From Paracoccus sp. R12_2 (lineage in GTDB: Bacteria; Pseudomonadota; Alphaproteobacteria; Rhodobacterales; Rhodobacteraceae): a stretch of DNA of 64,000 nucleotides. The notes under the pieces were generated by a model. The model ran no database searches. It worked only from the letters and a program-made list of their open reading frames with translations, and was not told where the DNA came from. The translations under genes were made by a program, and so were the position numbers. This document shows, in pieces, positions 1 through 64,000 of the stretch (its first letter is position 1; each line of letters opens with the position of its first letter). The DNA is taken from positions 1 to 64,000 of the forward strand of contig NZ_JAGHRA010000017.1 of NCBI RefSeq assembly GCF_017744015.1. Reading direction: 5' to 3'.

Positions 1-1
1 G

Positions 2-1183
2 GCGCGCACCGCTGCGGGGAAAGCCGAGACCGCTCTTGCCGGCGCGCGCGCCAAGCTGGACACAGTGATTGAGGCCCTGCCGAAAGGTCTGCGCACGCCC
101 GAGGCGGTTGTCGCTCGACGGGAGGCTTTGCAGAGAGAGCAAAGGCAACTCTCCGAGGCGCTGGAAGTGGCGACGCAACAGGACCGAGCCGCCAGTGAGG
201 TGCTCACCCGTTCGCAAGAGCAGCTAGAAGCAGCGAAGCGGGCGCGCGACGGGCAGCAGCAGCGCGTGAAGAAGGCACAAGGTGATTTTGTCGCTCGGCT
301 TACCGAGGTTGGGCTGGACAAAGCGGGATATGATGCTTGCAAGAGCCATTTCCCGACTCTAGACGCCGACCGCAAGAAGGTAACCGATCACCGCGATGGA
401 TTGATCGCTGCTCGCACGACATTGCATAACGCCATAGCCGCTTGCGCAGATCGTGAACGCCCGGATCTTGCCCCGCTTCAGCTGGCGTTGACAGACGCCA
501 CCCAGACCTTGAACGCGGCCAACGCTGCACTTGCCACAGCGAGAACGGATGTATCGTCACTGACCAAATTCAAGGAATCGCTTGCCGCGGCTCTGGCCGA
601 AACCGAGCGGCTAGAAGCCGAGACTGGTCCGCTCCGGGGGCTGGCCGATCTGGCTAACGGCAAGAACGATTTCAAGATGACACTCGAGACCTTCGCGATC
701 GGAGCAATGTTCGACCAGGTTCTTGAGGCGGCGAATATGAGGCTCGACCCTATGACACGTGGTCGCTACCGGCTAACGCGTGGGCTCGAGGCATCTGGCG
801 GTCGCGGCAAGCGTGGGCTCGAAATCGAGGCCTTCGACATCAACACCGGCAAGGCGCGCCCGACAGCCACGTTGTCAGGCGGCGAGACCTTTATCGCGGC
901 ACTGGCCCTCGCGCTTGGGCTCGCTGATGTGGTCGAGAGCCTTTCGGGCAGGATTCGGATGGACACAATATTCATCGACGAAGGCTTTGGGAGCCTCGAC
1001 ACCGAAAATGGGGCGGGCACACTGGATCAGGTGATCCAAGTTCTTGCCGCGCTGACAGAGGGCAGTCGTGCCGTGGGCCTGATATCCCATGTCGGGCTGG
1101 TGCAAGAGGCTATTCCACAAGGCTTCTACGTGCGTTCGACCCCAAGCGGCAGCCGGGTCGAGGAAAGGAGGGGGCTGGGATGA
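2..1183 (+). CDS. sbcC: SbcC/Rad50-like exonuclease ATPase, C-terminal part (5' end outside window)
   Basis: The reading frame is open from the first bases of the window, so the start lies upstream; the GTG at 65 is only an internal codon. The visible part has a long helical, Gln/Glu/Ala/Arg-rich coiled-coil stretch followed by an ABC ATPase C-lobe: the signature LSGGETF (about nt 868-888), Walker B with catalytic Glu in IDEGFGSLD, and a LISHV switch motif. This is the C-terminal half of SbcC, the ATPase subunit of the SbcCD nuclease that cuts hairpins and double-strand ends in the cytoplasm. The next gene overlaps it by 4 bp. Confidence is high for the SMC/SbcC family and lower for orthology, since plasmid and defence-associated SbcC-like proteins exist. 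Confidence 0.85.
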   Translation, partial: ARTAAGKAETALAGARAKLDTVIEALPKGLRTPEAVVARREALQREQRQLSEALEVATQQDRAASEVLTRSQEQLEAAKRARDGQQQRVKKAQGDFVARLTEVGLDKAGYDACKSHFPTLDADRKKVTDHRDGLIAARTTLHNAIAACADRERPDLAPLQLALTDATQTLNAANAALATARTDVSSLTKFKESLAAALAETERLEAETGPLRGLADLANGKNDFKMTLETFAIGAMFDQVLEAANMRLDPMTRGRYRLTRGLEASGGRGKRGLEIEAFDINTGKARPTATLSGGETFIAALALALGLADVVESLSGRIRMDTIFIDEGFGSLDTENGAGTLDQVIQVLAALTEGSRAVGLISHVGLVQEAIPQGFYVRSTPSGSRVEERRGLG

Positions 1184-1491
1184 CGGACCGTTGGTATTAC
1201 AGGAAGGCACACACCCGCCGTCTGTCGACAGGGCGCACGGTATCCGTTCGCGGAGGTTGGGCAGTTCGAGGCGATCGTGAAAGCAAGAAGGGCGCATCCT
1301 TCAGGCGGACTTGTCCAATATGCGGGGCGCTGATCGTAAGCGTGGGCATGCCCAGAGGAGGGTGGGTCCATTTTGAGGGCGGCAAAGGCCTGACACGTAT
1401 TAAACATCCGTGCCTGCATCTTGGTGAAGGCCTGAGCAGGCGGCGCGACGAAGACACGCCAGACCTTTTTGAGGCGAGGCTGCCATTTTAA
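1180..1491 (+). CDS. Small zinc-finger-like protein of unknown function
   Basis: 103 codons, starting at an ATG that overlaps the upstream SbcC-like stop (ATGA), so the two are probably co-translated. The protein is very basic (many Arg/Lys) and has one CPIC motif at about residues 45-48 and a later Cys near residue 78, which could form an incomplete metal site. I do not recognise the family. The overlap with the SbcC-like gene is the best argument that it is real; a role tied to DNA ends is only a guess from context. Confidence 0.55.
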   Translation: MTDRWYYRKAHTRRLSTGRTVSVRGGWAVRGDRESKKGASFRRTCPICGALIVSVGMPRGGWVHFEGGKGLTRIKHPCLHLGEGLSRRRDEDTPDLFEARLPF

Positions 1492-1577
1492 AATGTCACT
1501 GATGAAGCTTGAGAAAAGTTGGCTCAAATCCCACATCTAGTAACTAGAAGCAAACCAAACACCATATGGAGGATAGT

Positions 1578-1826
1578 ATGGCGGTAAATCGTAAAGGAAC
1601 TTCGACCAAGGTTGCCTCGCTTGCAGCAGACACCCTTTTCAAACCTGGCTCTTCACAGATCGCCCGCAAGCTTGCTGGTTCGGCGTTGTCTCAGTCAAAG
1701 ACCAATCGGCAAACCGGAGCGGAAATGGAGGACCTCGCGTCAAAGGTACTTCGCAGCGATCGCTATTCTGAAAAGACAAAGACACTTGCCGCTTCGGTGT
1801 TGTCCCAGTCGAACAAGAAGCGCTGA
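1578..1826 (+). CDS. Small protein with two tandem Ala/Ser/Leu repeats
   Basis: The chosen ATG at 1578 follows a GGAGGA Shine-Dalgarno at 1568-1573; an in-frame ATG at 1566 overlaps that site and is less likely. The 82-residue basic protein contains two copies of a roughly 25-residue unit, each ending in the same kind of motif: LAGSALSQS in the first and LAASVLSQS in the second. Proteins with such repeats are common as uncharacterised short ORFs in Proteobacteria; their function is unknown to me. It stands alone, with about 80 bp before it and 110 bp after it, just upstream of the TIR gene. Confidence 0.7.
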   Translation: MAVNRKGTSTKVASLAADTLFKPGSSQIARKLAGSALSQSKTNRQTGAEMEDLASKVLRSDRYSEKTKTLAASVLSQSNKKR

Positions 1827-1935
1827 CTGTAAACAGTATAACAGTGGTTTCGGGTTCAAGCGCTACAGGCCGTGTCTCACGTAGGTAGCGCTTTGGGTCA
1901 ATCATGAACAAACATTAAACATTTGAGTTGAGCAG

Positions 1936-2877
1936 ATGCGGGCATTTATTTCTTATTCTCATAGCGACAAGGCCGCGCTTGATCGGCTGCACGTCCACCT
2001 CAAGAACCTTACAAGGGAAGGGCGTATTGAGACCTGGTATGATCGCAACATCTTGGCTGGTTGCGAACTGGACGCTGAGATTGAACGGGAACTTGAGGCT
2101 TCCGACCTGTTCCTGCTCCTGGTGAGCCCCGACTTCATCGCATCCGACTACTGTGTCGAGCGCGAAATGAGACGCGCGCTTGAACGCCACGCCGCAGGGA
2201 CCGCCCGTGTAGTGCCGATCATCGTGGAGGAATGCGATTGGAAAGCGATGAGGGAGTTGCGCCAACTGAAGGCCGTGCCGACGGACGGCAAGGCGATCAG
2301 CGCCTGGGCCAATCCAAACACCGCTTACCTAAATGTCGTGCAGGAACTTCGACGCATCATCGAAGCTGAAGCCGTACCTACAGCTGCGGCGAAAGTAGCC
2401 GATGAGCCATCGGCCACACGCCCCTCGATGGCACGCTACCGCGCAAAGCGGCAGTTCGACCAAATCGACAAGGGTGATTTCCGCGATGCTGCCTTCGCCA
2501 CCTTCAAGGATTACTTCCGACGAGCGATCATCGAAATCGACTTAATCGATGGATTGCGCGGACGCTTCGTTGACAGAAGTGCGACCGCTTTTGGGGCAAC
2601 GGTTGTCAACAGCGGACATCGAAATGGTACGGCCCACATCTCGGTGCACTGCCGGAGCTCGCAGGTCGCCCTGGGCGATATTTACTACTCGTTCAGCGAA
2701 AACGCCGGTGACAACACAGCAAATGGCGGTTTCAACATTTCGGCCGATGATTACGAGCAATTCCTGATTCAAACCATGAACGTCTTCGGTAGAGCTGACG
2801 AACGGCTGACTCCAGAGCGAGCGGCTGAGGTGCTCTGGAATGAGTTCATTGGTAACGCAGGTATCAGCTATGACTGA
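1936..2877 (+). CDS. TIR-domain protein, candidate NAD-cleaving defence effector
   Basis: 313 residues. Residues 1 to about 145 form a TIR_2-type domain: it opens with MRAFISYSHSD, has LFLLLVSPDFIASDYC at 58-73, and the family's catalytic glutamate is E77 in CVEREMRRAL. Bacterial TIR domains of this kind cleave NAD+ or make cyclic ADP-ribose signals in anti-phage immunity. Residues about 165-313 form a second domain that I do not recognise (contains SGHRNGTAHISVH and DIYYSFSENAGDNT) and could be a sensor or oligomerisation module. The following zinc-ribbon gene overlaps its end by 8 bp. TIR assignment is firm; the defence role is inference from the family. Confidence 0.85.
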   Translation: MRAFISYSHSDKAALDRLHVHLKNLTREGRIETWYDRNILAGCELDAEIERELEASDLFLLLVSPDFIASDYCVEREMRRALERHAAGTARVVPIIVEECDWKAMRELRQLKAVPTDGKAISAWANPNTAYLNVVQELRRIIEAEAVPTAAAKVADEPSATRPSMARYRAKRQFDQIDKGDFRDAAFATFKDYFRRAIIEIDLIDGLRGRFVDRSATAFGATVVNSGHRNGTAHISVHCRSSQVALGDIYYSFSENAGDNTANGGFNISADDYEQFLIQTMNVFGRADERLTPERAAEVLWNEFIGNAGISYD

Positions 2878-3034
2878 GCGTGTTCATTTCCGCTGCAACA
2901 ATTGTGGGTACCGCTTCGAAGTCGAAGTGCTTGATGAGTACGAACGTCGCGAGGCCCGCCGTGAAAAGCGGCCGACTAGCGCGGTGCATTGTCCCGAATG
3001 TTATCGAACCGATATCCGGAGGGGTTGGGAATGA
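2870..3034 (+). CDS. Zinc-ribbon mini-protein translationally coupled to the TIR gene
   Basis: 54 residues, starting at the ATG at 2870 that lies inside the end of the TIR gene (8-bp overlap). A longer frame from 2840 exists, but its first ten codons lie wholly inside the TIR coding sequence. It has two CxxC knuckles (CNNCG near residue 8 and CPEC near residue 43) around a Glu/Arg-rich middle, which is a classical zinc ribbon. The overlap suggests that it is made together with the TIR protein. Its function is unknown; it may be a partner, regulator or nucleic-acid binder. Confidence 0.65.
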   Translation: MTERVHFRCNNCGYRFEVEVLDEYERREARREKRPTSAVHCPECYRTDIRRGWE

Positions 3035-3056
3035 AGGCTCGTGAGGGAGTCCACAC

Positions 3057-3578
3057 ATGCGAAGTACTTTGAACGCAAAATCAGCCGCTCTCGCCGAGGA
3101 GCCGAAGGGTACGCTGTTTCTCCTCAAGAGGTACGGCCATCAACCGATCTATGGCATTAAGCTTTCTGAACCATTGGATCAGCCCAACGACAAGCCGACG
3201 GTTCTGCTATTGAACCCTGACTTCGGGCGTGAAGGCGAAGCCACTTGGCATCGGATATTCCAATGGGAAGCGGACGAGTGGTGTATCTCCTTTGGAACCG
3301 ACTGGATAATACAGCCGGATTTCACGGCATCTTCGCTGTCTGAGATGAACGATCCGCAGCAAGAGGCATGCCTGACGATCGGGCCCCAGGGCATTCACTT
3401 CCGTGCGGCACCTGGCGAAGGATTCCGGGTCGCCTATCGCCACTTCATCCATGTTGACACCCTAGATCCGGTGAAGGATCTCGGAAATGCCGCCTTCCAC
3501 CTCAAAGGGTACCGAATCTTCTTGAACCGAGAGGATTGGGACAATGGGCGCCCCCCGATCTTTCAGCACGGCGTCTAG
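3057..3578 (+). CDS. Conserved-looking protein of unknown function
   Basis: 173 residues in the same direction and 22 bp after the zinc-ribbon gene, so possibly one transcript with the TIR gene. The sequence is well balanced, with a hydrophobic core pattern (TVLLLNPDFG, WCISFGTDW) and no signal peptide or membrane segment. I recognise no domain. Position and codon use support a real gene and possibly a third component of the TIR locus. Confidence 0.6.
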   Translation: MRSTLNAKSAALAEEPKGTLFLLKRYGHQPIYGIKLSEPLDQPNDKPTVLLLNPDFGREGEATWHRIFQWEADEWCISFGTDWIIQPDFTASSLSEMNDPQQEACLTIGPQGIHFRAAPGEGFRVAYRHFIHVDTLDPVKDLGNAAFHLKGYRIFLNREDWDNGRPPIFQHGV

Positions 3579-3717
3579 GCGACAGCCACTTCTCTTTCAA
3601 AGCCAGGAATAGATACTTGCTATGTCATAGGGTGATCGTTGCGCCATGTGTGAACGACCGTTTCACCGATATCACTGCACTCAAGACGTCGCTAATCTGC
3701 TATTAGTCCGTTAACCT

Positions 3718-4707
3718 TCAATGGCTTCGTCGACCCGGCAGATAGAACTCCGTAATCCCCCGTTTCCCCTCGGCCCGTCCCAGCTGCACGATCACATCGA
3801 TGGATTTCCGGATGTATTCCCGCACCTCGGCGAAGGTCAGCGGTGTGCCAGCCTGCAGAACCATGATCGCCAGCCGGTCGATGGCGAGTTCGGCGGTTTC
3901 GGCGTGGATGGTTGAGACCGATCCGCCATGGCCGGTGTTGATCGCTTCGAGATATGTCAGGGCCTCGGCCCCGCGCAATTCGCCGACGATGATCCTGTCG
4001 GGGCGCATGCGGAGGGAGGCCTGCAGGAGGGCGTTGGCGCTACGTTGTGAACCGGCACCGCGGTCGGCCAGAAGGGCGACGGTGTTGGGCTGCCCGGGAA
4101 AGAGCTCGAAGGCGTCCTCGATAGTGATCAGTCGCTCGTGCTCGCTCACATGCGTCAGGAGGTGGCGGGCGAAGGTGGTCTTGCCGGTAGAGGTGCCTCC
4201 GCTGATCAGGACATTGAGCCGTGCCTCGACCAGGGTTTGCAGCGCGGCCTCAAGGTTCTCCCCCGCCAGACTGGCAATGTTCTTCATCTTCTCGGCGCGG
4301 AGCGCGTCGAGCGAGACGGCCTTGCCGAAGAGATAGGCCGGGGCGTAGTCCCGGACGCTGCCCGAAGCGAAGAGACGGATGGTGATCGAGGCGCCGCGAT
4401 CGATGGCGGGCGGCACGGCGACCTGGACCCGGAGGGGGCGGCCCGCATATTCTACCTTGCCGGAAACGAGCGGGTTCTTTTCAGAGACGCGGGCCTTGGC
4501 GTCACCGACGATGGTTTGGGCCATGTTGAGCGCGGTGGTCCGGTCCACGGTCTGGCCTTCGTGGCGCATGGTGGCGTCCCCCGCCACCTCGAGCCAGACT
4601 TTGCCATCCGGGTTGATCGCGATCTCGACCACGTCGTCACGGCGCAGAAGGTCGCGGAACGGGTCAAGATACCGCTCGAGGTAGGAGGCTGGCGACGCCT
4701 GATCCAT
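3718..4707 (-). CDS. virB11: VirB11-type conjugation ATPase
   Basis: The chosen start, ATG at 4707, overlaps the virB10 stop (TGATG) and gives 329 residues; an open frame extends upstream to 5046 but runs inside virB10 in another frame. The protein carries Walker A GGTSTGKTTF, the Asp box ITIEDAFELF, Walker B in IIVGELRGAEALTYLEA and the His-box GHGGSVSTIHA typical of VirB11/TadA secretion ATPases. It forms a hexamer on the inner face of the membrane that powers pilus assembly and DNA transfer. It is the last gene of the operon that starts near 15004. Confidence 0.95.
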   Translation of the reverse strand: MDQASPASYLERYLDPFRDLLRRDDVVEIAINPDGKVWLEVAGDATMRHEGQTVDRTTALNMAQTIVGDAKARVSEKNPLVSGKVEYAGRPLRVQVAVPPAIDRGASITIRLFASGSVRDYAPAYLFGKAVSLDALRAEKMKNIASLAGENLEAALQTLVEARLNVLISGGTSTGKTTFARHLLTHVSEHERLITIEDAFELFPGQPNTVALLADRGAGSQRSANALLQASLRMRPDRIIVGELRGAEALTYLEAINTGHGGSVSTIHAETAELAIDRLAIMVLQAGTPLTFAEVREYIRKSIDVIVQLGRAEGKRGITEFYLPGRRSH

Positions 4708-6131
4708 CAGTAGATCACCACATCCCGGTCCACGAGCACGGTGACCGAGGCGCCCTGATCGACATAAATCGTGGGCGCGATCGACACCTGGTCGGCGATG
4801 ACCGAACCGACTGCGTCCTGCAGATCGCTGCCGACATCGCCCAGGACGATGCTGGTGGTTTCGTTGTTGGCGCTTTCCGCAGCAACGGCAGGTGCCGCAC
4901 CGATCACGGAAATTAGCGCCGCCCCGCCGAAGCGCTCGGCGAACTTGGTGTCGACGAGACCGGTGAGGCCCGAGCGGCCGAGTTGATCGCCGCCCACGGC
5001 GGCGATTTCCATCGAGGTGCCGTCCGGCGTCAGGACGCGAGTCCAAAGGATGAGGATACGCTTCTGGTGCATCTCGATCCCGGAACGGTATTGGCCAAAA
5101 AGGCGGGAGCCCCGGGGGATCAGGATCCGGTCCCCGGAAAACGCCGGAACCGGCTCGGAGACCACCGCCACGACAGACCCGGGCAGATCGCTGTTGATGG
5201 CGGTCTGGAGCGCGGCCTGGATGACCGAGCCTTGCGTCAGCGTGCGCTCGGGATGGGTGAGGCGGGCGGCCTCCTGCACTTCGAGCGGGCGCGCGCTTTG
5301 CAAAAACTGCTCATTGCCCGAGAGGGTTGGCCCTTGGGTGCCGGGGGCCGCCGGATCGGCCACCGCCGCGCTACTCGCGCCGCCGCGCGGACCGTCCGCA
5401 TAGACCACGGCGGGGGATTTGATCTGCGCAGTCAGAAGTTCCTCGGCGACCCGCTCGGCCTCGCGCTGGCGCTGCTCCTCTTCCTGACGCCGGCGTTCTT
5501 CGAGAAGGCGCTGGTCTGCGATCAGCCCCTCGCGGTCGAGCTCGGCCTCGAGCCCCTCGCGCTGCGCTCGTTCGGCATCGAGCATGGCCTGAAGCCCCTC
5601 GATACGGGTCTCGGTCTGGCGCTGCAGGTTGGCAAGCTCTGCCTCTTTCTCAGCGATAAGCGCTTCCAATGCAGCCTTCTGTTCATCGAAGGCTTCGCGC
5701 AGGTCGGCAACGGCGGACTGGATTTCCGAGTTGCGGGCGGCCTGGCTGGCGGCAAGGGCCTCGCGGAGCTTGGCGATCTCGGCCAGCACCTCGGCGCTCG
5801 GTTCGGGGGCAGGGGCGGCGGGCACATCAAGCGCTTCTTCGACGGCGATCAGCGCGTCATTGACCCGTTGTTCGGTCTCATCGGGTGGAAACTCCAGCCG
5901 CCCACCGGTGCCGGGGCGGCGATCCTGGAAGGTCTCGACATCGGAGGTCTCAAGCGCGCTGTCGCCCTCCTGCAAGCCGGTGGCCAGGAAATACGCGACC
6001 CCGGCACCGCCAAGGGCGAGGGCGGCGGCGAGCGCGCCGACCCCTAGGCTGTTGCCGCGGCGCTTGGACTTGCCGCGCTGGCTGAATTGATCAAGGCGGT
6101 TCTGAAGGTCGGGAGGGGGTTGATCGGCCAT
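4707..6131 (-). CDS. virB10: VirB10/TrbI-type core-complex protein
   Basis: 474 residues: a short cytoplasmic N-terminus, one membrane segment (residues about 26-47, ALAAALALGGAGVAYFLA), a long Gln/Glu/Arg coiled-coil periplasmic stretch (about 90-225) and a C-terminal TrbI beta-barrel domain with PRGSRLFGQYRSG. VirB10 spans both membranes and links ATPase energy to the outer-membrane pore. Its start is 2 bp before the virB9 stop and its end overlaps virB11, so the genes are tightly coupled. Confidence 0.95.
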   Translation of the reverse strand: MADQPPPDLQNRLDQFSQRGKSKRRGNSLGVGALAAALALGGAGVAYFLATGLQEGDSALETSDVETFQDRRPGTGGRLEFPPDETEQRVNDALIAVEEALDVPAAPAPEPSAEVLAEIAKLREALAASQAARNSEIQSAVADLREAFDEQKAALEALIAEKEAELANLQRQTETRIEGLQAMLDAERAQREGLEAELDREGLIADQRLLEERRRQEEEQRQREAERVAEELLTAQIKSPAVVYADGPRGGASSAAVADPAAPGTQGPTLSGNEQFLQSARPLEVQEAARLTHPERTLTQGSVIQAALQTAINSDLPGSVVAVVSEPVPAFSGDRILIPRGSRLFGQYRSGIEMHQKRILILWTRVLTPDGTSMEIAAVGGDQLGRSGLTGLVDTKFAERFGGAALISVIGAAPAVAAESANNETTSIVLGDVGSDLQDAVGSVIADQVSIAPTIYVDQGASVTVLVDRDVVIY

Positions 6132-6133
6132 GG

Positions 6134-6868
6134 TCAGTTGCTCACATAGATGGCGCTCTCGTCGCGCCAGGCGCAGATCGCCTCGTCGCCGATGCGCAGC
6201 GTCCAGTAGGTGTTCACCCCGAGCACCCGGACGGTGTTGCTTTGTTGGGTCCAGTTAACGGTGCGCTCGCGGCCCTGGTTATCGGCCTTGAAGAGGGCGG
6301 GCTGACGGGTGTTCTCCGGGAAGACAAAATATGTGTAGCGCCCGTCGTCATAGATATGGCTGGGGCGGAAGTCGCCCTCGCCGGAGACGCGGTAGTTGTA
6401 GTTGCGCGGGGCCTCGAACCCCTTGGGCTGCGTCGCACCCGCCGCGCTGCGTTCTTCGTCGGGGTAACGGAAGCGGACTTCGAAGAACATGCCGGTGCGG
6501 TTCGGGATCGAGCCCTCGCGCAGATGGAAAGAATAGGTGCGGCGGTTGGTGATGACCGTCATGTTGGTCGAGGCATTGGCCACATGCGGTTTGATCGTGA
6601 GCACATTGCCGAGCTCCGGGATCGGGTCGACCTGGAAGCTTTCGGTGTCGCCGACTATGACGGCCTCGAAGCGCTCCGCCGCCCCGAAATGTATCGTGGT
6701 CGAATGCCTGAGATCGGTCTCGATCCGGTAGACCTGGTTTTCATTATAGACGGCGGTGCGGATGCGGATATCGAGCGGGCCGCCTTGGGGGGTGGCTTCG
6801 GCATTGGCGGCAACAGGAAGGGCAAGCGCCAGGAGAAACGTGGTGAGGAGCGCAGGCAGGGATTTCAT
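6134..6868 (-). CDS. virB9: VirB9-type outer-membrane core protein
   Basis: 244 residues with a clear Sec signal peptide (MKSLPALLTTFLLALALPVAANA, cleavage after ANA). The mature part has the CagX/VirB9 pattern: FEAVIVGDTESFQ near residue 68, TNMTVITNRRTYSFHLR in the middle and a C-terminal NYRVSGEGDFRPSHIYDDGRYTYF segment. VirB9 joins VirB10 and a lipoprotein to make the outer-membrane pore. It lies 5 bp downstream of virB8. Confidence 0.93.
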   Translation of the reverse strand: MKSLPALLTTFLLALALPVAANAEATPQGGPLDIRIRTAVYNENQVYRIETDLRHSTTIHFGAAERFEAVIVGDTESFQVDPIPELGNVLTIKPHVANASTNMTVITNRRTYSFHLREGSIPNRTGMFFEVRFRYPDEERSAAGATQPKGFEAPRNYNYRVSGEGDFRPSHIYDDGRYTYFVFPENTRQPALFKADNQGRERTVNWTQQSNTVRVLGVNTYWTLRIGDEAICAWRDESAIYVSN

Positions 6869-6873
6869 TTGGG

Positions 6874-7554
6874 TCAGTTCTCCAGGGTCTCGGCGTCGAC
6901 GCGGTAGGAGGTCACCACGAAGCCCAAGGGGTTGGCCCAGACGTCCTGAAGGCGCTGGCGGGTTTCGGGTTGGAAGTCGTAGCCGACGGTGGCGACGTAA
7001 GACCGGGTCACGGTGCGGGTGTCGCGGGGGCGCCGCAGCGTGCGGGTGAAGCGGACCTGGGCCACCCCGCGCTCGATCTGGTTCACGGACTTGATCACCA
7101 CCTCGATCTTGGCGTCGCGGCCATAGACGGTGATCGGGTAATCCTCGTTGGTCGAGGACCAGAGATCGCGCAGCGTGCGGGCGGCATCACCATCCGAGCG
7201 GTCGAGCACCGAGTTGATGCGTTGCTCGCCGTCGGTCAGGTCGTAGGTTTCACGGTCGTCAACATAGGCCACGAGATTGGCCTGGATGATGGCGTCGCTT
7301 TCCGACAGCGTCAGTGCCTGGACGGCAGCGACCCGGTCCATCTGGCCGGTTTCCTTGTCGACCACGACGACGAAGGTCTCGGTCGATTTGAGGGGAAAGA
7401 GGCTCGCGCCCGCGACCATGCCGGCGACGCCGACCAGTACGCCGGCCGCCGCAACGAACCAGGCGAAACGCTCACGCCGTCTTGGCCCGTAGATGAAATC
7501 CACCTCGAAAGCGTCGCGGTCACTAGCTGCGGAACTGGTCACAAGCTTCTTCAA
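6874..7554 (-). CDS. virB8: VirB8-type inner-membrane assembly protein
   Basis: 226 residues: cytoplasmic N-terminus with a run of arginines (GPRRRERF), one membrane segment (residues about 31-52) and a periplasmic VirB8 domain containing RETYDLTDGEQRINSVLD and, at the end, ANPLGFVVTSYRVDAE, as usual in this family. VirB8 dimerises in the periplasm and nucleates assembly of the channel. It lies between virB6 and virB9, the standard order. Confidence 0.93.
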   Translation of the reverse strand: MKKLVTSSAASDRDAFEVDFIYGPRRRERFAWFVAAAGVLVGVAGMVAGASLFPLKSTETFVVVVDKETGQMDRVAAVQALTLSESDAIIQANLVAYVDDRETYDLTDGEQRINSVLDRSDGDAARTLRDLWSSTNEDYPITVYGRDAKIEVVIKSVNQIERGVAQVRFTRTLRRPRDTRTVTRSYVATVGYDFQPETRQRLQDVWANPLGFVVTSYRVDAETLEN

Positions 7555-7571
7555 AGTCGTCGTCTTTCAAA

Positions 7572-8585
7572 TCAGGGTTTGCGGAAGGCCTTGGCGGCGG
7601 AGAGAAGCGCGCCGGGGCTCTGGCGGATCATCTCGCCGGTTTTCACGACGCCGGTATTGGCCATATGGTTCAGCTCGTGCGGAGATTTTCCGGTGACGAG
7701 GCGCGCGGCCGTGCCGGTGCCATACTGGCGCGTGTTCACGAACCCCTGGCGCGCAAGGCCTGTGAGGCCCACGGCATTGGACGCAATGCCGACAACGCCG
7801 GTGAGGTTGGAGGCGATGTAGGGGACCGAGGCCATGATCCCGGCGCTGAGGATCAGGATCACGAGGAAGGGCAGGATGAGGCTGACGGTCTCGACGTCAC
7901 CTGGATCGGCGGAGGCGTCTCCGATCGCCTCGGCGATGGCAACGATGATGCCCGCGGCCCCTGCGGCGGCGACTGGCATCAGCGCGTAACCGATGGTGGC
8001 GCGGGTCCAGGCCTCGAAGAGGGATTGGGTCGGCTTGAAGAGCGAGGTCACGATCATGAAGGGGGCAATCACGATCATCAGCGCGAAGACGATGCGGGCG
8101 AAGGCTATAATGCCGGCGGTGACAGCGGCGAATACGGCGGAAAGCACGAAGAAGATGGCACCCAGGACCGCGCCGAAGACCCAGCCCGCGCGGTCGCCGA
8201 TCGTATCGCCATAGGCGGTGATGCGGGCGACCATGTTGTCGAGGCTTTCATAGACCCCGGCCTCGTCGCCCGAGCCGGTGAGGGCAAGGATCGAGGCACC
8301 GACGGAGTCCGGAACCCGCGTGACGATGTCATAGATGACGCTGAAATTGTCCCAGCTTTGTGCGAATATGCCTACCAGTGCCACCTTCATCCCGAAGGCA
8401 AAGCCGGTACCGAAGGGCAGGGGCCGGAGTTGCATCACGGCATTGATCCCGAGCAGCACGACGAGGAGCGCGGCACCTGCCGAGATCACGTCACCGACAG
8501 CACCTGCCGAGGAGACAAAGCCGTCTTGCGCCACAGTATCCACCGCGGCATCGACCTGGCTGAGGATGTCGCGAATAACACCCAT
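7572..8585 (-). CDS. virB6: VirB6/TrbL-type polytopic channel protein
   Basis: 337 residues with at least five hydrophobic segments (for example AGAALLVVLLGINAVMQL, VFGAVLGAIFFVLSAVFAAV, IVFALMIVIAPFMIV and LILPFLVILILSAGIMA), matching the VirB6/TrbL inner-membrane family that forms the translocation pathway for the substrate. The start directly follows the stop of the preceding small gene with no gap. The C-terminal tail after residue 280 is soluble. Confidence 0.9.
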   Translation of the reverse strand: MGVIRDILSQVDAAVDTVAQDGFVSSAGAVGDVISAGAALLVVLLGINAVMQLRPLPFGTGFAFGMKVALVGIFAQSWDNFSVIYDIVTRVPDSVGASILALTGSGDEAGVYESLDNMVARITAYGDTIGDRAGWVFGAVLGAIFFVLSAVFAAVTAGIIAFARIVFALMIVIAPFMIVTSLFKPTQSLFEAWTRATIGYALMPVAAAGAAGIIVAIAEAIGDASADPGDVETVSLILPFLVILILSAGIMASVPYIASNLTGVVGIASNAVGLTGLARQGFVNTRQYGTGTAARLVTGKSPHELNHMANTGVVKTGEMIRQSPGALLSAAKAFRKP

Positions 8586-9023
8586 CTACTTTACACAGGC
8601 CTCCGCAACTTGGGCCTCGAACGCGTCGGCCTGCGCGTAGAGCTCGAGCACGTTGAAGGGCAGACGCGGGTTGTCCGAGGTCTGGAACCGGGGCAGGGCG
8701 GTGAGTGCCTGATCCCAGGTGAACTGATCCAGCAGGCAGGTGCAGGTTTCCGAGGCGAGCGCCTCCTCGGCAATCAGGATGCGCAGGATTGCGCGGTAGC
8801 CGTTGCGGAGATAGGCGGTCTCGGCGAGATCGACTGGGGGTTTCGGGACCCGGCAATCATCGGTCTCGTCCCGCGCGATGGCCATCGAGTTGAAGGGCGC
8901 GTCATCAGACGAACTCGTGTTCGGAGTCTGGGCCAGTGCGACACAAGGCAGGGCAGTCAGGACAAGTGCTGCGAGACAACGCGCCCGAATTGGTGCCAAC
9001 CGGTGGGTCATGGACTTCCTCAT
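8586..9023 (-). CDS. Small secreted conjugation-locus protein
   Basis: 145 residues with an N-terminal signal peptide (basic start, then CLAALVLTALPCVALAQ). The mature part is helical, with a CTCLLDQFTWDQAL motif and two further cysteines that could form disulphides in the periplasm. It overlaps virB5 (ATGA) and abuts virB6, so it belongs to the operon. I do not recognise a named family; its place between virB5 and virB6 is where some systems have an entry-exclusion or small accessory protein. Confidence 0.75.
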   Translation of the reverse strand: MRKSMTHRLAPIRARCLAALVLTALPCVALAQTPNTSSSDDAPFNSMAIARDETDDCRVPKPPVDLAETAYLRNGYRAILRILIAEEALASETCTCLLDQFTWDQALTALPRFQTSDNPRLPFNVLELYAQADAFEAQVAEACVK

Positions 9024-9787
9024 GGATCCACCGCCATCGAGCGGAACTTGCGCTCGTCCGCGAGGGTTGCGGCATCGACGACGCCAAGCTGGCCGGCGCT
9101 CACGCCTTGCGCCGCTTCCAGCCGCCAGATCTGGGTCAGGATGATGCCAAGTTCTGCGGTGACGCGGGTGTTGAGATCGACGGCGGCTTTCAGCCCGTCC
9201 TGATCATCGATGAGGCCGACCATGGTCTCGAGTCGTTCGAGGCTTTGGCCCGCCTCTTCGTGGCTCTCCTGCGCCGCGACGGACAACATGGCGCTGGCCC
9301 CGGCCGAGGTGGCGATGCGCTTGTCGGCGGGCTGATCGGATCCAGAGAGCGTGCTCAGACGTTCCGAGGTAAAGCCGCTGCCCGAAAGCACGCGCTCGAC
9401 CGAGGCCGAGAGTTCCGCGCCGGGATTGAAGCCGCTCAGGAAATCGCCGCTGGCCAAGGACTGCGCGGTGTTGAGGGGGGCGACCAGCTTGCCACGCAGC
9501 GCGCGGAATTCTTCGACCGTGGCAAAGAGTTCTCCGAGCCCGCTGCCTTCAATGAGCGAGGTCAGTTGCGCCTCGAGGTTGGTGAGCTGCGAGAGCTGGG
9601 TTTCCAATTCCAGCCGCATGGTCGCGAGCTGCTGCATCTGAACATTCAGGTCCTTGGCCATGTGCTCGAGCTGGGCCACGAGTTGACCAAGCTGCGAGCC
9701 ATCAAAGGTTGGTACGCCCTGGGCCGTTGCGGGCGAGGCAAACCCGAGTGTGGTGACCGCCGCGAGGGTCAGGAGAAGGTGTCTCAT
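9020..9787 (-). CDS. virB5: VirB5/TrbJ-type pilus-associated protein
   Basis: 255 residues with a signal peptide ending near PATAQ. The mature protein is almost all helical and coiled coil (LVAQLEHMAKDLNVQMQQL, LETQLSQLTNLEAQL), as in VirB5/TrbJ proteins that sit at the pilus tip or base in the periplasm. The N-terminal AQGVPTFDGSQLGQLV and C-terminal DLNTRVTAELGIIL are echoed in the next protein upstream in the operon, which looks like a paralogue. It overlaps both neighbours by 4 bp. Confidence 0.8.
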   Translation of the reverse strand: MRHLLLTLAAVTTLGFASPATAQGVPTFDGSQLGQLVAQLEHMAKDLNVQMQQLATMRLELETQLSQLTNLEAQLTSLIEGSGLGELFATVEEFRALRGKLVAPLNTAQSLASGDFLSGFNPGAELSASVERVLSGSGFTSERLSTLSGSDQPADKRIATSAGASAMLSVAAQESHEEAGQSLERLETMVGLIDDQDGLKAAVDLNTRVTAELGIILTQIWRLEAAQGVSAGQLGVVDAATLADERKFRSMAVDP

Positions 9788-10890
9788 TCGGGAACTCCCA
9801 TCTGCATGAAGTCGCGCTCGGCCAGCCGGTCGGCCACGAGGTGCTGCGCATAGGCCGCCTCGCGCTGCTGGTTTGCCGCCATCAGTCGGACGCGGAGATT
9901 GAGGATGCGGCCGATCTCGGCCTTGGCGTAGGTGTTGAGCTCCCAGGCCGCCTTGGCGTTGGGTTGCGCATCGATCTGCAGGATGATCGCGCGGAGGCGG
10001 TTGATCACTTGCTCGGTCGTTGCCGAACTGTCGGCGGCGTAATAGACGCCCGCCTCGGAGATGCTGGCATATTCGGCGAGCGCAAAGTCCGAGGGAGAGA
10101 GTGTTCCGAGCGCGTCGGCGCCACCGACCACGGCGAGGTATTCGTTGTAGAACTTCGAGATGTTGCGCACGTAGCCTTGGGTCTCGGCAAAGGGCGGCAC
10201 CCCGCCATATTCGATGACCCGACCCGGCCCCGCGTTATAGGCCGCGAGCGCATGGGGTATGTTGCCGAAGCGGTTGAGCTGGGTGGTGATATAGCGCGCG
10301 CCGCCGCGGAGGTTGTCTTTCACGTCATAGCGGTCGACGCCGAGGTCAGACGCGGTGCCGGGCATGAGCTGCGTGAGACCATAGGCCCCGACCGGGCTTT
10401 CGGCCGCGACATTGAACCGGCTTTCCTGCTTGATCAGCGCCTGGAAAAGGCAGCGCCACTGCGTGGCCGAGAGCCCGGCCCGGGCCACACCGGGAGCGCC
10501 TGCGAACTCGCTCGCAACTTCGACAATCATCATCTCGACCGTCTCTCGGCCCTCGCCGAAAAGGCGGCTGTTCATCGGGCTTGGATCGGTGTTCGGGTAG
10601 ACCGCCGCCACCCCGAAATCCGCATTACCCTCGAGCGCACGGATGTCGAATCCCGGACCGGTGATGGCCGCCGTCATCTCCTCGAGCACGCGCAGCTGGT
10701 CGGCCTGAACCTCGGAAAGCGTGGACTCGGTTCGATCCTTGTCCTGCTGGACGCCCAGATCTTCGGCCAGCGCCGTCACCCGCGCGATGGCGCGGCCGAT
10801 CGCGGAATTGTCCTGCGTCGGCACGCCCTGGGCATGCGCGGGCAGGGCGCCGAGGCAGAGCCCGACGGATATGATCGCGGCGCGGCTCAT
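9784..10890 (-). CDS. VirB5-like protein with an inserted lytic transglycosylase domain
   Basis: The start was set at ATG 10890, which gives a signal peptide (MSRAAIISVGLCLGALPAHAQ) and the usual 4-bp overlap with the upstream lipoprotein gene; the upstream extension lacks a signal. 368 residues. Residues about 21-70 resemble the VirB5 N-terminus (AQGVPTQDNSAIGRAIAR). Residues about 150-270 are an SLT/goose-lysozyme-type transglycosylase with catalytic Glu in LIKQESRFNVAAESPVGAYG, LTQLMPGTA and ALAAYNAGPGRV. The C-terminus (AAWELNTYAKAEIGRILN) again resembles VirB5. It would cut peptidoglycan while being part of the pilus assembly. Confidence 0.85.
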   Translation of the reverse strand: MSRAAIISVGLCLGALPAHAQGVPTQDNSAIGRAIARVTALAEDLGVQQDKDRTESTLSEVQADQLRVLEEMTAAITGPGFDIRALEGNADFGVAAVYPNTDPSPMNSRLFGEGRETVEMMIVEVASEFAGAPGVARAGLSATQWRCLFQALIKQESRFNVAAESPVGAYGLTQLMPGTASDLGVDRYDVKDNLRGGARYITTQLNRFGNIPHALAAYNAGPGRVIEYGGVPPFAETQGYVRNISKFYNEYLAVVGGADALGTLSPSDFALAEYASISEAGVYYAADSSATTEQVINRLRAIILQIDAQPNAKAAWELNTYAKAEIGRILNLRVRLMAANQQREAAYAQHLVADRLAERDFMQMGVPE

Positions 10891-11096
10891 TCCGGACGGG
10901 GCAGGGGTTCGAAACGGCAGTCGGGTTTGGTCGTCTCCTGAACTGGTGCGCCCATGGTCGAGAAGGAAAGCGCGGCGCGCGTGACCTGCGGCTCGCCATT
11001 GCGTCCGAAGCAGGGCGAGGTCTTCTCGGTGTACTTTTCGCAAGCGGCGAGAAGGCTTGCGGCGGCGCAAAGCGCGAGGAGGGGTTTTGAACTCAT
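10887..11096 (-). CDS. Small lipoprotein, VirB7-like
   Basis: 69 residues from ATG 11096, which overlaps the virB4 stop by 4 bp; a TTG at 11132 would add residues that break the signal. The lipobox LLAAC puts the lipidated Cys at about residue 19 of a short N-terminal hydrophobic stretch (LLALCAAASLLAAC). Two later cysteines could be disulphide-bonded. A tiny lipoprotein in a virB operon most likely plays the VirB7 role of anchoring VirB9 in the outer membrane, although its position differs from the usual place next to virB8. Confidence 0.7.
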   Translation of the reverse strand: MSSKPLLALCAAASLLAACEKYTEKTSPCFGRNGEPQVTRAALSFSTMGAPVQETTKPDCRFEPLPRPE

Positions 11097-13486
11097 ATCA
11101 GATGTCTCCAGAAATCGGGATTGGCGCGCCAATCGGCGGGTACACGGGCCTCGCCGGTTGCACCGCCGCCAAGGATGGGGAGGAGGTCGCCCAAGGCGGA
11201 GAGGTCCGCATCGACGAAGACGCTGTCGCCGGCCGAGCGGACAAGCGCGATGCGCTGGCCGATTGTGGGCTGGACGAGAAGGGCCGCCTCCTTGGCGTTC
11301 ACGCGAAGAAAGTCGTAATCCGAGACCGTAGCGCGATCGTTCGGGAAGAGGATCTGGGTCGGCACCGTCTCGACGATGGTCTTGCCAACGCGGCTGTCCC
11401 GGAGCTGGCTCGGGTACTGCGTCATCATGATCACGACACAGTTCATCTTGCGTAGCGTCACCAGCCAGTTCTCCAGCCGCGCCCCGAAATACGGATCGTC
11501 CAGGAGTTTCCAGGCTTCGTCGAGCACGATGATCGTGGGGCGGCGATCCTCGACCACGCGTTCGATCTGACGGAAGATGTAGGAGAGCACCGCCATGCGC
11601 TCGGTGGTCATGTCGAGGATTTCGGTCATGTCGAAGCCGATAATGTCGGAGGCCAGTTCAAGCCCGGCACCCTGTTCCGGCTCATCGAAGACCCATCCGT
11701 AGCGGCCGCCCGGGGCCCATTCGGCGACGCGGGACTGTAGCTCGCCATCGTCATCGAGCGACTGAAACAGGGTCTCGAAACTCGCGAAGCGCCGGAGCGA
11801 GCCCTCGGCATGGGCATTTTGCGAGACCGCGCTTTGGATGTGTCGTGACTGCTCGCCCGTGAGGGTTCCATTGCGTGTGAGAAGTGTCGCAAGCCAATCC
11901 GAGAGCCAGGCGCGGCCACGTTCGTCGATTTCGGTATCGAGGGGATTCAAGCCCGAGGGCACCCCGGCGCGGATTTCGTTGTAACGGCCACCAAGGGCGC
12001 GGACAGCCATCTCGAGGCCCCGATCCTTGTCGAAGAAGAAAAGCCGTGCGCCGACCCGCTGCGCCTGCGCTGCGAGAAAGGCGGTGGTCAGCGTCTTGCC
12101 GGTGCCGGTGCGCCCTAGAACCAGCGTATGGCCAACGGTCGGTTCCTTGCTTGGGGCTCCCGCCTCGTGGAAATTGAAGCGATAGCCCGAGGTGCTGACC
12201 GTGGGCAGGACCGAAATGGTCTGACCCCAAGGTGATTGGTCCGGACCACGCCCTTCGACGCTGCCATGGAGGGCCGCGAAGTCGGCGAAGTTGATCGAGG
12301 AAATCGGCGTCTTGCGGGCGCGGTAGCCGAAGTTACCTGGCGACTGCGCGAAGTAAGTGGCTTTGAGCGCCATGTTCTCGCGCACGATGACGGACATGAT
12401 CTCCTGGCCCACGCGCTTGATCTGGGCGGCGGCGCGTTCGAGCGTGTCACGATCCGGGGCATAGACCGCGATCGAGAGGTGATGATCGCCAAACGCGATG
12501 CGTCCTGCCTCCTGATCGTCTGCTGCCTGGCCGAGTTGTTCGCGCAGGGAGACGGCGGCATCGTCGGAAGCCTGCATCTGGCGGATGATCCGCTGGATGC
12601 GTTCGGCCATGATGTTGTTCGGGATCGGGCTGAAGGAGTTCGTCAGGACAATGTCGAGCGGCAGGTCGAGCGCGTCGAGCAGCGTGACATCCGTGAGCGC
12701 CGGGTAGGTCTTCATCGAAAAGAGCGCGCCGTATTTGACCCGCCCAGTCACGGCGTCGTTCAGGGTGACGACGTCGCCGTCGAAGGTCGCGCGGCAATTG
12801 CTCAAAGTATGTGAAAGAGGCAGAGCGTTTTGTCCGAAGGCGATGGGGGAGAAGCTGCCTGCGTTCAGCGTGTTGAGATAGCCAAGCCATTCGCCGCCCG
12901 TGCGGGTCAGTCGGACCGGGTTGGCCGAGGCAAGCGCCACCTCGAAGAAGCCCATGACCTCGTTCAGCTCCTGCATACGTGTCGCGCGGTCCTTGACCCA
13001 GGCCTTGCGGGCCAGCGCGCGCAAGAGCGGAATGCGGGCCGAGATGTCGGGGCGCCGGATGACGCTGAGATAGAGTTGGCGCTTGGCCGGGCGCAGGTCT
13101 TTGACGTGGGCCTGCCAGCGCGCGTCGATCGCGGCGGCGAAGCTGTATTCCTCGATGGGGCGCATTCCGAGATCCTGCGGCACGGAGATCCGGTGGATGT
13201 AGAAACCGAAGGCGTTGCCGGTCTGGGCGACGATGGCCGCGACCGCGCGTTTGAGCGCGTCGAGCCGGGCGTCCTCAGTTGTCATCGGGTTCAGACCATC
13301 AAGGCGCAGGGTCGCCAAGAGGTCGCCCTCGCGGAGGACCATCACATCGTCATCGGCGAGGGCAAAGTACGGCAGGTGTTCCGCGAGATAACTCTCCCGC
13401 GCGAACTCCCTGCCGCCCGCTTGATGCAGGGCTGATCCGTGAGTGGAAAGAGTGCCCGCATCAAGCGCCAAAGCTGTCGCCTCCAT
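11093..13486 (-). CDS. virB4: VirB4-type conjugation ATPase
   Basis: About 797 residues from ATG 13486, which overlaps the end of virB3 by 26 bp; a longer open frame to 13600 lies inside virB3. The C-terminal half holds Walker A GRTGTGKTLTT, Walker B IIVLDEAWKLLDDP and the motif VVIMMTQYPSQLRDS, as in VirB4/CagE. The N-terminal half is the CagE_TrbE_VirB domain. VirB4 is the main energising ATPase of the channel at the inner membrane. The exact N-terminus is uncertain by a few codons. Confidence 0.95.
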   Translation of the reverse strand: MEATALALDAGTLSTHGSALHQAGGREFARESYLAEHLPYFALADDDVMVLREGDLLATLRLDGLNPMTTEDARLDALKRAVAAIVAQTGNAFGFYIHRISVPQDLGMRPIEEYSFAAAIDARWQAHVKDLRPAKRQLYLSVIRRPDISARIPLLRALARKAWVKDRATRMQELNEVMGFFEVALASANPVRLTRTGGEWLGYLNTLNAGSFSPIAFGQNALPLSHTLSNCRATFDGDVVTLNDAVTGRVKYGALFSMKTYPALTDVTLLDALDLPLDIVLTNSFSPIPNNIMAERIQRIIRQMQASDDAAVSLREQLGQAADDQEAGRIAFGDHHLSIAVYAPDRDTLERAAAQIKRVGQEIMSVIVRENMALKATYFAQSPGNFGYRARKTPISSINFADFAALHGSVEGRGPDQSPWGQTISVLPTVSTSGYRFNFHEAGAPSKEPTVGHTLVLGRTGTGKTLTTAFLAAQAQRVGARLFFFDKDRGLEMAVRALGGRYNEIRAGVPSGLNPLDTEIDERGRAWLSDWLATLLTRNGTLTGEQSRHIQSAVSQNAHAEGSLRRFASFETLFQSLDDDGELQSRVAEWAPGGRYGWVFDEPEQGAGLELASDIIGFDMTEILDMTTERMAVLSYIFRQIERVVEDRRPTIIVLDEAWKLLDDPYFGARLENWLVTLRKMNCVVIMMTQYPSQLRDSRVGKTIVETVPTQILFPNDRATVSDYDFLRVNAKEAALLVQPTIGQRIALVRSAGDSVFVDADLSALGDLLPILGGGATGEARVPADWRANPDFWRHLI

Positions 13487-13739
13487 GCAGGGCCCGGTTC
13501 TTTGTCGGACGCACCGAGCCGAAGGAAACGCGCAGGACCTCGAAGAAATGCGGCTCGCGGTCGGCGACGAACCAGAGGATCGGATAGGCGACGAGGCCAA
13601 TCAGGAAGAAGACCATGGACTTGGTCCAGATGAACGGCAGAACGACCCCGGTCGCCAGCACCACGAGGTATCCGACAGGGAGACCCAGATACTTGGGCGG
13701 ACGGGCGAGGCCCAGAAAAAGGGGGGATCGTTCTGCCAC
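13461..13739 (-). CDS. virB3: VirB3-type membrane protein
   Basis: 92 residues with two close membrane segments (YLGLPVGYLVVLATGVVLPF and MVFFLIGLVAYPILWFV) after a short RPPKYLG motif, then a C-terminal REPHFFEVLR stretch that is characteristic of VirB3/TrbD. VirB3 works with VirB4 at the inner membrane. It lies between virB2 and virB4 in standard order and its end overlaps the virB4 start. Confidence 0.92.
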   Translation of the reverse strand: MAERSPLFLGLARPPKYLGLPVGYLVVLATGVVLPFIWTKSMVFFLIGLVAYPILWFVADREPHFFEVLRVSFGSVRPTKNRALHGGDSFGA

Positions 13740-13754
13740 TGCTCTATTCGGTTC

Positions 13755-14036
13755 TCAGGAGAAGCCGTCGACGATGGTGCCGGCCGAGAAGATCAGCACG
13801 ATCCCGATGATGACCGAGGCGAACCAACCCCAGTTCAGCCGTCCCATCATGCACATGAAGCCGGTGCCGATGACCGCGAGGGTGGCGACCGCGATCCCGA
13901 TCGGACCGGTCAGCGCGGCCTCGACAGTTTCCAGCATGGTCTGGATCGGCGACAAGTCTTGCGCGAGAGCGGGCGTTGCGAAAGCCGCCAGGGTTGTGGC
14001 GATGGGCAAGAGGCGGCTGAGGCTATGTCTGAGCAT
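13755..14036 (-). CDS. virB2: VirB2-type pilin
   Basis: 93 residues from ATG 14036, which opens a long signal sequence ending at ALAQ (residue about 26). Two hydrophobic helices follow (GPIGIAVATLAVIGTGFMCM and FASVIIGIVLIFSAGTIVDG) separated by a short polar loop with GRLNWGW, the hallmark of VirB2/TrbC pilins. A longer frame to 14348 lies inside the upstream gene. It is the major pilus subunit. Confidence 0.92.
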   Translation of the reverse strand: MLRHSLSRLLPIATTLAAFATPALAQDLSPIQTMLETVEAALTGPIGIAVATLAVIGTGFMCMMGRLNWGWFASVIIGIVLIFSAGTIVDGFS

Positions 14037-14052
14037 GCGAAGTTCCCATGTT

Positions 14053-14751
14053 TTACTGAAGATCGATGAGGACGGGCGCGCGGGCTGGGGCCCGATCTGC
14101 GATGCGGATGTCCGGCGCGGAAACGGGCGTGCCCGACAGCCGGGACCGGATCTGATGGATGCGCGCGATGTAGTCGCGGGTCTCGATGAAAGGCGGGATG
14201 CCGGAATACTCGACCACGCGGTGCGGCCCGGCGTTGTAGGCTGCGAGCGCCAGGTTGATGTCCTTGAACGTGGCGAGCTGGGCGAGGAGATAGCGTGCGG
14301 CGCCGTCGAGGTTCTGAGAGGGATCGCGCGGATCGACGCCGAGCGCACGGGCAGTATCCGGCATCAGCTGGCCAAGACCGTAGGCACTCTTGGGGCTGAC
14401 GGCAGTCGGATTGTAGCTGCTTTCGGCCTCGACCAAGGCCTGGAGAAGGACCAGCCAGTCGTCCTCATCGAGACCGACGTGCCGCAGGGCACGGTTCCCC
14501 TGGTGCCGGTCAGCAGTCGTGCGGATCAGGGAGAGGATGTCGTCGCGTCCGGACGGCGGTGTGGCATCCAGCGAGGCGAGAACCTCTCCGGTCTCAGTGC
14601 TATCATCCAGCCCTGCCCAGGCAGGTCGTTCGCCATGAAAGGTCCAGCCTGAGGTCCGTGCCGTGCCGTCGCGACCGAAGGCGATGACGTCAGCCGCGCT
14701 CCTCGAGGGTGATGCTGTAATCAGGACCAAAGCGCAGATCGCGCCCGTCAC
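14053..14751 (-). CDS. virB1: VirB1-type lytic transglycosylase
   Basis: The open frame extends to 14964, but its first third overlaps the preceding gene. The GTG at 14751 gives a signal-like start (AICALVLITASPSRSAA) and 232 residues; this start is tentative. The domain at residues about 75-205 has the SLT catalytic Glu in ALVEAESSYNPTAVSPKSAYG, GLGQLMPDTARALG and ALAAYNAGPHRVVEYSG. It opens peptidoglycan for channel assembly. It is the second transglycosylase of this locus. Confidence 0.85.
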   Translation of the reverse strand: MTGAICALVLITASPSRSAADVIAFGRDGTARTSGWTFHGERPAWAGLDDSTETGEVLASLDATPPSGRDDILSLIRTTADRHQGNRALRHVGLDEDDWLVLLQALVEAESSYNPTAVSPKSAYGLGQLMPDTARALGVDPRDPSQNLDGAARYLLAQLATFKDINLALAAYNAGPHRVVEYSGIPPFIETRDYIARIHQIRSRLSGTPVSAPDIRIADRAPARAPVLIDLQ

Positions 14752-15004
14752 CGAACTCGAGATGATGTTTGAAGAGGCCCGGCCATATGTTGAAATACCG
14801 CGGCTCTGGCCCGTGCGGGGTGATCCGGGTCGAGACCAGAATGGCTTCCGGCTCGCCCTCGCGCAGGTAGATGCACTGGTAGCGCGGCTTGCCATCGTCC
14901 GTGAACCCCACGAGTTCATACCGGCAGCGGAACGCGATGCCCTTTTCGGACAGGTCTTTGACACCGTCGATGGTGATCAGGATCTGGTTGCGCGCTATCG
15001 GCAT
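14690..15004 (-). CDS. Unknown protein, first gene of the virB operon
   Basis: 104 residues from ATG 15004, preceded by a GGGGAGAG ribosome site. No signal peptide or membrane segment. Contains a beta-rich sequence (RCRYELVGFTDDGKPRYQCIYLREGE). It heads the minus-strand operon and its 3' end overlaps the transglycosylase frame by about 60 bp. I do not recognise the family; it may be a small cytoplasmic conjugation or regulatory protein. Confidence 0.65.
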   Translation of the reverse strand: MPIARNQILITIDGVKDLSEKGIAFRCRYELVGFTDDGKPRYQCIYLREGEPEAILVSTRITPHGPEPRYFNIWPGLFKHHLEFGDGRDLRFGPDYSITLEERG

Positions 15005-15136
15005 GTTCGGACTCTCCCCACGAGAGCCCTTCTACTTCACGACACTAAGGCCATAAAGTCATATGGAGTCAATACGACATATTGCAGAAAAAGACATATT
15101 GCACGATAGTTGCCGCAACTTTTGCGGGAGAGCGAC

Positions 15137-15715
15137 ATGAAACGACAGGCGATGGCAGCTGCAATGGGAGTGATGGCGGTGTTCGGAGCCCCTAAGAAGG
15201 CGCAGGCCTATGACATCGATTGCGCCATCATGCTCTGTATGGCGGGCGGTTTCCCCCCGAGCGCGGTCTGCGCGCGCGCCTATCGCACCATGATCCACCG
15301 CATCACGCCCTGGCCGAGCCTGCCGCCCTTCGGGGTCTGCACGTTCGCCCATGTGCCGGTCGAGCTGGGCGGACCCGGAGGAGAGGGCGAGCTGGACACC
15401 AATCTGCCGGAATACGAGTGGCTGAACCGGACCCATGTGATCTGGTTCACCGGGCGCTCCTACGAGCCGCGCGACGAGCCGCGTCAGTGGGATTGGTCGA
15501 TCCGCTCCTGCGATCGCGAGAACCGGACCTGCCGCTACATCCAGCGGGTCTACGGATCCCACACGCCCTGGCCCGCGACATTCGTCTCGGAAAGCGGGCA
15601 GGAGATCGCCTATCCGAGTGGTGGTGGCCGTTGGCACTTCTATTCTCGCAGCATCATGGTCGAGTACGGCGACTTCGAGGGCAACATGGGCCACTCGGAG
15701 TGGTTTTCCTACTGA
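15137..15715 (+). CDS. Secreted cysteine-rich protein resembling TrbM
   Basis: Starts at ATG 15137 after a GGGAGAG site; 192 residues. A signal peptide ends at KAQA. The mature protein begins DIDCAIMLCMAGGFPPSAVC and reaches VCTF near residue 65. This spacing of cysteines (C-x3-LC, C, then a late C) matches the TrbM/KikA family of periplasmic mating-pair proteins. The rest is rich in Trp, Tyr and Arg. It is divergent from the virB operon. TrbM assignment is by pattern only. Confidence 0.5.
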   Translation: MKRQAMAAAMGVMAVFGAPKKAQAYDIDCAIMLCMAGGFPPSAVCARAYRTMIHRITPWPSLPPFGVCTFAHVPVELGGPGGEGELDTNLPEYEWLNRTHVIWFTGRSYEPRDEPRQWDWSIRSCDRENRTCRYIQRVYGSHTPWPATFVSESGQEIAYPSGGGRWHFYSRSIMVEYGDFEGNMGHSEWFSY

Positions 15716-15909
15716 TCCGAACGGTCCGATGCCACCAGGGAAATTGAGCGAAGCTCGGCAAGATCTGCATCAAAGCGTTCCGGATCGACATGCCAGCGGC
15801 GGCTCACCGAGCCATCATTCCAACGGTAATCGGTGAACAGGTGAATCTCCTGTGTACCGGCGTTCAGAAACCCTTCCTGGAAAGGCCAGCCTGTCTTTCT
15901 CTTCGTCAT
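15709..15909 (-). CDS. Possible small hypothetical protein
   Basis: 66 residues, convergent with the TrbM-like gene and overlapping its end by 7 bp. The sequence is plausible for a small soluble protein (FTDYRWNDGSVSRRWHVDPERF) but has no motif I know. It lies downstream of the small HTH gene on the same strand, with an 80-bp gap. A chance frame cannot be excluded. Confidence 0.35.
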   Translation of the reverse strand: MTKRKTGWPFQEGFLNAGTQEIHLFTDYRWNDGSVSRRWHVDPERFDADLAELRSISLVASDRSDQ

Positions 15910-15987
15910 GTACCCGTGTCGCTCGTACCGTTCTTGCCGTTCGAATCTTTCGTGTTGGGGGATAGGATCAAAGTCTCAGGAAACGAA

Positions 15988-16197
15988 CTAGCGCTTCGCA
16001 AAGAGTACTTCGGGGTCGACATTGAGCGCCTTGGCGATGCGTTCGAGAAGGTCGAGGGAGGCCGCAAACTTGGCGTTCTCGACCTTGCCCATATGGCCGC
16101 GGCTCACATCGGCCCGATGAGCAAGCTCCTCTTGGCTGAGGCCGCGGGCGCGTCTCAATTCCTGGATGTTCAGTGCTACACGGTCCCGCAAGTTCAT
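15988..16197 (-). CDS. XRE-family small HTH regulator
   Basis: 69 residues, nearly all one Cro/CI-type helix-turn-helix: NIQELRRARGLSQEELAHRADVSRGHMGKVEN followed by a second helix bundle (LDLLERIAKALNVDPEVLF) (given here only in outline). Such short regulators often repress conjugation or plasmid genes. It lies beside the start of the transfer region, which fits control of transfer, but no operator was identified. Confidence 0.8.
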   Translation of the reverse strand: MNLRDRVALNIQELRRARGLSQEELAHRADVSRGHMGKVENAKFAASLDLLERIAKALNVDPEVLFAKR

Positions 16198-16515
16198 GCC
16201 CGCGAAACGGACACGCTGCGCGAAATATCGCCACGCGATATATGTTACATTCGGAGGTGCAGAGAAGAATTCTTGGTACGGCGCGAGATCGCCGGAATGG
16301 GATGCCTGCCGATACGCAGGTCACGGGATGATCCGTCTCGCAAACATACTGGGTCGTTCAATCGTTCTTTCGGAAAAGGGCGACACCGGCAATACCGGTG
16401 CCGCCAGTCGGTCGTCCACAGGGAGGTTGGAGAGGACGAATTCTACGAGGAAATTTGGGGTTGGCCAAAAATCGCATAAGAGAACTTATGTTAGTTTTGT
16501 GGTTGTCGCGGCACC
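16198..16515. other. Intergenic boundary between transfer region and catabolic island
   Basis: About 320 bp without a convincing gene. It contains the upstream region of the HTH gene and, at 16384-16400, a perfect 6-bp inverted repeat (CACCGG and CCGGTG around CAATA). G+C falls towards 16480, where the catabolic genes begin, so the junction of the island with the backbone is probably here. No direct repeat or IS end was recognised. Confidence 0.4.
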
Positions 16516-17715
16516 TCAGACAGCTTCGAGCGCGATTGCAATCCCCTGTCCCACGCCAATACACATGGTCGATAACGACTTTTCTCCAGGTTTGAGGTCC
16601 AGCATCGCTGAACCAGTGATGCGGGCACCTGACATGCCAAGCGGATGGCCGAGAGCAATAGCGCCGCCGTTCGGGTTCACGCGGGCGTCATCATCCGCGA
16701 TCCCCAGGTGCCGTAGTGTGGCCAGACCCTGCGAAGCAAAGGCTTCGTTAAGTTCGATTACCGAGAAGTCTTCTTGTTTCAGTCCAAGTCGCGCCATCAG
16801 CTTTTCCGACGCCGGTGCCGGCCCGAAACCCATGATGCGCGGTGCGACGCCCGCGGTTGCGCCGCCCAAGACCCTTGCGATCGGTGTGAGGCCAAATTTT
16901 TTTGCGACGTCGCTGGTGGCAAGGATCAATGCTGCGGCACCATCGTTCACGCCCGAAGAATTCCCAGCGGTTACAGTGCCGTCCGCTTTTACGAAAGTTT
17001 TCAGTTGGGCGAGCGCTTCCAAAGTCGTACCCGCGCGAGGGTGTTCATCCTGTACGACGATCTTTGGCTCCCCCTTTCGCTGAGGAATCTCTACCGGGAC
17101 AATTTCACGGGCCAAACGACCGTTCGCCATGGCATCTCTCGCCTTTCGCTGCGAACGCATGGCGAAGGCATCTTGGTCGGCGCGGTTGATGCTGAAGTCT
17201 TCCGCTACGTTTTCGGCCGTTTCAGGCATGCTGTCGACGCCGTATTGACTCTTCATCTGTTTATTGACGAAGCGCCAGCCGATGGTGGTGTCTTCAGCAG
17301 AATTTTCGCGCGAGAATGCAGTTGTAGCTTTTGGCATCACAAACGGAGCACGAGACATGCTTTCCACACCGCCAGCAACAATGAGATCGGCTTCTCCAGC
17401 TTTGATCGCGCGGGCGGCTGTGATTACGGCGTCCATACCCGATCCGCACAACCGGTTCATCGTCGTGCCAGGGACACAATCCGGAAATCCCGCGAGTAGC
17501 AGCGACATGCGTGCGACGTTGCGGTTGTCCTCGCCCGCCTGGTTGGCGCAGCCGAAAATCACTTCGTCAATGGCCGCTAGATCTAGCTTCGGGTTTCGGC
17601 TGGCCAGGGCCCTGAGTGGGATTGCACCAAGATCGTCGGCTCGCACAGAAGAAAGCGCGCCGCCATAGCGACCAATTGGTGTGCGGATGTAATCGCAGAT
17701 GTAGACGTTTGTCAT
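16516..17715 (-). CDS. Thiolase, 3-oxoadipyl-CoA/acetyl-CoA acyltransferase type
   Basis: 399 residues, full length for a degradative thiolase. The nucleophile is C90 in MNRLCGSGMDAV; the C-terminal part has GGAIALGHPLGMSGAR (His) and MCIGVGQG (second Cys). The sequence has the flavour of PcaF/PaaJ 3-oxoadipyl-CoA thiolases, which split 3-oxoadipyl-CoA into succinyl-CoA and acetyl-CoA. It is the last gene of the minus-strand run 22956-16516 and would be the final step of the proposed pathway. Exact substrate is inference; the thiolase family is certain. Confidence 0.9.
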   Translation of the reverse strand: MTNVYICDYIRTPIGRYGGALSSVRADDLGAIPLRALASRNPKLDLAAIDEVIFGCANQAGEDNRNVARMSLLLAGFPDCVPGTTMNRLCGSGMDAVITAARAIKAGEADLIVAGGVESMSRAPFVMPKATTAFSRENSAEDTTIGWRFVNKQMKSQYGVDSMPETAENVAEDFSINRADQDAFAMRSQRKARDAMANGRLAREIVPVEIPQRKGEPKIVVQDEHPRAGTTLEALAQLKTFVKADGTVTAGNSSGVNDGAAALILATSDVAKKFGLTPIARVLGGATAGVAPRIMGFGPAPASEKLMARLGLKQEDFSVIELNEAFASQGLATLRHLGIADDDARVNPNGGAIALGHPLGMSGARITGSAMLDLKPGEKSLSTMCIGVGQGIAIALEAV

Positions 17716-17717
17716 TC

Positions 17718-18638
17718 TTAGAGTGCCTTTGTCATATCCGGGACGGCGTCGAGCAGGTCTGCGACCAGGCCGTAGTCGGCGACCTGGAAGATCTGGGCCT
17801 CTTCATCCTTGTTGATGGCGACGATGACCTTGCTGTCCTTCATGCCTGCAAGGTGTTGAATTGCCCCGGAAATCCCGACCGCGATGTACAGCTCGGGCGC
17901 CACGACCTTGCCGGTCTGGCCGACCTGCCAGTCGTTCGGTGCGAACCCGCTATCCACCGCCGCGCGCGAGGCGCCGACCGCCGCGCCCAGCTTGTCGGCC
18001 AGGCCCTCGATGATCGCGAAGTTCTCCTCGGAACCGACGCCGCGACCGCCCGAGACCACGATCTTGGCCGAGGTCAGTTCCGGACGATCCGACGCCGCGA
18101 CCTTGTCCTCGACCCAGGCGCTCAGGCCCGCGTTGCCGGCCGCTGCGATGGCCTCGACGGCGGCCGAACCACCCTGGCCAGCCGCGTCGAAGGCGGTGGT
18201 GCGGACGGTCAGTACCTTCTTGGAATCGTTGGATTTTACCGTCTGAATCGCGTTGCCCGCGTAGATCGGGCGTTCGAACGTGGACCCGTCCACGATGGCG
18301 GTGACGTCCGACAAAACCATCACGTCCAGCAGCGCCGCGACGCGCGGCAGGATGTTTTTCGCGCTCGCCGTGGACGGAGCAACGATATGTTCATAATTGC
18401 CTGCCAGGCTGACCACCAGATCGGCGACCGGCTCGGCCAGGCCGTTGGCATAGGCGGCGTCATCCGCCACCAGAACCTTTGCCACGCCGTCGATCTTCGA
18501 CGCGGCCTCGCCTGCGGCAGCGGGGCCCGCAACCAGAACGGTCACATCGCCCAGCGATTTGGCAGCGGTCACCGCCTTGGCGGTGGCGTCCAGCGCCAGT
18601 GCACCACCGGCGATTTCTGCAAGGAGAAGAACAGCCAT
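17718..18638 (-). CDS. etfA: Electron transfer flavoprotein alpha subunit
   Basis: 306 residues, full length. The C-terminal FAD domain is present: VSGGRGVGSEENF, DSGFAPNDWQVGQTGKVVAPELYIAVGISG (cited in part) and GAIQHLAGMKDSKVIVAIN. EtfAB takes electrons from acyl-CoA dehydrogenases and passes them to ETF-quinone oxidoreductase. It starts right at the etfB stop and ends 2 bp before the thiolase gene. The codon use is more G+C-rich than in the flanking thiolase and SDR genes. Confidence 0.96.
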   Translation of the reverse strand: MAVLLLAEIAGGALALDATAKAVTAAKSLGDVTVLVAGPAAAGEAASKIDGVAKVLVADDAAYANGLAEPVADLVVSLAGNYEHIVAPSTASAKNILPRVAALLDVMVLSDVTAIVDGSTFERPIYAGNAIQTVKSNDSKKVLTVRTTAFDAAGQGGSAAVEAIAAAGNAGLSAWVEDKVAASDRPELTSAKIVVSGGRGVGSEENFAIIEGLADKLGAAVGASRAAVDSGFAPNDWQVGQTGKVVAPELYIAVGISGAIQHLAGMKDSKVIVAINKDEEAQIFQVADYGLVADLLDAVPDMTKAL

Positions 18639-19396
18639 TACACGATCCCCTTTTCTTTCAGCTTCGACACCAGCTCGTCGACCGAGCCAACCATTTCCCC
18701 GGCCGAACGCGCGGCGGGCTCTGCCGTCTTGACGACGGTCAGGCGCGGCGTGACATCGACGCCGAAATCGGCGGCGGTCTTTTCGTCCAGCGGTTTCTTC
18801 TTGGCTTTCATGATGTTGGGCAGCGAGGCGTAGCGCGGCTCGTTCAGGCGCAGGTCGGCGGTGACGATCGCCGGCAGCTTCACCTTGATGGTCTGCAGAC
18901 CGCCGTCCACTTCGCGGGTCACGACGGCATGCTCGCCCTCGATCGCAACCTCAGAGGCATAGGTCGCCTGACCCCAGCCCAGCAGCGCCGCCAGCATCTG
19001 GCCGGTCGCGTTCATGTCGTTGTCGATCGCCTGTTTGCCCGCGATCACCAGGCCCGGCGCCTCGGCGTCGATCACGGCCTTTAGGATCTTGGCCACCGCC
19101 AGCGGCTCGATATCTTGGTGCACGTCGTCGGCGGCCACGACGAGGATCGCCCGGTCCGCGCCCATCGCCAGCGCCGTGCGCAGCGTTTCCTGCGCCTGTT
19201 TCACGCCGATCGACACGACGACAAGCTCGTCCGCCTTGCCCGCTTCCTTCAGACGGATCGCCTCTTCAACCGCAATCTCGTCGAACGGGTTCATCGACAT
19301 CTTCACATTCGCGAGACCAACTCCGCTACCGTCCGCCTTAACGCGAACCTTCACGTTGTAATCAATTAGGTGTTTTATAGGTGCAATTATTTTCAT
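18638..19396 (-). CDS. etfB: Electron transfer flavoprotein beta subunit
   Basis: 252 residues, full length, with the AMP-binding and ETF-beta signature [21 protein letters not shown] and [17 protein letters not shown]. Partner of EtfA, with which it overlaps by 1 bp. It likely serves the acyl-CoA dehydrogenase at 29816. The first 30 or so codons are visibly lower in G+C than the rest of the gene, which suggests a mosaic origin. Confidence 0.96.
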
Positions 19397-19472
19397 TGGC
19401 GTTTATCGTCTTGGAAATTTGCAATGGCAGTAACGGCCCGGGTTCCAGGCCGTTACTTGGGATGTGTCTCTG

Positions 19473-20228
19473 TCAATTCGCAGTATAACCGCCATCTACT
19501 ACAATCTCTGCTCCGTGAACGAACGATGACTCATCCGATGCGAGGAACAGGACCGCATTCGAAACCTCTTCAGGTTTGCTTGGCCGCTTGAGCAGCGTGG
19601 CCCCCAGAATTGCCTGCCGGGTCTCTTCGTCGGCGTGTAGCAGATCTTTTGTCATGGGAGTATCGATGACACCGGGATGGATCGAATTGACACGTATGCC
19701 ACTTTCGGCCAGGTCGACTGCGCAGGATTTGGTCAACATCCGTACGGCGCCTTTGGATCCAATGTAGGCTCCCGCCGAAGCGGCACCAACAATCCCATAG
19801 ATTGAAGAAATATTGATAATTGATGCTTTTTCGGTCTCTTTCATCAATGGAACCGCGGCTCGGATACCGAGATAAACACCGCGTACATTGACGTTGATCG
19901 TCATGTCAAATTCGTCAGGCGAGGTTTCGTGGAGCGGCTTCAGAATGAGAATGCCAGCGTTGTTCACTAGCACATCAAGTCGACCAGCACTTGATTGCAC
20001 CGTGGAGATGACATTCTTCCAATCTTCTTCAAGCGTCACGTCATGCTGAATGAATTCCGCCTTCCCTCCGGCTCCAATGATACCTTTTACTACGCTTTCA
20101 CCCGCTTCCGTATCACGGTCGGTTACAAATACATGCGCGCCTTCACGTGCCAGCGTTTCACAATGGGCTTTTCCCATGCCCATGGCGCCACCTGTTACCA
20201 GTGCGACTTTTCCGGATACCCGTCCCAT
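19473..20228 (-). CDS. Short-chain dehydrogenase, candidate cyclic-alcohol dehydrogenase
   Basis: Start set at ATG 20228, with a CAGGAGAG ribosome site just upstream; 251 residues. Classical SDR motifs: nucleotide site TGGAMGMGKAH, NNAG at about residue 88, catalytic Ser in INISSIYG, and YIGSKGAV (Tyr/Lys). The C-terminus VVDGGYTAN is typical of the family of 3-oxoacyl-ACP-like and cyclohexanol/cyclopentanol dehydrogenases. Next to a Baeyer-Villiger monooxygenase it would oxidise a cyclic alcohol to the ketone. SDR is certain; substrate is inferred. Confidence 0.9.
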   Translation of the reverse strand: MGRVSGKVALVTGGAMGMGKAHCETLAREGAHVFVTDRDTEAGESVVKGIIGAGGKAEFIQHDVTLEEDWKNVISTVQSSAGRLDVLVNNAGILILKPLHETSPDEFDMTINVNVRGVYLGIRAAVPLMKETEKASIINISSIYGIVGAASAGAYIGSKGAVRMLTKSCAVDLAESGIRVNSIHPGVIDTPMTKDLLHADEETRQAILGATLLKRPSKPEEVSNAVLFLASDESSFVHGAEIVVDGGYTAN

Positions 20229-20300
20229 AGTTCTCTCCTGAGTGTTCATGAACAAATTTAATTGTTTCCGCCGGGTTTTCTTAATGCCCGACGGAATTCT

Positions 20301-21938
20301 TTACACCTTCTCGGCAGTGCGGTCGCGGATCAGGGATGTATAACCTTCCTCCTTAACCGCACTAATGGCATTGCGATAATTGCCAATCCCGGCCATGTAG
20401 AACATCACCGCATTCTTCTTTCCGGGGATATTTGCGCCGAAGATCCAGCTTTCAGCTTTGGGGAAGAGTGTCATGTCGGCGATTTCACGGCAGGTGCCAA
20501 CCCAAGCGTCGCGCGCCTCCACGGTTGGCTCCACACTTTGAACCCCCTCTTCTTCCATTGCGCAAATCGTGTCAGCGATCCATTCAACTTGCGTCTCAAT
20601 GCTGGGGGGCAGGTTAGTGAAGGGGCCATTAGGGCCAAGGATCATGAAGAAGTTAGGGAAGTCTACCTCCATCATGCCGAGGTAACCGAGTGGGCCTTCC
20701 TTCCAAGTGTCGCGCATGGTCACGCCTCCGCGTCCGCGGAGGTCCATTTTGACGTAATTGCCGTCGACCGCATCGAAACCAGTGGCAAAGATTACGATGT
20801 CAAGCTCATGCTCCTCGCCGCTTTCGAGACGAATGCCGTTCGGAGTGAACTCTGCGATCGGATCGGCCTTCACGTCGGCGAGGGTCACGTTGTCTCGGTT
20901 GTAGACCTCGTAATAGTTGTTTCCGCAAAGCGGGCGCTTGGCGTAAAGGTCCTTCGGCGTCAGTTTCTCTGCGACCTTGGGGTCCTTCACGATTTGCTTG
21001 ATCTTGCCCTTGATGAAGTCAGCGGCCGCATCATTGGCCACTTGGCTGGTCGCAATATCGCAAAAGGTGCCAAACATGAAATAGAAACCACCGCCGCGCT
21101 GCCAGGCGGCTTCGAAGACCCGCTCCCGTTCCTCGGGCGAGGCGGTTTCGGCGGGTTCGGCGCTTTCTTCGAAGCCGAAGGCCACAACAGAATTCTTCAC
21201 TTGATTCCAGATATTATCGTAGTTCGCCTTTTGCTCGGCGATGGTAGCATCGTCTTGCGGGGTGTTCCCAATCGGCACGACATATTGTGCAGAGCGCTGA
21301 AAAACAGTCAGGTGTTTTGCAATTGGTGCCGTTGCAGTGATAACCTGAACACCCGTCGAGCCGGTGCCGATAATGCCCACGCGTTTGTTGCTCAAGTCCA
21401 CTCCCTCGGGCCAGGCACCTGTGTGTAAGATACGGCCTTTGAAATCATCGATGCCCTTGAATTTTGGAACATTCGTTGCGGACAAGAGACCGAGGCCAGT
21501 GACAAGGTATTTTGCGGTAACTGTCTCACCACTATCAGTGATCACGTTCCAGAGACCGGTTTTTTCATTATAGTGCGCGCCATCCACTTTGGTGTCGAAC
21601 TTGTAGCTGCGTCGAAGATCGAGATGATCCGCTACCTCGTTCATGTATTCGAGGATCTCGGGCTGGGTCAGATACCGGGTTTTCCAGCGGCCTTTTCGAA
21701 GCAACTCTTTGTCAAAAGAATAGCGATAGACATAGCTTTCCGTGTCTGACAGCGCACCGGGATATCGGTTCCACCACCAGGTGCCGCCAACGTCACTGGC
21801 GCTGTCATAGCCCCGGACGTTCAGTCCCTGCTCGTTGCGAAGTTTGTGGACAGCGTAAAGCCCGCCGAAGCCCGCGCCAATGACGACTGCGTCAAAATCC
21901 GCTCCGACCGTTTTAGTATTCTCAGTCTGAATGTTCAT
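20301..21938 (-). CDS. Type I Baeyer-Villiger monooxygenase (cyclohexanone monooxygenase type)
   Basis: Start at ATG 21938 behind a GGGAGGAG site; 545 residues, the usual size. FAD Rossmann motif GAGFGG at 21-26, the Baeyer-Villiger fingerprint F-K-G-R-I-L-H-T-G-A-W-P at 166-177 with the key His at 172, and NADPH motif GTGSTG at 191-196. It inserts oxygen next to a ketone with NADPH and O2, giving a lactone or ester. Flanked by an SDR and an alpha/beta hydrolase, which is the classical ring-opening set. The ketone is inferred; cyclopentanone, cyclohexanone or larger rings are all possible. Confidence 0.95.
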   Translation of the reverse strand: MNIQTENTKTVGADFDAVVIGAGFGGLYAVHKLRNEQGLNVRGYDSASDVGGTWWWNRYPGALSDTESYVYRYSFDKELLRKGRWKTRYLTQPEILEYMNEVADHLDLRRSYKFDTKVDGAHYNEKTGLWNVITDSGETVTAKYLVTGLGLLSATNVPKFKGIDDFKGRILHTGAWPEGVDLSNKRVGIIGTGSTGVQVITATAPIAKHLTVFQRSAQYVVPIGNTPQDDATIAEQKANYDNIWNQVKNSVVAFGFEESAEPAETASPEERERVFEAAWQRGGGFYFMFGTFCDIATSQVANDAAADFIKGKIKQIVKDPKVAEKLTPKDLYAKRPLCGNNYYEVYNRDNVTLADVKADPIAEFTPNGIRLESGEEHELDIVIFATGFDAVDGNYVKMDLRGRGGVTMRDTWKEGPLGYLGMMEVDFPNFFMILGPNGPFTNLPPSIETQVEWIADTICAMEEEGVQSVEPTVEARDAWVGTCREIADMTLFPKAESWIFGANIPGKKNAVMFYMAGIGNYRNAISAVKEEGYTSLIRDRTAEKV

Positions 21939-22053
21939 ATCACTCCTCCCAGAGTAAGACCGCTCCGCCCCGCAGATTGCGGGTGAGATGCTAGATGAAT
22001 GTTTCGTAGGGGTTTGTCTCGCACCGCACCGCAATGCAGTGCGAGTACAGGTC

Positions 22054-22956
22054 TCAGAGGGCCCGATACCATGCGGCGATGCGACCAAGTTCCTCGTTTG
22101 CCTCGGGCGCGCGTCCCGAAAGCGCGGGAAAGACATGCTGCATGCCTTCGACGATAGACAGGGTCACGTTTACGCCCTGTGCCTTGGCCTTTTCGTGCAA
22201 CCGTTCGGCATCGCTCTTAAGCGTCTCGGCCCCTCCGGCATTGATATAGAGCGGCGGGTAACCGGTGAAATCGTTCTCCAGCGGGTTGGCCAACGGATTA
22301 AGCGGATCCGTGCCTTCACCGAGGAACATCCCCGCCATCGCTTCGAGGATCGGTTTGCCGACTAGCGCATCGGTTTCCGCGTTGGTTTCCAGTGTTTCCC
22401 CGCGCATCGCCATGTCGAGCCAGGGCGAATAGGCGATGACCGCTCCGGGCAGTGGCAACCCAAGTTCGCGTAACTTCAGCACGCTGGCGATGGCAAGATT
22501 GCCGCCAGCACTGTCGCCAGCCGTCAGAATATTTCTTGCCTTGAAACCCTTATCCAGCAGCGCTTTGTATGCGGCTACTGCATCTTCGATCTGCGCCGGA
22601 AATGGGTGCTCGGGTGCGCGCCGATAGTGCAGGATCACCGACGTAACCCCAAGCACCTTAGCGAGGTGCCCTGCCATTTTTCGATGACTATCGGCTGAGC
22701 CGACGGCAAAGCCGCCACCATGAGTGTAAACAATTACACGCGAGGTATCTGCCCCGGCTGGTAGGGCCCAGATAGCCTCAACTCCTCCGACATGATCGCT
22801 TTTGTAGCTAACGTTTTCCGGCTCTAGTGCGGGCTGCCCCCATTCATCGAACATGCTGCGCAGGTTCGCGATCGTCAGGTCTGGGTTCTCGACCATCTGA
22901 TCGGTCCAATTCTGATAAAGCGCCCGCAGCGTATCGGCTTCTCTACTGATTTCCAT
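22054..22956 (-). CDS. HSL-family alpha/beta hydrolase, candidate lactonase/esterase
   Basis: Start at ATG 22956 behind GGGAGGATAA; 300 residues. Oxyanion motif HGGGF (YTHGGGFAVGS), nucleophile elbow GDSAGGNLA, and late Asp and His (GMQHVFPALSG) give a complete hormone-sensitive-lipase-type triad. In this position it would hydrolyse the lactone or ester made by the monooxygenase to a hydroxy acid, as ChnC does for caprolactone. First gene of the six-gene minus-strand run. Confidence 0.92.
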   Translation of the reverse strand: MEISREADTLRALYQNWTDQMVENPDLTIANLRSMFDEWGQPALEPENVSYKSDHVGGVEAIWALPAGADTSRVIVYTHGGGFAVGSADSHRKMAGHLAKVLGVTSVILHYRRAPEHPFPAQIEDAVAAYKALLDKGFKARNILTAGDSAGGNLAIASVLKLRELGLPLPGAVIAYSPWLDMAMRGETLETNAETDALVGKPILEAMAGMFLGEGTDPLNPLANPLENDFTGYPPLYINAGGAETLKSDAERLHEKAKAQGVNVTLSIVEGMQHVFPALSGRAPEANEELGRIAAWYRAL

Positions 22957-23243
22957 GTTTATCCTCCCAAGCATAACATTTGGCAAAGCCACCAACTGAC
23001 GTCGCCAATCTCGAAGACGTCAAACGGTCAACGGCATACGCCAATTATCTCAGAGTAAGGGCGAAAAATGCGCCATGTATTGAACAATACCGCTTTGGAA
23101 ATAGTATGATCGTGCTCAGCCTGTCGTGAGGCAGATATGCCCGTTACTAGGCTCTGTTGATGGCGTGGATACCCCCTCCCGACGGCATCGCAATGTGCCA
23201 CTATGATGAGCGTTAAAAGCCATCACAGAAGGAAGGAGCATCT
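22957..23243. promoter_or_regulatory. Upstream region of the monooxygenase operon and left part of an IS110 remnant
   Basis: About 290 bp between the hydrolase gene (minus) and the IS110 transposase remnant (plus). The part next to 22957-23100 is A+T-richer and must hold the promoter of the minus-strand run, but I see no box that I can assign with confidence. From about 23150 the sequence appears to belong to the IS110 element. A strong ribosome site (AAGGAAGGAG) precedes the transposase ATG at 23244. Confidence 0.4.
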
Positions 23244-24271
23244 ATGTCCGAAATTAAAATTATCGGTGTCGACTTGGCAAAGCGCGTTATCCAGTTGCAT
23301 GGTGCGTACAATGATGGGTCAGTCGCGTTTCGCAAAAAGCTTTCACGAGGCCAGTTTCTCGCGTTCGTGGCGCAGCAACCCAAATGCATGATCGCCATGG
23401 AGGCGTGGCCACGGCGCATGGCTGGGGCCGCGAATTTGAGAAGCTGGGGTGCGACGTGCGGTTGATACCGCCGGTCTATGTGAAGCCGTTCGTCAAACGC
23501 CAGAAGAATGATGCGACCGATGCAGAGGCCATCTTGGAGGCTGCATTGCGTCCAACCATGCGCTTTTTCGCAGTGAAGACGGAAGATCAGCAGGCCCGTG
23601 CCATGCTGTTTCGCACGCGGCAGATGTTTGTCGGCCAGCGCCCCCAGATGATCAACGCTTTACGCGGCCACCTCGCCGAACACGGATTGGTCGCGGCCCG
23701 CGGGCCTGCCCATCTCAAGCGACTCGCGGACGCAATCGCAGGTGATGACACCGCGCTGCATGCTGAGGTTCGTGACCTCGGCCGGATGTATCTGGGGCAG
23801 ATTGAGGGGCTGAATACGCGTGTTGCAGAGCTTGACGCGAAGATGCGATGTGCCGCCAAGAAAGCCGACTTGGTGCGCCGAACACAAACCATGCCGGGCG
23901 TGGTTCCTGTCACGGCGCTTGCGATCGAGACATTTGCCCGTGACCTGGCCACCTTCCGGCGCGGGTGCGATTTTGCCGCCTGGCTTGGGCTTGTGCCGAA
24001 GCAGCACTCGACGGGCGGCAAAGCCCGGCTCGGGAAGACCTCGAAGATGCGACAGCGCGACTCCGGACACTCTTGGTCTCTGGCGCTATGGCTGTCCTCC
24101 AGGCTGTCGAGCGGTTTAACACACCGAATAATGGCTGGCTGAAACGCCTACTAACCCGCAAGCCGCGCATGGGTCGCCGCGATTGCGCTGGCCAACAAGA
24201 TGGCGCGTGGCCTCTGGGCCATCATAATGAAACAAGAGGATTACCGGAATCCGGTGGCGGCGATGGCATAG
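23244..24271 (+). pseudogene. IS110-family (IS1111-like) transposase, frameshifted
   Basis: Read across three frames, the sequence is a nearly full IS110-type transposase: GVDLAKRVIQLHGAY at the start, VRLIPPVYVKPFVKRQKNDA, the middle MINALRGHLAEHGLV, FAAWLGLVPKQHSTGGKARLG, and the end LANKMARGLWAIIM before the stop at 24269-24271. Frameshifts lie near 23404, 24062 and 24168, so the enzyme is dead. It sits between the two minus-strand catabolic blocks. The element ends could not be placed; homology to IS ends may reach beyond 24271. Confidence 0.85.
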
Positions 24272-24595
24272 CGAAGACGGCATGCCACGACGTCCCGGTA
24301 AGTTGGGAGTGTGAGGAGGTCACTGAAAAGTAAGGGCGAAGGATCGATCAGATCCGGGTCAGAGAAAGCAGCATTTGTGCAGGAGCCACCGAGCTCGGTT
24401 TGTTGATATGCCTCTGGTCCGCGCATCGCCATACCGGCCCGCGGTTACATCAGCGCCGCACACAGAGGCCTGATACATGACCGCACCCGATCACACGCTC
24501 GCGCCGTTCAAAAAATCACTTGCACCAATGGGGGCATGCATGCACAAATCCCGTGTCGGACTCATCTTATGAATCCAGCGTGGTAGCTGAGGTGC
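24272..24595. other. Spacer between two transposase remnants
   Basis: About 320 bp with no convincing gene. It probably holds the right end of the IS110 element (a GATACATGACC stretch near 24470 resembles such ends) and the left end of the IS5-type remnant (near 24565-24590). Neither end is sharp enough to give coordinates. Confidence 0.35.
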
Positions 24596-25359
24596 ATGAG
24601 CAGACCGACAACCCCGACATACAAGACCATGAACTGGCCCGCTTATAACGAAGCGCTCAAGCGCCGTGGCTCGCTGACGATCTGGTTTGACCCCGAGATG
24701 AGCTGGGAGGCCGTGCCGACAGGCAGAAGAGTTACAGCGACGCCGCGACCCAGACCTGTCTTTCGATGAAGGTCCTGTTCGGCATGGCCTTGCGACAGGC
24801 GACCGGGTTCGTCGAGAGCCTGTTGCGGCTGATCGGTCTCGACTGGACGGTGCTCGACTTCAGCACCCTGTCCCGGCGCCAGAAGACCCTGGCCGTGAAC
24901 ATCCCGTATCGCGGCTCCAAAGGGCCGTTGCACTTGTTGGTGGACAGCACGGGGATCAAGCTTGAAGGTGAGTGGCATGCCCGCAAGCATGGCGGCCCCA
25001 AGCGACGGGTCTGGCGCAAGATCCACCTCGGGATCGACGAGCAAACGTTGGAAGTGCGCGCTGTTCAGATCACCGGGAGCCACATCGGTGACGCTCCAGT
25101 GTTACCCAACCTTCTTGAACAGATCCCGGCAGACCAGCAGTGTCACGGCTGACGGTGCGTATGACACACGAAAATGCCAGGACGCGATTGCGGACCGTGG
25201 CGTCCACGCCGTTATCCCACCAGGTAAGAACGCAAAGTCTTGGAAGACCATCACCGCCTAAGCCGCGTCGAGACGAAGATGCACTGTGTTAAGTTGCTGG
25301 GGCAGCGCCTTATGGCGCGGGACTTTGACCGTCAGGTCGCGAAAACCCTTTCTAAATAA
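24596..25359 (+). pseudogene. IS5-family (IS903-like) transposase remnant
   Basis: Broken IS5/IS903-type transposase. It starts MSRPTTPTYKTMNWPAYNEA at 24596, then a frameshift near 24725 leads to MKVLFGMALRQATGFVESLL, LHLLVDSTGIKLEGEW (first catalytic Asp region) and HARKHGGPKRRVWRKIHLG. A second frameshift near 25148 leads to VTADGAYDTRKCQDAIADRG. A deletion removes the next part, and the tail RVETKMHCVKLLGQRLMAR ends at a stop at 25357-25359. The tail overlaps the 3' end of the hydratase/dehydrogenase gene on the other strand. Confidence 0.85.
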
Positions 25360-27383
25360 CGAGGCACCCTCCAGTCGCAAGGGTCCTCTTTGACAAGCGC
25401 GCTAAACAGCGCGGCCAACCGATCCTTGCCGATATTTTTGGCGTGGTGCATCAGGCCTCCCCGCCAGCGGGGAAATCCGTAGCCGTGAATCATTACTAGG
25501 TCGATGTCTTGCGGTTTTTCTGCGACGCCTTCGTCAAGGATATCGCAGGCTTCCGCCACCATTGCGAGCAAGAGCCTTTCTACGATTTCGTCAGCTGAGA
25601 ACTCCCGGCGAGTGAAGTTCATTTCTTCTGAGACACGGAGTATTTCGCTAGCGACCAGCTCCGAAGGTGAGGGTTTGCCGTCCGGCCCATAGTCGTACCA
25701 TCCGGCGCCCGATTTGCGTCCTAGGCGTTTGTGCTTTTCGACCAGCCGCTCGACCAAGGGCATGTGACCACAGCAGTTCCCTTCTGCAGCGGCCTTGCGA
25801 CGGATATTCGCGTAGGCGATGTCCAGCCCCGACATGTCCTGTGCAGCATATGGACCCATCGCCATACCGAATCCGCGCATAGCCGCGTCGATCTCGTCGA
25901 CAATAGCCCCCTTCACCAGAAGGCGATTAGCGGCGTGACGGTAGCTAGACAAAATTCGGTTTCCGATGAAGCCATCGCAAACACCAGACAGTACCGGGAT
26001 TTTACCAAGCCTGCGCGCCAGCACAAATGCTGCACCTAATGTATCGTCTGACGTTCGGTCGCTCCTGACGACTTCCAGAAGCTTCATAATATGCGCAGGA
26101 CTGAAGAAATGAATCCCTACAAAGCGTGCTGGGTGCTTCAACCCATCAGAAAGCCGATTTACATCGAGATAGGATGTGTTTGTGGCAATAATCGTCTCGG
26201 GCGGCAGAGCACCTTCGAGTTCGGTCAAGATCGCGCTCTTGACCGCAAAATCCTCGAAGGCCGCCTCGATTGCTAGATCGGTTGGTGGCAGAGCGTCATA
26301 GCCTGAGACCGTAACCAGCCGGTCCTCAACCGCCTTTCCCGCATCGGGGGACAGAATGCCGCGACTGATACCCTGATCAATCAGCTTTTGCAGGTTTTCT
26401 CTGGCCCACTCTGCGGACGAGGCACTGCGTTCGACGACAGTCACCGAGATCCCTGCGGTCGCTAGCGTGTACGCAATAGCTGCTCCCATATTACCACCAC
26501 CGACCACGATGGCGGTTTCAGCATCTCGGGAAGGTCGGGGGTAGGTGCGCCCCTTGTTGGTTGCGGTACGCTCGGTGAAGAAAACGTGCCTAAGGGCCCG
26601 CGCCTGATCCGAGGCACGAAGGTCCAAAAACGCAGCGCGCTCGCTGGCCAGTGCGTCGTGCAGCGGCGTCATCGCGCTGGCCGCGACCAGGTCCACCGCA
26701 ACATGCGGGGCATTCTGGCCAGGCATACGCCGCGCTACCTGCGCGCGGGCGACTTCCGCTGCGAAGTGGTTTGGCATTGGTGAAGGAAGATTGTCGGGTG
26801 CCTGTGCCGCCTCTAGAACAGCGTCATCGAGAGCTATGGCCGCGCCAAGCGGGTCATCGGCTAGCAGCTGGATCAGTCCTATTTTCAGTGCCTGCTCGGC
26901 GGAAACAGCCTTCCCGGTGACGATCATGTCAAGCGCAGCTTCAATACCGATAAGTCGCGGCAGTCTTTGGGTTCCCCCTGCGCCAGGCACGATCCCCAAG
27001 TTTACCTCTGGCAGGCCCAGTTTGGTAGAAGTTGAGGCGATGCGATAGCAGCAAGCCAGAGCAATCTCTAGTCCCCCACCAAGCGCAGCCCCGTTGATGG
27101 CTGCGATAGTCGGAATCGGAAGGTGCGCAAGTTGCAACAGCACGTCATTTAGTTGTGGATCAACAGGCAACTGTCCGAATTCCTTCGCATCCGCGCCCGC
27201 GACGAACGTCGTTCCTGCGCCGGTGATAATCAGCCTGGTAGCGCCAGTTTCGAGGACTTGGAAGATACATTGTTGTATTCCAGCCCGAACCTCCGCGTTG
27301 ATTAGGTTAAGCGGCGAATTGTCTATGGTCAGAATTGCTGCGCCATTTGAGAAGCTTAATTCAACAGGCATGGGCATCCTCAC
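25332..27383 (-). CDS. Bifunctional enoyl-CoA hydratase / 3-hydroxyacyl-CoA dehydrogenase
   Basis: 683 residues. N-terminal crotonase domain (to about 190) with VAGADAKEFG, the oxyanion loop NGAALGGGLEIALAC and EVNLGIVPGAGGTQRLP carrying the acid/base Glu. From about 290 a 3-hydroxyacyl-CoA dehydrogenase: VVGGGNMGAAIAYTLATAG, NTSYLDVN, GIHFFSPAHIMKLLEV (catalytic His) and DGFIGNRI. It hydrates the 2-enoyl-CoA and oxidises the 3-hydroxyacyl-CoA. The last codons run into the IS5 remnant, which now supplies the stop, so the native C-terminus may have been slightly altered. It overlaps the aldehyde dehydrogenase gene by 4 bp. Confidence 0.93.
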   Translation of the reverse strand: MRMPMPVELSFSNGAAILTIDNSPLNLINAEVRAGIQQCIFQVLETGATRLIITGAGTTFVAGADAKEFGQLPVDPQLNDVLLQLAHLPIPTIAAINGAALGGGLEIALACCYRIASTSTKLGLPEVNLGIVPGAGGTQRLPRLIGIEAALDMIVTGKAVSAEQALKIGLIQLLADDPLGAAIALDDAVLEAAQAPDNLPSPMPNHFAAEVARAQVARRMPGQNAPHVAVDLVAASAMTPLHDALASERAAFLDLRASDQARALRHVFFTERTATNKGRTYPRPSRDAETAIVVGGGNMGAAIAYTLATAGISVTVVERSASSAEWARENLQKLIDQGISRGILSPDAGKAVEDRLVTVSGYDALPPTDLAIEAAFEDFAVKSAILTELEGALPPETIIATNTSYLDVNRLSDGLKHPARFVGIHFFSPAHIMKLLEVVRSDRTSDDTLGAAFVLARRLGKIPVLSGVCDGFIGNRILSSYRHAANRLLVKGAIVDEIDAAMRGFGMAMGPYAAQDMSGLDIAYANIRRKAAAEGNCCGHMPLVERLVEKHKRLGRKSGAGWYDYGPDGKPSPSELVASEILRVSEEMNFTRREFSADEIVERLLLAMVAEACDILDEGVAEKPQDIDLVMIHGYGFPRWRGGLMHHAKNIGKDRLAALFSALVKEDPCDWRVPRYLERVFAT

Positions 27384-28834
27384 AGCACTGGCGCTCGATT
27401 GCGCGAGATAAATTTGGTATTGAGATAGCCTTCGAAGGTTTCTGTCCCGCCTTCAGTCCCATAGCCGCTGTCTCTTACGCCGCCAAACGGAGTCTCGGGC
27501 AGAGCCAGGCCGAACTGGTTGATGCTTACCATACCTGCCTGCAAACCCGCAGCTGCTTTATCTGCACGCTCCAACGAATTGGTAAAGACATAGGACGCCA
27601 GCCCGAAGGGTAGCCCGTTGGCCCGCGACAGTCCGTCCTCTATTTCACGAAAAGACGAGACGACAGCAATCGGGCCGAAGGGTTCTTCGCGCATCAAGTC
27701 GATGTCGTCGTTGGGCGTATCGACGACTGTCGGGGCATAGAAGTTACCATGATTCCCAACCCTTTTGCCTCCCGTCAACACCCGTGCACCGTTTTCGCGG
27801 GCATCCTCGACGAGCTTTTCCATCGCATTCACGCGTCCGCGATGACACAATGGCCCCATCTGTGTGCCCTCGGTTAAACCATCGCCCACCTTTACGCTCT
27901 CAAATGCTGAAACTAGCTCGGACAGAAATCGGTCGTAGATGCCTTGTTGTACGTAAAACCGGGTTGGGGCGATGCACACCTGGCCTGCATTGCGCAGCTT
28001 GTTGCCCGCCAAGGCGCGCGCCGCGGCCGTGGCATCGGCGTCGTCGAACACCAATACGGGCGCGTGACCGCCGAGTTCCATCGTCGCCCGCTTCATGTGG
28101 CGGCCAGCCAATTCTGCCAGATGCTTGCCCACCTCGACCGAACCGGTGAAGGTGATCTTGCGCACCTCGGGGCGCGCAATAAGAGTTTCCGAAATGAAGG
28201 CCGCATTACCCCAGACAAGGTTCAGACAGCCTTCGGGCAAGCCTGCATCCAGCAGATAGCGCGCAATTGCCATGCAGCCCGCCGGAGCCTCTGCCGGGGC
28301 TTTCAAGATCATCGTGCAACCTGACGCAAGCGCCGCCGCGACCTTGCGTACCGCTTGGCTCAGCGGAAAATTCCAAGGCGTGATGGCAAGGCAGACGCCT
28401 ATCGGTTCGCGCACGACAAGCTGCTGTACCCCCGGGCTGCGCGATGGAATGATGCGCCCATAAATGCGCCGACATTCCTCGGCGTGCCAGTCGACGTGGT
28501 CAGCTGAGGCGCGGACCTCAGCCAAGGCCTCAGCCAGCGGCTTGCCTTCATCGAGAGTGATCCAGCCAGCGATCAGTCTGTCATTTTGGCGCAGCAGGTC
28601 GGCAAACCGTCGCAAAATTGCACTTCGTTCCATGGGAGAGCTGTTTTTCCATCGGCGAAAAGCTGATTCGGCCGAGTGAACCGCATGGTCCAGATCTGCG
28701 GCGCTAGCCTGCGGAATCTGTCCGATAGTTTGCCCGTTTGCAGGGTTTATGACTGCACGATCCTCCGGCGTGGGAGAAGCGATCCAGTCCCGTCCGATGA
28801 GGTGCTGGATGGTCGGATAATTCATTTCTTTCAT
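27380..28834 (-). CDS. NAD(P)-dependent aldehyde dehydrogenase (semialdehyde type)
   Basis: Start taken at ATG 28834 (484 residues); a longer open frame to 28915 would run across the operator region. Full ALDH set: ITPWNFPLSQAVRKVAAAL, general-base Glu in MELGGHAPV, catalytic Cys in NAGQVCIAPTRF, and EEPFGPIAVV. The closest style is succinate-semialdehyde dehydrogenase (GabD), a group that includes 6-oxohexanoate and 5-oxovalerate dehydrogenases. In the pathway it would turn the aldehyde acid into the dicarboxylate. Coupled to the downstream hydratase/dehydrogenase by ATGA. Confidence 0.92.
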   Translation of the reverse strand: MKEMNYPTIQHLIGRDWIASPTPEDRAVINPANGQTIGQIPQASAADLDHAVHSAESAFRRWKNSSPMERSAILRRFADLLRQNDRLIAGWITLDEGKPLAEALAEVRASADHVDWHAEECRRIYGRIIPSRSPGVQQLVVREPIGVCLAITPWNFPLSQAVRKVAAALASGCTMILKAPAEAPAGCMAIARYLLDAGLPEGCLNLVWGNAAFISETLIARPEVRKITFTGSVEVGKHLAELAGRHMKRATMELGGHAPVLVFDDADATAAARALAGNKLRNAGQVCIAPTRFYVQQGIYDRFLSELVSAFESVKVGDGLTEGTQMGPLCHRGRVNAMEKLVEDARENGARVLTGGKRVGNHGNFYAPTVVDTPNDDIDLMREEPFGPIAVVSSFREIEDGLSRANGLPFGLASYVFTNSLERADKAAAGLQAGMVSINQFGLALPETPFGGVRDSGYGTEGGTETFEGYLNTKFISRNRAPVL

Positions 28835-28905
28835 GGCGTTATGCCCTCGCTCAGTTGTGTCATCCGCAGGATCCGGCACGAAGGGGACCAGATGGACGAC
28901 TTTAG

Positions 28906-28924
28906 TTTTCCGCATAGCGGAAAA
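28906..28924. promoter_or_regulatory. Palindromic operator, probable IclR-family binding site
   Basis: Perfect 8-bp inverted repeat TTTTCCGC and GCGGAAAA with a 3-bp centre (ATA). It lies in the 171-bp divergent region between the aldehyde dehydrogenase (minus) and the IclR-type regulator (plus). Many IclR-family regulators bind short palindromes with a TTCCGC/GCGGAA core. The likely function is control of both divergent transcripts by the adjacent regulator. Confidence 0.7.
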
Positions 28925-28937
28925 GTTTACCGCAGTA

Positions 28938-28966
28938 TTGACGCGGACGTTATCGATCGTTTAGAT
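28938..28966 (+). promoter_or_regulatory. Predicted sigma-70-type promoter of the IclR-ACAD transcript
   Basis: TTGACG at 28938-28943 and TTAGAT at 28961-28966 with a 17-bp spacer, pointing towards the regulator gene whose GTG start is at 29006. The palindromic operator ends 14 bp upstream of the -35 box, so a bound regulator would touch this promoter. Prediction by eye only. Confidence 0.45.
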
Positions 28967-29005
28967 GTGTTTCAAGACGCATAATTCTTCCCGAGGAGGG
29001 ATGTC

Positions 29006-29800
29006 GTGAGACCAAGGAAAGACCGCACCAAGGACGCCGAGAGACAGGACCGCGATTTTGTCACGGCGTTGGCGCGCGGCTTGGAGCTGTTGCGGGCCTT
29101 TCGGCGGGAAGGGGAAGCTCTGGGGAATGGTGAGTTGGCCGAGCGCACTGGCCTGAGCAGATCGACGGTCTCAAGGCTGGCCTATACACTGAACAAGCTG
29201 GAATACCTCAGCTACGATCCGGATACAGCACGCTATCGACTGGCCCCTCCAGTGCTTTCGCTGGGTTTCTCCTGCCTTGCAGGGATTCCGCTGCGGCAAC
29301 TCGCAAAGCCCTTTATGCAGGAATTAGCCGATTACACAGGTATGCCGGCGGCCATGGCCAGTCGTGACCGACTATCGATGGTCTATCTAGAGCGGTGCAA
29401 GGGCACCAACGCCGTCACGCTGGCGATTGAGGTTGGTGCCCATATTAAACTGGCCACTACCGCGGTTGGTCGCGCCTGCATAGCGGCACACGGCCCGGAT
29501 GAGCAGGCCAGAATTCTGGCCCTTGTGGAGGAACATGAGGGTGACAACTGGCCGAATGTGCAGCCCGGAATCGAAGCAGCTATCGAAGACTACCAACAGT
29601 ACGGTTATTGCACGTCCTTCACGGAGTGGAAGCGTGATGTGAACGCAGTAGCAGTGCCCTTCGTGCCGACGGACGGCTCACCCATCATTGCCTTCAACTG
29701 CGGCGGTCCTTCGCAAACCCTTACGCGCGATTGGATCGAAAGCGACGTCGCGCACCGCCTTGTCGATCTTGTCCGCCGCGTTGCGGCGGTCGCACCCTGA
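29006..29800 (+). CDS. IclR-family transcriptional regulator
   Basis: 264 residues from GTG 29006, behind an AGGAGGG site; the nearby ATG at 29001 is out of frame. N-terminal winged HTH (LGNGELAERTGLSRSTVSRL) and C-terminal IclR effector domain (AMASRDRLSMVYLERC, AVGRACIAAH, VPFVPTDGSPIIAFNCGG). The style is that of PcaR/PobR-type aromatic-acid regulators. It is divergent from the aldehyde dehydrogenase and leads the plus-strand catabolic run; it is the natural ligand for the palindrome at 28906-28924. Confidence 0.92.
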   Translation: MRPRKDRTKDAERQDRDFVTALARGLELLRAFRREGEALGNGELAERTGLSRSTVSRLAYTLNKLEYLSYDPDTARYRLAPPVLSLGFSCLAGIPLRQLAKPFMQELADYTGMPAAMASRDRLSMVYLERCKGTNAVTLAIEVGAHIKLATTAVGRACIAAHGPDEQARILALVEEHEGDNWPNVQPGIEAAIEDYQQYGYCTSFTEWKRDVNAVAVPFVPTDGSPIIAFNCGGPSQTLTRDWIESDVAHRLVDLVRRVAAVAP

Positions 29801-29815
29801 ACAATAGAGAGCATA

Positions 29816-30976
29816 ATGGCCCTTGATACAGATACCCTTTCCCAGTTTCTCGACGCGCTCGACCGCTTCGTGAAAGAGCGACTAATCCCTTACGAGGATC
29901 GCGTCGCCGATGAAGATGTGATTCCGCCTATGCTGGTCGATGAAATCCGCACGATGGGCCTTTTCGGCATGTCGATCCCGGAGGATTTCGGCGGGCTTGG
30001 CTTGTCGATGATAGAGGAAGTGCAAGCCGCTTTCGTTCTTGGCCAGGCTTCGCCTGCGTTCCGGTCGCTAGTTGGCACAAACAACGGGATCGGCTCGCAG
30101 GGAATCATCATCGATGGAACCGACGAGCAGAAGGCGAAGTATCTACCAGCTCTCGCCTCCGGAGATATGATCGCATCCTTCGCCCTAACCGAGCCAGATG
30201 CTGGTTCGGATGCTGGCGGTCTGCGCACCACTGCGCGGCGTGATGGAAACGATTTCCTACTGAACGGCACGAAGCGCTACATTACCAATGCGCCGCGTGC
30301 CGATCTATTCACGGTTTTTGCCCGGACCAGTCCAGAGGTGAAAGGTTCTGCCGGCGTAAGCGCTTTTCTCGTCGAGGCAGGGACGCCGGGCATAACGCTT
30401 GGCCAGCCTGACAGGAAGATGGGGCAGAAGGGTTCGCACACATGCGACGTCATCCTTGACAATGTCCGCGTGCCTGCCTCGAACATCATCGGCGGGCCGG
30501 ACCGTCTGAACAAGGGCTTCAAAACGGCAATGAAAGTCCTTGATCGGGGCCGACTGCATATTTCTGCCGTCTGTGTGGGCGCCGCCGAACGGCTGATCCG
30601 TGACAGCCTATCCTATGCGATTGAACGCAAACAATTCGGTGAACCCATCGCTGAAAAGCAACTGATCCAAGCCATGCTGGCTGACAGTCGCGCCGAGGCC
30701 TTCGCAGCGCGTTGCATGATCGAAGAAACAGCACGCCGCAAGGACGCTGGTCAGAACGTGTCGACTGATGCTGCCTGCTGCAAGATGTTTGCCAGTGAGA
30801 TGGTAGGTCGAGTGGCCGATCGCGCAGTGCAAATCCACGGCGGTGCAGGATACATGGCCGAATATGCGGTCGAGCGCTTCTATCGCGATGTGCGTCTCTT
30901 CCGCATCTACGAGGGGACAACCCAGATTCAGCAAATACTGATCGCGCGGAATATGATCCGCACTGCAGCAGCTTAA
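29816..30976 (+). CDS. Acyl-CoA dehydrogenase
   Basis: 386 residues, full length. FAD-dependent acyl-CoA dehydrogenase motifs: FALTEPDAGSDAGGL, YITNAPRADLFTVFA, KMGQKGSHTCDV, AVQIHGGAGYMAEYAVERFYRD and the catalytic Glu in RIYEGTTQIQ near the C-terminus. The YEGTTQIQ form is that of ordinary dehydrogenases, not the decarboxylating glutaryl-CoA type. It would introduce the 2,3 double bond into adipyl-CoA (or a similar thioester) and pass electrons to the EtfAB encoded in the same island. Confidence 0.93.
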   Translation: MALDTDTLSQFLDALDRFVKERLIPYEDRVADEDVIPPMLVDEIRTMGLFGMSIPEDFGGLGLSMIEEVQAAFVLGQASPAFRSLVGTNNGIGSQGIIIDGTDEQKAKYLPALASGDMIASFALTEPDAGSDAGGLRTTARRDGNDFLLNGTKRYITNAPRADLFTVFARTSPEVKGSAGVSAFLVEAGTPGITLGQPDRKMGQKGSHTCDVILDNVRVPASNIIGGPDRLNKGFKTAMKVLDRGRLHISAVCVGAAERLIRDSLSYAIERKQFGEPIAEKQLIQAMLADSRAEAFAARCMIEETARRKDAGQNVSTDAACCKMFASEMVGRVADRAVQIHGGAGYMAEYAVERFYRDVRLFRIYEGTTQIQQILIARNMIRTAAA

Positions 30977-30994
30977 CAGGAGCGAAGACAAACT

Positions 30995-32149
30995 ATGGAC
31001 TTCAATTTCCTTTCCACCCCGAGGATCGTCTGCGAGAGCGGTGGGCTTGGCCGGATCGGCAGCCTGATGCAAGATTTGTCTTGCACCCGTGCGCTGGTCG
31101 TGACGGACCCGGGCATATTGGCCTGTGGTTTTGCGGACGAGGCAGCCGCCTCACTTAGGGCTGCTGGCATCGAGGTTGAGATTTTTCATAAAGTCAAAGC
31201 GGACCCCCCGATCGCTGTCGTCGAGGCCGCGGTAGAGGTCGCGCGGGCCTTTGGTGCTGACGGAATCATCGGACTTGGCGGCGGCAGTTCACTGGACACT
31301 GCCAAGGTCATCGCAGCGGCGGTAGCCAACGATCAACCGATTACGGACATGATCGGGATCAATCAGGTCACCGATAAACGCTTGCCACTGATTCAGGTGC
31401 CAACCACGGCAGGGACCGGATCAGAGGTAACATGGGTGTCCGTGCTGACTTCGGAAAGCCACGAAAAAAAAGCGGTATATGCACCGCAGCTTCTGCCTGA
31501 CGTTGCCTTGCTAGATGCAAAGCTAACATTGGGAATGCCTCGTCACATCACAGCGGCCACGGCGTTAGACGCAATGGTTCACGCCATTGAGGCAGTAACC
31601 AGTCGCACCAGAAAGAATCCCATTTCCGATGGAATGGCGGACAAAGCGCTGGTGCTTCTCGGTCAGAACTTACCAATCGTCATGGAAACGCCTTCGGACC
31701 TGTCAGCGCGAGAGGCCATGCTGTTGGGGGCGACACTGGCTGGGATGGCCTTCATTAATGCCAGCGTGGGGGCGATTCATGCCTTGTCATACCCACTGGG
31801 AACAGGTTTCAAGGTTCCTCACGGGCACGCAAACGCTCTGGTCGCAGGACCAGTGATGAGGTTCAACATGCCCGTTGCAGAAGCTGAATATGCTCGTCTA
31901 TCGCGGTTACTACTGCCCTCGCGGCCTTTTAACTCTGATGCGGCTGCGGCCCATGGCCTGATCGACGAGATGGAACGGATGCTAGTCGAAAGCGGACTTG
32001 AGTCTCGACTTTCTGGTGTCGGAGTGACCGAGGCAGCCATTCCCGGAATGGCTAATGAGGTCGTGACCGGTATCACGCGATTGCTGGAGACCAACCCGCG
32101 CGACATGACAGCCGAAGATGTGTCGCGCCTCTATCAGGAGGCGCTTTGA
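30995..32149 (+). CDS. Iron-containing (group III) alcohol dehydrogenase
   Basis: 384 residues with the group III signature: GGGSSLDTAKVIAA for NAD binding, PTTAGTGSEVTWVSVL, ATALDAMVHAIEAVTS and HALSYPLGTGFKVPHGHANA, which together carry the metal-binding Asp and His residues. Such enzymes oxidise primary alcohols, and in this island it would oxidise the omega-hydroxy acid to the semialdehyde. Its stop overlaps the CoA-transferase start by one base (TGATG). Confidence 0.92.
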   Translation: MDFNFLSTPRIVCESGGLGRIGSLMQDLSCTRALVVTDPGILACGFADEAAASLRAAGIEVEIFHKVKADPPIAVVEAAVEVARAFGADGIIGLGGGSSLDTAKVIAAAVANDQPITDMIGINQVTDKRLPLIQVPTTAGTGSEVTWVSVLTSESHEKKAVYAPQLLPDVALLDAKLTLGMPRHITAATALDAMVHAIEAVTSRTRKNPISDGMADKALVLLGQNLPIVMETPSDLSAREAMLLGATLAGMAFINASVGAIHALSYPLGTGFKVPHGHANALVAGPVMRFNMPVAEAEYARLSRLLLPSRPFNSDAAAAHGLIDEMERMLVESGLESRLSGVGVTEAAIPGMANEVVTGITRLLETNPRDMTAEDVSRLYQEAL

Positions 32150-33351
32150 TGGCTGGCTCATTGGACGGGATCAAGGTGGTCGACCTCAGCCGCGTGCTGG
32201 GCGGGCCTTACTGCACCCAAATGCTTGCGGATCATGGCGCTGAGGTCATCAAGGTGGAGCCGCCTCTGGGCGACGAGACCCGCAGTTGGGGCCCGCCTTT
32301 CAATGATGAACTCAGCGCCTATTTCTCTGGCGCCAACCGCAACAAGCGGTCCATCGCTATCGATCTGCAGCAACCGGAAGGGCGCGACCTGATATTGCGG
32401 TTTCTTCAGGATGCAGATGTTTTAGTTCACAATTTTAAGTCTGGTACTCTTGAAAAATGGGGGCTTGGTTATGATGATGTTCTCAGGGCACGTTTTCCTA
32501 GACTGGTACTCTGCCACGTGACTGGATTTGGTTCCGATGGCCCACTTGGCGGTTTTCCCGGCTATGACGCCGTGGTACAAGCTATGACGGGCCTCATGAG
32601 CATCAACGGCAATCCCTCCGAAGGCCCGACACGCATGGGTACGCCCATCGTGGACATCGGCACCGGTCTGATCGCCTGTAACGCTATTCTCGCCGCACTT
32701 TTGGAACGGGGCCGGTCCGGATTGGGCCAAGCCATCGAAGTGCCGCTATATGATTGCGCGATCAGCATGATGCATCCCCAAGCGGCTAATTCCCTCATGT
32801 CCGGACAGATACCAATGGCGACCGGCAATGGGCATCCAAATATCGTACCATACGACATGTTCGAAACAAGTAATGGCAAACTCTATCTGGCTATCGGTAA
32901 CAATGGTCAGTTCGCAAAACTCTGTGACGTGCTTGGCCTACCTGAGGTGCCCTGCGATCCACGATTTGCCGACAATGCCGCGCGTCTTGCGCATCGGTCA
33001 GAGATGACAGAGGTCTTGTCAGAGTGCCTGGTGCAACATGACGCCTTCAAACTTGAGCCGGTGCTTTTGAAAGCTGGGATTCCCGCCGGAGTCGTTCGGA
33101 ATGTGAATGAAGCGTTGGAGCATCCACACACCCGACATCGCGGCATGGTGGTATCAGTTGGTACCTACCGCGGCACCGGCGTGCCAGCACGCTTGTCGCG
33201 TACCCCCGGAGCGGTTCGCGCGGCACCGCCTCGCTTCGGGCAGCATAGTAGGCAGTTGCTTAGCGAGGCTGGACTGACAGAAGCTGAAATCGATAGATTG
33301 ACTCAAGCGGATATCGTTCGAGAAGAACCGCGGATGCGCGAGACGACCTAA
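32149..33351 (+). CDS. Class III CoA-transferase (CaiB/BaiF family)
   Basis: Start at ATG 32149 behind CAGGAGG; 400 residues. Family motifs: VVDLSRVLGGPYCTQMLADHGAEVIKVE (quoted in part), NRNKRSIAIDL, VTGFGSDGPLGGFPGYDAVVQ with the catalytic Asp, and MGTPIVDIGTGL. These enzymes move CoA between carboxylic acids; the succinyl-CoA:glutarate transferase is a known member. Here it would activate the dicarboxylate, probably with succinyl-CoA. Translationally coupled to the upstream alcohol dehydrogenase. Confidence 0.92.
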   Translation: MAGSLDGIKVVDLSRVLGGPYCTQMLADHGAEVIKVEPPLGDETRSWGPPFNDELSAYFSGANRNKRSIAIDLQQPEGRDLILRFLQDADVLVHNFKSGTLEKWGLGYDDVLRARFPRLVLCHVTGFGSDGPLGGFPGYDAVVQAMTGLMSINGNPSEGPTRMGTPIVDIGTGLIACNAILAALLERGRSGLGQAIEVPLYDCAISMMHPQAANSLMSGQIPMATGNGHPNIVPYDMFETSNGKLYLAIGNNGQFAKLCDVLGLPEVPCDPRFADNAARLAHRSEMTEVLSECLVQHDAFKLEPVLLKAGIPAGVVRNVNEALEHPHTRHRGMVVSVGTYRGTGVPARLSRTPGAVRAAPPRFGQHSRQLLSEAGLTEAEIDRLTQADIVREEPRMRETT

Positions 33352-33403
33352 GCCGAAATTTCAGCTCAAGCGGACGATCGTGAAAAAGTTCAGGGAGGCC
33401 AAG

Positions 33404-34285
33404 ATGGAAAGACTGCTCATATCACCGGACCGGATACCCGAATGGATTCCCGGCACGACTACGTTGGACAGTTCCGGGTGCAACTGGAACGGCATTACCC
33501 TGAAGGGCTATCGTTATGAGCGACAAGACGCGGCAATTCCCCCCATGCGCGACTATATGATTGTTGCATATGATGGCGCGCCAACCACTATGCGCCGCAC
33601 GAGTGGCGGCCCATGGCAAAGCGCGCGCGTAGAGAAAGGTAGGATTTCCTTGCTCACGCGTGCAGAGGAATCCACTTGGAGTTGGTCCGAGCCTATCACG
33701 GTTAGACACGTCTATCTCAATCACAGCGAACTCGAAAACACGGCCCTTTCGGTCTTTGATCGTGACCCGAAGTCCATTGAGATCAATGATTGGCTATCTG
33801 CGAAGGACCCCTGTATCCTGAACTGCATCCAATTGCTAGAGAATGAGCTAAAGAACGGTGGAATCGGCCAGAGATTGATCATCGACGCCCTGCGCAGCCA
33901 GATCGCCGTTCACCTTCTGCGTCAGTACGCCAAGGTCTCTTTGACCAGCGACGCAAACTCGAACTTCAGCCCTGCTCAAAGGCAGAGAATCATCGATCTC
34001 GTTGAAAGCTGCTTAGGTGAAAACCTCAGTCTGGAAGACATGGCCGCATCTATCGGTTTCAGCCAGTTTCACTTTTCGCGTCAGTTCAAGGCGGAGTTTG
34101 GGTTGGCACCGTATGCATATGTTTTGCGCAAGCGAATATCGAAGGCCCAGGAGATGCTGAGAAAGGGTAATGCCCCCCTGAAAGTGGTCGCGCTTGACTG
34201 CGGTTTTGCAGATCAGAGTCATTTTAGTCGAACTTTTCGAAAAATGACAGGCGCGACCCCCGCCGAATTCCGGCGCATGGCATAA
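33404..34285 (+). CDS. AraC-family transcriptional regulator
   Basis: Start set at ATG 33404, preceded by AGGGAGG; a GTG at 33380 is possible but has no such site. 293 residues. The C-terminal third has two HTH motifs: LSLEDMAASIGFSQFHFSRQFK and the second PLKVVALDCGFADQSHFSRTFRK with the typical ending GATPAEFRR (quoted only in part). The N-terminal part would bind an effector. In the chn clusters of cyclohexanol degraders the activator is also AraC/XylS type (ChnR), so a similar role is plausible. Confidence 0.88.
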   Translation: MERLLISPDRIPEWIPGTTTLDSSGCNWNGITLKGYRYERQDAAIPPMRDYMIVAYDGAPTTMRRTSGGPWQSARVEKGRISLLTRAEESTWSWSEPITVRHVYLNHSELENTALSVFDRDPKSIEINDWLSAKDPCILNCIQLLENELKNGGIGQRLIIDALRSQIAVHLLRQYAKVSLTSDANSNFSPAQRQRIIDLVESCLGENLSLEDMAASIGFSQFHFSRQFKAEFGLAPYAYVLRKRISKAQEMLRKGNAPLKVVALDCGFADQSHFSRTFRKMTGATPAEFRRMA

Positions 34286-34358
34286 TGACCGGAAAACTAT
34301 TCCTTCCTATCGCTGTCACGCACCAGAGACAAAGAAATGTTGAGCCCGTAACGCTGCA

Positions 34359-34817
34359 ATGAATGTACCAGAAACAGAATTTAAACCACGATTTGCCTTC
34401 GAACGCAGGATTTTCTTTGGCGACTGTGACCAGCTGGGAATCGCCTTTACTGGCCGGATTACGAATTTCGCGCTGGAAGCGATCGAGACTTTCTGGGACG
34501 ATTTGCTTTCAGGCCGGGGCTGGCTTTTTCTACTCACGGAAAGAAACACGGCCATGCCTTTTGTCTCTATGGACCTACAATTCCATGCGCCGGTGAAAGC
34601 AGGCGCGAACCTAGCATGCGAGGTCTATGTGGTCCATGTCGGGGAAAGTTCAGTTGGTCTAAAAGTTGTCGGCCGTCAGCATGACTTGATTTGCTTCGAA
34701 TGCGAAACGAAGTCAGTTTTCCGAGATGCTTCAACATTTGGTAAAGTCAAAATTGAAAGCTCAATTCGGCAGATTTTGCTCGCGGAAGTGGGTTCGGAAA
34801 ATCAAACAGTGAGCTAG
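34359..34817 (+). CDS. 4HBT-type acyl-CoA thioesterase
   Basis: 152 residues, hotdog fold of the 4-hydroxybenzoyl-CoA thioesterase group: RRIFFGDCDQLGIAFTG holds the catalytic Asp, followed by MPFVSMDLQFHAPVKAG and the strand pattern of the family. It would hydrolyse acyl-CoA thioesters, perhaps to release CoA from stalled intermediates. Last gene of the plus-strand run of the catabolic island and its likely right boundary. Confidence 0.85.
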   Translation: MNVPETEFKPRFAFERRIFFGDCDQLGIAFTGRITNFALEAIETFWDDLLSGRGWLFLLTERNTAMPFVSMDLQFHAPVKAGANLACEVYVVHVGESSVGLKVVGRQHDLICFECETKSVFRDASTFGKVKIESSIRQILLAEVGSENQTVS

Positions 34818-34823
34818 GCCTGT

Positions 34824-34846
34824 AGGCTTTGGAGACAGCAAAGCCT
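34824..34846. repeat. Hairpin after the thioesterase gene
   Basis: Perfect 8-bp arms AGGCTTTG and CAAAGCCT with a 7-base loop, 6 bp after the stop of the last catabolic gene. There is no clear run of T, so it is not a typical intrinsic terminator on the plus strand, although it may still stop or protect the transcript. Confidence 0.5.
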
Positions 34847-34896
34847 GTGCAAAACGATCTCATGTAAGGGAACACAAGAAAAAGCCAGAGAAAGGG

Positions 34897-34915
34897 AAGC
34901 CCGGGTGCCGGGCTT
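34897..34915. repeat. Hairpin in the ParB-like gene leader
   Basis: Perfect 8-bp arms AAGCCCGG and CCGGGCTT with a 3-base loop, about 50 bp before the ParB-like start. It could be an attenuator or protein-binding element for the backbone transcript. Confidence 0.45.
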
Positions 34916-34966
34916 GAAAGGATAGAGAGAGGCTCTTCCGGGTCCGGCGTGACAAGGACCCTGACC

Positions 34967-37138
34967 ATGGCCAAGACCACAACCCGCCCGAAACCCGCCA
35001 CTGCGAAGAAAACCGAAGCCACTGAGTTGTCCGTGCCTGGCGGCGGGACCGACATCCGGATGATCCCGCTCGACCAGTTGGAGCCGAGCCCGCTCAACGT
35101 TCGAAAAGTTGCGGCCAGCGCCAGCGACGATGCTGAGCTCCTCGTCAGTATCCGCGAGACCGGAATTAAACAGAATCTGGTGGTTCATGCGCTGTCAGAG
35201 ACACGTTTTGCAGTCGATGCCGGCGGTCGTCGCCTCAAGGCGCTGAAGCAGCTCGCTGAGGACAGCGTCATCCCCGCCGATCACCCCGTGCCCTGCCTCG
35301 TCGATGATAAGCGCAACGCCATCCTTACTTCTGCAACTGAAAACCTCCAGCGCGCGGCGATGCACCCCGCCGACCAGTTCGAGGCTTTTGAGGCGATGAT
35401 CGCCGAGGGCCGCAGCGAAGACGAGATCGCGCTCAAATTCGGCGTCTCCGTCGACCTGGTGCGCCGCCGCCTCAAACTCGCCCGTGTCGCGCCCGAGATC
35501 ATCGAGCAGTTCCGCGCGGGTGATCTGACCCTTGAATGCGTGATGGCTTTCACACTGACCGACGACCATGATCGCCAGCTGGCGGTCTGGAACGCAGTGA
35601 AGGGCGGCTATCACATCCATCCGCAAAGCATCAAACGCCATCTTACCGAGACCGCCCATTCGGCGAACTCGGCCATCGGGCGCTTTGTCGGCATTGAGGC
35701 CTATGAGGCGGCGGGTGGTGTTCTGCTGCGCGATCTCTTCGACGACCGCGCCAGCGCCCATATGGAGAACCCCGAACTCCTAGAGCGTCTCGCCATCGAA
35801 AAGCTGCAGGCTGCGGCGAAAACCTTCGAGGGAACGTGGAAATGGGTCGAGGTGCATCTCTCGGTGGATTACGGCGCGTTTCGCAGCTTCGGGCGGGTCT
35901 ATCCGCAGGACATCGACCCCGATCCGGACCTGCTCACCGAAGAAGAACGTCTCATTGCGCGCGAGGAAGAACTGGCGGCGAAGAATGACGGCGAGGACTG
36001 GACGGACGCGGAGACGGAAGAATATTATGCCATCGAGCCGCGCCTGCGCGAGATCGAGGCCCTGCAACGCGAACGGCAGCCTTACGCGGACGAAGATCGT
36101 GCCATCGCGGGCGTGGTTCTGACCATCGGTCATGACGGCGCGCTGCGTGTCGAGAAAGGCCTCGTGCGGCCAGAAGATATCCCCGCTGCGGTCGTCCCGA
36201 GCGAAAATAGTGCTGACGCGGGTGATGCCCCGTCTCCTGTCCGCCCGAACGTGACGCCGCCAACCTCCTCGACACCGGTGCCCACCTCCGACCCGGCCGC
36301 GACCTTGCGCAAGGCGAACGGGATTTCGGCGAGCCTCGCCGACGATCTGCGCGCGACGCGTCAGCATATCCTTCGGGCGCATCTGGCGGCGGATTTCGAG
36401 GTGGCGTTCGATGCGATGCTCTACGCGCTCTGCGAGCAGGCTCTGGGGCGGTCCTACAACAACGAGGCGCTCGATATCTCGATCCGGCCCTTCCAGGCGC
36501 AGAACCGCGAGGTGCTGCATTCGGATACTGTTGCCCAGAAGATGCTCGAGGCGCTGGAGCAGGGCCTCGCCACCGACTGGATTACGCTGGAGAAGCCCGA
36601 AAACTTCCGGGCGATGTCGGCGCTGCCCATTGCCGCCAAGCAGGCGCTTTTCGCCTGGGCGACGGGTCTGGCAGTCAAGCCGCAGCTTTCCTCCGACAAT
36701 CGCCCCTCCCCGATCATCGAGGAGATCGGCGCGCGTCTTGACGTCGATGTGGCGGCCTGCTGGCGCCCGACTGCTCAGAATTACTGGGGTCGGGTCAACA
36801 AGGGGCATGCGGTCGCTACCGCGCGCAAGCTCATTGGCGACGATTACGCCGAAGATCGCAATCGCGAGCGTAAGGGCGATATCGCGGCCGCGATGGAGCG
36901 GGCCTTCGCGGAAACGGCCGGCGAGACGGAAGGGTTCGACGCCGCAACGGTTGTCAGGACGACGCGCTGGCTGCCCGACGGGATGGTGTTTGCCGGTGCG
37001 GCGGAGGCTGTTGCCGACATGGCAGGCGAAGCGCCGGAGACCGAGGAGGGGGATGTGTCCGCCGAAGATTCTCTGAGCGACGCCGAGAGCGATGAACCGT
37101 CGTCCTTGCCCGCCTTCCTCAGCGAGGATGCGGCTTGA
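34967..37138 (+). CDS. ParB/Spo0J-like nuclease-domain protein (plasmid/ICE backbone)
   Basis: 723 residues from ATG 34967 (AGGA ten bases upstream); GTG 34949 is a possible earlier start. N-terminal ParB/Srx domain (IPLDQLEPSPLNVRK, FAVDAGGRRLKAL, TENLQRAAMHPADQFEAF) and an HTH (IALKFGVSVDLVRRRLKLA). The long C-terminal region, residues 300-720, is specific to this plasmid-type ParB group. It is larger than, and separate from, the RepB partition protein at 50339. It heads a run of backbone genes; role in DNA binding or transfer control is inferred. Confidence 0.85.
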   Translation: MAKTTTRPKPATAKKTEATELSVPGGGTDIRMIPLDQLEPSPLNVRKVAASASDDAELLVSIRETGIKQNLVVHALSETRFAVDAGGRRLKALKQLAEDSVIPADHPVPCLVDDKRNAILTSATENLQRAAMHPADQFEAFEAMIAEGRSEDEIALKFGVSVDLVRRRLKLARVAPEIIEQFRAGDLTLECVMAFTLTDDHDRQLAVWNAVKGGYHIHPQSIKRHLTETAHSANSAIGRFVGIEAYEAAGGVLLRDLFDDRASAHMENPELLERLAIEKLQAAAKTFEGTWKWVEVHLSVDYGAFRSFGRVYPQDIDPDPDLLTEEERLIAREEELAAKNDGEDWTDAETEEYYAIEPRLREIEALQRERQPYADEDRAIAGVVLTIGHDGALRVEKGLVRPEDIPAAVVPSENSADAGDAPSPVRPNVTPPTSSTPVPTSDPAATLRKANGISASLADDLRATRQHILRAHLAADFEVAFDAMLYALCEQALGRSYNNEALDISIRPFQAQNREVLHSDTVAQKMLEALEQGLATDWITLEKPENFRAMSALPIAAKQALFAWATGLAVKPQLSSDNRPSPIIEEIGARLDVDVAACWRPTAQNYWGRVNKGHAVATARKLIGDDYAEDRNRERKGDIAAAMERAFAETAGETEGFDAATVVRTTRWLPDGMVFAGAAEAVADMAGEAPETEEGDVSAEDSLSDAESDEPSSLPAFLSEDAA

Positions 37139-37174
37139 CGAGCCGCACGCTGACCTGATCACGACATGAGCCTT

Positions 37175-37201
37175 GGGCCGTCCTCACATCGAGGGCGGCC
37201 C
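37175..37201 (+). repeat. Intergenic hairpin, copy 1
   Basis: 11-bp stem with one G-U pair (GGGCCGTCCTC and GAGGGCGGCCC) around a 5-base loop, then CTTTCCGGCTGACGGGTT. It closely resembles the hairpin at 37672-37698 in geometry, flanking sequence and position before a small gene. Confidence 0.65.
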
Positions 37202-37264
37202 TTTCCGGCTGACGGGTTACCAACAGCCGATATCGGATCGGCGGGCCCGTCCCGGAGATATCCC

Positions 37265-37645
37265 ATGACCACCACACTTGACCTCGATCCCGTTAAGGAA
37301 GCCGCACTCGTCGCTTCGCAGAATGACGCCTTTCGTCGCTCTATCCTTGGCAATATCCTCGTCACCGATGCCCCGCAGGGCCAGTTCGTGATGACCCGTG
37401 GCGTTGCAGCGCTTGGGCCCGATGCCCAGCTTGCTCTCACCCGCAGCGTGGCTTCATTTGACGCGTTCAACGCTGACAGCGACCCGCAAGGATGGCACGA
37501 GATGGGCGTCATCGACCTCGACGGCACGAAGGTCTGGTTCAAGATCGACCTGTACGACGTCGACTACACCTATGGCTCGCCTGAGCCCTCCGATCCTGAT
37601 CAGACGCGCCGGGTCCTGACCCTGCTTCTGCCGTCGGAATACTGA
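37265..37645 (+). CDS. DUF3768 family protein
   Basis: 126 residues from ATG 37265 behind GGAGA. The sequence QNDAFRRSILGN near the start, VTDAPQGQFVMTRGVAAL and the acidic end region WFKIDLYDVDYTYGSPEPSD match what I know as DUF3768, a small protein found on alphaproteobacterial plasmids and ICEs. Function unknown. Lies between two similar hairpins. Confidence 0.75.
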   Translation: MTTTLDLDPVKEAALVASQNDAFRRSILGNILVTDAPQGQFVMTRGVAALGPDAQLALTRSVASFDAFNADSDPQGWHEMGVIDLDGTKVWFKIDLYDVDYTYGSPEPSDPDQTRRVLTLLLPSEY

Positions 37646-37671
37646 CGCCCCTTTTTCACCGACATCGCCAC

Positions 37672-37698
37672 GGATCGCCCTTGCACAAAGGGCGGTCC
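37672..37698 (+). repeat. Intergenic hairpin, copy 2
   Basis: 11-bp stem with one G-U pair (GGATCGCCCTT and AAGGGCGGTCC) and a 5-base loop, followed by TTTCGGGCTGGCGGGTT. Same layout as the copy at 37175-37201, which suggests a family of regulatory or processing elements in this operon. Confidence 0.65.
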
Positions 37699-37761
37699 TT
37701 TCGGGCTGGCGGGTTCCAAGGGGCGCGATGATCGTGTCCGGCCTGCCGCAGGAGACCAGAG

Positions 37762-38058
37762 ATGGCCAAGACACTCGACTACCAGATCACCCTCTATCCC
37801 GCACATCGCGATGGCGCCTTCGTCGTCACCCAGTTCCAGATGCTGGCGAACTACCCCGAAAAGCGCATCGAGGCCGCGGGCATGGATGATCTGATCGACC
37901 AAGTGACGCAGTTCGCGATGGAGCACGGCGAGAGCTGCAGCGCCTCGGTGCGCTGCCTCGCTCCGCGCAAACCGCCGGGGTTCAAGCGCGCGACCGAGAA
38001 TTTGTATTTCAACCTGGTTGACCGGACGGCTGAGAAACGCGGCGACGCTGCGGCCTGA
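37762..38058 (+). CDS. Small backbone protein of unknown function
   Basis: 98 residues, soluble, beginning MAKTLDYQITLYPAHRDGAF and containing a helix that ends FAMEHGESCSASVRCL. A GGAG site lies upstream. No named family recognised. The gene is part of the co-directional run of short backbone genes behind the ParB-like gene. Confidence 0.7.
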   Translation: MAKTLDYQITLYPAHRDGAFVVTQFQMLANYPEKRIEAAGMDDLIDQVTQFAMEHGESCSASVRCLAPRKPPGFKRATENLYFNLVDRTAEKRGDAAA

Positions 38059-38138
38059 AGCCCCCCAAAGGAAACCTCCGGGGCGCGGCCTGCAAGACGG
38101 TCGCCCTCACCCTCCCTCAATTCCAAAGGACCGAAGAT

Positions 38139-38522
38139 ATGACACAAGCAAATGATTTCTACGCGCAGATGCTCGAAGCCCAGAGACGGGCAGCCGAACA
38201 GCGGGTCGAGACCCGCGCAGCCCTTCTCACCGAACTGCGCGGCCTCGGCGTGACCGGCCTCGACGTGCAATATGAAGGCTATGGCGATTCCGGCAATGTC
38301 GAGGAGGTCGTCGTGACGCCTGACACGATTACCCTGACAGAAGAGCTGCGGCGACGGGTCGAAGATTTCGGCTGGGACTTTGCCTATGCGCTGAGCCCTG
38401 GCTTCGAAAACAACGAGGGCGGCTATGGCGAATTGACCTGGGCGCTCGAGACGGACAAGATCGATGTCAGCCACTCGAACCGCTTCATCGAGACCGACAC
38501 CACAGAACATGAGGGGCTCTGA
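38139..38522 (+). CDS. Small backbone protein, probably DUF6878-type
   Basis: 127 residues: an N-terminal charged helix (DFYAQMLEAQRRAAEQRVETRAALLTEL in outline), then a beta-rich half (LDVQYEGYGDSGNVEEV, WALETDKIDVSHSNRF). This layout matches a small family I associate with DUF6878 on plasmids and ICEs. The next gene starts one base after its stop. Confidence 0.65.
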   Translation: MTQANDFYAQMLEAQRRAAEQRVETRAALLTELRGLGVTGLDVQYEGYGDSGNVEEVVVTPDTITLTEELRRRVEDFGWDFAYALSPGFENNEGGYGELTWALETDKIDVSHSNRFIETDTTEHEGL

Positions 38523-38523
38523 C

Positions 38524-39000
38524 ATGGCACATCCTCTCCACCACGCCGAAAGCTCGGCCCGTAGATTTGGCGGTGTTCCAGATGATTACCAACATGTGCA
38601 TGACTGGTTTGACTCATCTAAAGAGCACCTAGGTCTCTTTGTTCACAGAGCCCAAAAACATCATACGGTCGGGATCTATGATGCCGAGCGGGTGTTCGGT
38701 CGCAGCCTGATCAACAGCGCGGGCCGGGTCGTTCCGATCCGCTGGATCGGCGAGCAGCATGTGCGCGAAGACTGCCAGGGGCGTATCCCGTCACTGGCTG
38801 ACTGGCTCGGACGCATACAACCCGAACCGTGGATGGCCAATGGCCGGATCGACAACGACCCGACGCAGATCGGCAGCGATCCGCGTGCGGCCTGGGTCCA
38901 GGCGGTTGCGGGTCACCAGACCATTCTTGGCTTTGAGGATTGGCTTCTCAAGGTCTCTGTCGAGCACGTCCAGCATCGCCAGAATCGCGCCGCCGCCTGA
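38524..39000 (+). CDS. Small backbone protein, probably DUF6915-type
   Basis: 158 residues from ATG 38524; the frame is open further upstream but that part lies inside the previous gene. His-rich N-terminus (MAHPLHHAESSARRFGG, HVHDWFDSSKEH, RAQKHHTVGIYDAERVFG), with the string of His/Asp suggesting a metal site. I associate this with DUF6915, a plasmid/ICE family. Function unknown. Confidence 0.68.
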   Translation: MAHPLHHAESSARRFGGVPDDYQHVHDWFDSSKEHLGLFVHRAQKHHTVGIYDAERVFGRSLINSAGRVVPIRWIGEQHVREDCQGRIPSLADWLGRIQPEPWMANGRIDNDPTQIGSDPRAAWVQAVAGHQTILGFEDWLLKVSVEHVQHRQNRAAA

Positions 39001-39042
39001 TCCGCCGGGCGGCAAACTCACCAACCATCTGATCCCATCCAG

Positions 39043-39081
39043 ATCGACCCGCCTGCGCCACAACCGGCTTGGCGGGTCGAT
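39043..39081. repeat. Long inverted repeat before the 39100 gene
   Basis: Perfect 11-bp arms ATCGACCCGCC and GGCGGGTCGAT separated by 17 bases, 18 bp before the next start codon. It is similar in place, but not in sequence, to the hairpins at 37175 and 37672. Confidence 0.55.
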
Positions 39082-39099
39082 TGCGTTTCGAGAAAGGAC

Positions 39100-39735
39100 A
39101 TGGACATGCAAGATCCCGTCTACGAGGAGGTCCACCAGGGCCACACGATCAAGATCTACCACGACCCCGACGCTGAGGACCCACGAGAGTGGTGCAACCT
39201 CGGTACGCTGATCTGCTGGCACCGCCGCTATCGGCTGGGTGACAGCCATCAGTACGACAGCCCTGAGGCGTTCCTGCGCGATCTTGCGGGCGTCTCGGAT
39301 CAGAGCGATCTCTCGATGGATCGTCTGCGGGACCGCGCCGAGCGGAAGGCAATCATTCTGCCTGTGTTTCTCTATGACCATTCCGGTCTCGCGATGAACA
39401 CCGTCGGGTTCCACTGCCCGTGGGATTCTGGGCAGGTCGGTTACGTCTACGTGACGCTCGAAGCGGTCCGAAAGGAATTCGGTGTAAAACGCGTGACCAA
39501 GGCCCTGCGCGAACAGGCTGTAGACATCTTACGTGGTGAGACCGCCGACTACGATTCTTACCTTGGTGGGCGTGTCTATGGTTACATCGTCGAACAGGGT
39601 GGCGAGGAGATCGACGCTTGCTGGGGGTTTGTTGGCGCCTATGAGACGCATTGTTTGCCGGAGGCGCGGAATGCCGTTCCTCGGTCCGATCCCCATGCGC
39701 CACCCGCGACCGGTGCATTGACCGCATATCCATAG
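39100..39735 (+). CDS. Conserved backbone protein of unknown function
   Basis: 211 residues; a start at 39106 (MQDP) is also possible and AGAAAGGA lies just upstream. Contains HTIKIYHDPDAEDPREWCNLGTL, LPVFLYDHSGLAMNT and VRKEFGVKRVTKALREQAV. The sequence looks conserved, with an even amino-acid spread, but I know no function. Last of the short gene run after the ParB-like gene. Confidence 0.7.
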   Translation: MDMQDPVYEEVHQGHTIKIYHDPDAEDPREWCNLGTLICWHRRYRLGDSHQYDSPEAFLRDLAGVSDQSDLSMDRLRDRAERKAIILPVFLYDHSGLAMNTVGFHCPWDSGQVGYVYVTLEAVRKEFGVKRVTKALREQAVDILRGETADYDSYLGGRVYGYIVEQGGEEIDACWGFVGAYETHCLPEARNAVPRSDPHAPPATGALTAYP

Positions 39736-40250
39736 AATAACTCGCCGCCACACACCGGAACTATGGGCAGCACCCGATCGCGGACATGCATTGCTGCATT
39801 GCAGAAAAGTCATAGCCCGCCCATTGTGCGACTGCAGCATTGCTCCTATGTTCGCTCTTGTGATCGGTTCTCTCCTCCTCCCTGAGCCGATCCGGAATAA
39901 TCGGCGGCATCCACCTCCTCCCGGATGTCGCCTTTTTATTTGCAGATCCCCATTCTGAGCTCTTGCGATTTCTCCTCGTTGACCATTCGGTCCCCGAGCT
40001 TGCTGTGTGTCGGGTCCGTTTCGCTGGAGGTGCCCAAAATGCAGGCACGGCCGTGTCCCAGCAGCCTGGCATGGGTTTGCGCGACAACGCCCACAGCGTC
40101 ATCCCCAGATTTTGTGGATAAGTTTTCGCTGCCAAGACTTCAGTTTTCGAGGCCATGAAAGAGTGAGAGACAGGGCGGGAGGGGTGACCCCTCCCGGGTG
40201 AGAGAGTGCACGCGGGGCTCGGGGCCAACCCTCAACCCCGGAGATTGCCG
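39736..40250. other. Intergenic region upstream of the methylase-helicase gene
   Basis: 515 bp without a convincing gene; minus-strand frames in it lack any known motif and show odd composition. It has a direct repeat TGCATTGC at 39787-39794 and 39795-39802 and a partial copy near 39835. It also has a strong hairpin at 40177-40195. The promoter of the large downstream gene should be here. Confidence 0.45.
40177..40195. repeat. GC-rich hairpin in the helicase-gene leader
   Basis: Perfect inverted repeat GGGAGGGGT and ACCCCTCCC around a single central base, so a real stem of about 7-8 bp. It lies 56 bp before the start at 40251 in the presumed mRNA leader. Confidence 0.5.
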
Positions 40251-43200
40251 ATGAACGCTCACCCCCATTCCGTCCAACTTGCAACCGAGCCCGAAGCCCC
40301 TGCCCTGCCGGATGCCCCACGCTTCGCCCAAAACCTGATGCAGGCTGCGAAAATCCTCGTCCCCGTTTTCGAGGCAGGCAGGTCCATCGACGCCGCCGCA
40401 CTTCGCGCCGCGATGGAAGATGCTTGCGGTGCCAGTGACACAAGTGGTGCCTGGGTCTGGAAAGACGCCTATGAGGCGGCCGAGGTCGCCCAAATCCTTA
40501 TACTCTCGCGCTACGGCGCGCTGATGCAGCGTCAGGCACTGTCGCCGCAGGCCTTCCTCACCATGATCGAACGTTTCACGGCTCTGGCCCCGTCTCACAC
40601 GCGCCGCTCCGAAGACAGTATCCGTCTGCAACAGTTTTCCACGCCTTTGCCCCTCGCGGCCATCGTCGCGCAGGCCGCCGGGTTTCGGGACGACGACCTG
40701 ATGCTCGAGCCGTCGACGGGCACGGGCATGCTGGCCATCTTTGCAAAGATCGCTGGTGCACGGTTGGCGCTGAATGAACTTGCCGACACGCGCCGCGCCC
40801 TACTGGGGCAGTTGTTCCCCGATGCCGCCGTATCTGACCACGATGCTGCCTCGATCGACGATCGTCTTGATCGCTCGATCACGCCCTCGGTCGTGGTGAT
40901 GAACCCGCCGTTTTCCGCTGCCAACCATGTCGAGGGCCGGTTTAGGCAAGCGACCAGTCAGCATGTGCTTTCCGCCCTGGCACGCCTCGCGCCTGGTGGG
41001 CGGCTTGTCGTCATCACCGGCGAAAGCTTCCGTCCCTCTTTGAAATCCTTCCAGTCGACATTTCAGCGGATCGGCCAGAGCGCCGATGTCGTGTTTTCGG
41101 CCCCCATCGACGGCAAGGTCTTCGCACGGCATGGCACCACGATCGACACGCGGTTGACGGTAATCGATAAGCGCGCGGCTGGTGCTGAAGAGACCGCACC
41201 GGCTGATATTGACGCCGCCTATCATCCGATCTGCGCGACCACGAGTGATCTTCTCTCCGTAGTACTCGCCCATTGCCCGGAACGCCGCAGCCCCCCGCCC
41301 TGCCCCACCACATCGGCCCTTTCGGTCCCGTCTCAGCCGACCCGCACCAACCTCCACGCCCTGCGCAACGCAGCACGCAAAGAAACCCGTGCGCTCGCCG
41401 AGGAACGCGCGAAGCATCCGTTCGACGACATCGAGACGGCCCCGCTCGACTACTTGCCAAAAGCCTGGAGCGAACCCTATGGCACGTTGCAGGACACGGT
41501 CTACGAGGTCTATGACCTGCAGGCGATCCGGATCGACGGCGCGGCGGAGCATCCGACAGCACTTGTGCAATCCGCCGCCATGGCCTCGGTGCCGCCGCCC
41601 GTGCCGAGCTACCGCCCCGTTCTGCCGAAGACCCTCGTTCGAGACGGTCTCCTCTCTGCGCCGCAGCTCGAAAGCGTGATCTACGCGGGCAATGCACACG
41701 AGACGCATCTCAAAGGCTTGTTCAAGCGTGGCGAGATCGAAGGCCAACTGATTGCAGCGGCTGAGGGTGACGAAGGCGCCTTCCGCCTGCGCAAGGGCTG
41801 GTTCCTCGGTGATGGCACTGGATGCGGTAAAGGGCGACAGGTCGCGGGTATCATTCTCGACAACTGGCTGCAGGGGCGTCGCCGCTCGGTCTGGGTCTCG
41901 AAGAGCGACAAGCTCATCGAGGATGCGCGACGCGACTGGATGGCGCTCGGCGGGCGTGAAAGCGATATCGTGCCGCTCTCAAAATTCCGCCAAGGCAGCG
42001 ACATACGCCTGCCCGAGGGCATCCTCTTCGTTACCTACGCCACGCTGCGCTCGGCTGAACGTGAGGGCAAGGCTGCCCGCCTCGAGCAAGTGACCTCCTG
42101 GCTCGGCGAGGGGTTCGACGGGGTCATCGCTTTTGATGAAAGCCACGCCATGGCCAATGCCGCCGGCGAAAAGTCCGACCGCGGCGACAAAAAGGCCTCT
42201 CAACAAGGCCTTGCGGGCCTCGCGCTGCAAAACGCCGTGCCCGACGCCCGCGTACTCTATGTCTCGGCCACCGGGGCGACGGTCGTTGGCAATCTTGCCT
42301 ATGCTTCGCGCCTCGGTCTCTGGGGCACGGGAGATTTCCCCTTCGTGACGCGGGCAGAATTTGTCGCCGCGATGGAGGCCGGGGGCATCGCCGCCATGGA
42401 GATGATTTCCCGCGACCTGAAGGCGCTTGGGCTCTATCTCGCGCGGTCCCTCTCCTATGCCGGGGTCGAATACGAGATGCTGGTCCATGAGCTGACGCCC
42501 GCCCAGGTCGCGATCTACGACAGCTACGCTGATGCCTACCAGATCATCCACACCAACCTTGAGGCTGCCCTACAAGCCTCTGGCATTTCGTCTGAGACAG
42601 GCACCTTGAACCCTCAGGCCAAATCCGCCGCACGCTCGGCGTTTGAGAGCAACAAGCAGCGCTTCTTCAACCACCTCATCACCGCCATGAAATGCCCCTC
42701 GCTGATCCGCGCCATCGAGGCGGACCTGGCGGCGGGACATTCGGCGGTGATCCAGGTGGTGTCGACCAGCGAGGCGGTGATGGAACGGCGTCTCGAAGAG
42801 ATCCCGCCTTCGGAGTGGGATGATCTGCAGGTCGATTTTACGCCGCGCGAGAACATCATGGACTACCTGATGCATTCCTTCCCGACGCGGCTCTTCGAGC
42901 CTTACACCGACGAGAGCGGGGATCTGCGCTCGCGCCCGGCCGTCGATGGCGATGGCAATCACATCATTTGCCGCGAGGCGGAGCGGCGGCGGGACGAGCT
43001 TGTCGAGCATCTCGGTGCCCTCGCCCCAGTACAGGGTGCTCTCGACCAGATCCTTTGGCATTTCGGAGGGGAGGCTGTGGCCGAGGTCACGGGGCGCAAA
43101 CGGCGCATCGTGAAGACGCGGGAGGGGCGGCTCAAGGTCGAGAAGCGTCCCGCTTCCTCCAACCTCGGAGAAACCCAGGCCTTCATGGATGATGCCAAGC

Positions 43201-44648
43201 GCATCCTGATCTTCTCCGATGCCGGTGGCACCGGGCGCAGCTATCATGCCGATCTCGGGGCCAAGAACCAGCGCCTGCGGGTGCATTACCTCCTTGAGCC
43301 CGGCTGGAAGGCCGACAATGCGATCCAGGGGCTCGGGCGCACCAACCGCACCAATCAGGCGCTGCCGCCGCTGTTTCGACCCGTCGCAACAGACGTGAAG
43401 GGTGAGAAACGGTTCCTCTCCACCATCGCGCGCCGCCTCGACACGCTCGGGGCGATCACCAAGGGGCAGCGCGAAACCGGCGGCCAGAACATGTTCCGCG
43501 CCGAGGACAATCTTGAGAGCCCCTACGCACGCGCGGCGCTGCGACAGTTCTTCTACAAGCTGCGGGCGGGCAAGATCGACGCCTGCTCATATGCCAGGTT
43601 CCAGGAGATGACCGGGCTGACACTCGATGAGGCGGATGGCACGATGAAAGAGAATCTGCCGCCTATCCAGCAGTTCCTGAACCGCTGTCTGGCACTGCGG
43701 ATCGACATGCAGGACGCGATCTTCGAGGCTTTCGGCGGGTTACTTTCGGCCATCATCGAGGACGCACGGCAGGCTGGCACGCTGGACGTCGGGCTAGAGA
43801 CCCTGCGCGCCGAAAAATTCGAGATCGTCGACCGCAAGGTGATCTTCGAACATGAGGCGACGGGGGCGACGGCCACCGCCCTGACCGTTGAGCGTACGGA
43901 TCGAAACGATCCGCTCACCCTGTCCCGCGTGAAAGCCATCTGCGCTGATAACAAAGGCGCGACGCTCTATTGGAACAAGACCTCCAAACGCGCGGCCCTG
44001 ATGGTGAAGGCGCCGGCCTTCATGGATGAGGATGGCGTACCGATCCTGCGGGTGAAACTGCTACGGCCCATGGCGACCGAGATCCTCGCCCTCACCGAGT
44101 TCTCGAAATCGCACTGGGAAGAGATAGACGATGCGATGTTCGAACAGCTCTGGCAGGCTGAGGTCGACGCGGTGCCGCAGTTCACCACATCGAAGATCAC
44201 GCTGATCTGCGGCCTCCTCCTGCCGATCTGGGACCGGCTTCCTGCCGACAACATGCGCATTTACCGCCTGCAGGCCGAGGACGGGGAGCGCGCTATCGGC
44301 CGTCTCGTCAGTCAGGAGCAGCTCCTGAATGTCTATTCACGCCTTGGTCTCGATTGTCAGATCGAGATGTCGCCGCAGGAAGTGCTCAGCGCGGTGATGG
44401 AAGCCAGGACGACCCTGAACCTCCTCGGCGGCTACCAGTTGCGCCGGTCGTTGGTCATGGGACAGCCGAGACTTGAGCTGATCGGCGCGTCGGGCGCGGC
44501 CCTGCCCCGTCTGAAAGCGATGGGTTGTTTTGCCGAGGTGATCCAGTGGAAGACTCGGGTGTTCATCCCAGTGGATGGCACTGACGTGCTGGCGCGGGTT
44601 CTGGCTGAGCACCCGGTGGGTGCCAGCGCAGCGGATGTCGCCGCATGA
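40251..44648 (+). CDS. DNA methylase-strawberry-notch-type helicase fusion
   Basis: About 1465 residues from ATG 40251, preceded by GGAG. Residues 128-230 form an N6-adenine methylase-like domain: QQFSTPLPLA, motif I LEPSTGTGMLAIFA (152-165) and catalytic NPPF (218-221). A superfamily 2 helicase follows, with Walker A GDGTGCGKGRQ near residue 520 and a DESH box near 628, then a strawberry-notch helicase C region (FSDAGGTGRSYHADLGAKNQ in outline). This fusion is a marker of alphaproteobacterial plasmids and ICEs; whether it protects, modifies or remodels the element's DNA is unknown. Confidence 0.88.
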   Translation: MNAHPHSVQLATEPEAPALPDAPRFAQNLMQAAKILVPVFEAGRSIDAAALRAAMEDACGASDTSGAWVWKDAYEAAEVAQILILSRYGALMQRQALSPQAFLTMIERFTALAPSHTRRSEDSIRLQQFSTPLPLAAIVAQAAGFRDDDLMLEPSTGTGMLAIFAKIAGARLALNELADTRRALLGQLFPDAAVSDHDAASIDDRLDRSITPSVVVMNPPFSAANHVEGRFRQATSQHVLSALARLAPGGRLVVITGESFRPSLKSFQSTFQRIGQSADVVFSAPIDGKVFARHGTTIDTRLTVIDKRAAGAEETAPADIDAAYHPICATTSDLLSVVLAHCPERRSPPPCPTTSALSVPSQPTRTNLHALRNAARKETRALAEERAKHPFDDIETAPLDYLPKAWSEPYGTLQDTVYEVYDLQAIRIDGAAEHPTALVQSAAMASVPPPVPSYRPVLPKTLVRDGLLSAPQLESVIYAGNAHETHLKGLFKRGEIEGQLIAAAEGDEGAFRLRKGWFLGDGTGCGKGRQVAGIILDNWLQGRRRSVWVSKSDKLIEDARRDWMALGGRESDIVPLSKFRQGSDIRLPEGILFVTYATLRSAEREGKAARLEQVTSWLGEGFDGVIAFDESHAMANAAGEKSDRGDKKASQQGLAGLALQNAVPDARVLYVSATGATVVGNLAYASRLGLWGTGDFPFVTRAEFVAAMEAGGIAAMEMISRDLKALGLYLARSLSYAGVEYEMLVHELTPAQVAIYDSYADAYQIIHTNLEAALQASGISSETGTLNPQAKSAARSAFESNKQRFFNHLITAMKCPSLIRAIEADLAAGHSAVIQVVSTSEAVMERRLEEIPPSEWDDLQVDFTPRENIMDYLMHSFPTRLFEPYTDESGDLRSRPAVDGDGNHIICREAERRRDELVEHLGALAPVQGALDQILWHFGGEAVAEVTGRKRRIVKTREGRLKVEKRPASSNLGETQAFMDDAKRILIFSDAGGTGRSYHADLGAKNQRLRVHYLLEPGWKADNAIQGLGRTNRTNQALPPLFRPVATDVKGEKRFLSTIARRLDTLGAITKGQRETGGQNMFRAEDNLESPYARAALRQFFYKLRAGKIDACSYARFQEMTGLTLDEADGTMKENLPPIQQFLNRCLALRIDMQDAIFEAFGGLLSAIIEDARQAGTLDVGLETLRAEKFEIVDRKVIFEHEATGATATALTVERTDRNDPLTLSRVKAICADNKGATLYWNKTSKRAALMVKAPAFMDEDGVPILRVKLLRPMATEILALTEFSKSHWEEIDDAMFEQLWQAEVDAVPQFTTSKITLICGLLLPIWDRLPADNMRIYRLQAEDGERAIGRLVSQEQLLNVYSRLGLDCQIEMSPQEVLSAVMEARTTLNLLGGYQLRRSLVMGQPRLELIGASGAALPRLKAMGCFAEVIQWKTRVFIPVDGTDVLARVLAEHPVGASAADVAA

Positions 44649-45691
44649 GCGCGCGGCGCAGCATCGCAGACCTCTCGGCCGCTCTGGCAGACCGTGCCGA
44701 GAGTTTCTGCCGCCAGTATTTCCCCGAGGGTCGTAAGCAGGGCAATTATTGGCAGGTCGGCGACACGTCCGGTGCAAAGGGCCAAAGCCTCGCCATCCGT
44801 CTGCAAGCTCAAGGTGAGCGCAAGGCCGGATCCTGGCAAGATTTCGCGACGGGTGAATATGGCGATCTCATCGACCTGCTGCAGGAACGGCTTGGGTCGG
44901 TCACGCTCAAGGAGACGCTGAGGGAGGCCCGGTCCTTTCTCGGCGAGGCCCCCTGCCCTGCCGCACCTCGAGACACCCAAAGGGCTGAGCGCCCTGATGC
45001 AGCCTCCGCCAAACGCATCGCGCGGGCGCGGAAGCTCTTTGCCGCTGGCAAGCCGGTGCTTGGCACCCCGGCCGCCACCTATCTGCAGGGGCGCGGCATC
45101 ACACGGCTTGGACCTGCCCTGCGCTATCACCCTCGAGTCTTCCTGCGGCAGGGCGAGGACGATCCCGATCAGCCGCGAAGGGCCCCTGCCCTGCTCGCAA
45201 AGATCACCGACAAACGGGGCCAGATCACCGGATGCGCGCGGGTCTATCTCGACCCGTCTACCGACGGGTTGGCCACGATCGAGAGACCCAAACGGATCCT
45301 TGGGCAGCTGCACGGCCATGCCATCCGCTTCTGGGCCGGCGCGGGTCGCTCGGATCTCATCGTCGGCGAAGGGCTCGAAAACACCCTCTCAATCGGAACG
45401 GCTCTCCCGGAGTTCGACCTCGCCTCCTGTCTCACCGCCACCCATCTCGGCCTCTTCATTCCATCGCCGGGGATTCAGCGCATCTGGATCGCGCGGGACA
45501 ATGACGATGCCGGACGCAATGCATCCATAAGATTGCGTAACCAACTGGAATATCGAGGAATTTCCTGCGGTTATCTCGTCCCTGAACTGGGCGATTTCAA
45601 CGATGATCTGCGGACATTTGGCAGAGATGCGCTGCGCCGGTCTCTGTTAGGGGCCATGAAGGCAAACGGTCTGGAGATCGAGGACGGATGA
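44645..45691 (+). CDS. Toprim-domain protein (plasmid primase-like)
   Basis: 348 residues, overlapping the helicase gene by 4 bp. N-terminal half has the CHC2-like/DUF7146 pattern (WQDFATGEYGDLIDLLQ). C-terminal Toprim fold shows Glu in LIVGEGLENTLSIG and the DxD pair in IWIARDNDDAGRN. Such proteins prime or assist replication of incoming plasmid DNA. Coupling with the helicase supports a joint role in DNA processing. Confidence 0.85.
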   Translation: MSARRSIADLSAALADRAESFCRQYFPEGRKQGNYWQVGDTSGAKGQSLAIRLQAQGERKAGSWQDFATGEYGDLIDLLQERLGSVTLKETLREARSFLGEAPCPAAPRDTQRAERPDAASAKRIARARKLFAAGKPVLGTPAATYLQGRGITRLGPALRYHPRVFLRQGEDDPDQPRRAPALLAKITDKRGQITGCARVYLDPSTDGLATIERPKRILGQLHGHAIRFWAGAGRSDLIVGEGLENTLSIGTALPEFDLASCLTATHLGLFIPSPGIQRIWIARDNDDAGRNASIRLRNQLEYRGISCGYLVPELGDFNDDLRTFGRDALRRSLLGAMKANGLEIEDG

Positions 45692-45989
45692 GCGCCAGTC
45701 TCCCCGGTGATGCCGGACAGGGCAAAGGTTCCGCGGGTTCGATCTGATCCCGTTTGGATAAGGGGAGCGATGGACCGGCGGGTCGGGGCAGAGTGCCCCT
45801 CGCCCGGGCAGCAATGCCCCCCGAACCAGAAAATTCCCCTGCCCCTTCGGGCCATTCCTCGCGGGAGCAATTTTCCGGCCTTGGGCGCATTCTCCGCTGC
45901 GCTCCGATCCTGACGGATGCGGCCCGGTCGCCGCCGGTCCTGATATCGCCCCATCCAAATCGGGTCAGATCAAACAGAGGAACCAGACA
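45692..45989. other. GC-rich spacer without a gene
   Basis: About 300 bp between the Toprim and DUF2493 genes, very rich in G+C and with many short complementary blocks (GGGGCA, TGCCCC) that could fold. No open frame with recognisable sequence. It could be a leader with strong structure or a transfer-related site; I cannot tell. Confidence 0.4.
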
Positions 45990-46901
45990 ATGCCCCATCA
46001 GACAGACATCCAAGAGGAGACCGGCGTGACCTCCGGCATCCTCGACCACCTGGCACTTCACGGCGCAACACCGGGACCCGGCGAGACCGATCACCGCCCC
46101 CTGCCCCAGCCCGACGAAGTCGAACTCGCCATGGCGACCCTCTTTGACACCACCATCGGCCTCCTCACTGGCAGCCAGTTGGAAGACAATCTCGAAGAGA
46201 TGCTCTGGTCCCTCACCTCGATCTTCCATCGTCGGCTCACCCATATCCAGAAGCTTCTCGACGACAACGAATTCGAGGTCAGGGAAAGCTTGGGGCTACA
46301 GGACGGCTCCGAGGTCGCCTCGGTCGAACTCGAGCGCCTCCAGATGATCGGGCTCAAGCTCTGGGACCATCGCGACGCCTTCGAGCAGATGCGCGATCTG
46401 GCCGTAGACCACTTCTCGGCCGCCACCGGTTCGCCCTGGCTCCCCCGCACCGGATCCAAGGTCTCACATCGCGGCCTCACCTCCGCCGTGGTGGACAGCC
46501 GGGCCTATCTCTCGGCCAAGCGTCGCAAGGAGACCGAGGTGCACTGCCCCGAAGGCACGCGGATCGCTTTCTCAGGCGGGGACTATCAGGCTTACGATCT
46601 GATATGGTCCGTCCTCGATGCCACCCATGCGAAATACCCCGACATGGTGCTGCTGCATGGTGGCACGCCCAAAGGCGCCGAGATGATCGCGGCCCGCTGG
46701 GCAGATACCCGTGGGATCACCCAGGTGGTCTTCAAGCCCGACTGGAAGAGCCACGGCAAGGCCGCCCCCTTCAAGCGCAACGACAAGATGCTCGAAACCA
46801 TGCCACAGGGTCTGATTGCCACGCCCGGTTCGGGCATCACCGAGAACATCGTCGACAAGGCCCGCAAGCTCGGAATCCGCATCAAGAGGATCGGGGCTTA
46901 G
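45990..46901 (+). CDS. DUF2493/YspA SLOG-family protein
   Basis: 303 residues. The C-terminal third has the DUF2493 (YspA/cpYpsA SLOG) pattern: RIAFSGGDYQAYDLIWSVLD, MVLLHGGTPKGAEMIAARWAD and VVFKPDWKSHGKAAPFKRN, which is a Rossmann-like nucleotide-binding fold. N-terminal helical half is specific to the plasmid group. SLOG proteins bind nucleotides or their derivatives; the substrate here is unknown. It lies downstream of the Toprim gene on the same strand. Confidence 0.85.
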   Translation: MPHQTDIQEETGVTSGILDHLALHGATPGPGETDHRPLPQPDEVELAMATLFDTTIGLLTGSQLEDNLEEMLWSLTSIFHRRLTHIQKLLDDNEFEVRESLGLQDGSEVASVELERLQMIGLKLWDHRDAFEQMRDLAVDHFSAATGSPWLPRTGSKVSHRGLTSAVVDSRAYLSAKRRKETEVHCPEGTRIAFSGGDYQAYDLIWSVLDATHAKYPDMVLLHGGTPKGAEMIAARWADTRGITQVVFKPDWKSHGKAAPFKRNDKMLETMPQGLIATPGSGITENIVDKARKLGIRIKRIGA

Positions 46902-46909
46902 GCCCCGGT

Positions 46910-47203
46910 TCACGCCCCGCGCAAGAGGTCCTGTACGACGGAAGGCTTCTTGGCGATCAATGCCAGCAGAACCTGTGCTGGGCCTGTCGGGTGCCGGCGC
47001 CCGTGTTCCCAGTTCAGGAGCGTACCTTTCGCGACGCCAATGCTCTTCGCAAACTCGGCCTGGGACAGGCCCGTCCGTTGCCGGACTTCGGCGACATCGA
47101 CCTCCGCCACGGAAACTTCATGCACTTTGGCGTCGGCCAAATCGCCATTCGCGAAGGCCAGAGCCTCTTCGAGGCCCTTGGATACGGTTTCAAATGCACT
47201 CAT
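46910..47203 (-). CDS. HigA-like HTH antitoxin
   Basis: 97 residues with an XRE-type HTH in the second half (VRQRTGLSQAEFAKSIGVAKGTLLNWEHG in outline) after a helical N-terminus. It directly follows a RelE/HigB-like toxin gene (4-bp overlap, ATGA). In this toxin-first order the HTH protein is usually the antitoxin and autorepressor. Confidence 0.85.
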   Translation of the reverse strand: MSAFETVSKGLEEALAFANGDLADAKVHEVSVAEVDVAEVRQRTGLSQAEFAKSIGVAKGTLLNWEHGRRHPTGPAQVLLALIAKKPSVVQDLLRGA

Positions 47204-47541
47204 GTTGCGTCTCCATATTTCGCGACAAGCGCCTTGCTCATCTCTACCGCAGCAGCTTGTTCGGTCTTTGACAGGTTGGCTTTCTCATTCTTGGCGAAGA
47301 CCGTGATCAGAAAGATCGGCATATGGGTCCCGCCAAAGACATACACCGTCCTGAAGCCGCCACTCTTGCCGCTCCCCTCTCTCGGGATGCGGACTTTGCG
47401 TAATCCGCCGCCAAGAGAGACGCCCGCTTCCGGATTGGCGGCAATGAAGTTGATCGCCGCCTCACGCTCCTGGTCCGACATGATTGCCTTGGCGCGCCTT
47501 TGGAATTCGGGCAGTTCGACCACTGTCTGCAATCGCGTCAT
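47200..47541 (-). CDS. RelE/HigB-like toxin
   Basis: 113 residues from ATG 47541; an ATG at 47553 (MELTMTRL) is an alternative. Contains LPEFQRRAKAIMSDQEREAAI, the glycine-rich GVSLGGGLRKVRIPREGSGKSGG and TVYVFGGTHMPIFLITVFAKNEKANLS (in outline), the layout of RelE/HigB mRNA interferases of the DUF1044 kind. The pair would stabilise the plasmid. The start codon choice is uncertain. Confidence 0.8.
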   Translation of the reverse strand: MTRLQTVVELPEFQRRAKAIMSDQEREAAINFIAANPEAGVSLGGGLRKVRIPREGSGKSGGFRTVYVFGGTHMPIFLITVFAKNEKANLSKTEQAAAVEMSKALVAKYGDAT

Positions 47542-47550
47542 CGTCAGTTC

Positions 47551-47579
47551 CATATAGGTTTTGGCGGCGTATGTGTCAA
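47551..47579 (-). promoter_or_regulatory. Predicted promoter of the HigBA-like pair
   Basis: On the minus strand TTGACA (complement of 47574-47579) and TATATG (complement of 47551-47556) with a 17-bp spacer. The -10 box is only about 10 bp before the ATG at 47541, so the message would have a very short leader, or the upstream-most start is wrong. Confidence 0.45.
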
Positions 47580-48191
47580 TGACGTATAGTATGCGCACTG
47601 GAAGGGCAAGTTGGCAACTGATGCTAGAGCTAGGCAGTATGCTCTGTCCGTTGGTACCGGCGGCCCTTGACCAAATATCTTGTCGCATTTTCTGACCGAA
47701 CCAACCAGACGGGCTGTCATTTAGGGCTATTGGATGGTTGCGGTGTCTCGTGGCGACCCGGCCTTTCGTTCCACGCTCTGTTCGCGTCGAGCACTCCTCC
47801 GCATCTTGGGCGCTTCAGCGAAGACTATCGGCACGTTAGTGATCCTGGGGATGCGACTTTGACGTCTGGACGATGTCTCATCTTCTGTGAGTTAGTAAGA
47901 AGCCAAGATTCTGGTGGCAACTCCCTCGGCTGTTCACCCAGTTTCCTTCGCGGCCACCGCACTTCTCCCGATGTCTGAGTTGCATGACATGCTGGTCGCA
48001 GCTGTCGTCCCGTCCACAAAGGTTGTCGCCGATCTTTTTCCCCTGACCCACCAAAGAACAGGGGTGGGCCAATCCTCGCGCGGCAAAAAGATCGGCGCCT
48101 GCCCCTCTCCGCTGCGCTTCGCCTTCGGTGTGGCCGGGCCTTGGCCAGCTGCAAGTTGACCATCATTGCAACGCAAACAAGGAGAAGAGCA
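47580..48191. other. Intergenic region before the DUF736 gene
   Basis: About 610 bp without a gene that I can support. Antisense frames here are shadows of G+C-rich sequence. The last 120 bp (about 48061-48175) are GC-rich and similar in style to the spacer at 45692-45989. The DUF736 ribosome site AGGAGAAG lies at its end. Confidence 0.4.
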
Positions 48192-48530
48192 ATGACCACG
48201 AACTGCATCAAATTCACCAGCGCCGACATCGAAACCGCCAAAGGCGTCGGCTCCATCTCGACCCTGACCTTCGACCTCGACATCACGGTCGAACCCGTCG
48301 CGAGCTCGAACCCGATGGCCCCCACGCACCGCGTCCTCGGCCGCTCCCCGCGCGGCAAGCTGGTCGAATGCGGCGGCATCTGGAAGAAGCAGAACAAGGA
48401 GACCGGCGCAGACTACTACACGCTGACCATCCGCGACCACGGCTTCAACGCCAACCTCGGCAAGGCGGCAAGCCAGGACGATCTGTCCCTGCAGGCGATC
48501 ATCCCCTGGGGCCCCAAAGACGCCGCGTGA
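48192..48530 (+). CDS. DUF736 family protein
   Basis: 112 residues from ATG 48192 behind AGGAGA. Typical DUF736 order: an N-terminal TLTFDLDITVEP strand pair, HRVLGRSPRGKLVECGGIWKK in the middle and the NANLGKAASQDDLSLQAIIPW end. DUF736 is one of the most constant small proteins of alphaproteobacterial ICEs and plasmids, of unknown role. Its presence marks the backbone nature of this region. Confidence 0.85.
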   Translation: MTTNCIKFTSADIETAKGVGSISTLTFDLDITVEPVASSNPMAPTHRVLGRSPRGKLVECGGIWKKQNKETGADYYTLTIRDHGFNANLGKAASQDDLSLQAIIPWGPKDAA

Positions 48531-49023
48531 CGCAAAGAATCGGCTGGGGCAACCCAGCCGATTCTCGTTGTCTCCTATGGCACTGACACGATTTATTATG
48601 TGTTGGAGTGGCATGGGCGATGTGTTTGACGGAACCAAGTGACCACGGTTCAGATGTAGAACTTTTCTGATGCAGCTCGCTGCGTGGCTGTCGTGTTTGC
48701 GGATCCGCTAGGCGTTTCGACGCTTCAAGCCATGTGCCGTTTGACAGCCGTGCAGTTACATAAATGTATTTTAAAACAGTAGGTTAAAGTATTTTTACCG
48801 CGCCGTTCGAGTTGAGTGCTGCGCAGAAGGCCGCACCGTTGGTTCCATATGTTGGGCCGCCTTTTTCGCCGCTCACTATAGCTTGTCGCCGCATCTAGAC
48901 TCGATCGTGCTGCGGGAGTGCATAAGCCACCGCGTGAAAATCGTTGTTAAGACTCATTTTTCCGTGTAGATGACACTTTAAAGGGATAAATTGCTGAAAA
49001 AGCGATATTTAGAGGGCAGGCGG
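48531..49023. promoter_or_regulatory. Upstream region of repABC
   Basis: 493 bp without a gene. It contains the first copy of the 16-bp repeat TTTGACAGCCGTGCAG (48740-48755) followed by an A+T-rich stretch (48757-48800), so the repA promoter and an operator or partition site are expected here. The TTGACA inside the repeat could itself be a -35 box. Confidence 0.5.
48740..48755 (+). repeat. 16-bp repeat TTTGACAGCCGTGCAG, copy 1 (upstream of repA)
   Basis: Identical 16-mer to the copies at 50243-50258 and 50268-50283. All copies have the same orientation and flank repA. Probable binding sites of RepA or RepB, for autoregulation or partition. Confidence 0.7.
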
Positions 49024-50235
49024 ATGCGAGATAGGTCATTTACGGCTGATACGAAGGATCAACCCTTCGACGAGATCATCCTTCAACAGGGAGAGCTGAT
49101 TTCTGACCGTCTCAATATGTTGCGGCAGGAACAGTATCCTCCAGATGCCCAGAAAGGTCTACGTCAGTTTTCGCTGGCGGAGGTCGCTTATTATCTCGGC
49201 GTGACCCAGTCGACAATCAAGAAGCTCCACCTAGAAGGTAAGGGGCCTGATCCCGAAACCTCGTCGTCGGGGAGGCGTAGTTATTCAGCTGAGCAAATGC
49301 TCGAACTGCGGGCGTATTTGGACAAGCATGGTCGGCCTGGAAAGCGGCGGTATGTGCCCCATCGGCGTGAAGGTGAGGAACTGCATGTAGTTTCTGTCGT
49401 CAACTTCAAAGGCGGGTCCGGAAAGACGACGACTGCGGCTCATCTGGCTCAGCACTTGGCGCTGAAAGGGCATCGTGTACTGGCGATCGATCTTGACCCG
49501 CAGGCATCACTGACAGCTCTGCATGGTATTCAGCCGGAGCTCGATAATGTTCCATCGCTCTACGAGACGCTCCGCTACGATGATCAACGCAAGCCAATTA
49601 TCGAAGTAATCCGACCAACGAACTTTCCTAACCTTGATATCGTGCCTGCAAGTTTGGAACTTCAAGAGTATGAGTACGATACCCCCGTTGCCTTGACGAG
49701 CAGCGACCCCCACGAGGGGCGCCTTTTCTTCACTCGGATCTCTAAGGCGCTCGACGAAGTCGATGATCGCTATGATGTCGTGGTGATCGATTGCCCACCG
49801 CAGCTTGGCTATCTCACGCTGACCGCACTGACAGCCTCGTCGTCAGTCATCGTCACCGTCCACCCACAGATGCTGGACGTTATGTCGATGAGTCAATTTC
49901 TGCTCATGCTTGGCGGAATCATGAAGACAATACGAGACGCTGGCGCGAACATGCGACTGAAATGGTTTCGCTATCTGGTTACCAGGTTTGAACCCACTGA
50001 TGGCCCTCAGAAGCAGATGGTCGGGTTTCTGCAGGCGATGTTCCCGAACCAGATGCTTACCGCGCCTGTTTTGAAATCCACGGCGATCTCCGACGCTGGG
50101 ATTACTAAACAGACACTCTACGAGGTCGAGCGCTCCCAGTTTGTTCGCACAACTTATGACCGGGCAATCACTTCACTGAACGACGTGAACGATGAGGTTT
50201 CGGAGCTGATCCACAAAGCATGGGGGCGCGAATGA
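49024..50235 (+). CDS. repA: RepA, ParA-type plasmid partition ATPase
   Basis: 403 residues from ATG 49024 (a TTG at 48991 is an alternative start). N-terminal MerR-like HTH (FSLAEVAYYLGVTQSTIKKL) then a ParA ATPase: deviant Walker A KGGSGKTTTAAHLA, ALIDLDPQAS-type A' box (LAIDLDPQAS) and VVIDCPPQLGYLTLTAL. RepA of repABC plasmids moves the partition complex and, with RepB, represses the operon. First gene of the replication module. Confidence 0.95.
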   Translation: MRDRSFTADTKDQPFDEIILQQGELISDRLNMLRQEQYPPDAQKGLRQFSLAEVAYYLGVTQSTIKKLHLEGKGPDPETSSSGRRSYSAEQMLELRAYLDKHGRPGKRRYVPHRREGEELHVVSVVNFKGGSGKTTTAAHLAQHLALKGHRVLAIDLDPQASLTALHGIQPELDNVPSLYETLRYDDQRKPIIEVIRPTNFPNLDIVPASLELQEYEYDTPVALTSSDPHEGRLFFTRISKALDEVDDRYDVVVIDCPPQLGYLTLTALTASSSVIVTVHPQMLDVMSMSQFLLMLGGIMKTIRDAGANMRLKWFRYLVTRFEPTDGPQKQMVGFLQAMFPNQMLTAPVLKSTAISDAGITKQTLYEVERSQFVRTTYDRAITSLNDVNDEVSELIHKAWGRE

Positions 50236-50242
50236 CGACGTC

Positions 50243-50283
50243 TTTGACAGCCGTGCAGATTGATAGTTTTGACAGCCGTGCAG
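50243..50283 (+). repeat. 16-bp repeat copies 2 and 3 (between repA and repB)
   Basis: TTTGACAGCCGTGCAG occurs at 50243-50258 and again at 50268-50283, starting 25 bp apart, in the 103-bp gap between repA and repB. The regular spacing and the third copy upstream of repA suggest protein-binding sites, such as a partition site (parS) for RepB. Confidence 0.75.
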
Positions 50284-50338
50284 ACAGCCATTTGTCCAGA
50301 GTGTTCACGTCTATGATCGCCCAGAAGGAGACAGTTTG

Positions 50339-51334
50339 ATGGCTCGTAAAGACCTCCTGAAAAATGTGATGGCCAGTTCTTCCGAGCAGCCGAAGGACTC
50401 TGGCCGATCAGGCTATGCGATGCGTGGCGCATCAAAGTCCATGAAGGTCTCGATTGACAATCTTGCCGAAAATTCGAAGCGCTTGCTCGAAGGGGAAACC
50501 ATCGTCGAAATCGATCCCCAATTGATCGATGTGTCCTTCATTTCGGATCGTCTCAGCGACGACGACGAGGCCTTCAACGAGCTGAAGGAGTCGATTGCAA
50601 CTGGTCGCCAGGACACTCCAGTACTGCTTCGCCCGCACCCGGATCTGGACGGTCGCTATATGATCGTCTTCGGCCATCGGCGTGTGCGCGTGGCGTCAGC
50701 CCTTGGCCGGAAGGTTCGCGCTGTAGTCAAACCAATGGACGATGTGGCGCACATTCTCGCCCAAGGGCAAGAGAACACGGCGCGCGCGGATCTTTCATTC
50801 ATCGAGAAGGCGCTTTTCGCAAAAAGCCTCCTTGATATGGGGCAGGCGAAGGATGTGATCCAGTCGGCGCTGACCATTGATGGAACGCTGTTGTCGCGCA
50901 TGTTGTCTGTCGCGCAGAACATCCCGAGGCATGTGATTGAGCGGATCGGTCCCGCTAAGCAGATTGGCCGTGACCGCTGGGAGGATTTCAAGAAGCTGGC
51001 TTCGGAGTCTGCGAACCAAAAGGTCCTTGAAGGTGCCTTGGAACTCGAAGGGTTTCACGAGCTGGATAGCGATGCAAGGTTCGAGCTCCTGCACAGCAGA
51101 CTGGCAGAGGCGGGCAGGACACCCAAGCGCAGAAAGACGCGCATGGCACCCAAGAAGCGCACCTGGACCGCCGGCAAAGGCCGCATCAAAGGGGTAATCG
51201 GCCGGTCCGGAAGGGCATTCAGTATTTCGCTGACAGCACAGGATTCAACCGAGTTCGGAGACTTTCTCTCCGGTCGACTGGATCAGCTCTACAGCGAATT
51301 CCTCGCAACAAAAGAGGAGCAGTCGGAACAATGA
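50339..51334 (+). CDS. repB: RepB, ParB-type plasmid partition protein
   Basis: 331 residues from ATG 50339 behind AGAAGGAGAC. ParB/RepB core: LIDVSFISDRLSDD, TPVLLRPHPDLDGRYMIVFGHRRVRVA (in outline), NTARADLSFIEKALFA and an HTH region after it. RepB binds the centromere-like site and works with RepA. The 104 bp before it hold two repeat copies. It is followed by the ctRNA region and repC. Confidence 0.95.
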   Translation: MARKDLLKNVMASSSEQPKDSGRSGYAMRGASKSMKVSIDNLAENSKRLLEGETIVEIDPQLIDVSFISDRLSDDDEAFNELKESIATGRQDTPVLLRPHPDLDGRYMIVFGHRRVRVASALGRKVRAVVKPMDDVAHILAQGQENTARADLSFIEKALFAKSLLDMGQAKDVIQSALTIDGTLLSRMLSVAQNIPRHVIERIGPAKQIGRDRWEDFKKLASESANQKVLEGALELEGFHELDSDARFELLHSRLAEAGRTPKRRKTRMAPKKRTWTAGKGRIKGVIGRSGRAFSISLTAQDSTEFGDFLSGRLDQLYSEFLATKEEQSEQ

Positions 51335-51341
51335 TCTAGGC

Positions 51342-51395
51342 AAAAGAAAAGCCCCCAAGCAGCGTGGCCTGAGAGCTAATCTGAAAAGTTTGGTC
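51342..51395 (-). ncRNA. Predicted counter-transcribed RNA (ctRNA) controlling repC
   Basis: On the minus strand in the repB-repC gap: -35 TTGACA (complement of 51425-51430), 17-bp spacer, -10 TATCTT (complement of 51402-51407), then about 54 nt ending in a hairpin. The stem pairs AGCTCTCAGGC (complement of 51367-51377) with GCTTGGGGGCT (complement of 51350-51360) around a 6-base loop, with three G-U pairs, followed by a T-rich tract. This is the usual place and shape of the repABC antisense RNA that limits RepC and causes incompatibility. Confidence 0.8.
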
Positions 51396-51494
51396 GCTTA
51401 GAAGATACCTCTCCCACGAATCACTGTCAACGATGAACGCTTTTGAGCGAACGGCTTTCTTTTGCCTCCACATAACCGGAGGTGAGATACAGGC

Positions 51495-52775
51495 ATGAAA
51501 CATACAGGTTGGCGCAAGCCGACACCGGGTCTTGGGGTTGCTGAGCAACTTGCCCAAGCCGGTGAACGGGTAGCAGTACCCAAAACACGAGCATTTGTCG
51601 CGCTCAAGCGCGTTGGTGCACATATCGGCCTGAAGGCTGGCGACATGATGCTCCTCGACACGCTCGGGGCCTTCACCCAGGCCCAGGACTGGGAGGAGGG
51701 GCAGCGCCCGATCGTCTGGGCGTCGAACGCCTATCTGATGGAGCGGACGGGCTTTTCGCTCTCCGCGCTCAAGCGCCATGCGCGGCGCCTGGCCGAGATC
51801 GGCGTGATTTCCTTTCAGGACAGCCCGAATGGCAAGCGGTGGGGCCGTAGGGACGCCGATGGGCGCATCGTTGAGGCGTATGGCTTCGATCTGTCGCCGC
51901 TTTCAGCCCGTGTCGAGGAGTTCGAGGAGCTTCATGCCGAGCTGCAGGCCGAGCGCGAGCTCTGCCAGCGCCTGAAGCGTCAGATTACGGTGGCACGCCG
52001 GATGATCCGCGCTCGGATTGAGGCGGCTATCAGCAGCGCGCTGCGCGGGCCCTGGAGCCAATTCACTGGACTCTTTGAGGAACTTCTGGACCGGCTTCCG
52101 CGTCGTCATGAAGCCTCTGAGCAGTTGGAACGGCTACTGTTGTGGTTCAAGGAACTTCAGGAACGGGTCGAAGCGGCCTATCTCAAGGCGACTGGTGCGA
52201 CAAAACCTGTGGAAAACATCGGTAACAAAGACACCCAAATCACAAAAAAGACTCAAGAAATGGACCCCAGGGAGGTCATTTCTGAACCTCATATACTAAT
52301 TACAAATCAACTTAATCCTGTAACTAGTAATTCCTCTAAAAAAGAGGAAGCGGCGGGCGTGGTACCCAATGCTCCACCCGAAGAGTGGGTTGATAGGGAG
52401 CTGGAAGACTGGGTTGCCGAGGTGCGCAAGAAGCGGACGGCGCTCGATCTGCCGACAATCATGCAGGCCTGTCCGGAATTCGCGTCCTGGGCGCGCAATA
52501 TGGGTGGATTCCTGAAGGATTGGGGCGACCTGCACCGCGTTGCCGGGCAACTCAGGCCGATGATCGGTATCTCAGAGCATGCCTGGAACGTAGCGCAGGA
52601 TCGAATGGGGACCCAAGTGGCCACGGCCGCATTTGCGCTCGTCTTCGAGAAGCACAGTGTCGGTGAGGTTGCCTCGCCGGGCGGATATCTTCGGGGCATG
52701 GTCGAGAAGGCTGGGGCAGGAGAGCTGCATTTGGAGCGTAGTTTCTATGGCAGGCTCAGCGGGCAGGCGGCGTGA
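51495..52775 (+). CDS. repC: RepC replication initiator
   Basis: 426 residues from ATG 51495 behind a strong GGAGGTGA site. The sequence matches RepC: KHTGWRKPTPGL at the start, ALKRVGAHIGLKAGDMMLLDTLGAF, RTGFSLSALKRHARRL and, near the end, FEKHSVGEVASPGGYLRGM (all in short outline). RepC is the essential initiator, and the replication origin is normally inside its gene; in this case the A+T-rich stretch near 52290-52350 is a candidate. The long leader overlaps the ctRNA, as expected. Confidence 0.93.
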   Translation: MKHTGWRKPTPGLGVAEQLAQAGERVAVPKTRAFVALKRVGAHIGLKAGDMMLLDTLGAFTQAQDWEEGQRPIVWASNAYLMERTGFSLSALKRHARRLAEIGVISFQDSPNGKRWGRRDADGRIVEAYGFDLSPLSARVEEFEELHAELQAERELCQRLKRQITVARRMIRARIEAAISSALRGPWSQFTGLFEELLDRLPRRHEASEQLERLLLWFKELQERVEAAYLKATGATKPVENIGNKDTQITKKTQEMDPREVISEPHILITNQLNPVTSNSSKKEEAAGVVPNAPPEEWVDRELEDWVAEVRKKRTALDLPTIMQACPEFASWARNMGGFLKDWGDLHRVAGQLRPMIGISEHAWNVAQDRMGTQVATAAFALVFEKHSVGEVASPGGYLRGMVEKAGAGELHLERSFYGRLSGQAA

Positions 52776-52830
52776 CGTATTGATAAATAAGTGGCATTGG
52801 CATATATTGCCAACAAAGGAGATCTGACAC

Positions 52831-53088
52831 ATGGTGACACGCAACGTTGTCCTGACCGAACCTCAGGATCAACTGGTTCAAGCCTTGGTGGCATCCGGGC
52901 GCTACCAGAACGTGAGTGAAGCAATGCGCGCTGGCCTGAGATTGCTGGAGCAGGAAGAAGCACAACTAGCCGGGATCCGGAAAGGTCTAATTGAAGGTCT
53001 GGCGCAGGCCAAGGCGGGCGATCTTGCGGAGGGAAGCGGCAAAGATGCGATCCGTAGGGCCTTTGCGACTGCGCGCGCGCGTTCATGA
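52831..53088 (+). CDS. ParD-like antitoxin
   Basis: 85 residues: a ribbon-helix-helix start (NVVLTEPQDQLVQALVASGRYQNVSEAMRAGLRLLE in outline) followed by a helical, charged tail that wraps the toxin. It overlaps the ParE-like gene by 4 bp. The pair would kill plasmid-free cells. Confidence 0.88.
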   Translation: MVTRNVVLTEPQDQLVQALVASGRYQNVSEAMRAGLRLLEQEEAQLAGIRKGLIEGLAQAKAGDLAEGSGKDAIRRAFATARARS

Positions 53089-53420
53089 GCCGATCCTTCC
53101 GGCTGACTCGTCGTGCGGAAGCTAGCCTCACTGAAATCGGCAGATGGACGATCGAGAATTTCGGGCTGCGCCAAGCGGAGCTTTACGAGGCCGAATTGCT
53201 CAACTGCTGTGAAAGAATTCTGAACGGCCAGGCCCATAGCCGGAGTTGCGCAGTTCTCGTTGATGATGTCGAAGACCTGCGGTTCATAAGGGCAGGGGAA
53301 CATTTCCTTGTGTTTCTGGATCGATCGGACGAGGTCATCATCGTGGATATCCTCCATTCCCGCAGCGATCTCCCTCGCCATGTTGCCTCACTTTCGGCTT
53401 TGAAGTCCGAAGACTCCTGA
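53085..53420 (+). CDS. ParE-like toxin
   Basis: 111 residues of the RelE/ParE fold: FRLTRRAEASLTEIGRWTIENFG, a middle CCERILNGQ helix and the C-terminal strand FLVFLDRSDEVIIVDILHSRSDLPRH. ParE toxins inhibit DNA gyrase. Second gene of the addiction pair just downstream of repABC. Confidence 0.87.
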   Translation: MSRSFRLTRRAEASLTEIGRWTIENFGLRQAELYEAELLNCCERILNGQAHSRSCAVLVDDVEDLRFIRAGEHFLVFLDRSDEVIIVDILHSRSDLPRHVASLSALKSEDS

Positions 53421-53426
53421 TCCACA

Positions 53427-54542
53427 TCACAACCCGGCTGCCTTCGTCAGGTTCACCCGGAACCTGTCTCGGCGACGCTGATAGCGGCGAGTCATCTCGG
53501 CCGAAGCGTGCCCCAGCTGCTTCTGGACATAGCGCTCGTCGACTTCGGCGGAGCTGGCGAGACCGGCGCGTAGGCTGTGGCCAGAGAACATAGCGAGGCG
53601 GTCTTTCTCAGGCAGGTCCGACCGGATGCCCGCGTCCAGGACCGTGCGCTTGATCAGCCGCGCAACGTGTTTGTCGTTGAGCCGCTTGTCAGAGGCGCGT
53701 TTGCCATCCCGCGAGGTGCCGACAAAGACAGGGCCGAAGTCGATCCTGGCGAAGTGCAGCCATTGCTCGAGTGCATGGACAGGGCAGGTCTGGTCCTTGG
53801 AGCCGCGGCCGATCTCAACCTCGCGCCAGCCGGTCTTTGCGTTCAGGGTCAGTACGACGCCCTTGTCGAAGATCTCGATCCAGCCGCCCGAGTCCGGCGT
53901 GTCGTCCTTGTGAACGTCGAGGCTGACAATTTCCGACCGACGCAGACCGCCCGCGTAGCCAATCAGCAGGATCGCCCGATCCCGCAAGCCGCGCAGGTCG
54001 TAGGGCAGGGCGGCGATCATCGCCAGAATATCCTCGGCCAGAATCGCTTCCTTCTGCACCGGCGGGCGCGCGTGCTTGCGTTTGATCCCAGCCAACACCG
54101 TCGCGATGTGGCGGTTCTTACGATCGAGGGTGAATCCGCGTTGCGCATAGTTCCAGGCGAGGCCGGAGAGGCGGCGATCGATCGTGCTGACCGACAGGGG
54201 GCGGGACGCCCACTGCGAAGGGGAGGGGCCTGACCCGGAGGCGAGATCGGCGAGGTAAAGGCCGATCATCTCGGATGAGGGGGGCAGGGGCTCCACTCCC
54301 TTCATCCGGCACCAGCGCGCAAAATGCGCCCAATCCTTGGCATAGGCCTTCAGCGTGTTGTCGGACGCTGCAGCGCGGGCATAGTCGCGGGCGGTGTCGA
54401 CCAGGCGATCAAGGCTGCCGGAGCCCGCGACATGGGAGGGCAGGGCGATCCCATCGCTTTTTTCTTGATTTCTCGCGTCGCCCTGAGCATTATGACTTGC
54501 ATCAGAGTTTGATGATGTCGATTTCTCGTCCTCTGCGGCCAT
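53427..54542 (-). CDS. Tyrosine recombinase (Cre/Xer-like), candidate multimer resolvase
   Basis: 371 residues. N-terminal SAM-like core-binding domain (NTLKAYAKDWAHFARWCRMK) and C-terminal catalytic domain with Arg in GGLRRSEIVSL, HxxR in GHSLRAGLASSA and the nucleophile Tyr in MTRRYQRRRD. All key residues of an active enzyme are present. A 13-7-13 inverted repeat lies 50 bp upstream of its start. In a repABC plasmid maintenance region the likely job is resolving plasmid multimers, although integration of a mobile element is an alternative. Confidence 0.9.
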   Translation of the reverse strand: MAAEDEKSTSSNSDASHNAQGDARNQEKSDGIALPSHVAGSGSLDRLVDTARDYARAAASDNTLKAYAKDWAHFARWCRMKGVEPLPPSSEMIGLYLADLASGSGPSPSQWASRPLSVSTIDRRLSGLAWNYAQRGFTLDRKNRHIATVLAGIKRKHARPPVQKEAILAEDILAMIAALPYDLRGLRDRAILLIGYAGGLRRSEIVSLDVHKDDTPDSGGWIEIFDKGVVLTLNAKTGWREVEIGRGSKDQTCPVHALEQWLHFARIDFGPVFVGTSRDGKRASDKRLNDKHVARLIKRTVLDAGIRSDLPEKDRLAMFSGHSLRAGLASSAEVDERYVQKQLGHASAEMTRRYQRRRDRFRVNLTKAAGL

Positions 54543-54591
54543 TTTCCAGTGAATCCAGCGATGAAATTAAACTGATTTTCAGCGTATCTTT

Positions 54592-54624
54592 TTATGTCCG
54601 ATAATACAAACTTATTGGACATAA
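54592..54624. repeat. lox/dif-like 13-7-13 inverted repeat, candidate recombination site
   Basis: Left arm TTATGTCCGATAA (54592-54604), centre TACAAAC (54605-54611), right arm TTATTGGACATAA (54612-54624). The arms are inverted copies with a single mismatch. This is the geometry of a core site for a tyrosine recombinase (loxP has 13-8-13). The recombinase gene starts 50 bp away, as in many recombinase-site modules. It could instead be a repressor site. Confidence 0.7.
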
Positions 54625-54698
54625 CGAGGAACTGCAAAGCGAGGCGGTTTGCACATCATATTGTGGACGAAAGCGCCGCGCTGATGTAGGCTTCAGGC

Positions 54699-55583
54699 AT
54701 GACTTTTTCCCGACCAGATCACACCAGCGACCTCGACACGTTACCCCGGATGCCTGCCTGGGTCACCTCTGCACGCGCTGAAACCCTTGAAGATGTTGCG
54801 TTTTTGTCGGGCGCGGCGCTGAACCACCTGCATCTTGTGTTGGGACGCGTGGAGGTGCCCCAAGCCTTGTTGTCGGACCGGCTCGCGCTGCGCGCGGCCG
54901 AAGCGTGTGTCGCGTTTTCCGGCCGACCGGAGCGGGCAGGGGAGCTGCGCGACGTCGTGCACCTTCTGCGCCCCGGCGATCTGCCCGGACCGGCGGGGGA
55001 AACCTACCTGGCTTGGCGCCGCGCGGCGGAACGGCCGGTGTCAGTCAAGGCTCTGCATCGCGCGCTGCGCGGACAGGAGGTTGCACAGATAGCAGGCTGG
55101 CTCGACGCGGGGCAGGGGGCGCCAGTCACCCGTGCGGCAATGGTGCTGGAGGCGGTGCTGACGGAGGGGCCCCGTGCCGATGTGTCGGCGCTGATCCTCG
55201 CGGATGCGGCGCTCGCGCAGGCGCTTGGTTGGGGGCATCTTGTGCCGCTGCTGGCTGCGGGCCTGAAGCGCGCTGACCTGCGCAAGCATGGCGACGACCT
55301 TCGCTTGGCTTGTCATCGGGCACTCATCTTTTCGGCGATCGAGTCGGTGCGGCAGGCCGCCGACCTCACGCGCCGAGCTGCGCATCTGAAAGCCGTCGCG
55401 CTGAAGCTGCGGGCCAAGGGGGCAGGGGGCGCGGTTGACATGTTCCTGACCCGCGATGCGGTGGCGCCTTCGGCCTTGCCCTTGCCGGATCGCGCCGCGC
55501 GGCGGCTCTGCGACCGGTTGGTCGACCTCGGCGCGGTGCGCGAGCTGACCGGGCGCGATACCTTCCGGCTCTATGGGGTGTAG
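54699..55583 (+). CDS. DUF1403 family protein
   Basis: 294 residues, almost all helical and Ala/Leu/Arg-rich (LALRAAEACVAFSGRPERAGELRD, RAAMVLEAVL). It matches what I know as DUF1403, an alphaproteobacterial plasmid family of unknown role. The C-terminal DRLVDLGAVRELTGRDTFRLYG ends in a small HTH-like wing. The next gene, an ScpB homologue, starts 2 bp after its stop, so the two very likely act together. Confidence 0.8.
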   Translation: MTFSRPDHTSDLDTLPRMPAWVTSARAETLEDVAFLSGAALNHLHLVLGRVEVPQALLSDRLALRAAEACVAFSGRPERAGELRDVVHLLRPGDLPGPAGETYLAWRRAAERPVSVKALHRALRGQEVAQIAGWLDAGQGAPVTRAAMVLEAVLTEGPRADVSALILADAALAQALGWGHLVPLLAAGLKRADLRKHGDDLRLACHRALIFSAIESVRQAADLTRRAAHLKAVALKLRAKGAGGAVDMFLTRDAVAPSALPLPDRAARRLCDRLVDLGAVRELTGRDTFRLYGV

Positions 55584-55585
55584 CT

Positions 55586-56200
55586 ATGGCGAAGGATCGC
55601 TCGGAACCTGACCTGGACCTCGAATTGGCCGACCTGCCGCCGGAGCTGCGCTGGCGGGAGTGGATGCGCCGGATCGAGGCGGTGCTCTTTGCCTCTGCCT
55701 CGCCGGTGCCGCGCGAGGATCTGGCGCGGGTCGTGGGGCAGGGGGCCTCGGTTGACCTGCTCGTCGAGGACCTCGCCGCCGAGCTGGAGGGGCGGGCTTT
55801 TGAAGTTGCGTGGGTCGCTGGCGGCTGGATATTCCGCACGCGCGCCACCTACGCCCCCGCGATCCGCGCGGCGGCAGATATCGGGGACCAATTGCTGGAC
55901 CTGAGCGAATTCGACGTCGCGGTCCTGGCCGCCATCGCTTACCACCAGCCGATCACCCGCGACGCACTGAAGGATATCTTCGGCAAGGAGATCAGCCGTG
56001 ACCTGATCGGACGGCTGCATGCGCGCGACCTGATCGGGACTGGGCCGCGGTCGCCGCGACGCGGCGCTCCCTATACCTTCGTCACCACGGAGCAGTTCCT
56101 GGTTGCCTTCGGATTGGAGTCCCTGCGCGATCTTCCCGATCGGGAGCAGCTGGAGGATGCGGGGGTTGTGGCGGAAGCTTCACAAGTCGATTTCGGGTAA
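55586..56200 (+). CDS. Plasmid-borne ScpB homologue
   Basis: 204 residues with the tandem winged-helix pattern of ScpB, the SMC-kleisin partner: IEAVLFASASPVPREDLARVVG, WIFRTRATYAPAIRAA and VLAAIAYHQPITRDALKDIFGKEIS-like second wing (in outline) ending with the RGAPYTFVTTEQFLVAFGL strand. There is no ScpA gene or SMC gene nearby; the DUF1403 protein is the obvious partner. A plasmid-specific condensin-like factor is inference. Confidence 0.85.
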   Translation: MAKDRSEPDLDLELADLPPELRWREWMRRIEAVLFASASPVPREDLARVVGQGASVDLLVEDLAAELEGRAFEVAWVAGGWIFRTRATYAPAIRAAADIGDQLLDLSEFDVAVLAAIAYHQPITRDALKDIFGKEISRDLIGRLHARDLIGTGPRSPRRGAPYTFVTTEQFLVAFGLESLRDLPDREQLEDAGVVAEASQVDFG

Positions 56201-56605
56201 CGCGTTGCCGGTTTCCATTGCCATGCCTGACACAAACTCGGTAGTTCTGCTTATCGTTTCATCCGCAGTGCAACGATTCATGCGGAGAGCCAGAAATATT
56301 CACAATTTCAATGTGATAATCGTTGCAGACCTGTGAAGACGTCCACTTGCTCTATTCTGGTCGAGAGGATGTTGTCGCGTACGCTCGCGAGCAGTTCTTC
56401 GTCTGTTTTGGGCTGGAAGACCTTTGCGACCGGGAGCAACTGGCGAAGGCCGTGGTGGTCGCTTCGTCGTGAGAGCGATGCGGTGTTCGCATGCTGTGAC
56501 CCGTTTACACGATCTAAACGAATTTCGAATATTTCGAGTGTTGCGATTGTTTCGAAGGACGGATAGCCTATATCCAACACGAGACGATAGAACCGGAGAG
56601 AGAAG
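56201..56605. promoter_or_regulatory. Region upstream of the HTH/PIN pair
   Basis: About 400 bp without a supported gene. Near its end three copies of TTTCGA (56523, 56532 and 56550) lie close together, with TTCGAA palindromes at two of them, which could be the autoregulatory operator of the toxin-antitoxin pair. A ribosome site GGAGAGAGAAG precedes the start at 56606. Confidence 0.4.
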
Positions 56606-57070
56606 ATGAACGCCCTCAGAAAAGAGGCGTTCTTTGATCGTTTGCCCGACGAGGTAGAGATCAAGAACGCCGAACAACTCAGAACGATTGTGGCCTCCCA
56701 GATCAAGGAAGGCGAACCGACAAAGCTGTCGCTCGCCCTGGAAGACGGCGAAGTTCGCACCGTGACGCTTGCGCCGGCCTTGACGGCTTCGCTACTCGAA
56801 GTGCTGCGGCTTGTCTCGAGCGGTCGCGGGTTTCGGATGATCCCCGTCGAGTCAGAGCTGACCACGCAGCAGGCGGCGGACCTTCTCAATGTGTCCCGGC
56901 CGTTCCTAGTGAAGCTTCTCGAGGAAGGCGAGATTCCCTTTGCGAAGACCGGCCGTCATCGCCGGGTTCGTGCCGACGACCTCTTTGCCTACAAGGAGAA
57001 GCGTGACGCGTCTCGCTCTGATGCTTTGAGTGACCTTGCTGCAATGGATGCGGAAGAAGGTCTTGTATGA
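56606..57070 (+). CDS. Antitoxin with excisionase-type HTH
   Basis: 154 residues. N-terminal part is helical; the C-terminal part has the excisionase-like DNA-binding motif SELTTQQAADLLNVSRPFLVKLLEEGEIPF (in outline) and TGRHRRVRADDLFAYKE. It overlaps the PIN-domain gene by 4 bp. Pairs of this kind form a type II toxin-antitoxin system in which the HTH protein is the antitoxin and autorepressor. Confidence 0.85.
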   Translation: MNALRKEAFFDRLPDEVEIKNAEQLRTIVASQIKEGEPTKLSLALEDGEVRTVTLAPALTASLLEVLRLVSSGRGFRMIPVESELTTQQAADLLNVSRPFLVKLLEEGEIPFAKTGRHRRVRADDLFAYKEKRDASRSDALSDLAAMDAEEGLV

Positions 57071-57642
57071 GCCGACACGCTGATCGGTTCACGGCGCTCC
57101 TCGATGCCTGCGTCCTGGGCGGAGCGCTTCGCAGAAACATGCTCCTGAGCCTGGCCGAGGCTGGTTTGTTCCGGCCTCGGTGGAGCAGTCGCATCCTTGA
57201 CGAGACTCAGAAAGCGATCACCCAGATCACCAAGGGCGAAACCGATGGGTCCCGGCAAAGGGCGGCAATCGAGGCAGCATTCCCTGAAGCTCTGGTGACT
57301 GGTTATGAGATCTTCGAAGACAAGCTCGCGTTACCCGACCCCAACGACAACCACGTGCTGGCAGCGGCCATCGCGACGTCTGCTTCAGTCATCGTGACGG
57401 ACAATCTTGCCGACTTTCCTTCCGCGGTTCTGGACCCGCACTCCATCCAGGCGATTTCCGCCGACGACTTCATCGCCGATACAATCGAGTTGGATCCCTC
57501 CGAGGCCATAATGGCCCTGCGCCGGATGAGGGAGCGCTTCAAGAATCCGGCGCTCGATGTCGCGACATTGATCCACAAGTCCGAAGCGCAGGGCTTGTTG
57601 CAGGTCGCAACCTTCATGGACGAGTACCAGTCGTTCTTGTGA
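57067..57642 (+). CDS. PIN-domain toxin
   Basis: 191 residues. PIN fold with acidic residues in ALLDACVLGGALRRNMLL, the middle acidic EDKLALPDPNDNHVLAAAI and VIVTDNLADFP, consistent with the four Asp/Glu of the VapC-type ribonuclease active site. Longer than a minimal VapC by a C-terminal helical extension. It is the toxin of the upstream HTH protein. Confidence 0.85.
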   Translation: MSRHADRFTALLDACVLGGALRRNMLLSLAEAGLFRPRWSSRILDETQKAITQITKGETDGSRQRAAIEAAFPEALVTGYEIFEDKLALPDPNDNHVLAAAIATSASVIVTDNLADFPSAVLDPHSIQAISADDFIADTIELDPSEAIMALRRMRERFKNPALDVATLIHKSEAQGLLQVATFMDEYQSFL

Positions 57643-57761
57643 GGAGAAGACCGGTGGGTGTTATCGCAAAGGCATACGGTACTGTCGGCGATGGTAGTTT
57701 ACTTTATTTCCCGCCGGACGTGCTAAGCGGTCCGTGGTAATCTGTCACCACTGATCGATCT

Positions 57762-57917
57762 TCAGCCGAGGATTTTCTCTAACTCTTCGCCTTGGGCGGT
57801 GTGCTTCTCGGGGTTCTCTGCTTTCAGCTTGTTCACGTTGATGAGCTTCCATCTGACCGCTGGAAGCTCCGCCGCTTGAGGGCGACCGATCGCGTCGAAG
57901 TCGGGATCGCCTTTATG
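57762..57917 (-). pseudogene. 3' remnant of a minus-strand gene cut by the IS66 element
   Basis: A minus-strand frame enters from the IS66 end at 57917 and stops at 57762-57764. It reads about 50 residues ending LPAVRWKLINVNKLKAENP and AQGEELEKILG. The codon use is coding-like but there is no start, so this is the truncated C-terminus of a lost protein. The motif recalls nucleotidyltransferase (AbiEii-type) tails, but I am not sure. Confidence 0.5.
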
Positions 57918-57941
57918 GTAAGCATCAAGGGAACCCCCTCT
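57918..57941 (+). repeat. IS66 left terminal inverted repeat
   Basis: 24-bp end; matches the right end (60899-60922, inverted) at 22 of 24 positions. Begins GTAAGC, as IS66 ends usually do. Confidence 0.85.
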
Positions 57942-58014
57942 ATTTTGGGCTGATTTGAGGTGCGATTATTGCGCGAGGCTGGCGATTTGACTGGCGCAAT
58001 ATGAGGGTTTTGAG

Positions 58015-58380
58015 ATGAGTAAACGGCGGGTTGGGCGGGGTTCCAAATACTCGGATGAGTTCAAGCGGCGGTTGGTGGCAGAGAGCCAAGCCGATGGTGT
58101 CAGTGTGCCGATGGTTTCTCGCCGTCATGGCGTGCCGACAAGCCGGATTTATTCGTGGCGCAGCGATGACAGGTTTCAACCCGATGGGTCTGATGATGCC
58201 GGGTTCATGCCTGTTGAGATTTCAGGCGGCGATCACGATGCAGTACCGATGCTGCCGGAAGCGCGGCCTACAGCCAGCTCCCGGATAGAGATCACGCTGG
58301 AGAATGGGCGCAAGCTGAGCGTTAGCGACGGGGTTGATGCTGGCTTTGTGCTGGAACTGGCGCGGGGGCTGGCGGCATGA
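58015..58380 (+). CDS. tnpA: IS66 TnpA (orfA) HTH protein
   Basis: 121 residues: an IS3/IS66-type HTH ([30 protein letters not shown] in outline) and a C-terminal tail [20 protein letters not shown]. It is the first of three IS66 genes; it overlaps TnpB by 4 bp. Needed together with TnpB for transposition in several IS66 elements. Confidence 0.9.
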
Positions 58381-58724
58381 TCCCTGTTCTGGCGGATGCG
58401 AAGATCTGGCTGGCGGCGGGTGTGACGGACATGCGGCGTGGGTTCAACGGTCTGGCGGCACAGACCGCGCAGGTTCTGGCGGGCGATCCCTATTCCGGCC
58501 ATCTGTTTTTGTTCCGGGGACGGCGAGGTGATCAGATCAAGATGATCTGGTGGGACGGTCAGGGTGCATGCTTGTTCACCAAGCGCTTGGAGCGGGGTCG
58601 GTTTGTCTGGCCCACGGCCAGCGAGGGTAAAATCAACCTGAGCCGCGCGCAGTTGGCCATGCTGATGGAAGGCATAGACTGGCGCATGCCGCAGAAGACA
58701 TGGCGGCCCGCGATGGTGGGCTGA
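58377..58724 (+). CDS. tnpB: IS66 TnpB (orfB) accessory protein
   Basis: 115 residues of the IS66 Orf2 family: [54 protein letters not shown]. Full length. The family is the classic second gene of IS66 elements and lies between tnpA and the transposase. Confidence 0.93.
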
Positions 58725-58793
58725 GGCAATGTTTTATGGGCTTTCTTGCTGTTTTGGGATTCCCCCTGATGTCCGATTTTGCTATGGAATGGC

Positions 58794-60497
58794 ATGCGTA
58801 AGACCCCTCCAAATCTGGCTGATCTGCCACCTGACGTGCAGGCCTTTGTAGCCGCACAAGCGGCGGAACTGGCCCGTAAGGATGCGGAGTTGTTGGGCCA
58901 ATCGTTGAGCCATGCCTCCGCCCAAAAACGCCTCAAGGATGAGATGGAAGCCGCCCTTGCTGCCGAGCGCACCGCCCATGCGCGGGCCATCCAGAGCCGA
59001 GATACCCTCATTGCTGATCTGCGCTTGCAATTGCATGGTCACAAAAAGCACCGCTTTGGGTCAAAGTCGGAAAGCAGCGCGCAACTGGCGCTGGAACTGA
59101 TCCTCGAAGAGTTGGAGATCGAGCAAGCCGCAGAGACTGAAGGTGATGGTGAGGGCCAGACGTCTTCCGAGGCAGACGTCCCAAAGCCGCCGCGCACCCC
59201 GCGCAAACGCAAGCCTTTCCCAAAGGGGCTTAAGCGGGTCAAGAAGACCATCACCCCCGGTGAGACCTGTGAAGACTGTGGTGGCCGCTTCAGGGAGCTG
59301 GGAACAGATGTTCTGGAAGAGTTGGAATATGTTCCAGGCCATTACATCGTCAATCAGATCAACCGCCCGCGTTTGGCCTGTAGCTGCTGTGACAAGGTGG
59401 TTCAGGCGGAGATGCCAAGCCGCCCCATCCCCAAGAGCTTTGTGGGTCCCGCGCTGATGGCGCATATCCTGTGCTGCAAATACGGCTATCACCTGCCGCT
59501 CTATCGCCAAAGCCAGATGTTTGAGAACGAAGGCATCGACCTGAGCGGATCGCTCATGGCCCTCTGGGTGGGCAAATGCACCAAGCTGCTTGAACGCGTG
59601 GCAGATGCCATCCGTGACCATGTGTTTGAGGCACAAGCCATCTTCATGGATGATACCACGGTCAAGCTGCTCCAGAAGGGCAAAGGGCGTGGCAAAAACA
59701 AGAGCAAAACCGCACGGCTATGGGTCTATGCCCGAGATGAGAGCGCCTGGTCCGGGGCCGCGCCACCCGCCGTGTGGTATCAGTTCTCCACCAACCGAGG
59801 TGCGGAACACCCGAGCGAACATCTCAAATCCTACACGGGCTACGCCCATGCGGACGCCTATGCAGGCTATAACGATGCCTACCGCACGGGGCGCATCAAG
59901 GAGATGGCCTGTATGGCCCATGTGCGACGGGAGTTTTATGCCCTGTATGAAAGCCTGAAGCTGCCTGTGGCGGGCGAAGCGGTCTTGCGCATTCGAAAGC
60001 TCTATGACGTTGAAACACAGGCACGGTTCCTACCACCCCATGAGCGCGTGGCCCTGCGTCAGGAACTCGCCAAGCCCATCTTTGATGATCTGGAGATCTG
60101 GCTCAAGGAGCAGTTGGGTAAAATCTCCGGCAAGACGCCACTGGCTAAGGCCATCCGATATGCCCTCGCGCGCCTGCCAAAGGCACGGCCTTATCTCGAC
60201 AACGGCTTCTTGGAAATCGACAATAACACAGCCGAGCGGGCAGTGCGTCCTGTGGCCGTTGGAAGAAAGAACTACCTCTTCATGGGGTCAGAGGCAGGCG
60301 GCAAATCCGCAGCAATCGCCTATACTCTCATCGAGACCGCAAAGATGAACAACGTCAATCCCGAAGCCTGGCTCGCTTGGGTGCTCGAACGCATCCAGGA
60401 TCATCCCGTCAATCGCATCCCCCTGTTGCTACCTTGGGCATCTCAGGGCATGATCAACGCGCAGAATGCTGAGGTCGGGGATCAACACGCCGCCTGA
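58794..60497 (+). CDS. tnpC: IS66 TnpC transposase
   Basis: 567 residues from ATG 58794 (58779 is an alternative). N-terminal coiled coil, leucine-rich [22 protein letters not shown], then zinc-binding CEDCGGRF and CSCCDK, and a DDE domain: [10 protein letters not shown] (first Asp), [13 protein letters not shown] (second) and [19 protein letters not shown] with the Glu. All catalytic residues are present and the frame is open, so the transposase may be active. Confidence 0.95.
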
Positions 60498-60529
60498 TCA
60501 AACTTTTCATTGACGCCTATGGAGGTAAA

Positions 60530-60859
60530 ATGGCTTGGGTTTACTTGTTCTTTGCGGGTCTTCTTGAATGTGGGTGGGTAATTGGTCTGAAATACACTCA
60601 AGGCTTCACGAAACTTCAGCCATCTGTCCTGACCGTGCTCGCAATGATCGCAAGCTTCTGGCTCTTGGCTGAAGCAATGAAAGACATTCCCGTAGGTACT
60701 GCATATGCCGTTTGGGCAGGTATTGGGGCTGTGGGCGTTGCTATTATTGGAATGACCATCTTGGGAGAGCAAAAAGACTTGGCTCGTGTCGCCTGTCTTC
60801 TCTTGATTGTTGCTGGGATTGTTGGGCTGAAACTGGTCGGAACCACGGCCAATCATTAG
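60530..60859 (+). CDS. SMR-family exporter, Gdx/SugE type (inside the IS66 element)
   Basis: 109 residues with four membrane helices. The first helix has the Glu14-type residue in [18 protein letters not shown], a Gdx (SugE) signature (the W-x-x-GLK motif separates it from EmrE). The third helix has [15 protein letters not shown]. Gdx proteins export guanidinium; the wider family also exports quaternary ammonium compounds. A GGAGG site lies just upstream. No guanidine riboswitch precedes it, so expression probably comes from the IS transcript. Confidence 0.9.
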
Positions 60860-60898
60860 CGCCGAATGACAATCAACGAGCTGCTATGATCACAGTGC

Positions 60899-60922
60899 AG
60901 AGGGGCTTCCCTGGATGCTTAC
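60899..60922 (-). repeat. IS66 right terminal inverted repeat
   Basis: Inverted copy of the left end with two mismatches. It lies 39 bp beyond the stop of the SMR gene, which places that gene inside the element. Confidence 0.85.
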
Positions 60923-61059
60923 AATGCGGATACACTTTCGAGGAAATGCTCGGTCAGCATGACATTGACATCTACCATGTCGAGACATTGCGGGAGCTGG
61001 CCGAGAAGTTTGTAGATGAAGGGCTTTACGGTGAAATCCCAGAGAGCTTGCAGTATTAC
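60923..61059 (+). pseudogene. Remnant of an ArdA-like antirestriction gene
   Basis: From the IS66 right end the plus frame reads YTFEEMLGQHDIDIYHVETL then LRELAEKFVDEGLYGEIPES and LQYY, a close match in style to the C-terminal region of ArdA, the DNA-mimic antirestriction protein of plasmids. It has no start, and similarity stops near 61059. It is a truncated fragment; the ArdA label is by pattern recognition and moderate. Confidence 0.5.
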
Positions 61060-61065
61060 TGTTTC

Positions 61066-61437
61066 TCCTACGACACCCCCTCCAAACTTGTCGATCTGAT
61101 CAATATAGCGCTTCAATGCACCAAAGATACGGCTGGGCCGGTCCGCATATCCCGGCGCGCGGGTTTCGAGCGTCTTTGCGCTTGTGGCAAGGCCTCGATC
61201 TTCGTCGAAGAAATCGAACGTCTTGAAGTTGTCGGGCGTGCGCTCTCCCAAACCGCCCAATCGTTCCAGGTGATCCTACCACGGTCCACCCTGCTCCCTG
61301 ATCGGCCCGCCCCAGGTGAGGCCGGAGTTTTCGATGACGTCCCAGTCAGGATCAGAGGGCAAGCGGCGCGCCTCTGCCGCCTCATGCAGAAGCGCGTCGC
61401 GCATGTCGTCCGCGTCCTGCGCGTCACAGCTCGGCCC
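61066..61437 (-). pseudogene. Remnant of a CDI-type (EC869-like) nuclease toxin domain with in-frame stop
   Basis: Minus-strand frame: SDPDWDVIENSGLTWGGPI, then after a TAG at 61276-61278, PDNFKTFDFFDEDRGLATSA, KTLETRAPGYADRPSRIFG and LKRYIDQIDKF. The block LTWG...PW...NFKTFDFFD...SAKTL is what I recall from contact-dependent-inhibition toxin domains. The stop lies after GGPW, where relatives read through, and the C-terminus is cut near 61066. So it is a dead fragment. Confidence 0.5.
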
Positions 61438-61662
61438 GCGCCGCCGCAACGCACCAAAGCAACGAAGAGGCCGTCAACAAGAACGGAGTCTCGCCGGTCT
61501 GAAAGCCGCTCAGCAAAGGTTCACCCGAAGAAGCTCTTGGTTGAACGAGATTTGTAAAGATCAGCTCGCGTGACAGGCGCCACCCGGAAAATGTGTAGAC
61601 AGGCCGACCCAAGTTTTTCCCGGATGGGAAAGGGTAAGAGTTCTGGCTTGTCGTTCCCCTGA

Positions 61663-63072
61663 CTAGGCGGCCCCGTTTATGTCTGCGGCCAGTTCCTCCA
61701 GACTCTTTTTTGTGATCTGGATGATTTCTCGCACGTCATTCGCGCCCACTATCAATGGCGGACAAAATGCCATCGCGTCTGTCATATTACGTGAGATGAG
61801 GCCGTTGCGCAGCATGATTGCGTTCATTTGGGCGCCGAGTTTTCCAGGGGCAAAATCGCCTGATTTACCCTCTGGGGCGATCAATTCAAGTGCGCCTATG
61901 AGGCCAATGCCACGTGCCTCTCCAACGAGAGGGTGGGACGTCAGGTCGGTCAATCCAGCTTGCAATTCTGCACCGCGTTCGGCGGCATTGGCCACAAGAT
62001 CGCGCTCTTCGATAATCTTGATGTTTTCCAGCGCTACGGCTGCGCCGACGGGGTGGCCACCGCCCGTATAGCCATGCCCCAGAACACCGATGCGCCCGCT
62101 TTCGTCGGCGATTGGCTGATAGACCCGATCGTTGATCATGAAAGCCGAAAAGGGGAAATAGCTGGAGGTGATCTGCTTGGACATGGTGAGAATGTCGGGC
62201 TTTATGTCAAAGGTTGTAGAGCCAAACATGTTGCCCGTGCGGCCAAAACCGCAAATCACTTCATCTGCGATAAGAAGGATATCGTATTTCGCCAGAACCG
62301 CTTGGATTTTCTCCCAGTAGGTCGCCGGAGGAACAACAACACCGCCCGCGCCCATGACAGGCTCGGCGATGAATGCGGCTACAGTTTCGGGGCCCTCTGA
62401 TTGGATCATATCATCAAGATCTTGGGCACAGCGTGACGCAAAAGCTTCTTCGCTTTCGCCGTCCTGACCTTCGCGCCAGTAGTGCGGGCAAGTGGTGTGC
62501 AAGATGCCCTCCATCGGCAGATCGAAGGACTTGTGGTTATAGGGCAGACCCGTCATCGACGCGGCTGCGACTGTCACGCCGTGATAGCCGCGCAGGCGCG
62601 AGATGATCTTCTTTTTCTCGGGCTTGCCGAGCGCGTTCGAGCGATACCAGACCATCTTGACGATCGTATCGTTCGCCTCGGAGCCCGAGTTGGTATAGAA
62701 AACCTTGCTCATTGGCACGGGGGCTATTTCGATCAGCTTTTCAGCAAGATCAATCGCCGGACCATGCGAGCGGTGCGAGAAGTTGTGGTAGTAAGGCAGC
62801 TTTTGCATTTGCCGGCTGGCGACATCCACAAGGCGTTGTTCGTTGAACCCGACTGCCACGCTCCAAAGGCCGGACATGCCCTCGATATAGCGGTTGCCGT
62901 TTGAGTCGGTGACGTGGATTCCCTCGCCTGATTCAATGATCAGCGGACCAATTTTTTCATGCGCTTCGGCATTGGTATAGCTGTGAAAATGATAAGCGAT
63001 ATCACGGGCTTCGTCTGAATTTGGTCGCACATCCATGGCAGGCATCACTTCTTGTAAGTTGGCGTTTTTCAC
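61663..63072 (-). CDS. Class III (omega) aminotransferase
   Basis: 469 residues, full length. PLP class III motifs: YIEGMSGLWSVAVGFNEQRL, FYTNSGSEANDTIVKM, YHGVTVAAASMTGLP, LLIADEVICGFGRTGNMF and the lysine-bearing SKQITSSYFPFSAFM. This is the group of omega-amino acid/taurine/putrescine:pyruvate transaminases. A role in the catabolic island is not evident. It is divergent from an AraC-type regulator at the window edge, which probably controls it. Confidence 0.92.
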   Translation of the reverse strand: MKNANLQEVMPAMDVRPNSDEARDIAYHFHSYTNAEAHEKIGPLIIESGEGIHVTDSNGNRYIEGMSGLWSVAVGFNEQRLVDVASRQMQKLPYYHNFSHRSHGPAIDLAEKLIEIAPVPMSKVFYTNSGSEANDTIVKMVWYRSNALGKPEKKKIISRLRGYHGVTVAAASMTGLPYNHKSFDLPMEGILHTTCPHYWREGQDGESEEAFASRCAQDLDDMIQSEGPETVAAFIAEPVMGAGGVVVPPATYWEKIQAVLAKYDILLIADEVICGFGRTGNMFGSTTFDIKPDILTMSKQITSSYFPFSAFMINDRVYQPIADESGRIGVLGHGYTGGGHPVGAAVALENIKIIEERDLVANAAERGAELQAGLTDLTSHPLVGEARGIGLIGALELIAPEGKSGDFAPGKLGAQMNAIMLRNGLISRNMTDAMAFCPPLIVGANDVREIIQITKKSLEELAADINGAA

Positions 63073-63587
63073 GCGGCAGGGGGCCGCGATTTGCCCTCAG
63101 TGCTATCGCCGCTTTCTTGCTTTTAGCAAGCAGTTTTGTTCCGAGCATCCTGTCTGCGGGCCAGCGAGGCCGCCCATTTGAAGCAGAAACGCCCGCCGGG
63201 ATTTCGGTCGTGGTTTGAGGACACTTCCATCCTGTGATTCTGTTTGGATGCTTCGTTTTTTTGAAGCGCAGCGGCCGTGAATCTTGGGGAAAATGCGGCC
63301 CAATCCCGCTCAGGTTGTTGCCTTCGCAGCTTTCCGTTTCACAAAACCAAGACCCGATTTGGCGGTGTTCTCGCGCTGCAAATGGTTGGTAAAAATATGT
63401 TTTAGTTAGATATTTAGGATTTTCCAGGGCCTTTCTGGGCCCGATGAAAGAATCGCAAGTGCGCGAATTGACACGTGACACAAGAGTTTGTGCGTTTTTT
63501 GCCAAAGTGGTTGGCCGGAACGGTGCTACGATCATTTTAACACATGAGACAGTTGTGTTTTCGCCATTTGTGTTTTGGGGACGTTAG
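63073..63587. promoter_or_regulatory. Divergent intergenic region between aminotransferase and AraC-type gene
   Basis: 515 bp without a convincing gene (a minus-strand frame here has no recognisable motif). A+T content is higher near 63360-63570, so the divergent promoters probably lie there. No palindrome clear enough to annotate. Confidence 0.45.
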
Positions 63588-64000
63588 ATGAATCAGAAGG
63601 ACAAAACTGCAAACAAGCTCATGACTGCCACCCAGTGGCAGGCGGCTGTCTCAGATACGTTCTTTCCCCTAGAGACCACGATGGCGGATGACCAGTCCTT
63701 TTCAGGTGATCTCAATACTTGGAACCTCGGTATCGTCGGTCTGTCGCAGATGCGTTGCGATGGCATTCTCTACAAAAGGCACAAGCGGCACTTTCTGGAC
63801 GAAGTTGAAAGCAGTCTGCTGATTACCATTCCAAGATTGGGGACGGTCGGCTTTGACCAGAATGCCCGCCAGGCGAAATGTTCACCGGGCGAGTTTCTGG
63901 TAGAACGGGGCGATTTGCCCTACGAGTTCTGGCATGAACAGACGAACGAGCTGTTGGTGCTGAAGGTGTCTTCCGAAAGCGTGCGGGCCCGCATCGGCCC
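63588..64000 (+). CDS. AraC-family regulator, N-terminal part (3' end outside window)
   Basis: Open from ATG 63588 to the window end, 137 codons. Reads MNQKDKTANKL, then SFSGDLNTWNLGIVGLSQM, SLLITIPRLGTVGFDQN, CSPGEFLVERGDLPYEFWHE and VRARIG. This matches the N-terminal AraC-binding-like domain of a regulator such as FeaR/OruR; the HTH part would follow outside. Divergent from the omega-aminotransferase. Confidence 0.75.
   Translation, partial: MNQKDKTANKLMTATQWQAAVSDTFFPLETTMADDQSFSGDLNTWNLGIVGLSQMRCDGILYKRHKRHFLDEVESSLLITIPRLGTVGFDQNARQAKCSPGEFLVERGDLPYEFWHEQTNELLVLKVSSESVRARIG

Follow-up and report, generated by a model that had tools for sequence, protein, structure and literature searches.

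The window (the whole stretch of 64,000 nucleotides of Paracoccus sp. R12_2 that was analysed) carries, as the initial annotation had stated, a repABC plasmid replicon, and beside it a gene for a tyrosine recombinase. A DUF1403–ScpB operon is divergent from the recombinase gene, and a candidate recombination site (the core) and a second inverted repeat lie between the two. The second repeat and the operon had been overlooked as parts of the module. The features, in window coordinates, are:

48991-52775, plus strand: repA, repB and repC, the replicon accompanying the module
53427-54542, minus strand: tyrosine recombinase, 371 aa (PF00589, E 3.5e-16)
54581-54586, minus strand: proposed recombinase -10 box, TACGCT (commonest form TATGCT)
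54592-54604 and 54612-54624: arms of the inverted repeat, complementary at 12/13 positions (92%), spacer 7 bp
54592-54624: 33-bp form of the core, including the outer bases
54594-54622, minus strand (that of the recombinase): 29-bp core, 11-7-11, a candidate recombination site from conservation and natural junctions
54604-54609, minus strand: proposed recombinase -35 box, TTGTAT, within the core (from the sequence and the profile described below)
54643-54650, no strand: second inverted repeat, core-side arm GGCGGTTT, gapless in the 84-locus profile described below
54670-54677, no strand: second inverted repeat, DUF1403-side arm AAAGCGCC, from the 84-locus profile
54687-54692, plus strand: proposed -10 box, TAGGCT, of the DUF1403 gene, which may be leaderless
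54699-55583, plus strand: DUF1403 protein, 294 aa, with a predicted Fic-like fold (PF07183, E 8.7e-98)
55586-56200, plus strand: ScpB paralogue, 204 aa, adjoining DUF1403 (PF04079, E 3.3e-34)

ParD/ParE toxin–antitoxin genes lie between repC and the recombinase gene (52831-53420; the PF05016 match is at 53085-53420, and the ParD/ParE antitoxin was placed through the annotation of an identical plasmid), and an IS66 family transposase is encoded near the module (58779-60497).

The recombinase scores 59.9 bits against PF00589 (Phage_integrase; cut-off 27.1). R201, K236, H322, R325, H345 and Y354, which we take to be the catalytic set (R-K-H-R-H-Y) of tyrosine recombinases, are invariant in 21 aligned homologues, in agreement with the earlier statement that the protein has all catalytic residues. 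It misses the XerC and XerD family cut-offs (TIGR02224, 50.5 versus 335.15; TIGR02225, 47.8 versus 329.6), and the chromosomal Xer-like proteins of the same genome are 26–28% identical to it where BLAST aligned them. A PDB sequence search at E <= 0.01 gave two matches in all, both Xer-type, and no Cre.

The site had been described as two 13-bp arms with one mismatch around a 7-bp centre, about 50 bp from the start of the recombinase. Both descriptions are correct: the arms are complementary at 12 of 13 positions around a spacer of 7 bp, and the near edge of the repeat and the start codon of the recombinase (ATG, 54542) are 49 bp apart. With up to one mismatch allowed, the window contains one 13-7-13 repeat, versus a mean of 0.075 in 40 dinucleotide shuffles, and three repeats over spacers of 4–10, versus 0.525 in the shuffles. 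The inverted repeat by itself is moderately unlikely by chance; conservation is the deciding evidence.

We took homologues of the recombinase from a species-level genome collection and used the best 80 of 579 that were confirmed. The core, searched for with the degenerate pattern ATGTCCRATAANNTTGYMTTATCGGACAT at up to 3 mismatches, adjoins the recombinase gene in 72 of these 80 loci, so the same site is indeed present beside homologous recombinases, while the best match in shuffled loci (n=40) had 11 mismatches to a 31-bp version of the core. Four of the 8 loci lacking a core (L004, L008, L047 and L080) have at most 109 bp of contig before the gene; the others (L070, L071, L078 and L079) have the recombinase and an upstream flank, yet no core under the pattern. 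A RepA, RepB or RepC match was present in the fetched stretch of 69 of the 72 core-bearing loci (best 80 of 579), which fits the multimer-resolution layout suggested earlier.

The best-conserved core in a profile of 84 non-redundant loci, preselected for the 76-bp spacing described below, reads ATGTCCRATAA-NNTTGYM-TTATCGGACAT, i.e. 11-7-11. With 0 set at window position 54622 and numbers increasing toward the recombinase, its most conserved parts are ATGTCCRATAA (0–10), TTG (13–15) and TTATCGGAC (18–26), and its most variable position is 17 (60 A, 21 C, 2 G, 1 T; n=84). One locus with an adjoining recombinase (L182, 4007-4030) has a core centre of 8 bp instead of 7, owing to one extra base.

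The core and DUF1403 occur together. Among 248 genomes of the family, 41 hold 53 copies of the core (the reversed-pattern control gave 0) and 52 have a DUF1403 match (48 above the cut-off); a DUF1403 match lies within 400 bp of 47 of the 53 core copies. Outside the family DUF1403 is rare, with matches in 4 of 385 genomes of the class (3 above the cut-off), a draw that includes the window's own genome among the matches. The 32 loci centred on DUF1403, which reach about 1.5 kb out and exclude two weak partial DUF1403 matches (L093 and L094), all have ScpB; the core is present in 28 and absent in 4, and a recombinase match is found in 25. In PLSDB the 33-base query matched 411 plasmids at 426 places, with at least 80% of the query covered in 330 records; most of the records have a single core per plasmid. 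The gene order around the core is identical in pTiChry5, pRi1724 and one Methylobacterium plasmid, and the module recombinases of Rhizobiales are 60–63% identical to that of the window. Plasmid pDSHI03 of Dinoroseobacter shibae has the module as well.

The window's genome has a second copy of the module on contig C14 (G000:C14:21234-23378; L084, L095), with a recombinase 79% identical to the first and the core centre TCTTGCG, versus GTTTGTA in the window. This pair would fit a barrier between co-resident plasmids made of unlike centres; such a barrier is not a general rule, because other genomes hold the same centre on different contigs. The core pattern was also seen on three IMG/VR viral contigs (L161, L162 and L163). 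A phage origin of the module was rejected, as 50,697 phage records gave 2 partial matches, both in a single ssRNA phage. The weak core match in Gluconobacter pGOX1 (L089) is probably due to chance, because no recombinase, DUF1403 or ScpB is annotated nearby and the degenerate pattern gave no match.

We measured spacing in 113 distinct loci, 22 of which were unmeasured for the distance to DUF1403 and 22 for that to the recombinase. The core lies 76 bp from the DUF1403 start in 89 and 77 bp in 2 of the 91 measurable loci; its distance to the recombinase ranges from 12 bp to 3,833 bp among the measured loci. Inside the 76-bp gap is the second inverted repeat, GGCGCTTT-N19-AAACCGCC, gapless in the 84 non-redundant loci. 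In pTiChry5, the DUF1403 of which is ~38% identical, GCGGTTT-N19-AAACCGC (read by eye) stands in its place. The centres of the core and of the second repeat are 52 bp (about five helical turns) apart, also in pTiChry5.

The core may also be part of a promoter. The core's TTGYMT, followed 17 bp on by TATGCT, plausibly forms the recombinase promoter, and for DUF1403 a TAGNNT hexamer directly ahead of the start codon points to a leaderless one; a promoter scan picked up neither the recombinase nor the DUF1403 promoter. Since the core centre resembles the -35 box of the recombinase, autoregulation of the recombinase through the core is likely.

To see if recombination takes place at the core in nature, we looked for mosaic pairs, i.e. 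loci identical on one side and ~80% or less identical on the other. From 116 distinct loci, a k-mer prefilter left 47 pairs, which yielded 33 junction rows in 30 pairs. We refined 28 junctions, omitting L035/L060 and L035/L065 (also off the core) as repeats of the L033/L035 junction. The likely range of the junction overlaps the core in 22 of the 28. Two of these 22 are soft (L176/L100 and L177/L100, which show three mismatches on the left side of the core; in addition, L177 has an insertion). Five lie off the core: L033/L035 at -150; L176, L177 and L100, each against L018, at -46; and L061/L100, placed at about -595 in the screen and with an uninformative refit. The L176/L177 junction is a transposon insertion and was set aside. 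The pairs share parents, so that by a by-hand estimate they represent roughly ten independent events. In a looser earlier screen just 14 of the 92 junctions mapped to the core; for 29 bp out of some 2 kb even this is more than expected, and many of the remaining junctions are weak.

The window itself takes part in two such mosaics. Compared with L003, all recombinase-side 250-bp bins are 1.0 (to two decimals) over 5.5 kb, and none of the listed mismatches falls between core position 16 and 150, while the DUF1403 side is ~80% identical and farther out unrelated. Compared with the closed circular NZ_CP136691.1, the 500-bp bins are 0.99–1.0 for 9 kb, position 176 being the one mismatch in the range 60 to 4000; on the DUF1403 side identity is 80–88%, and farther out the sequences are unrelated. 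Because this plasmid is closed and circular, a draft-assembly error is not the cause of the junction.

The clearest case is that of three closed plasmids of Pseudosulfitobacter pseudonitzschiae (L181, 290,592 bp; L183, 157,664 bp; L185, 87,106 bp). L183 and L185 have left bins of 1.0 for 3.75 kb, up to core position 26; L183 and L181 have right bins of 1.0 for 4 kb and differ at no listed position from 7 to 60; L181 and L185 are ~47–84% alike in full bins. L183 thus joins the halves of L185 and L181 within core positions 7–26. In right-identical pairs the crossover lies beyond position 16 or 17, and in the left-identical pair L033/L065 before 17. L060 and L065 are identical (1.0) over 5.5 kb on both sides, position 17 being the sole mismatch listed from -90 to 150. 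Position 17 therefore travels with the left half in some junctions and with the right half in others, a pattern that would be expected of strand exchange across an overlap at positions 11–17. We regard recombination at the core in nature as highly likely, and the neighbouring recombinase would very probably be the enzyme that carries it out.

Transposons point to the same stretch. An insert of ~3.8 kb splits the core from the recombinase in six loci (the draft loci L021, L030, L068 and L081, and the closed plasmids L177 and L179). For L177 and L179 the tni genes are known from the annotation; TniA matches in the four draft loci are 43–91% identical to the TniA of L177, so the inserts are different elements. 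We rejected a Tn3-like identity for the four, as TniA is present and a Tn3 probe found no match; the insert of L090 is Tn3-family by annotation. Read by eye, the TGTCG end follows the core at 27 bp in L021 and L179, 28 bp in L030, 43 bp in L177, 52 bp in L081 and 53 bp in L068. Both TGTCG...CGACA ends are present in five of the six inserts, the matching CGACA end being unseen in L068, and a 5-bp direct repeat (GATTC, counted by eye) was recognised in L081 only. In three more loci (L010, L061 and L011) TniA lies 2.4–4.5 kb off on the other side. Passages of PMC7765201 describe Tn5053/Tn402 transposons as inserting preferentially at res sites, aided by the resolvase of the site. By analogy, insertions of these 'res-site hunters' near the core would favour recombination over a plain operator, although the Tni target here would be the site of a tyrosine recombinase.

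The Tni inserts of L021, L030 and L179 carry TTATGTCCGATAAT, which resembles one core arm, at most 140 bp from the recombinase-facing end, and the same arm-like stretch, TTATGTCCGATAAT, is found in the insert of L177 near 5685. It may represent a half-site picked up by the transposons, of potential use in the resolution of cointegrates.

Several plasmids have two cores. NZ_CP086905.1 (197,667 bp) is a fusion of two plasmid types (87 kb and 110 kb) and retains two identical direct cores 87.1 kb apart; NZ_CP087085.1 (197,672 bp) corresponds to 87,104 + 110,568 of other strains' plasmids and has two cores with unlike centres (loci L190-L196 represent these two cointegrates). We rejected NZ_CP086905.1 as a product of the core: it switches at -409 to -107 and at about +45, off the core. 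Both cores of NZ_CP087085.1 keep their parental flanks in the stretches compared, and this cointegrate, too, was probably fused elsewhere. Since NZ_CP086905.1 keeps two identical direct cores, dimer resolution at the core, if it occurs, is not always complete; the persistence of NZ_CP087085.1 is less telling because its cores have unlike centres. The Yoonia plasmid NZ_CP151764.1 has cores at 152887 and 210622 in opposite orientation, where inversion would be possible.

We propose that the locus is a plasmid-encoded, single-recombinase module for site-specific recombination, and we think it likely that it serves multimer resolution. In the 29-bp core, both 11-bp arms would be binding sites of the recombinase, and two cores would recombine by exchange of strands across the asymmetric 7-bp centre; this reaction of the neighbouring recombinase would produce the natural crossovers. 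Resolving multimers of large plasmids would probably be its main purpose. Where different plasmids have a common core, the same reaction could join them, which would explain the mosaics. When bound at the core, the recombinase would probably repress its own gene, the -35 box of which seems to lie within the core. DUF1403 and ScpB may be regulators or accessory proteins acting at the second repeat, the least certain step of the mechanism.

Two observations speak against the resolution role: NZ_CP086905.1 retains its two identical direct cores, and a core common to different plasmids favours fusions, which is a cost. Against the proposed module as a whole count the junctions off the core, the small share of on-core junctions in the looser screen, and the loci that have a recombinase or DUF1403 but no core. 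It is conceivable, at perhaps one chance in several, that the same recombination is kept for exchange between plasmids (fusion, swapping of replicon or cargo) and not for multimer resolution. Several genomes do have the same centre on different contigs, and the mosaics combine one replicon half with different cargo halves. However, the constant association with genes of replication and partition and the mostly single core look like housekeeping, and mosaics would arise as by-products of multimer resolution too.

It is highly improbable that the junctions result from ordinary homologous recombination and fall on the core since the stretch is conserved. Such exchanges are found nearby (at -46, -150 and about -595), as is the switch of NZ_CP086905.1 between -409 and -107. 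With ~80% identity over 2 kb, however, the flanking genes provide plenty of short identical stretches, and still 22 of the 28 junctions map to the 29 bp of the core.

The least probable reading of all is that the core is an operator or promoter only, bound by a repressor (perhaps the recombinase or DUF1403), with no recombination: the promoter-like TTGYMT in its centre with TATGCT 17 bp on and the fixed distance to DUF1403 are as expected of it, but as the sole role it is contradicted by the junctions in the core, among them the closed three-plasmid recombinant L181/L183/L185, and by intact cores that transposons have cut off from the recombinase. The initial annotation had set a recombination site against a repressor operator. 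The recombination site stands, on the mosaic junctions in the core centre and the adjoining Tni insertions; the strict alternative does not, as an operator role is probably also partly true.

ScpB scores above the cut-off for PF04079 (118.2 versus 27.4) and below that for TIGR00281 (77.3 versus 89.2). An AlphaFold2 model of DUF1403 (46 sequences) is helical, with a pLDDT of 83.2 and a pTM of 0.82. Foldseek ranks Fic proteins first for the model, with a best E of 0.14, which is weak, and in VIA ranks 1–24 are Fic chains (Z 15.1 to 3.8; next row 3.4). The Fic motif is H-x-F-x-x-G-N-G, and it was found in 0 of 61 DUF1403 proteins. Judged by eye, the C-terminus of the model resembles a winged helix, and DUF1403 is plausibly a DNA-binding pseudo-Fic protein. 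The operon with ScpB prompted us to consider DUF1403 as an ScpA-like kleisin; we consider this rather unlikely, as the model resembles Fic proteins. The Foldseek and VIA match lists of the model contain no kleisin. An accessory role of DUF1403 and ScpB is possible, at somewhat less than even chances. A more specific and rather doubtful version, by analogy, is that a dedicated plasmid-encoded ScpB and a catalytically dead, Fic-like, DNA-binding DUF1403 assemble at the phased second repeat, gate strand exchange and so tie crossover to SMC/condensin segregation, much as FtsK gates Xer.

If the proposed module is real, it is common to large alphaproteobacterial plasmids, from roseobacters to Agrobacterium Ti/Ri; it may keep plasmids monomeric while letting them swap halves at a fixed point, and would help explain the mosaicism of roseobacter plasmids. 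It would also give DUF1403 its first proposed role, raise the question of why plasmids encode their own ScpB, and provide a new recombinase–site pair for genetic tools.

The plasmid recombination system is probably so far undescribed. In open-licence PMC full texts, a set that mostly leaves subscription journals outside, no paper has the word DUF1403, and among the papers listed no title or opening of an abstract describes the site. PMC13386836 counts recombinases on Sulfitobacter plasmids and nowhere uses the word ScpB, and PMC7901474 treats the chromosomal dif of Dinoroseobacter. The closest likeness in this literature concerns rhizobial plasmids: an XerD-like gene follows their repABC genes, and passages of PMC10194956 suggest multimer resolution for it. 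There, too, a tyrosine recombinase gene lies beside repABC; the site, DUF1403 and ScpB are absent from those passages.

As to the well-studied systems, the arms of the window site presumably differ from both dif and loxP, and the module as a whole shares features with several of them. Xer/dif and cer/psi use a tyrosine recombinase and a core of ~28–30 bp with 11-bp arms, a short centre and the inner ends ATAA...TTAT, and in cer/psi an accessory sequence flanks the core on one side. The module resembles them in its tyrosine recombinase, its 11-bp arms, its inner ends and its one-sided accessory sequence. It differs from Xer/dif in that one plasmid-encoded recombinase lies beside the site, in contrast to the chromosomal XerC and XerD, in its module neighbours (DUF1403 and ScpB) and in the TIGR02224 score (50.5 versus 335.15). 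With Cre/loxP it shares a single recombinase, near-symmetric arms, an asymmetric centre and the plasmid setting, but it has in addition a conserved accessory repeat and operon and a core at the proposed recombinase promoter, and its two PDB sequence matches at E <= 0.01 are Xer-type. The TnpI/IRS system of the Tn4430 type likewise has a core and accessory sequences adjoining the recombinase gene, and in it the recombinase is also the protein that binds the accessory repeats. The second repeat of the module, in contrast, is unlike the core arms, and this points to a binding protein other than the recombinase.
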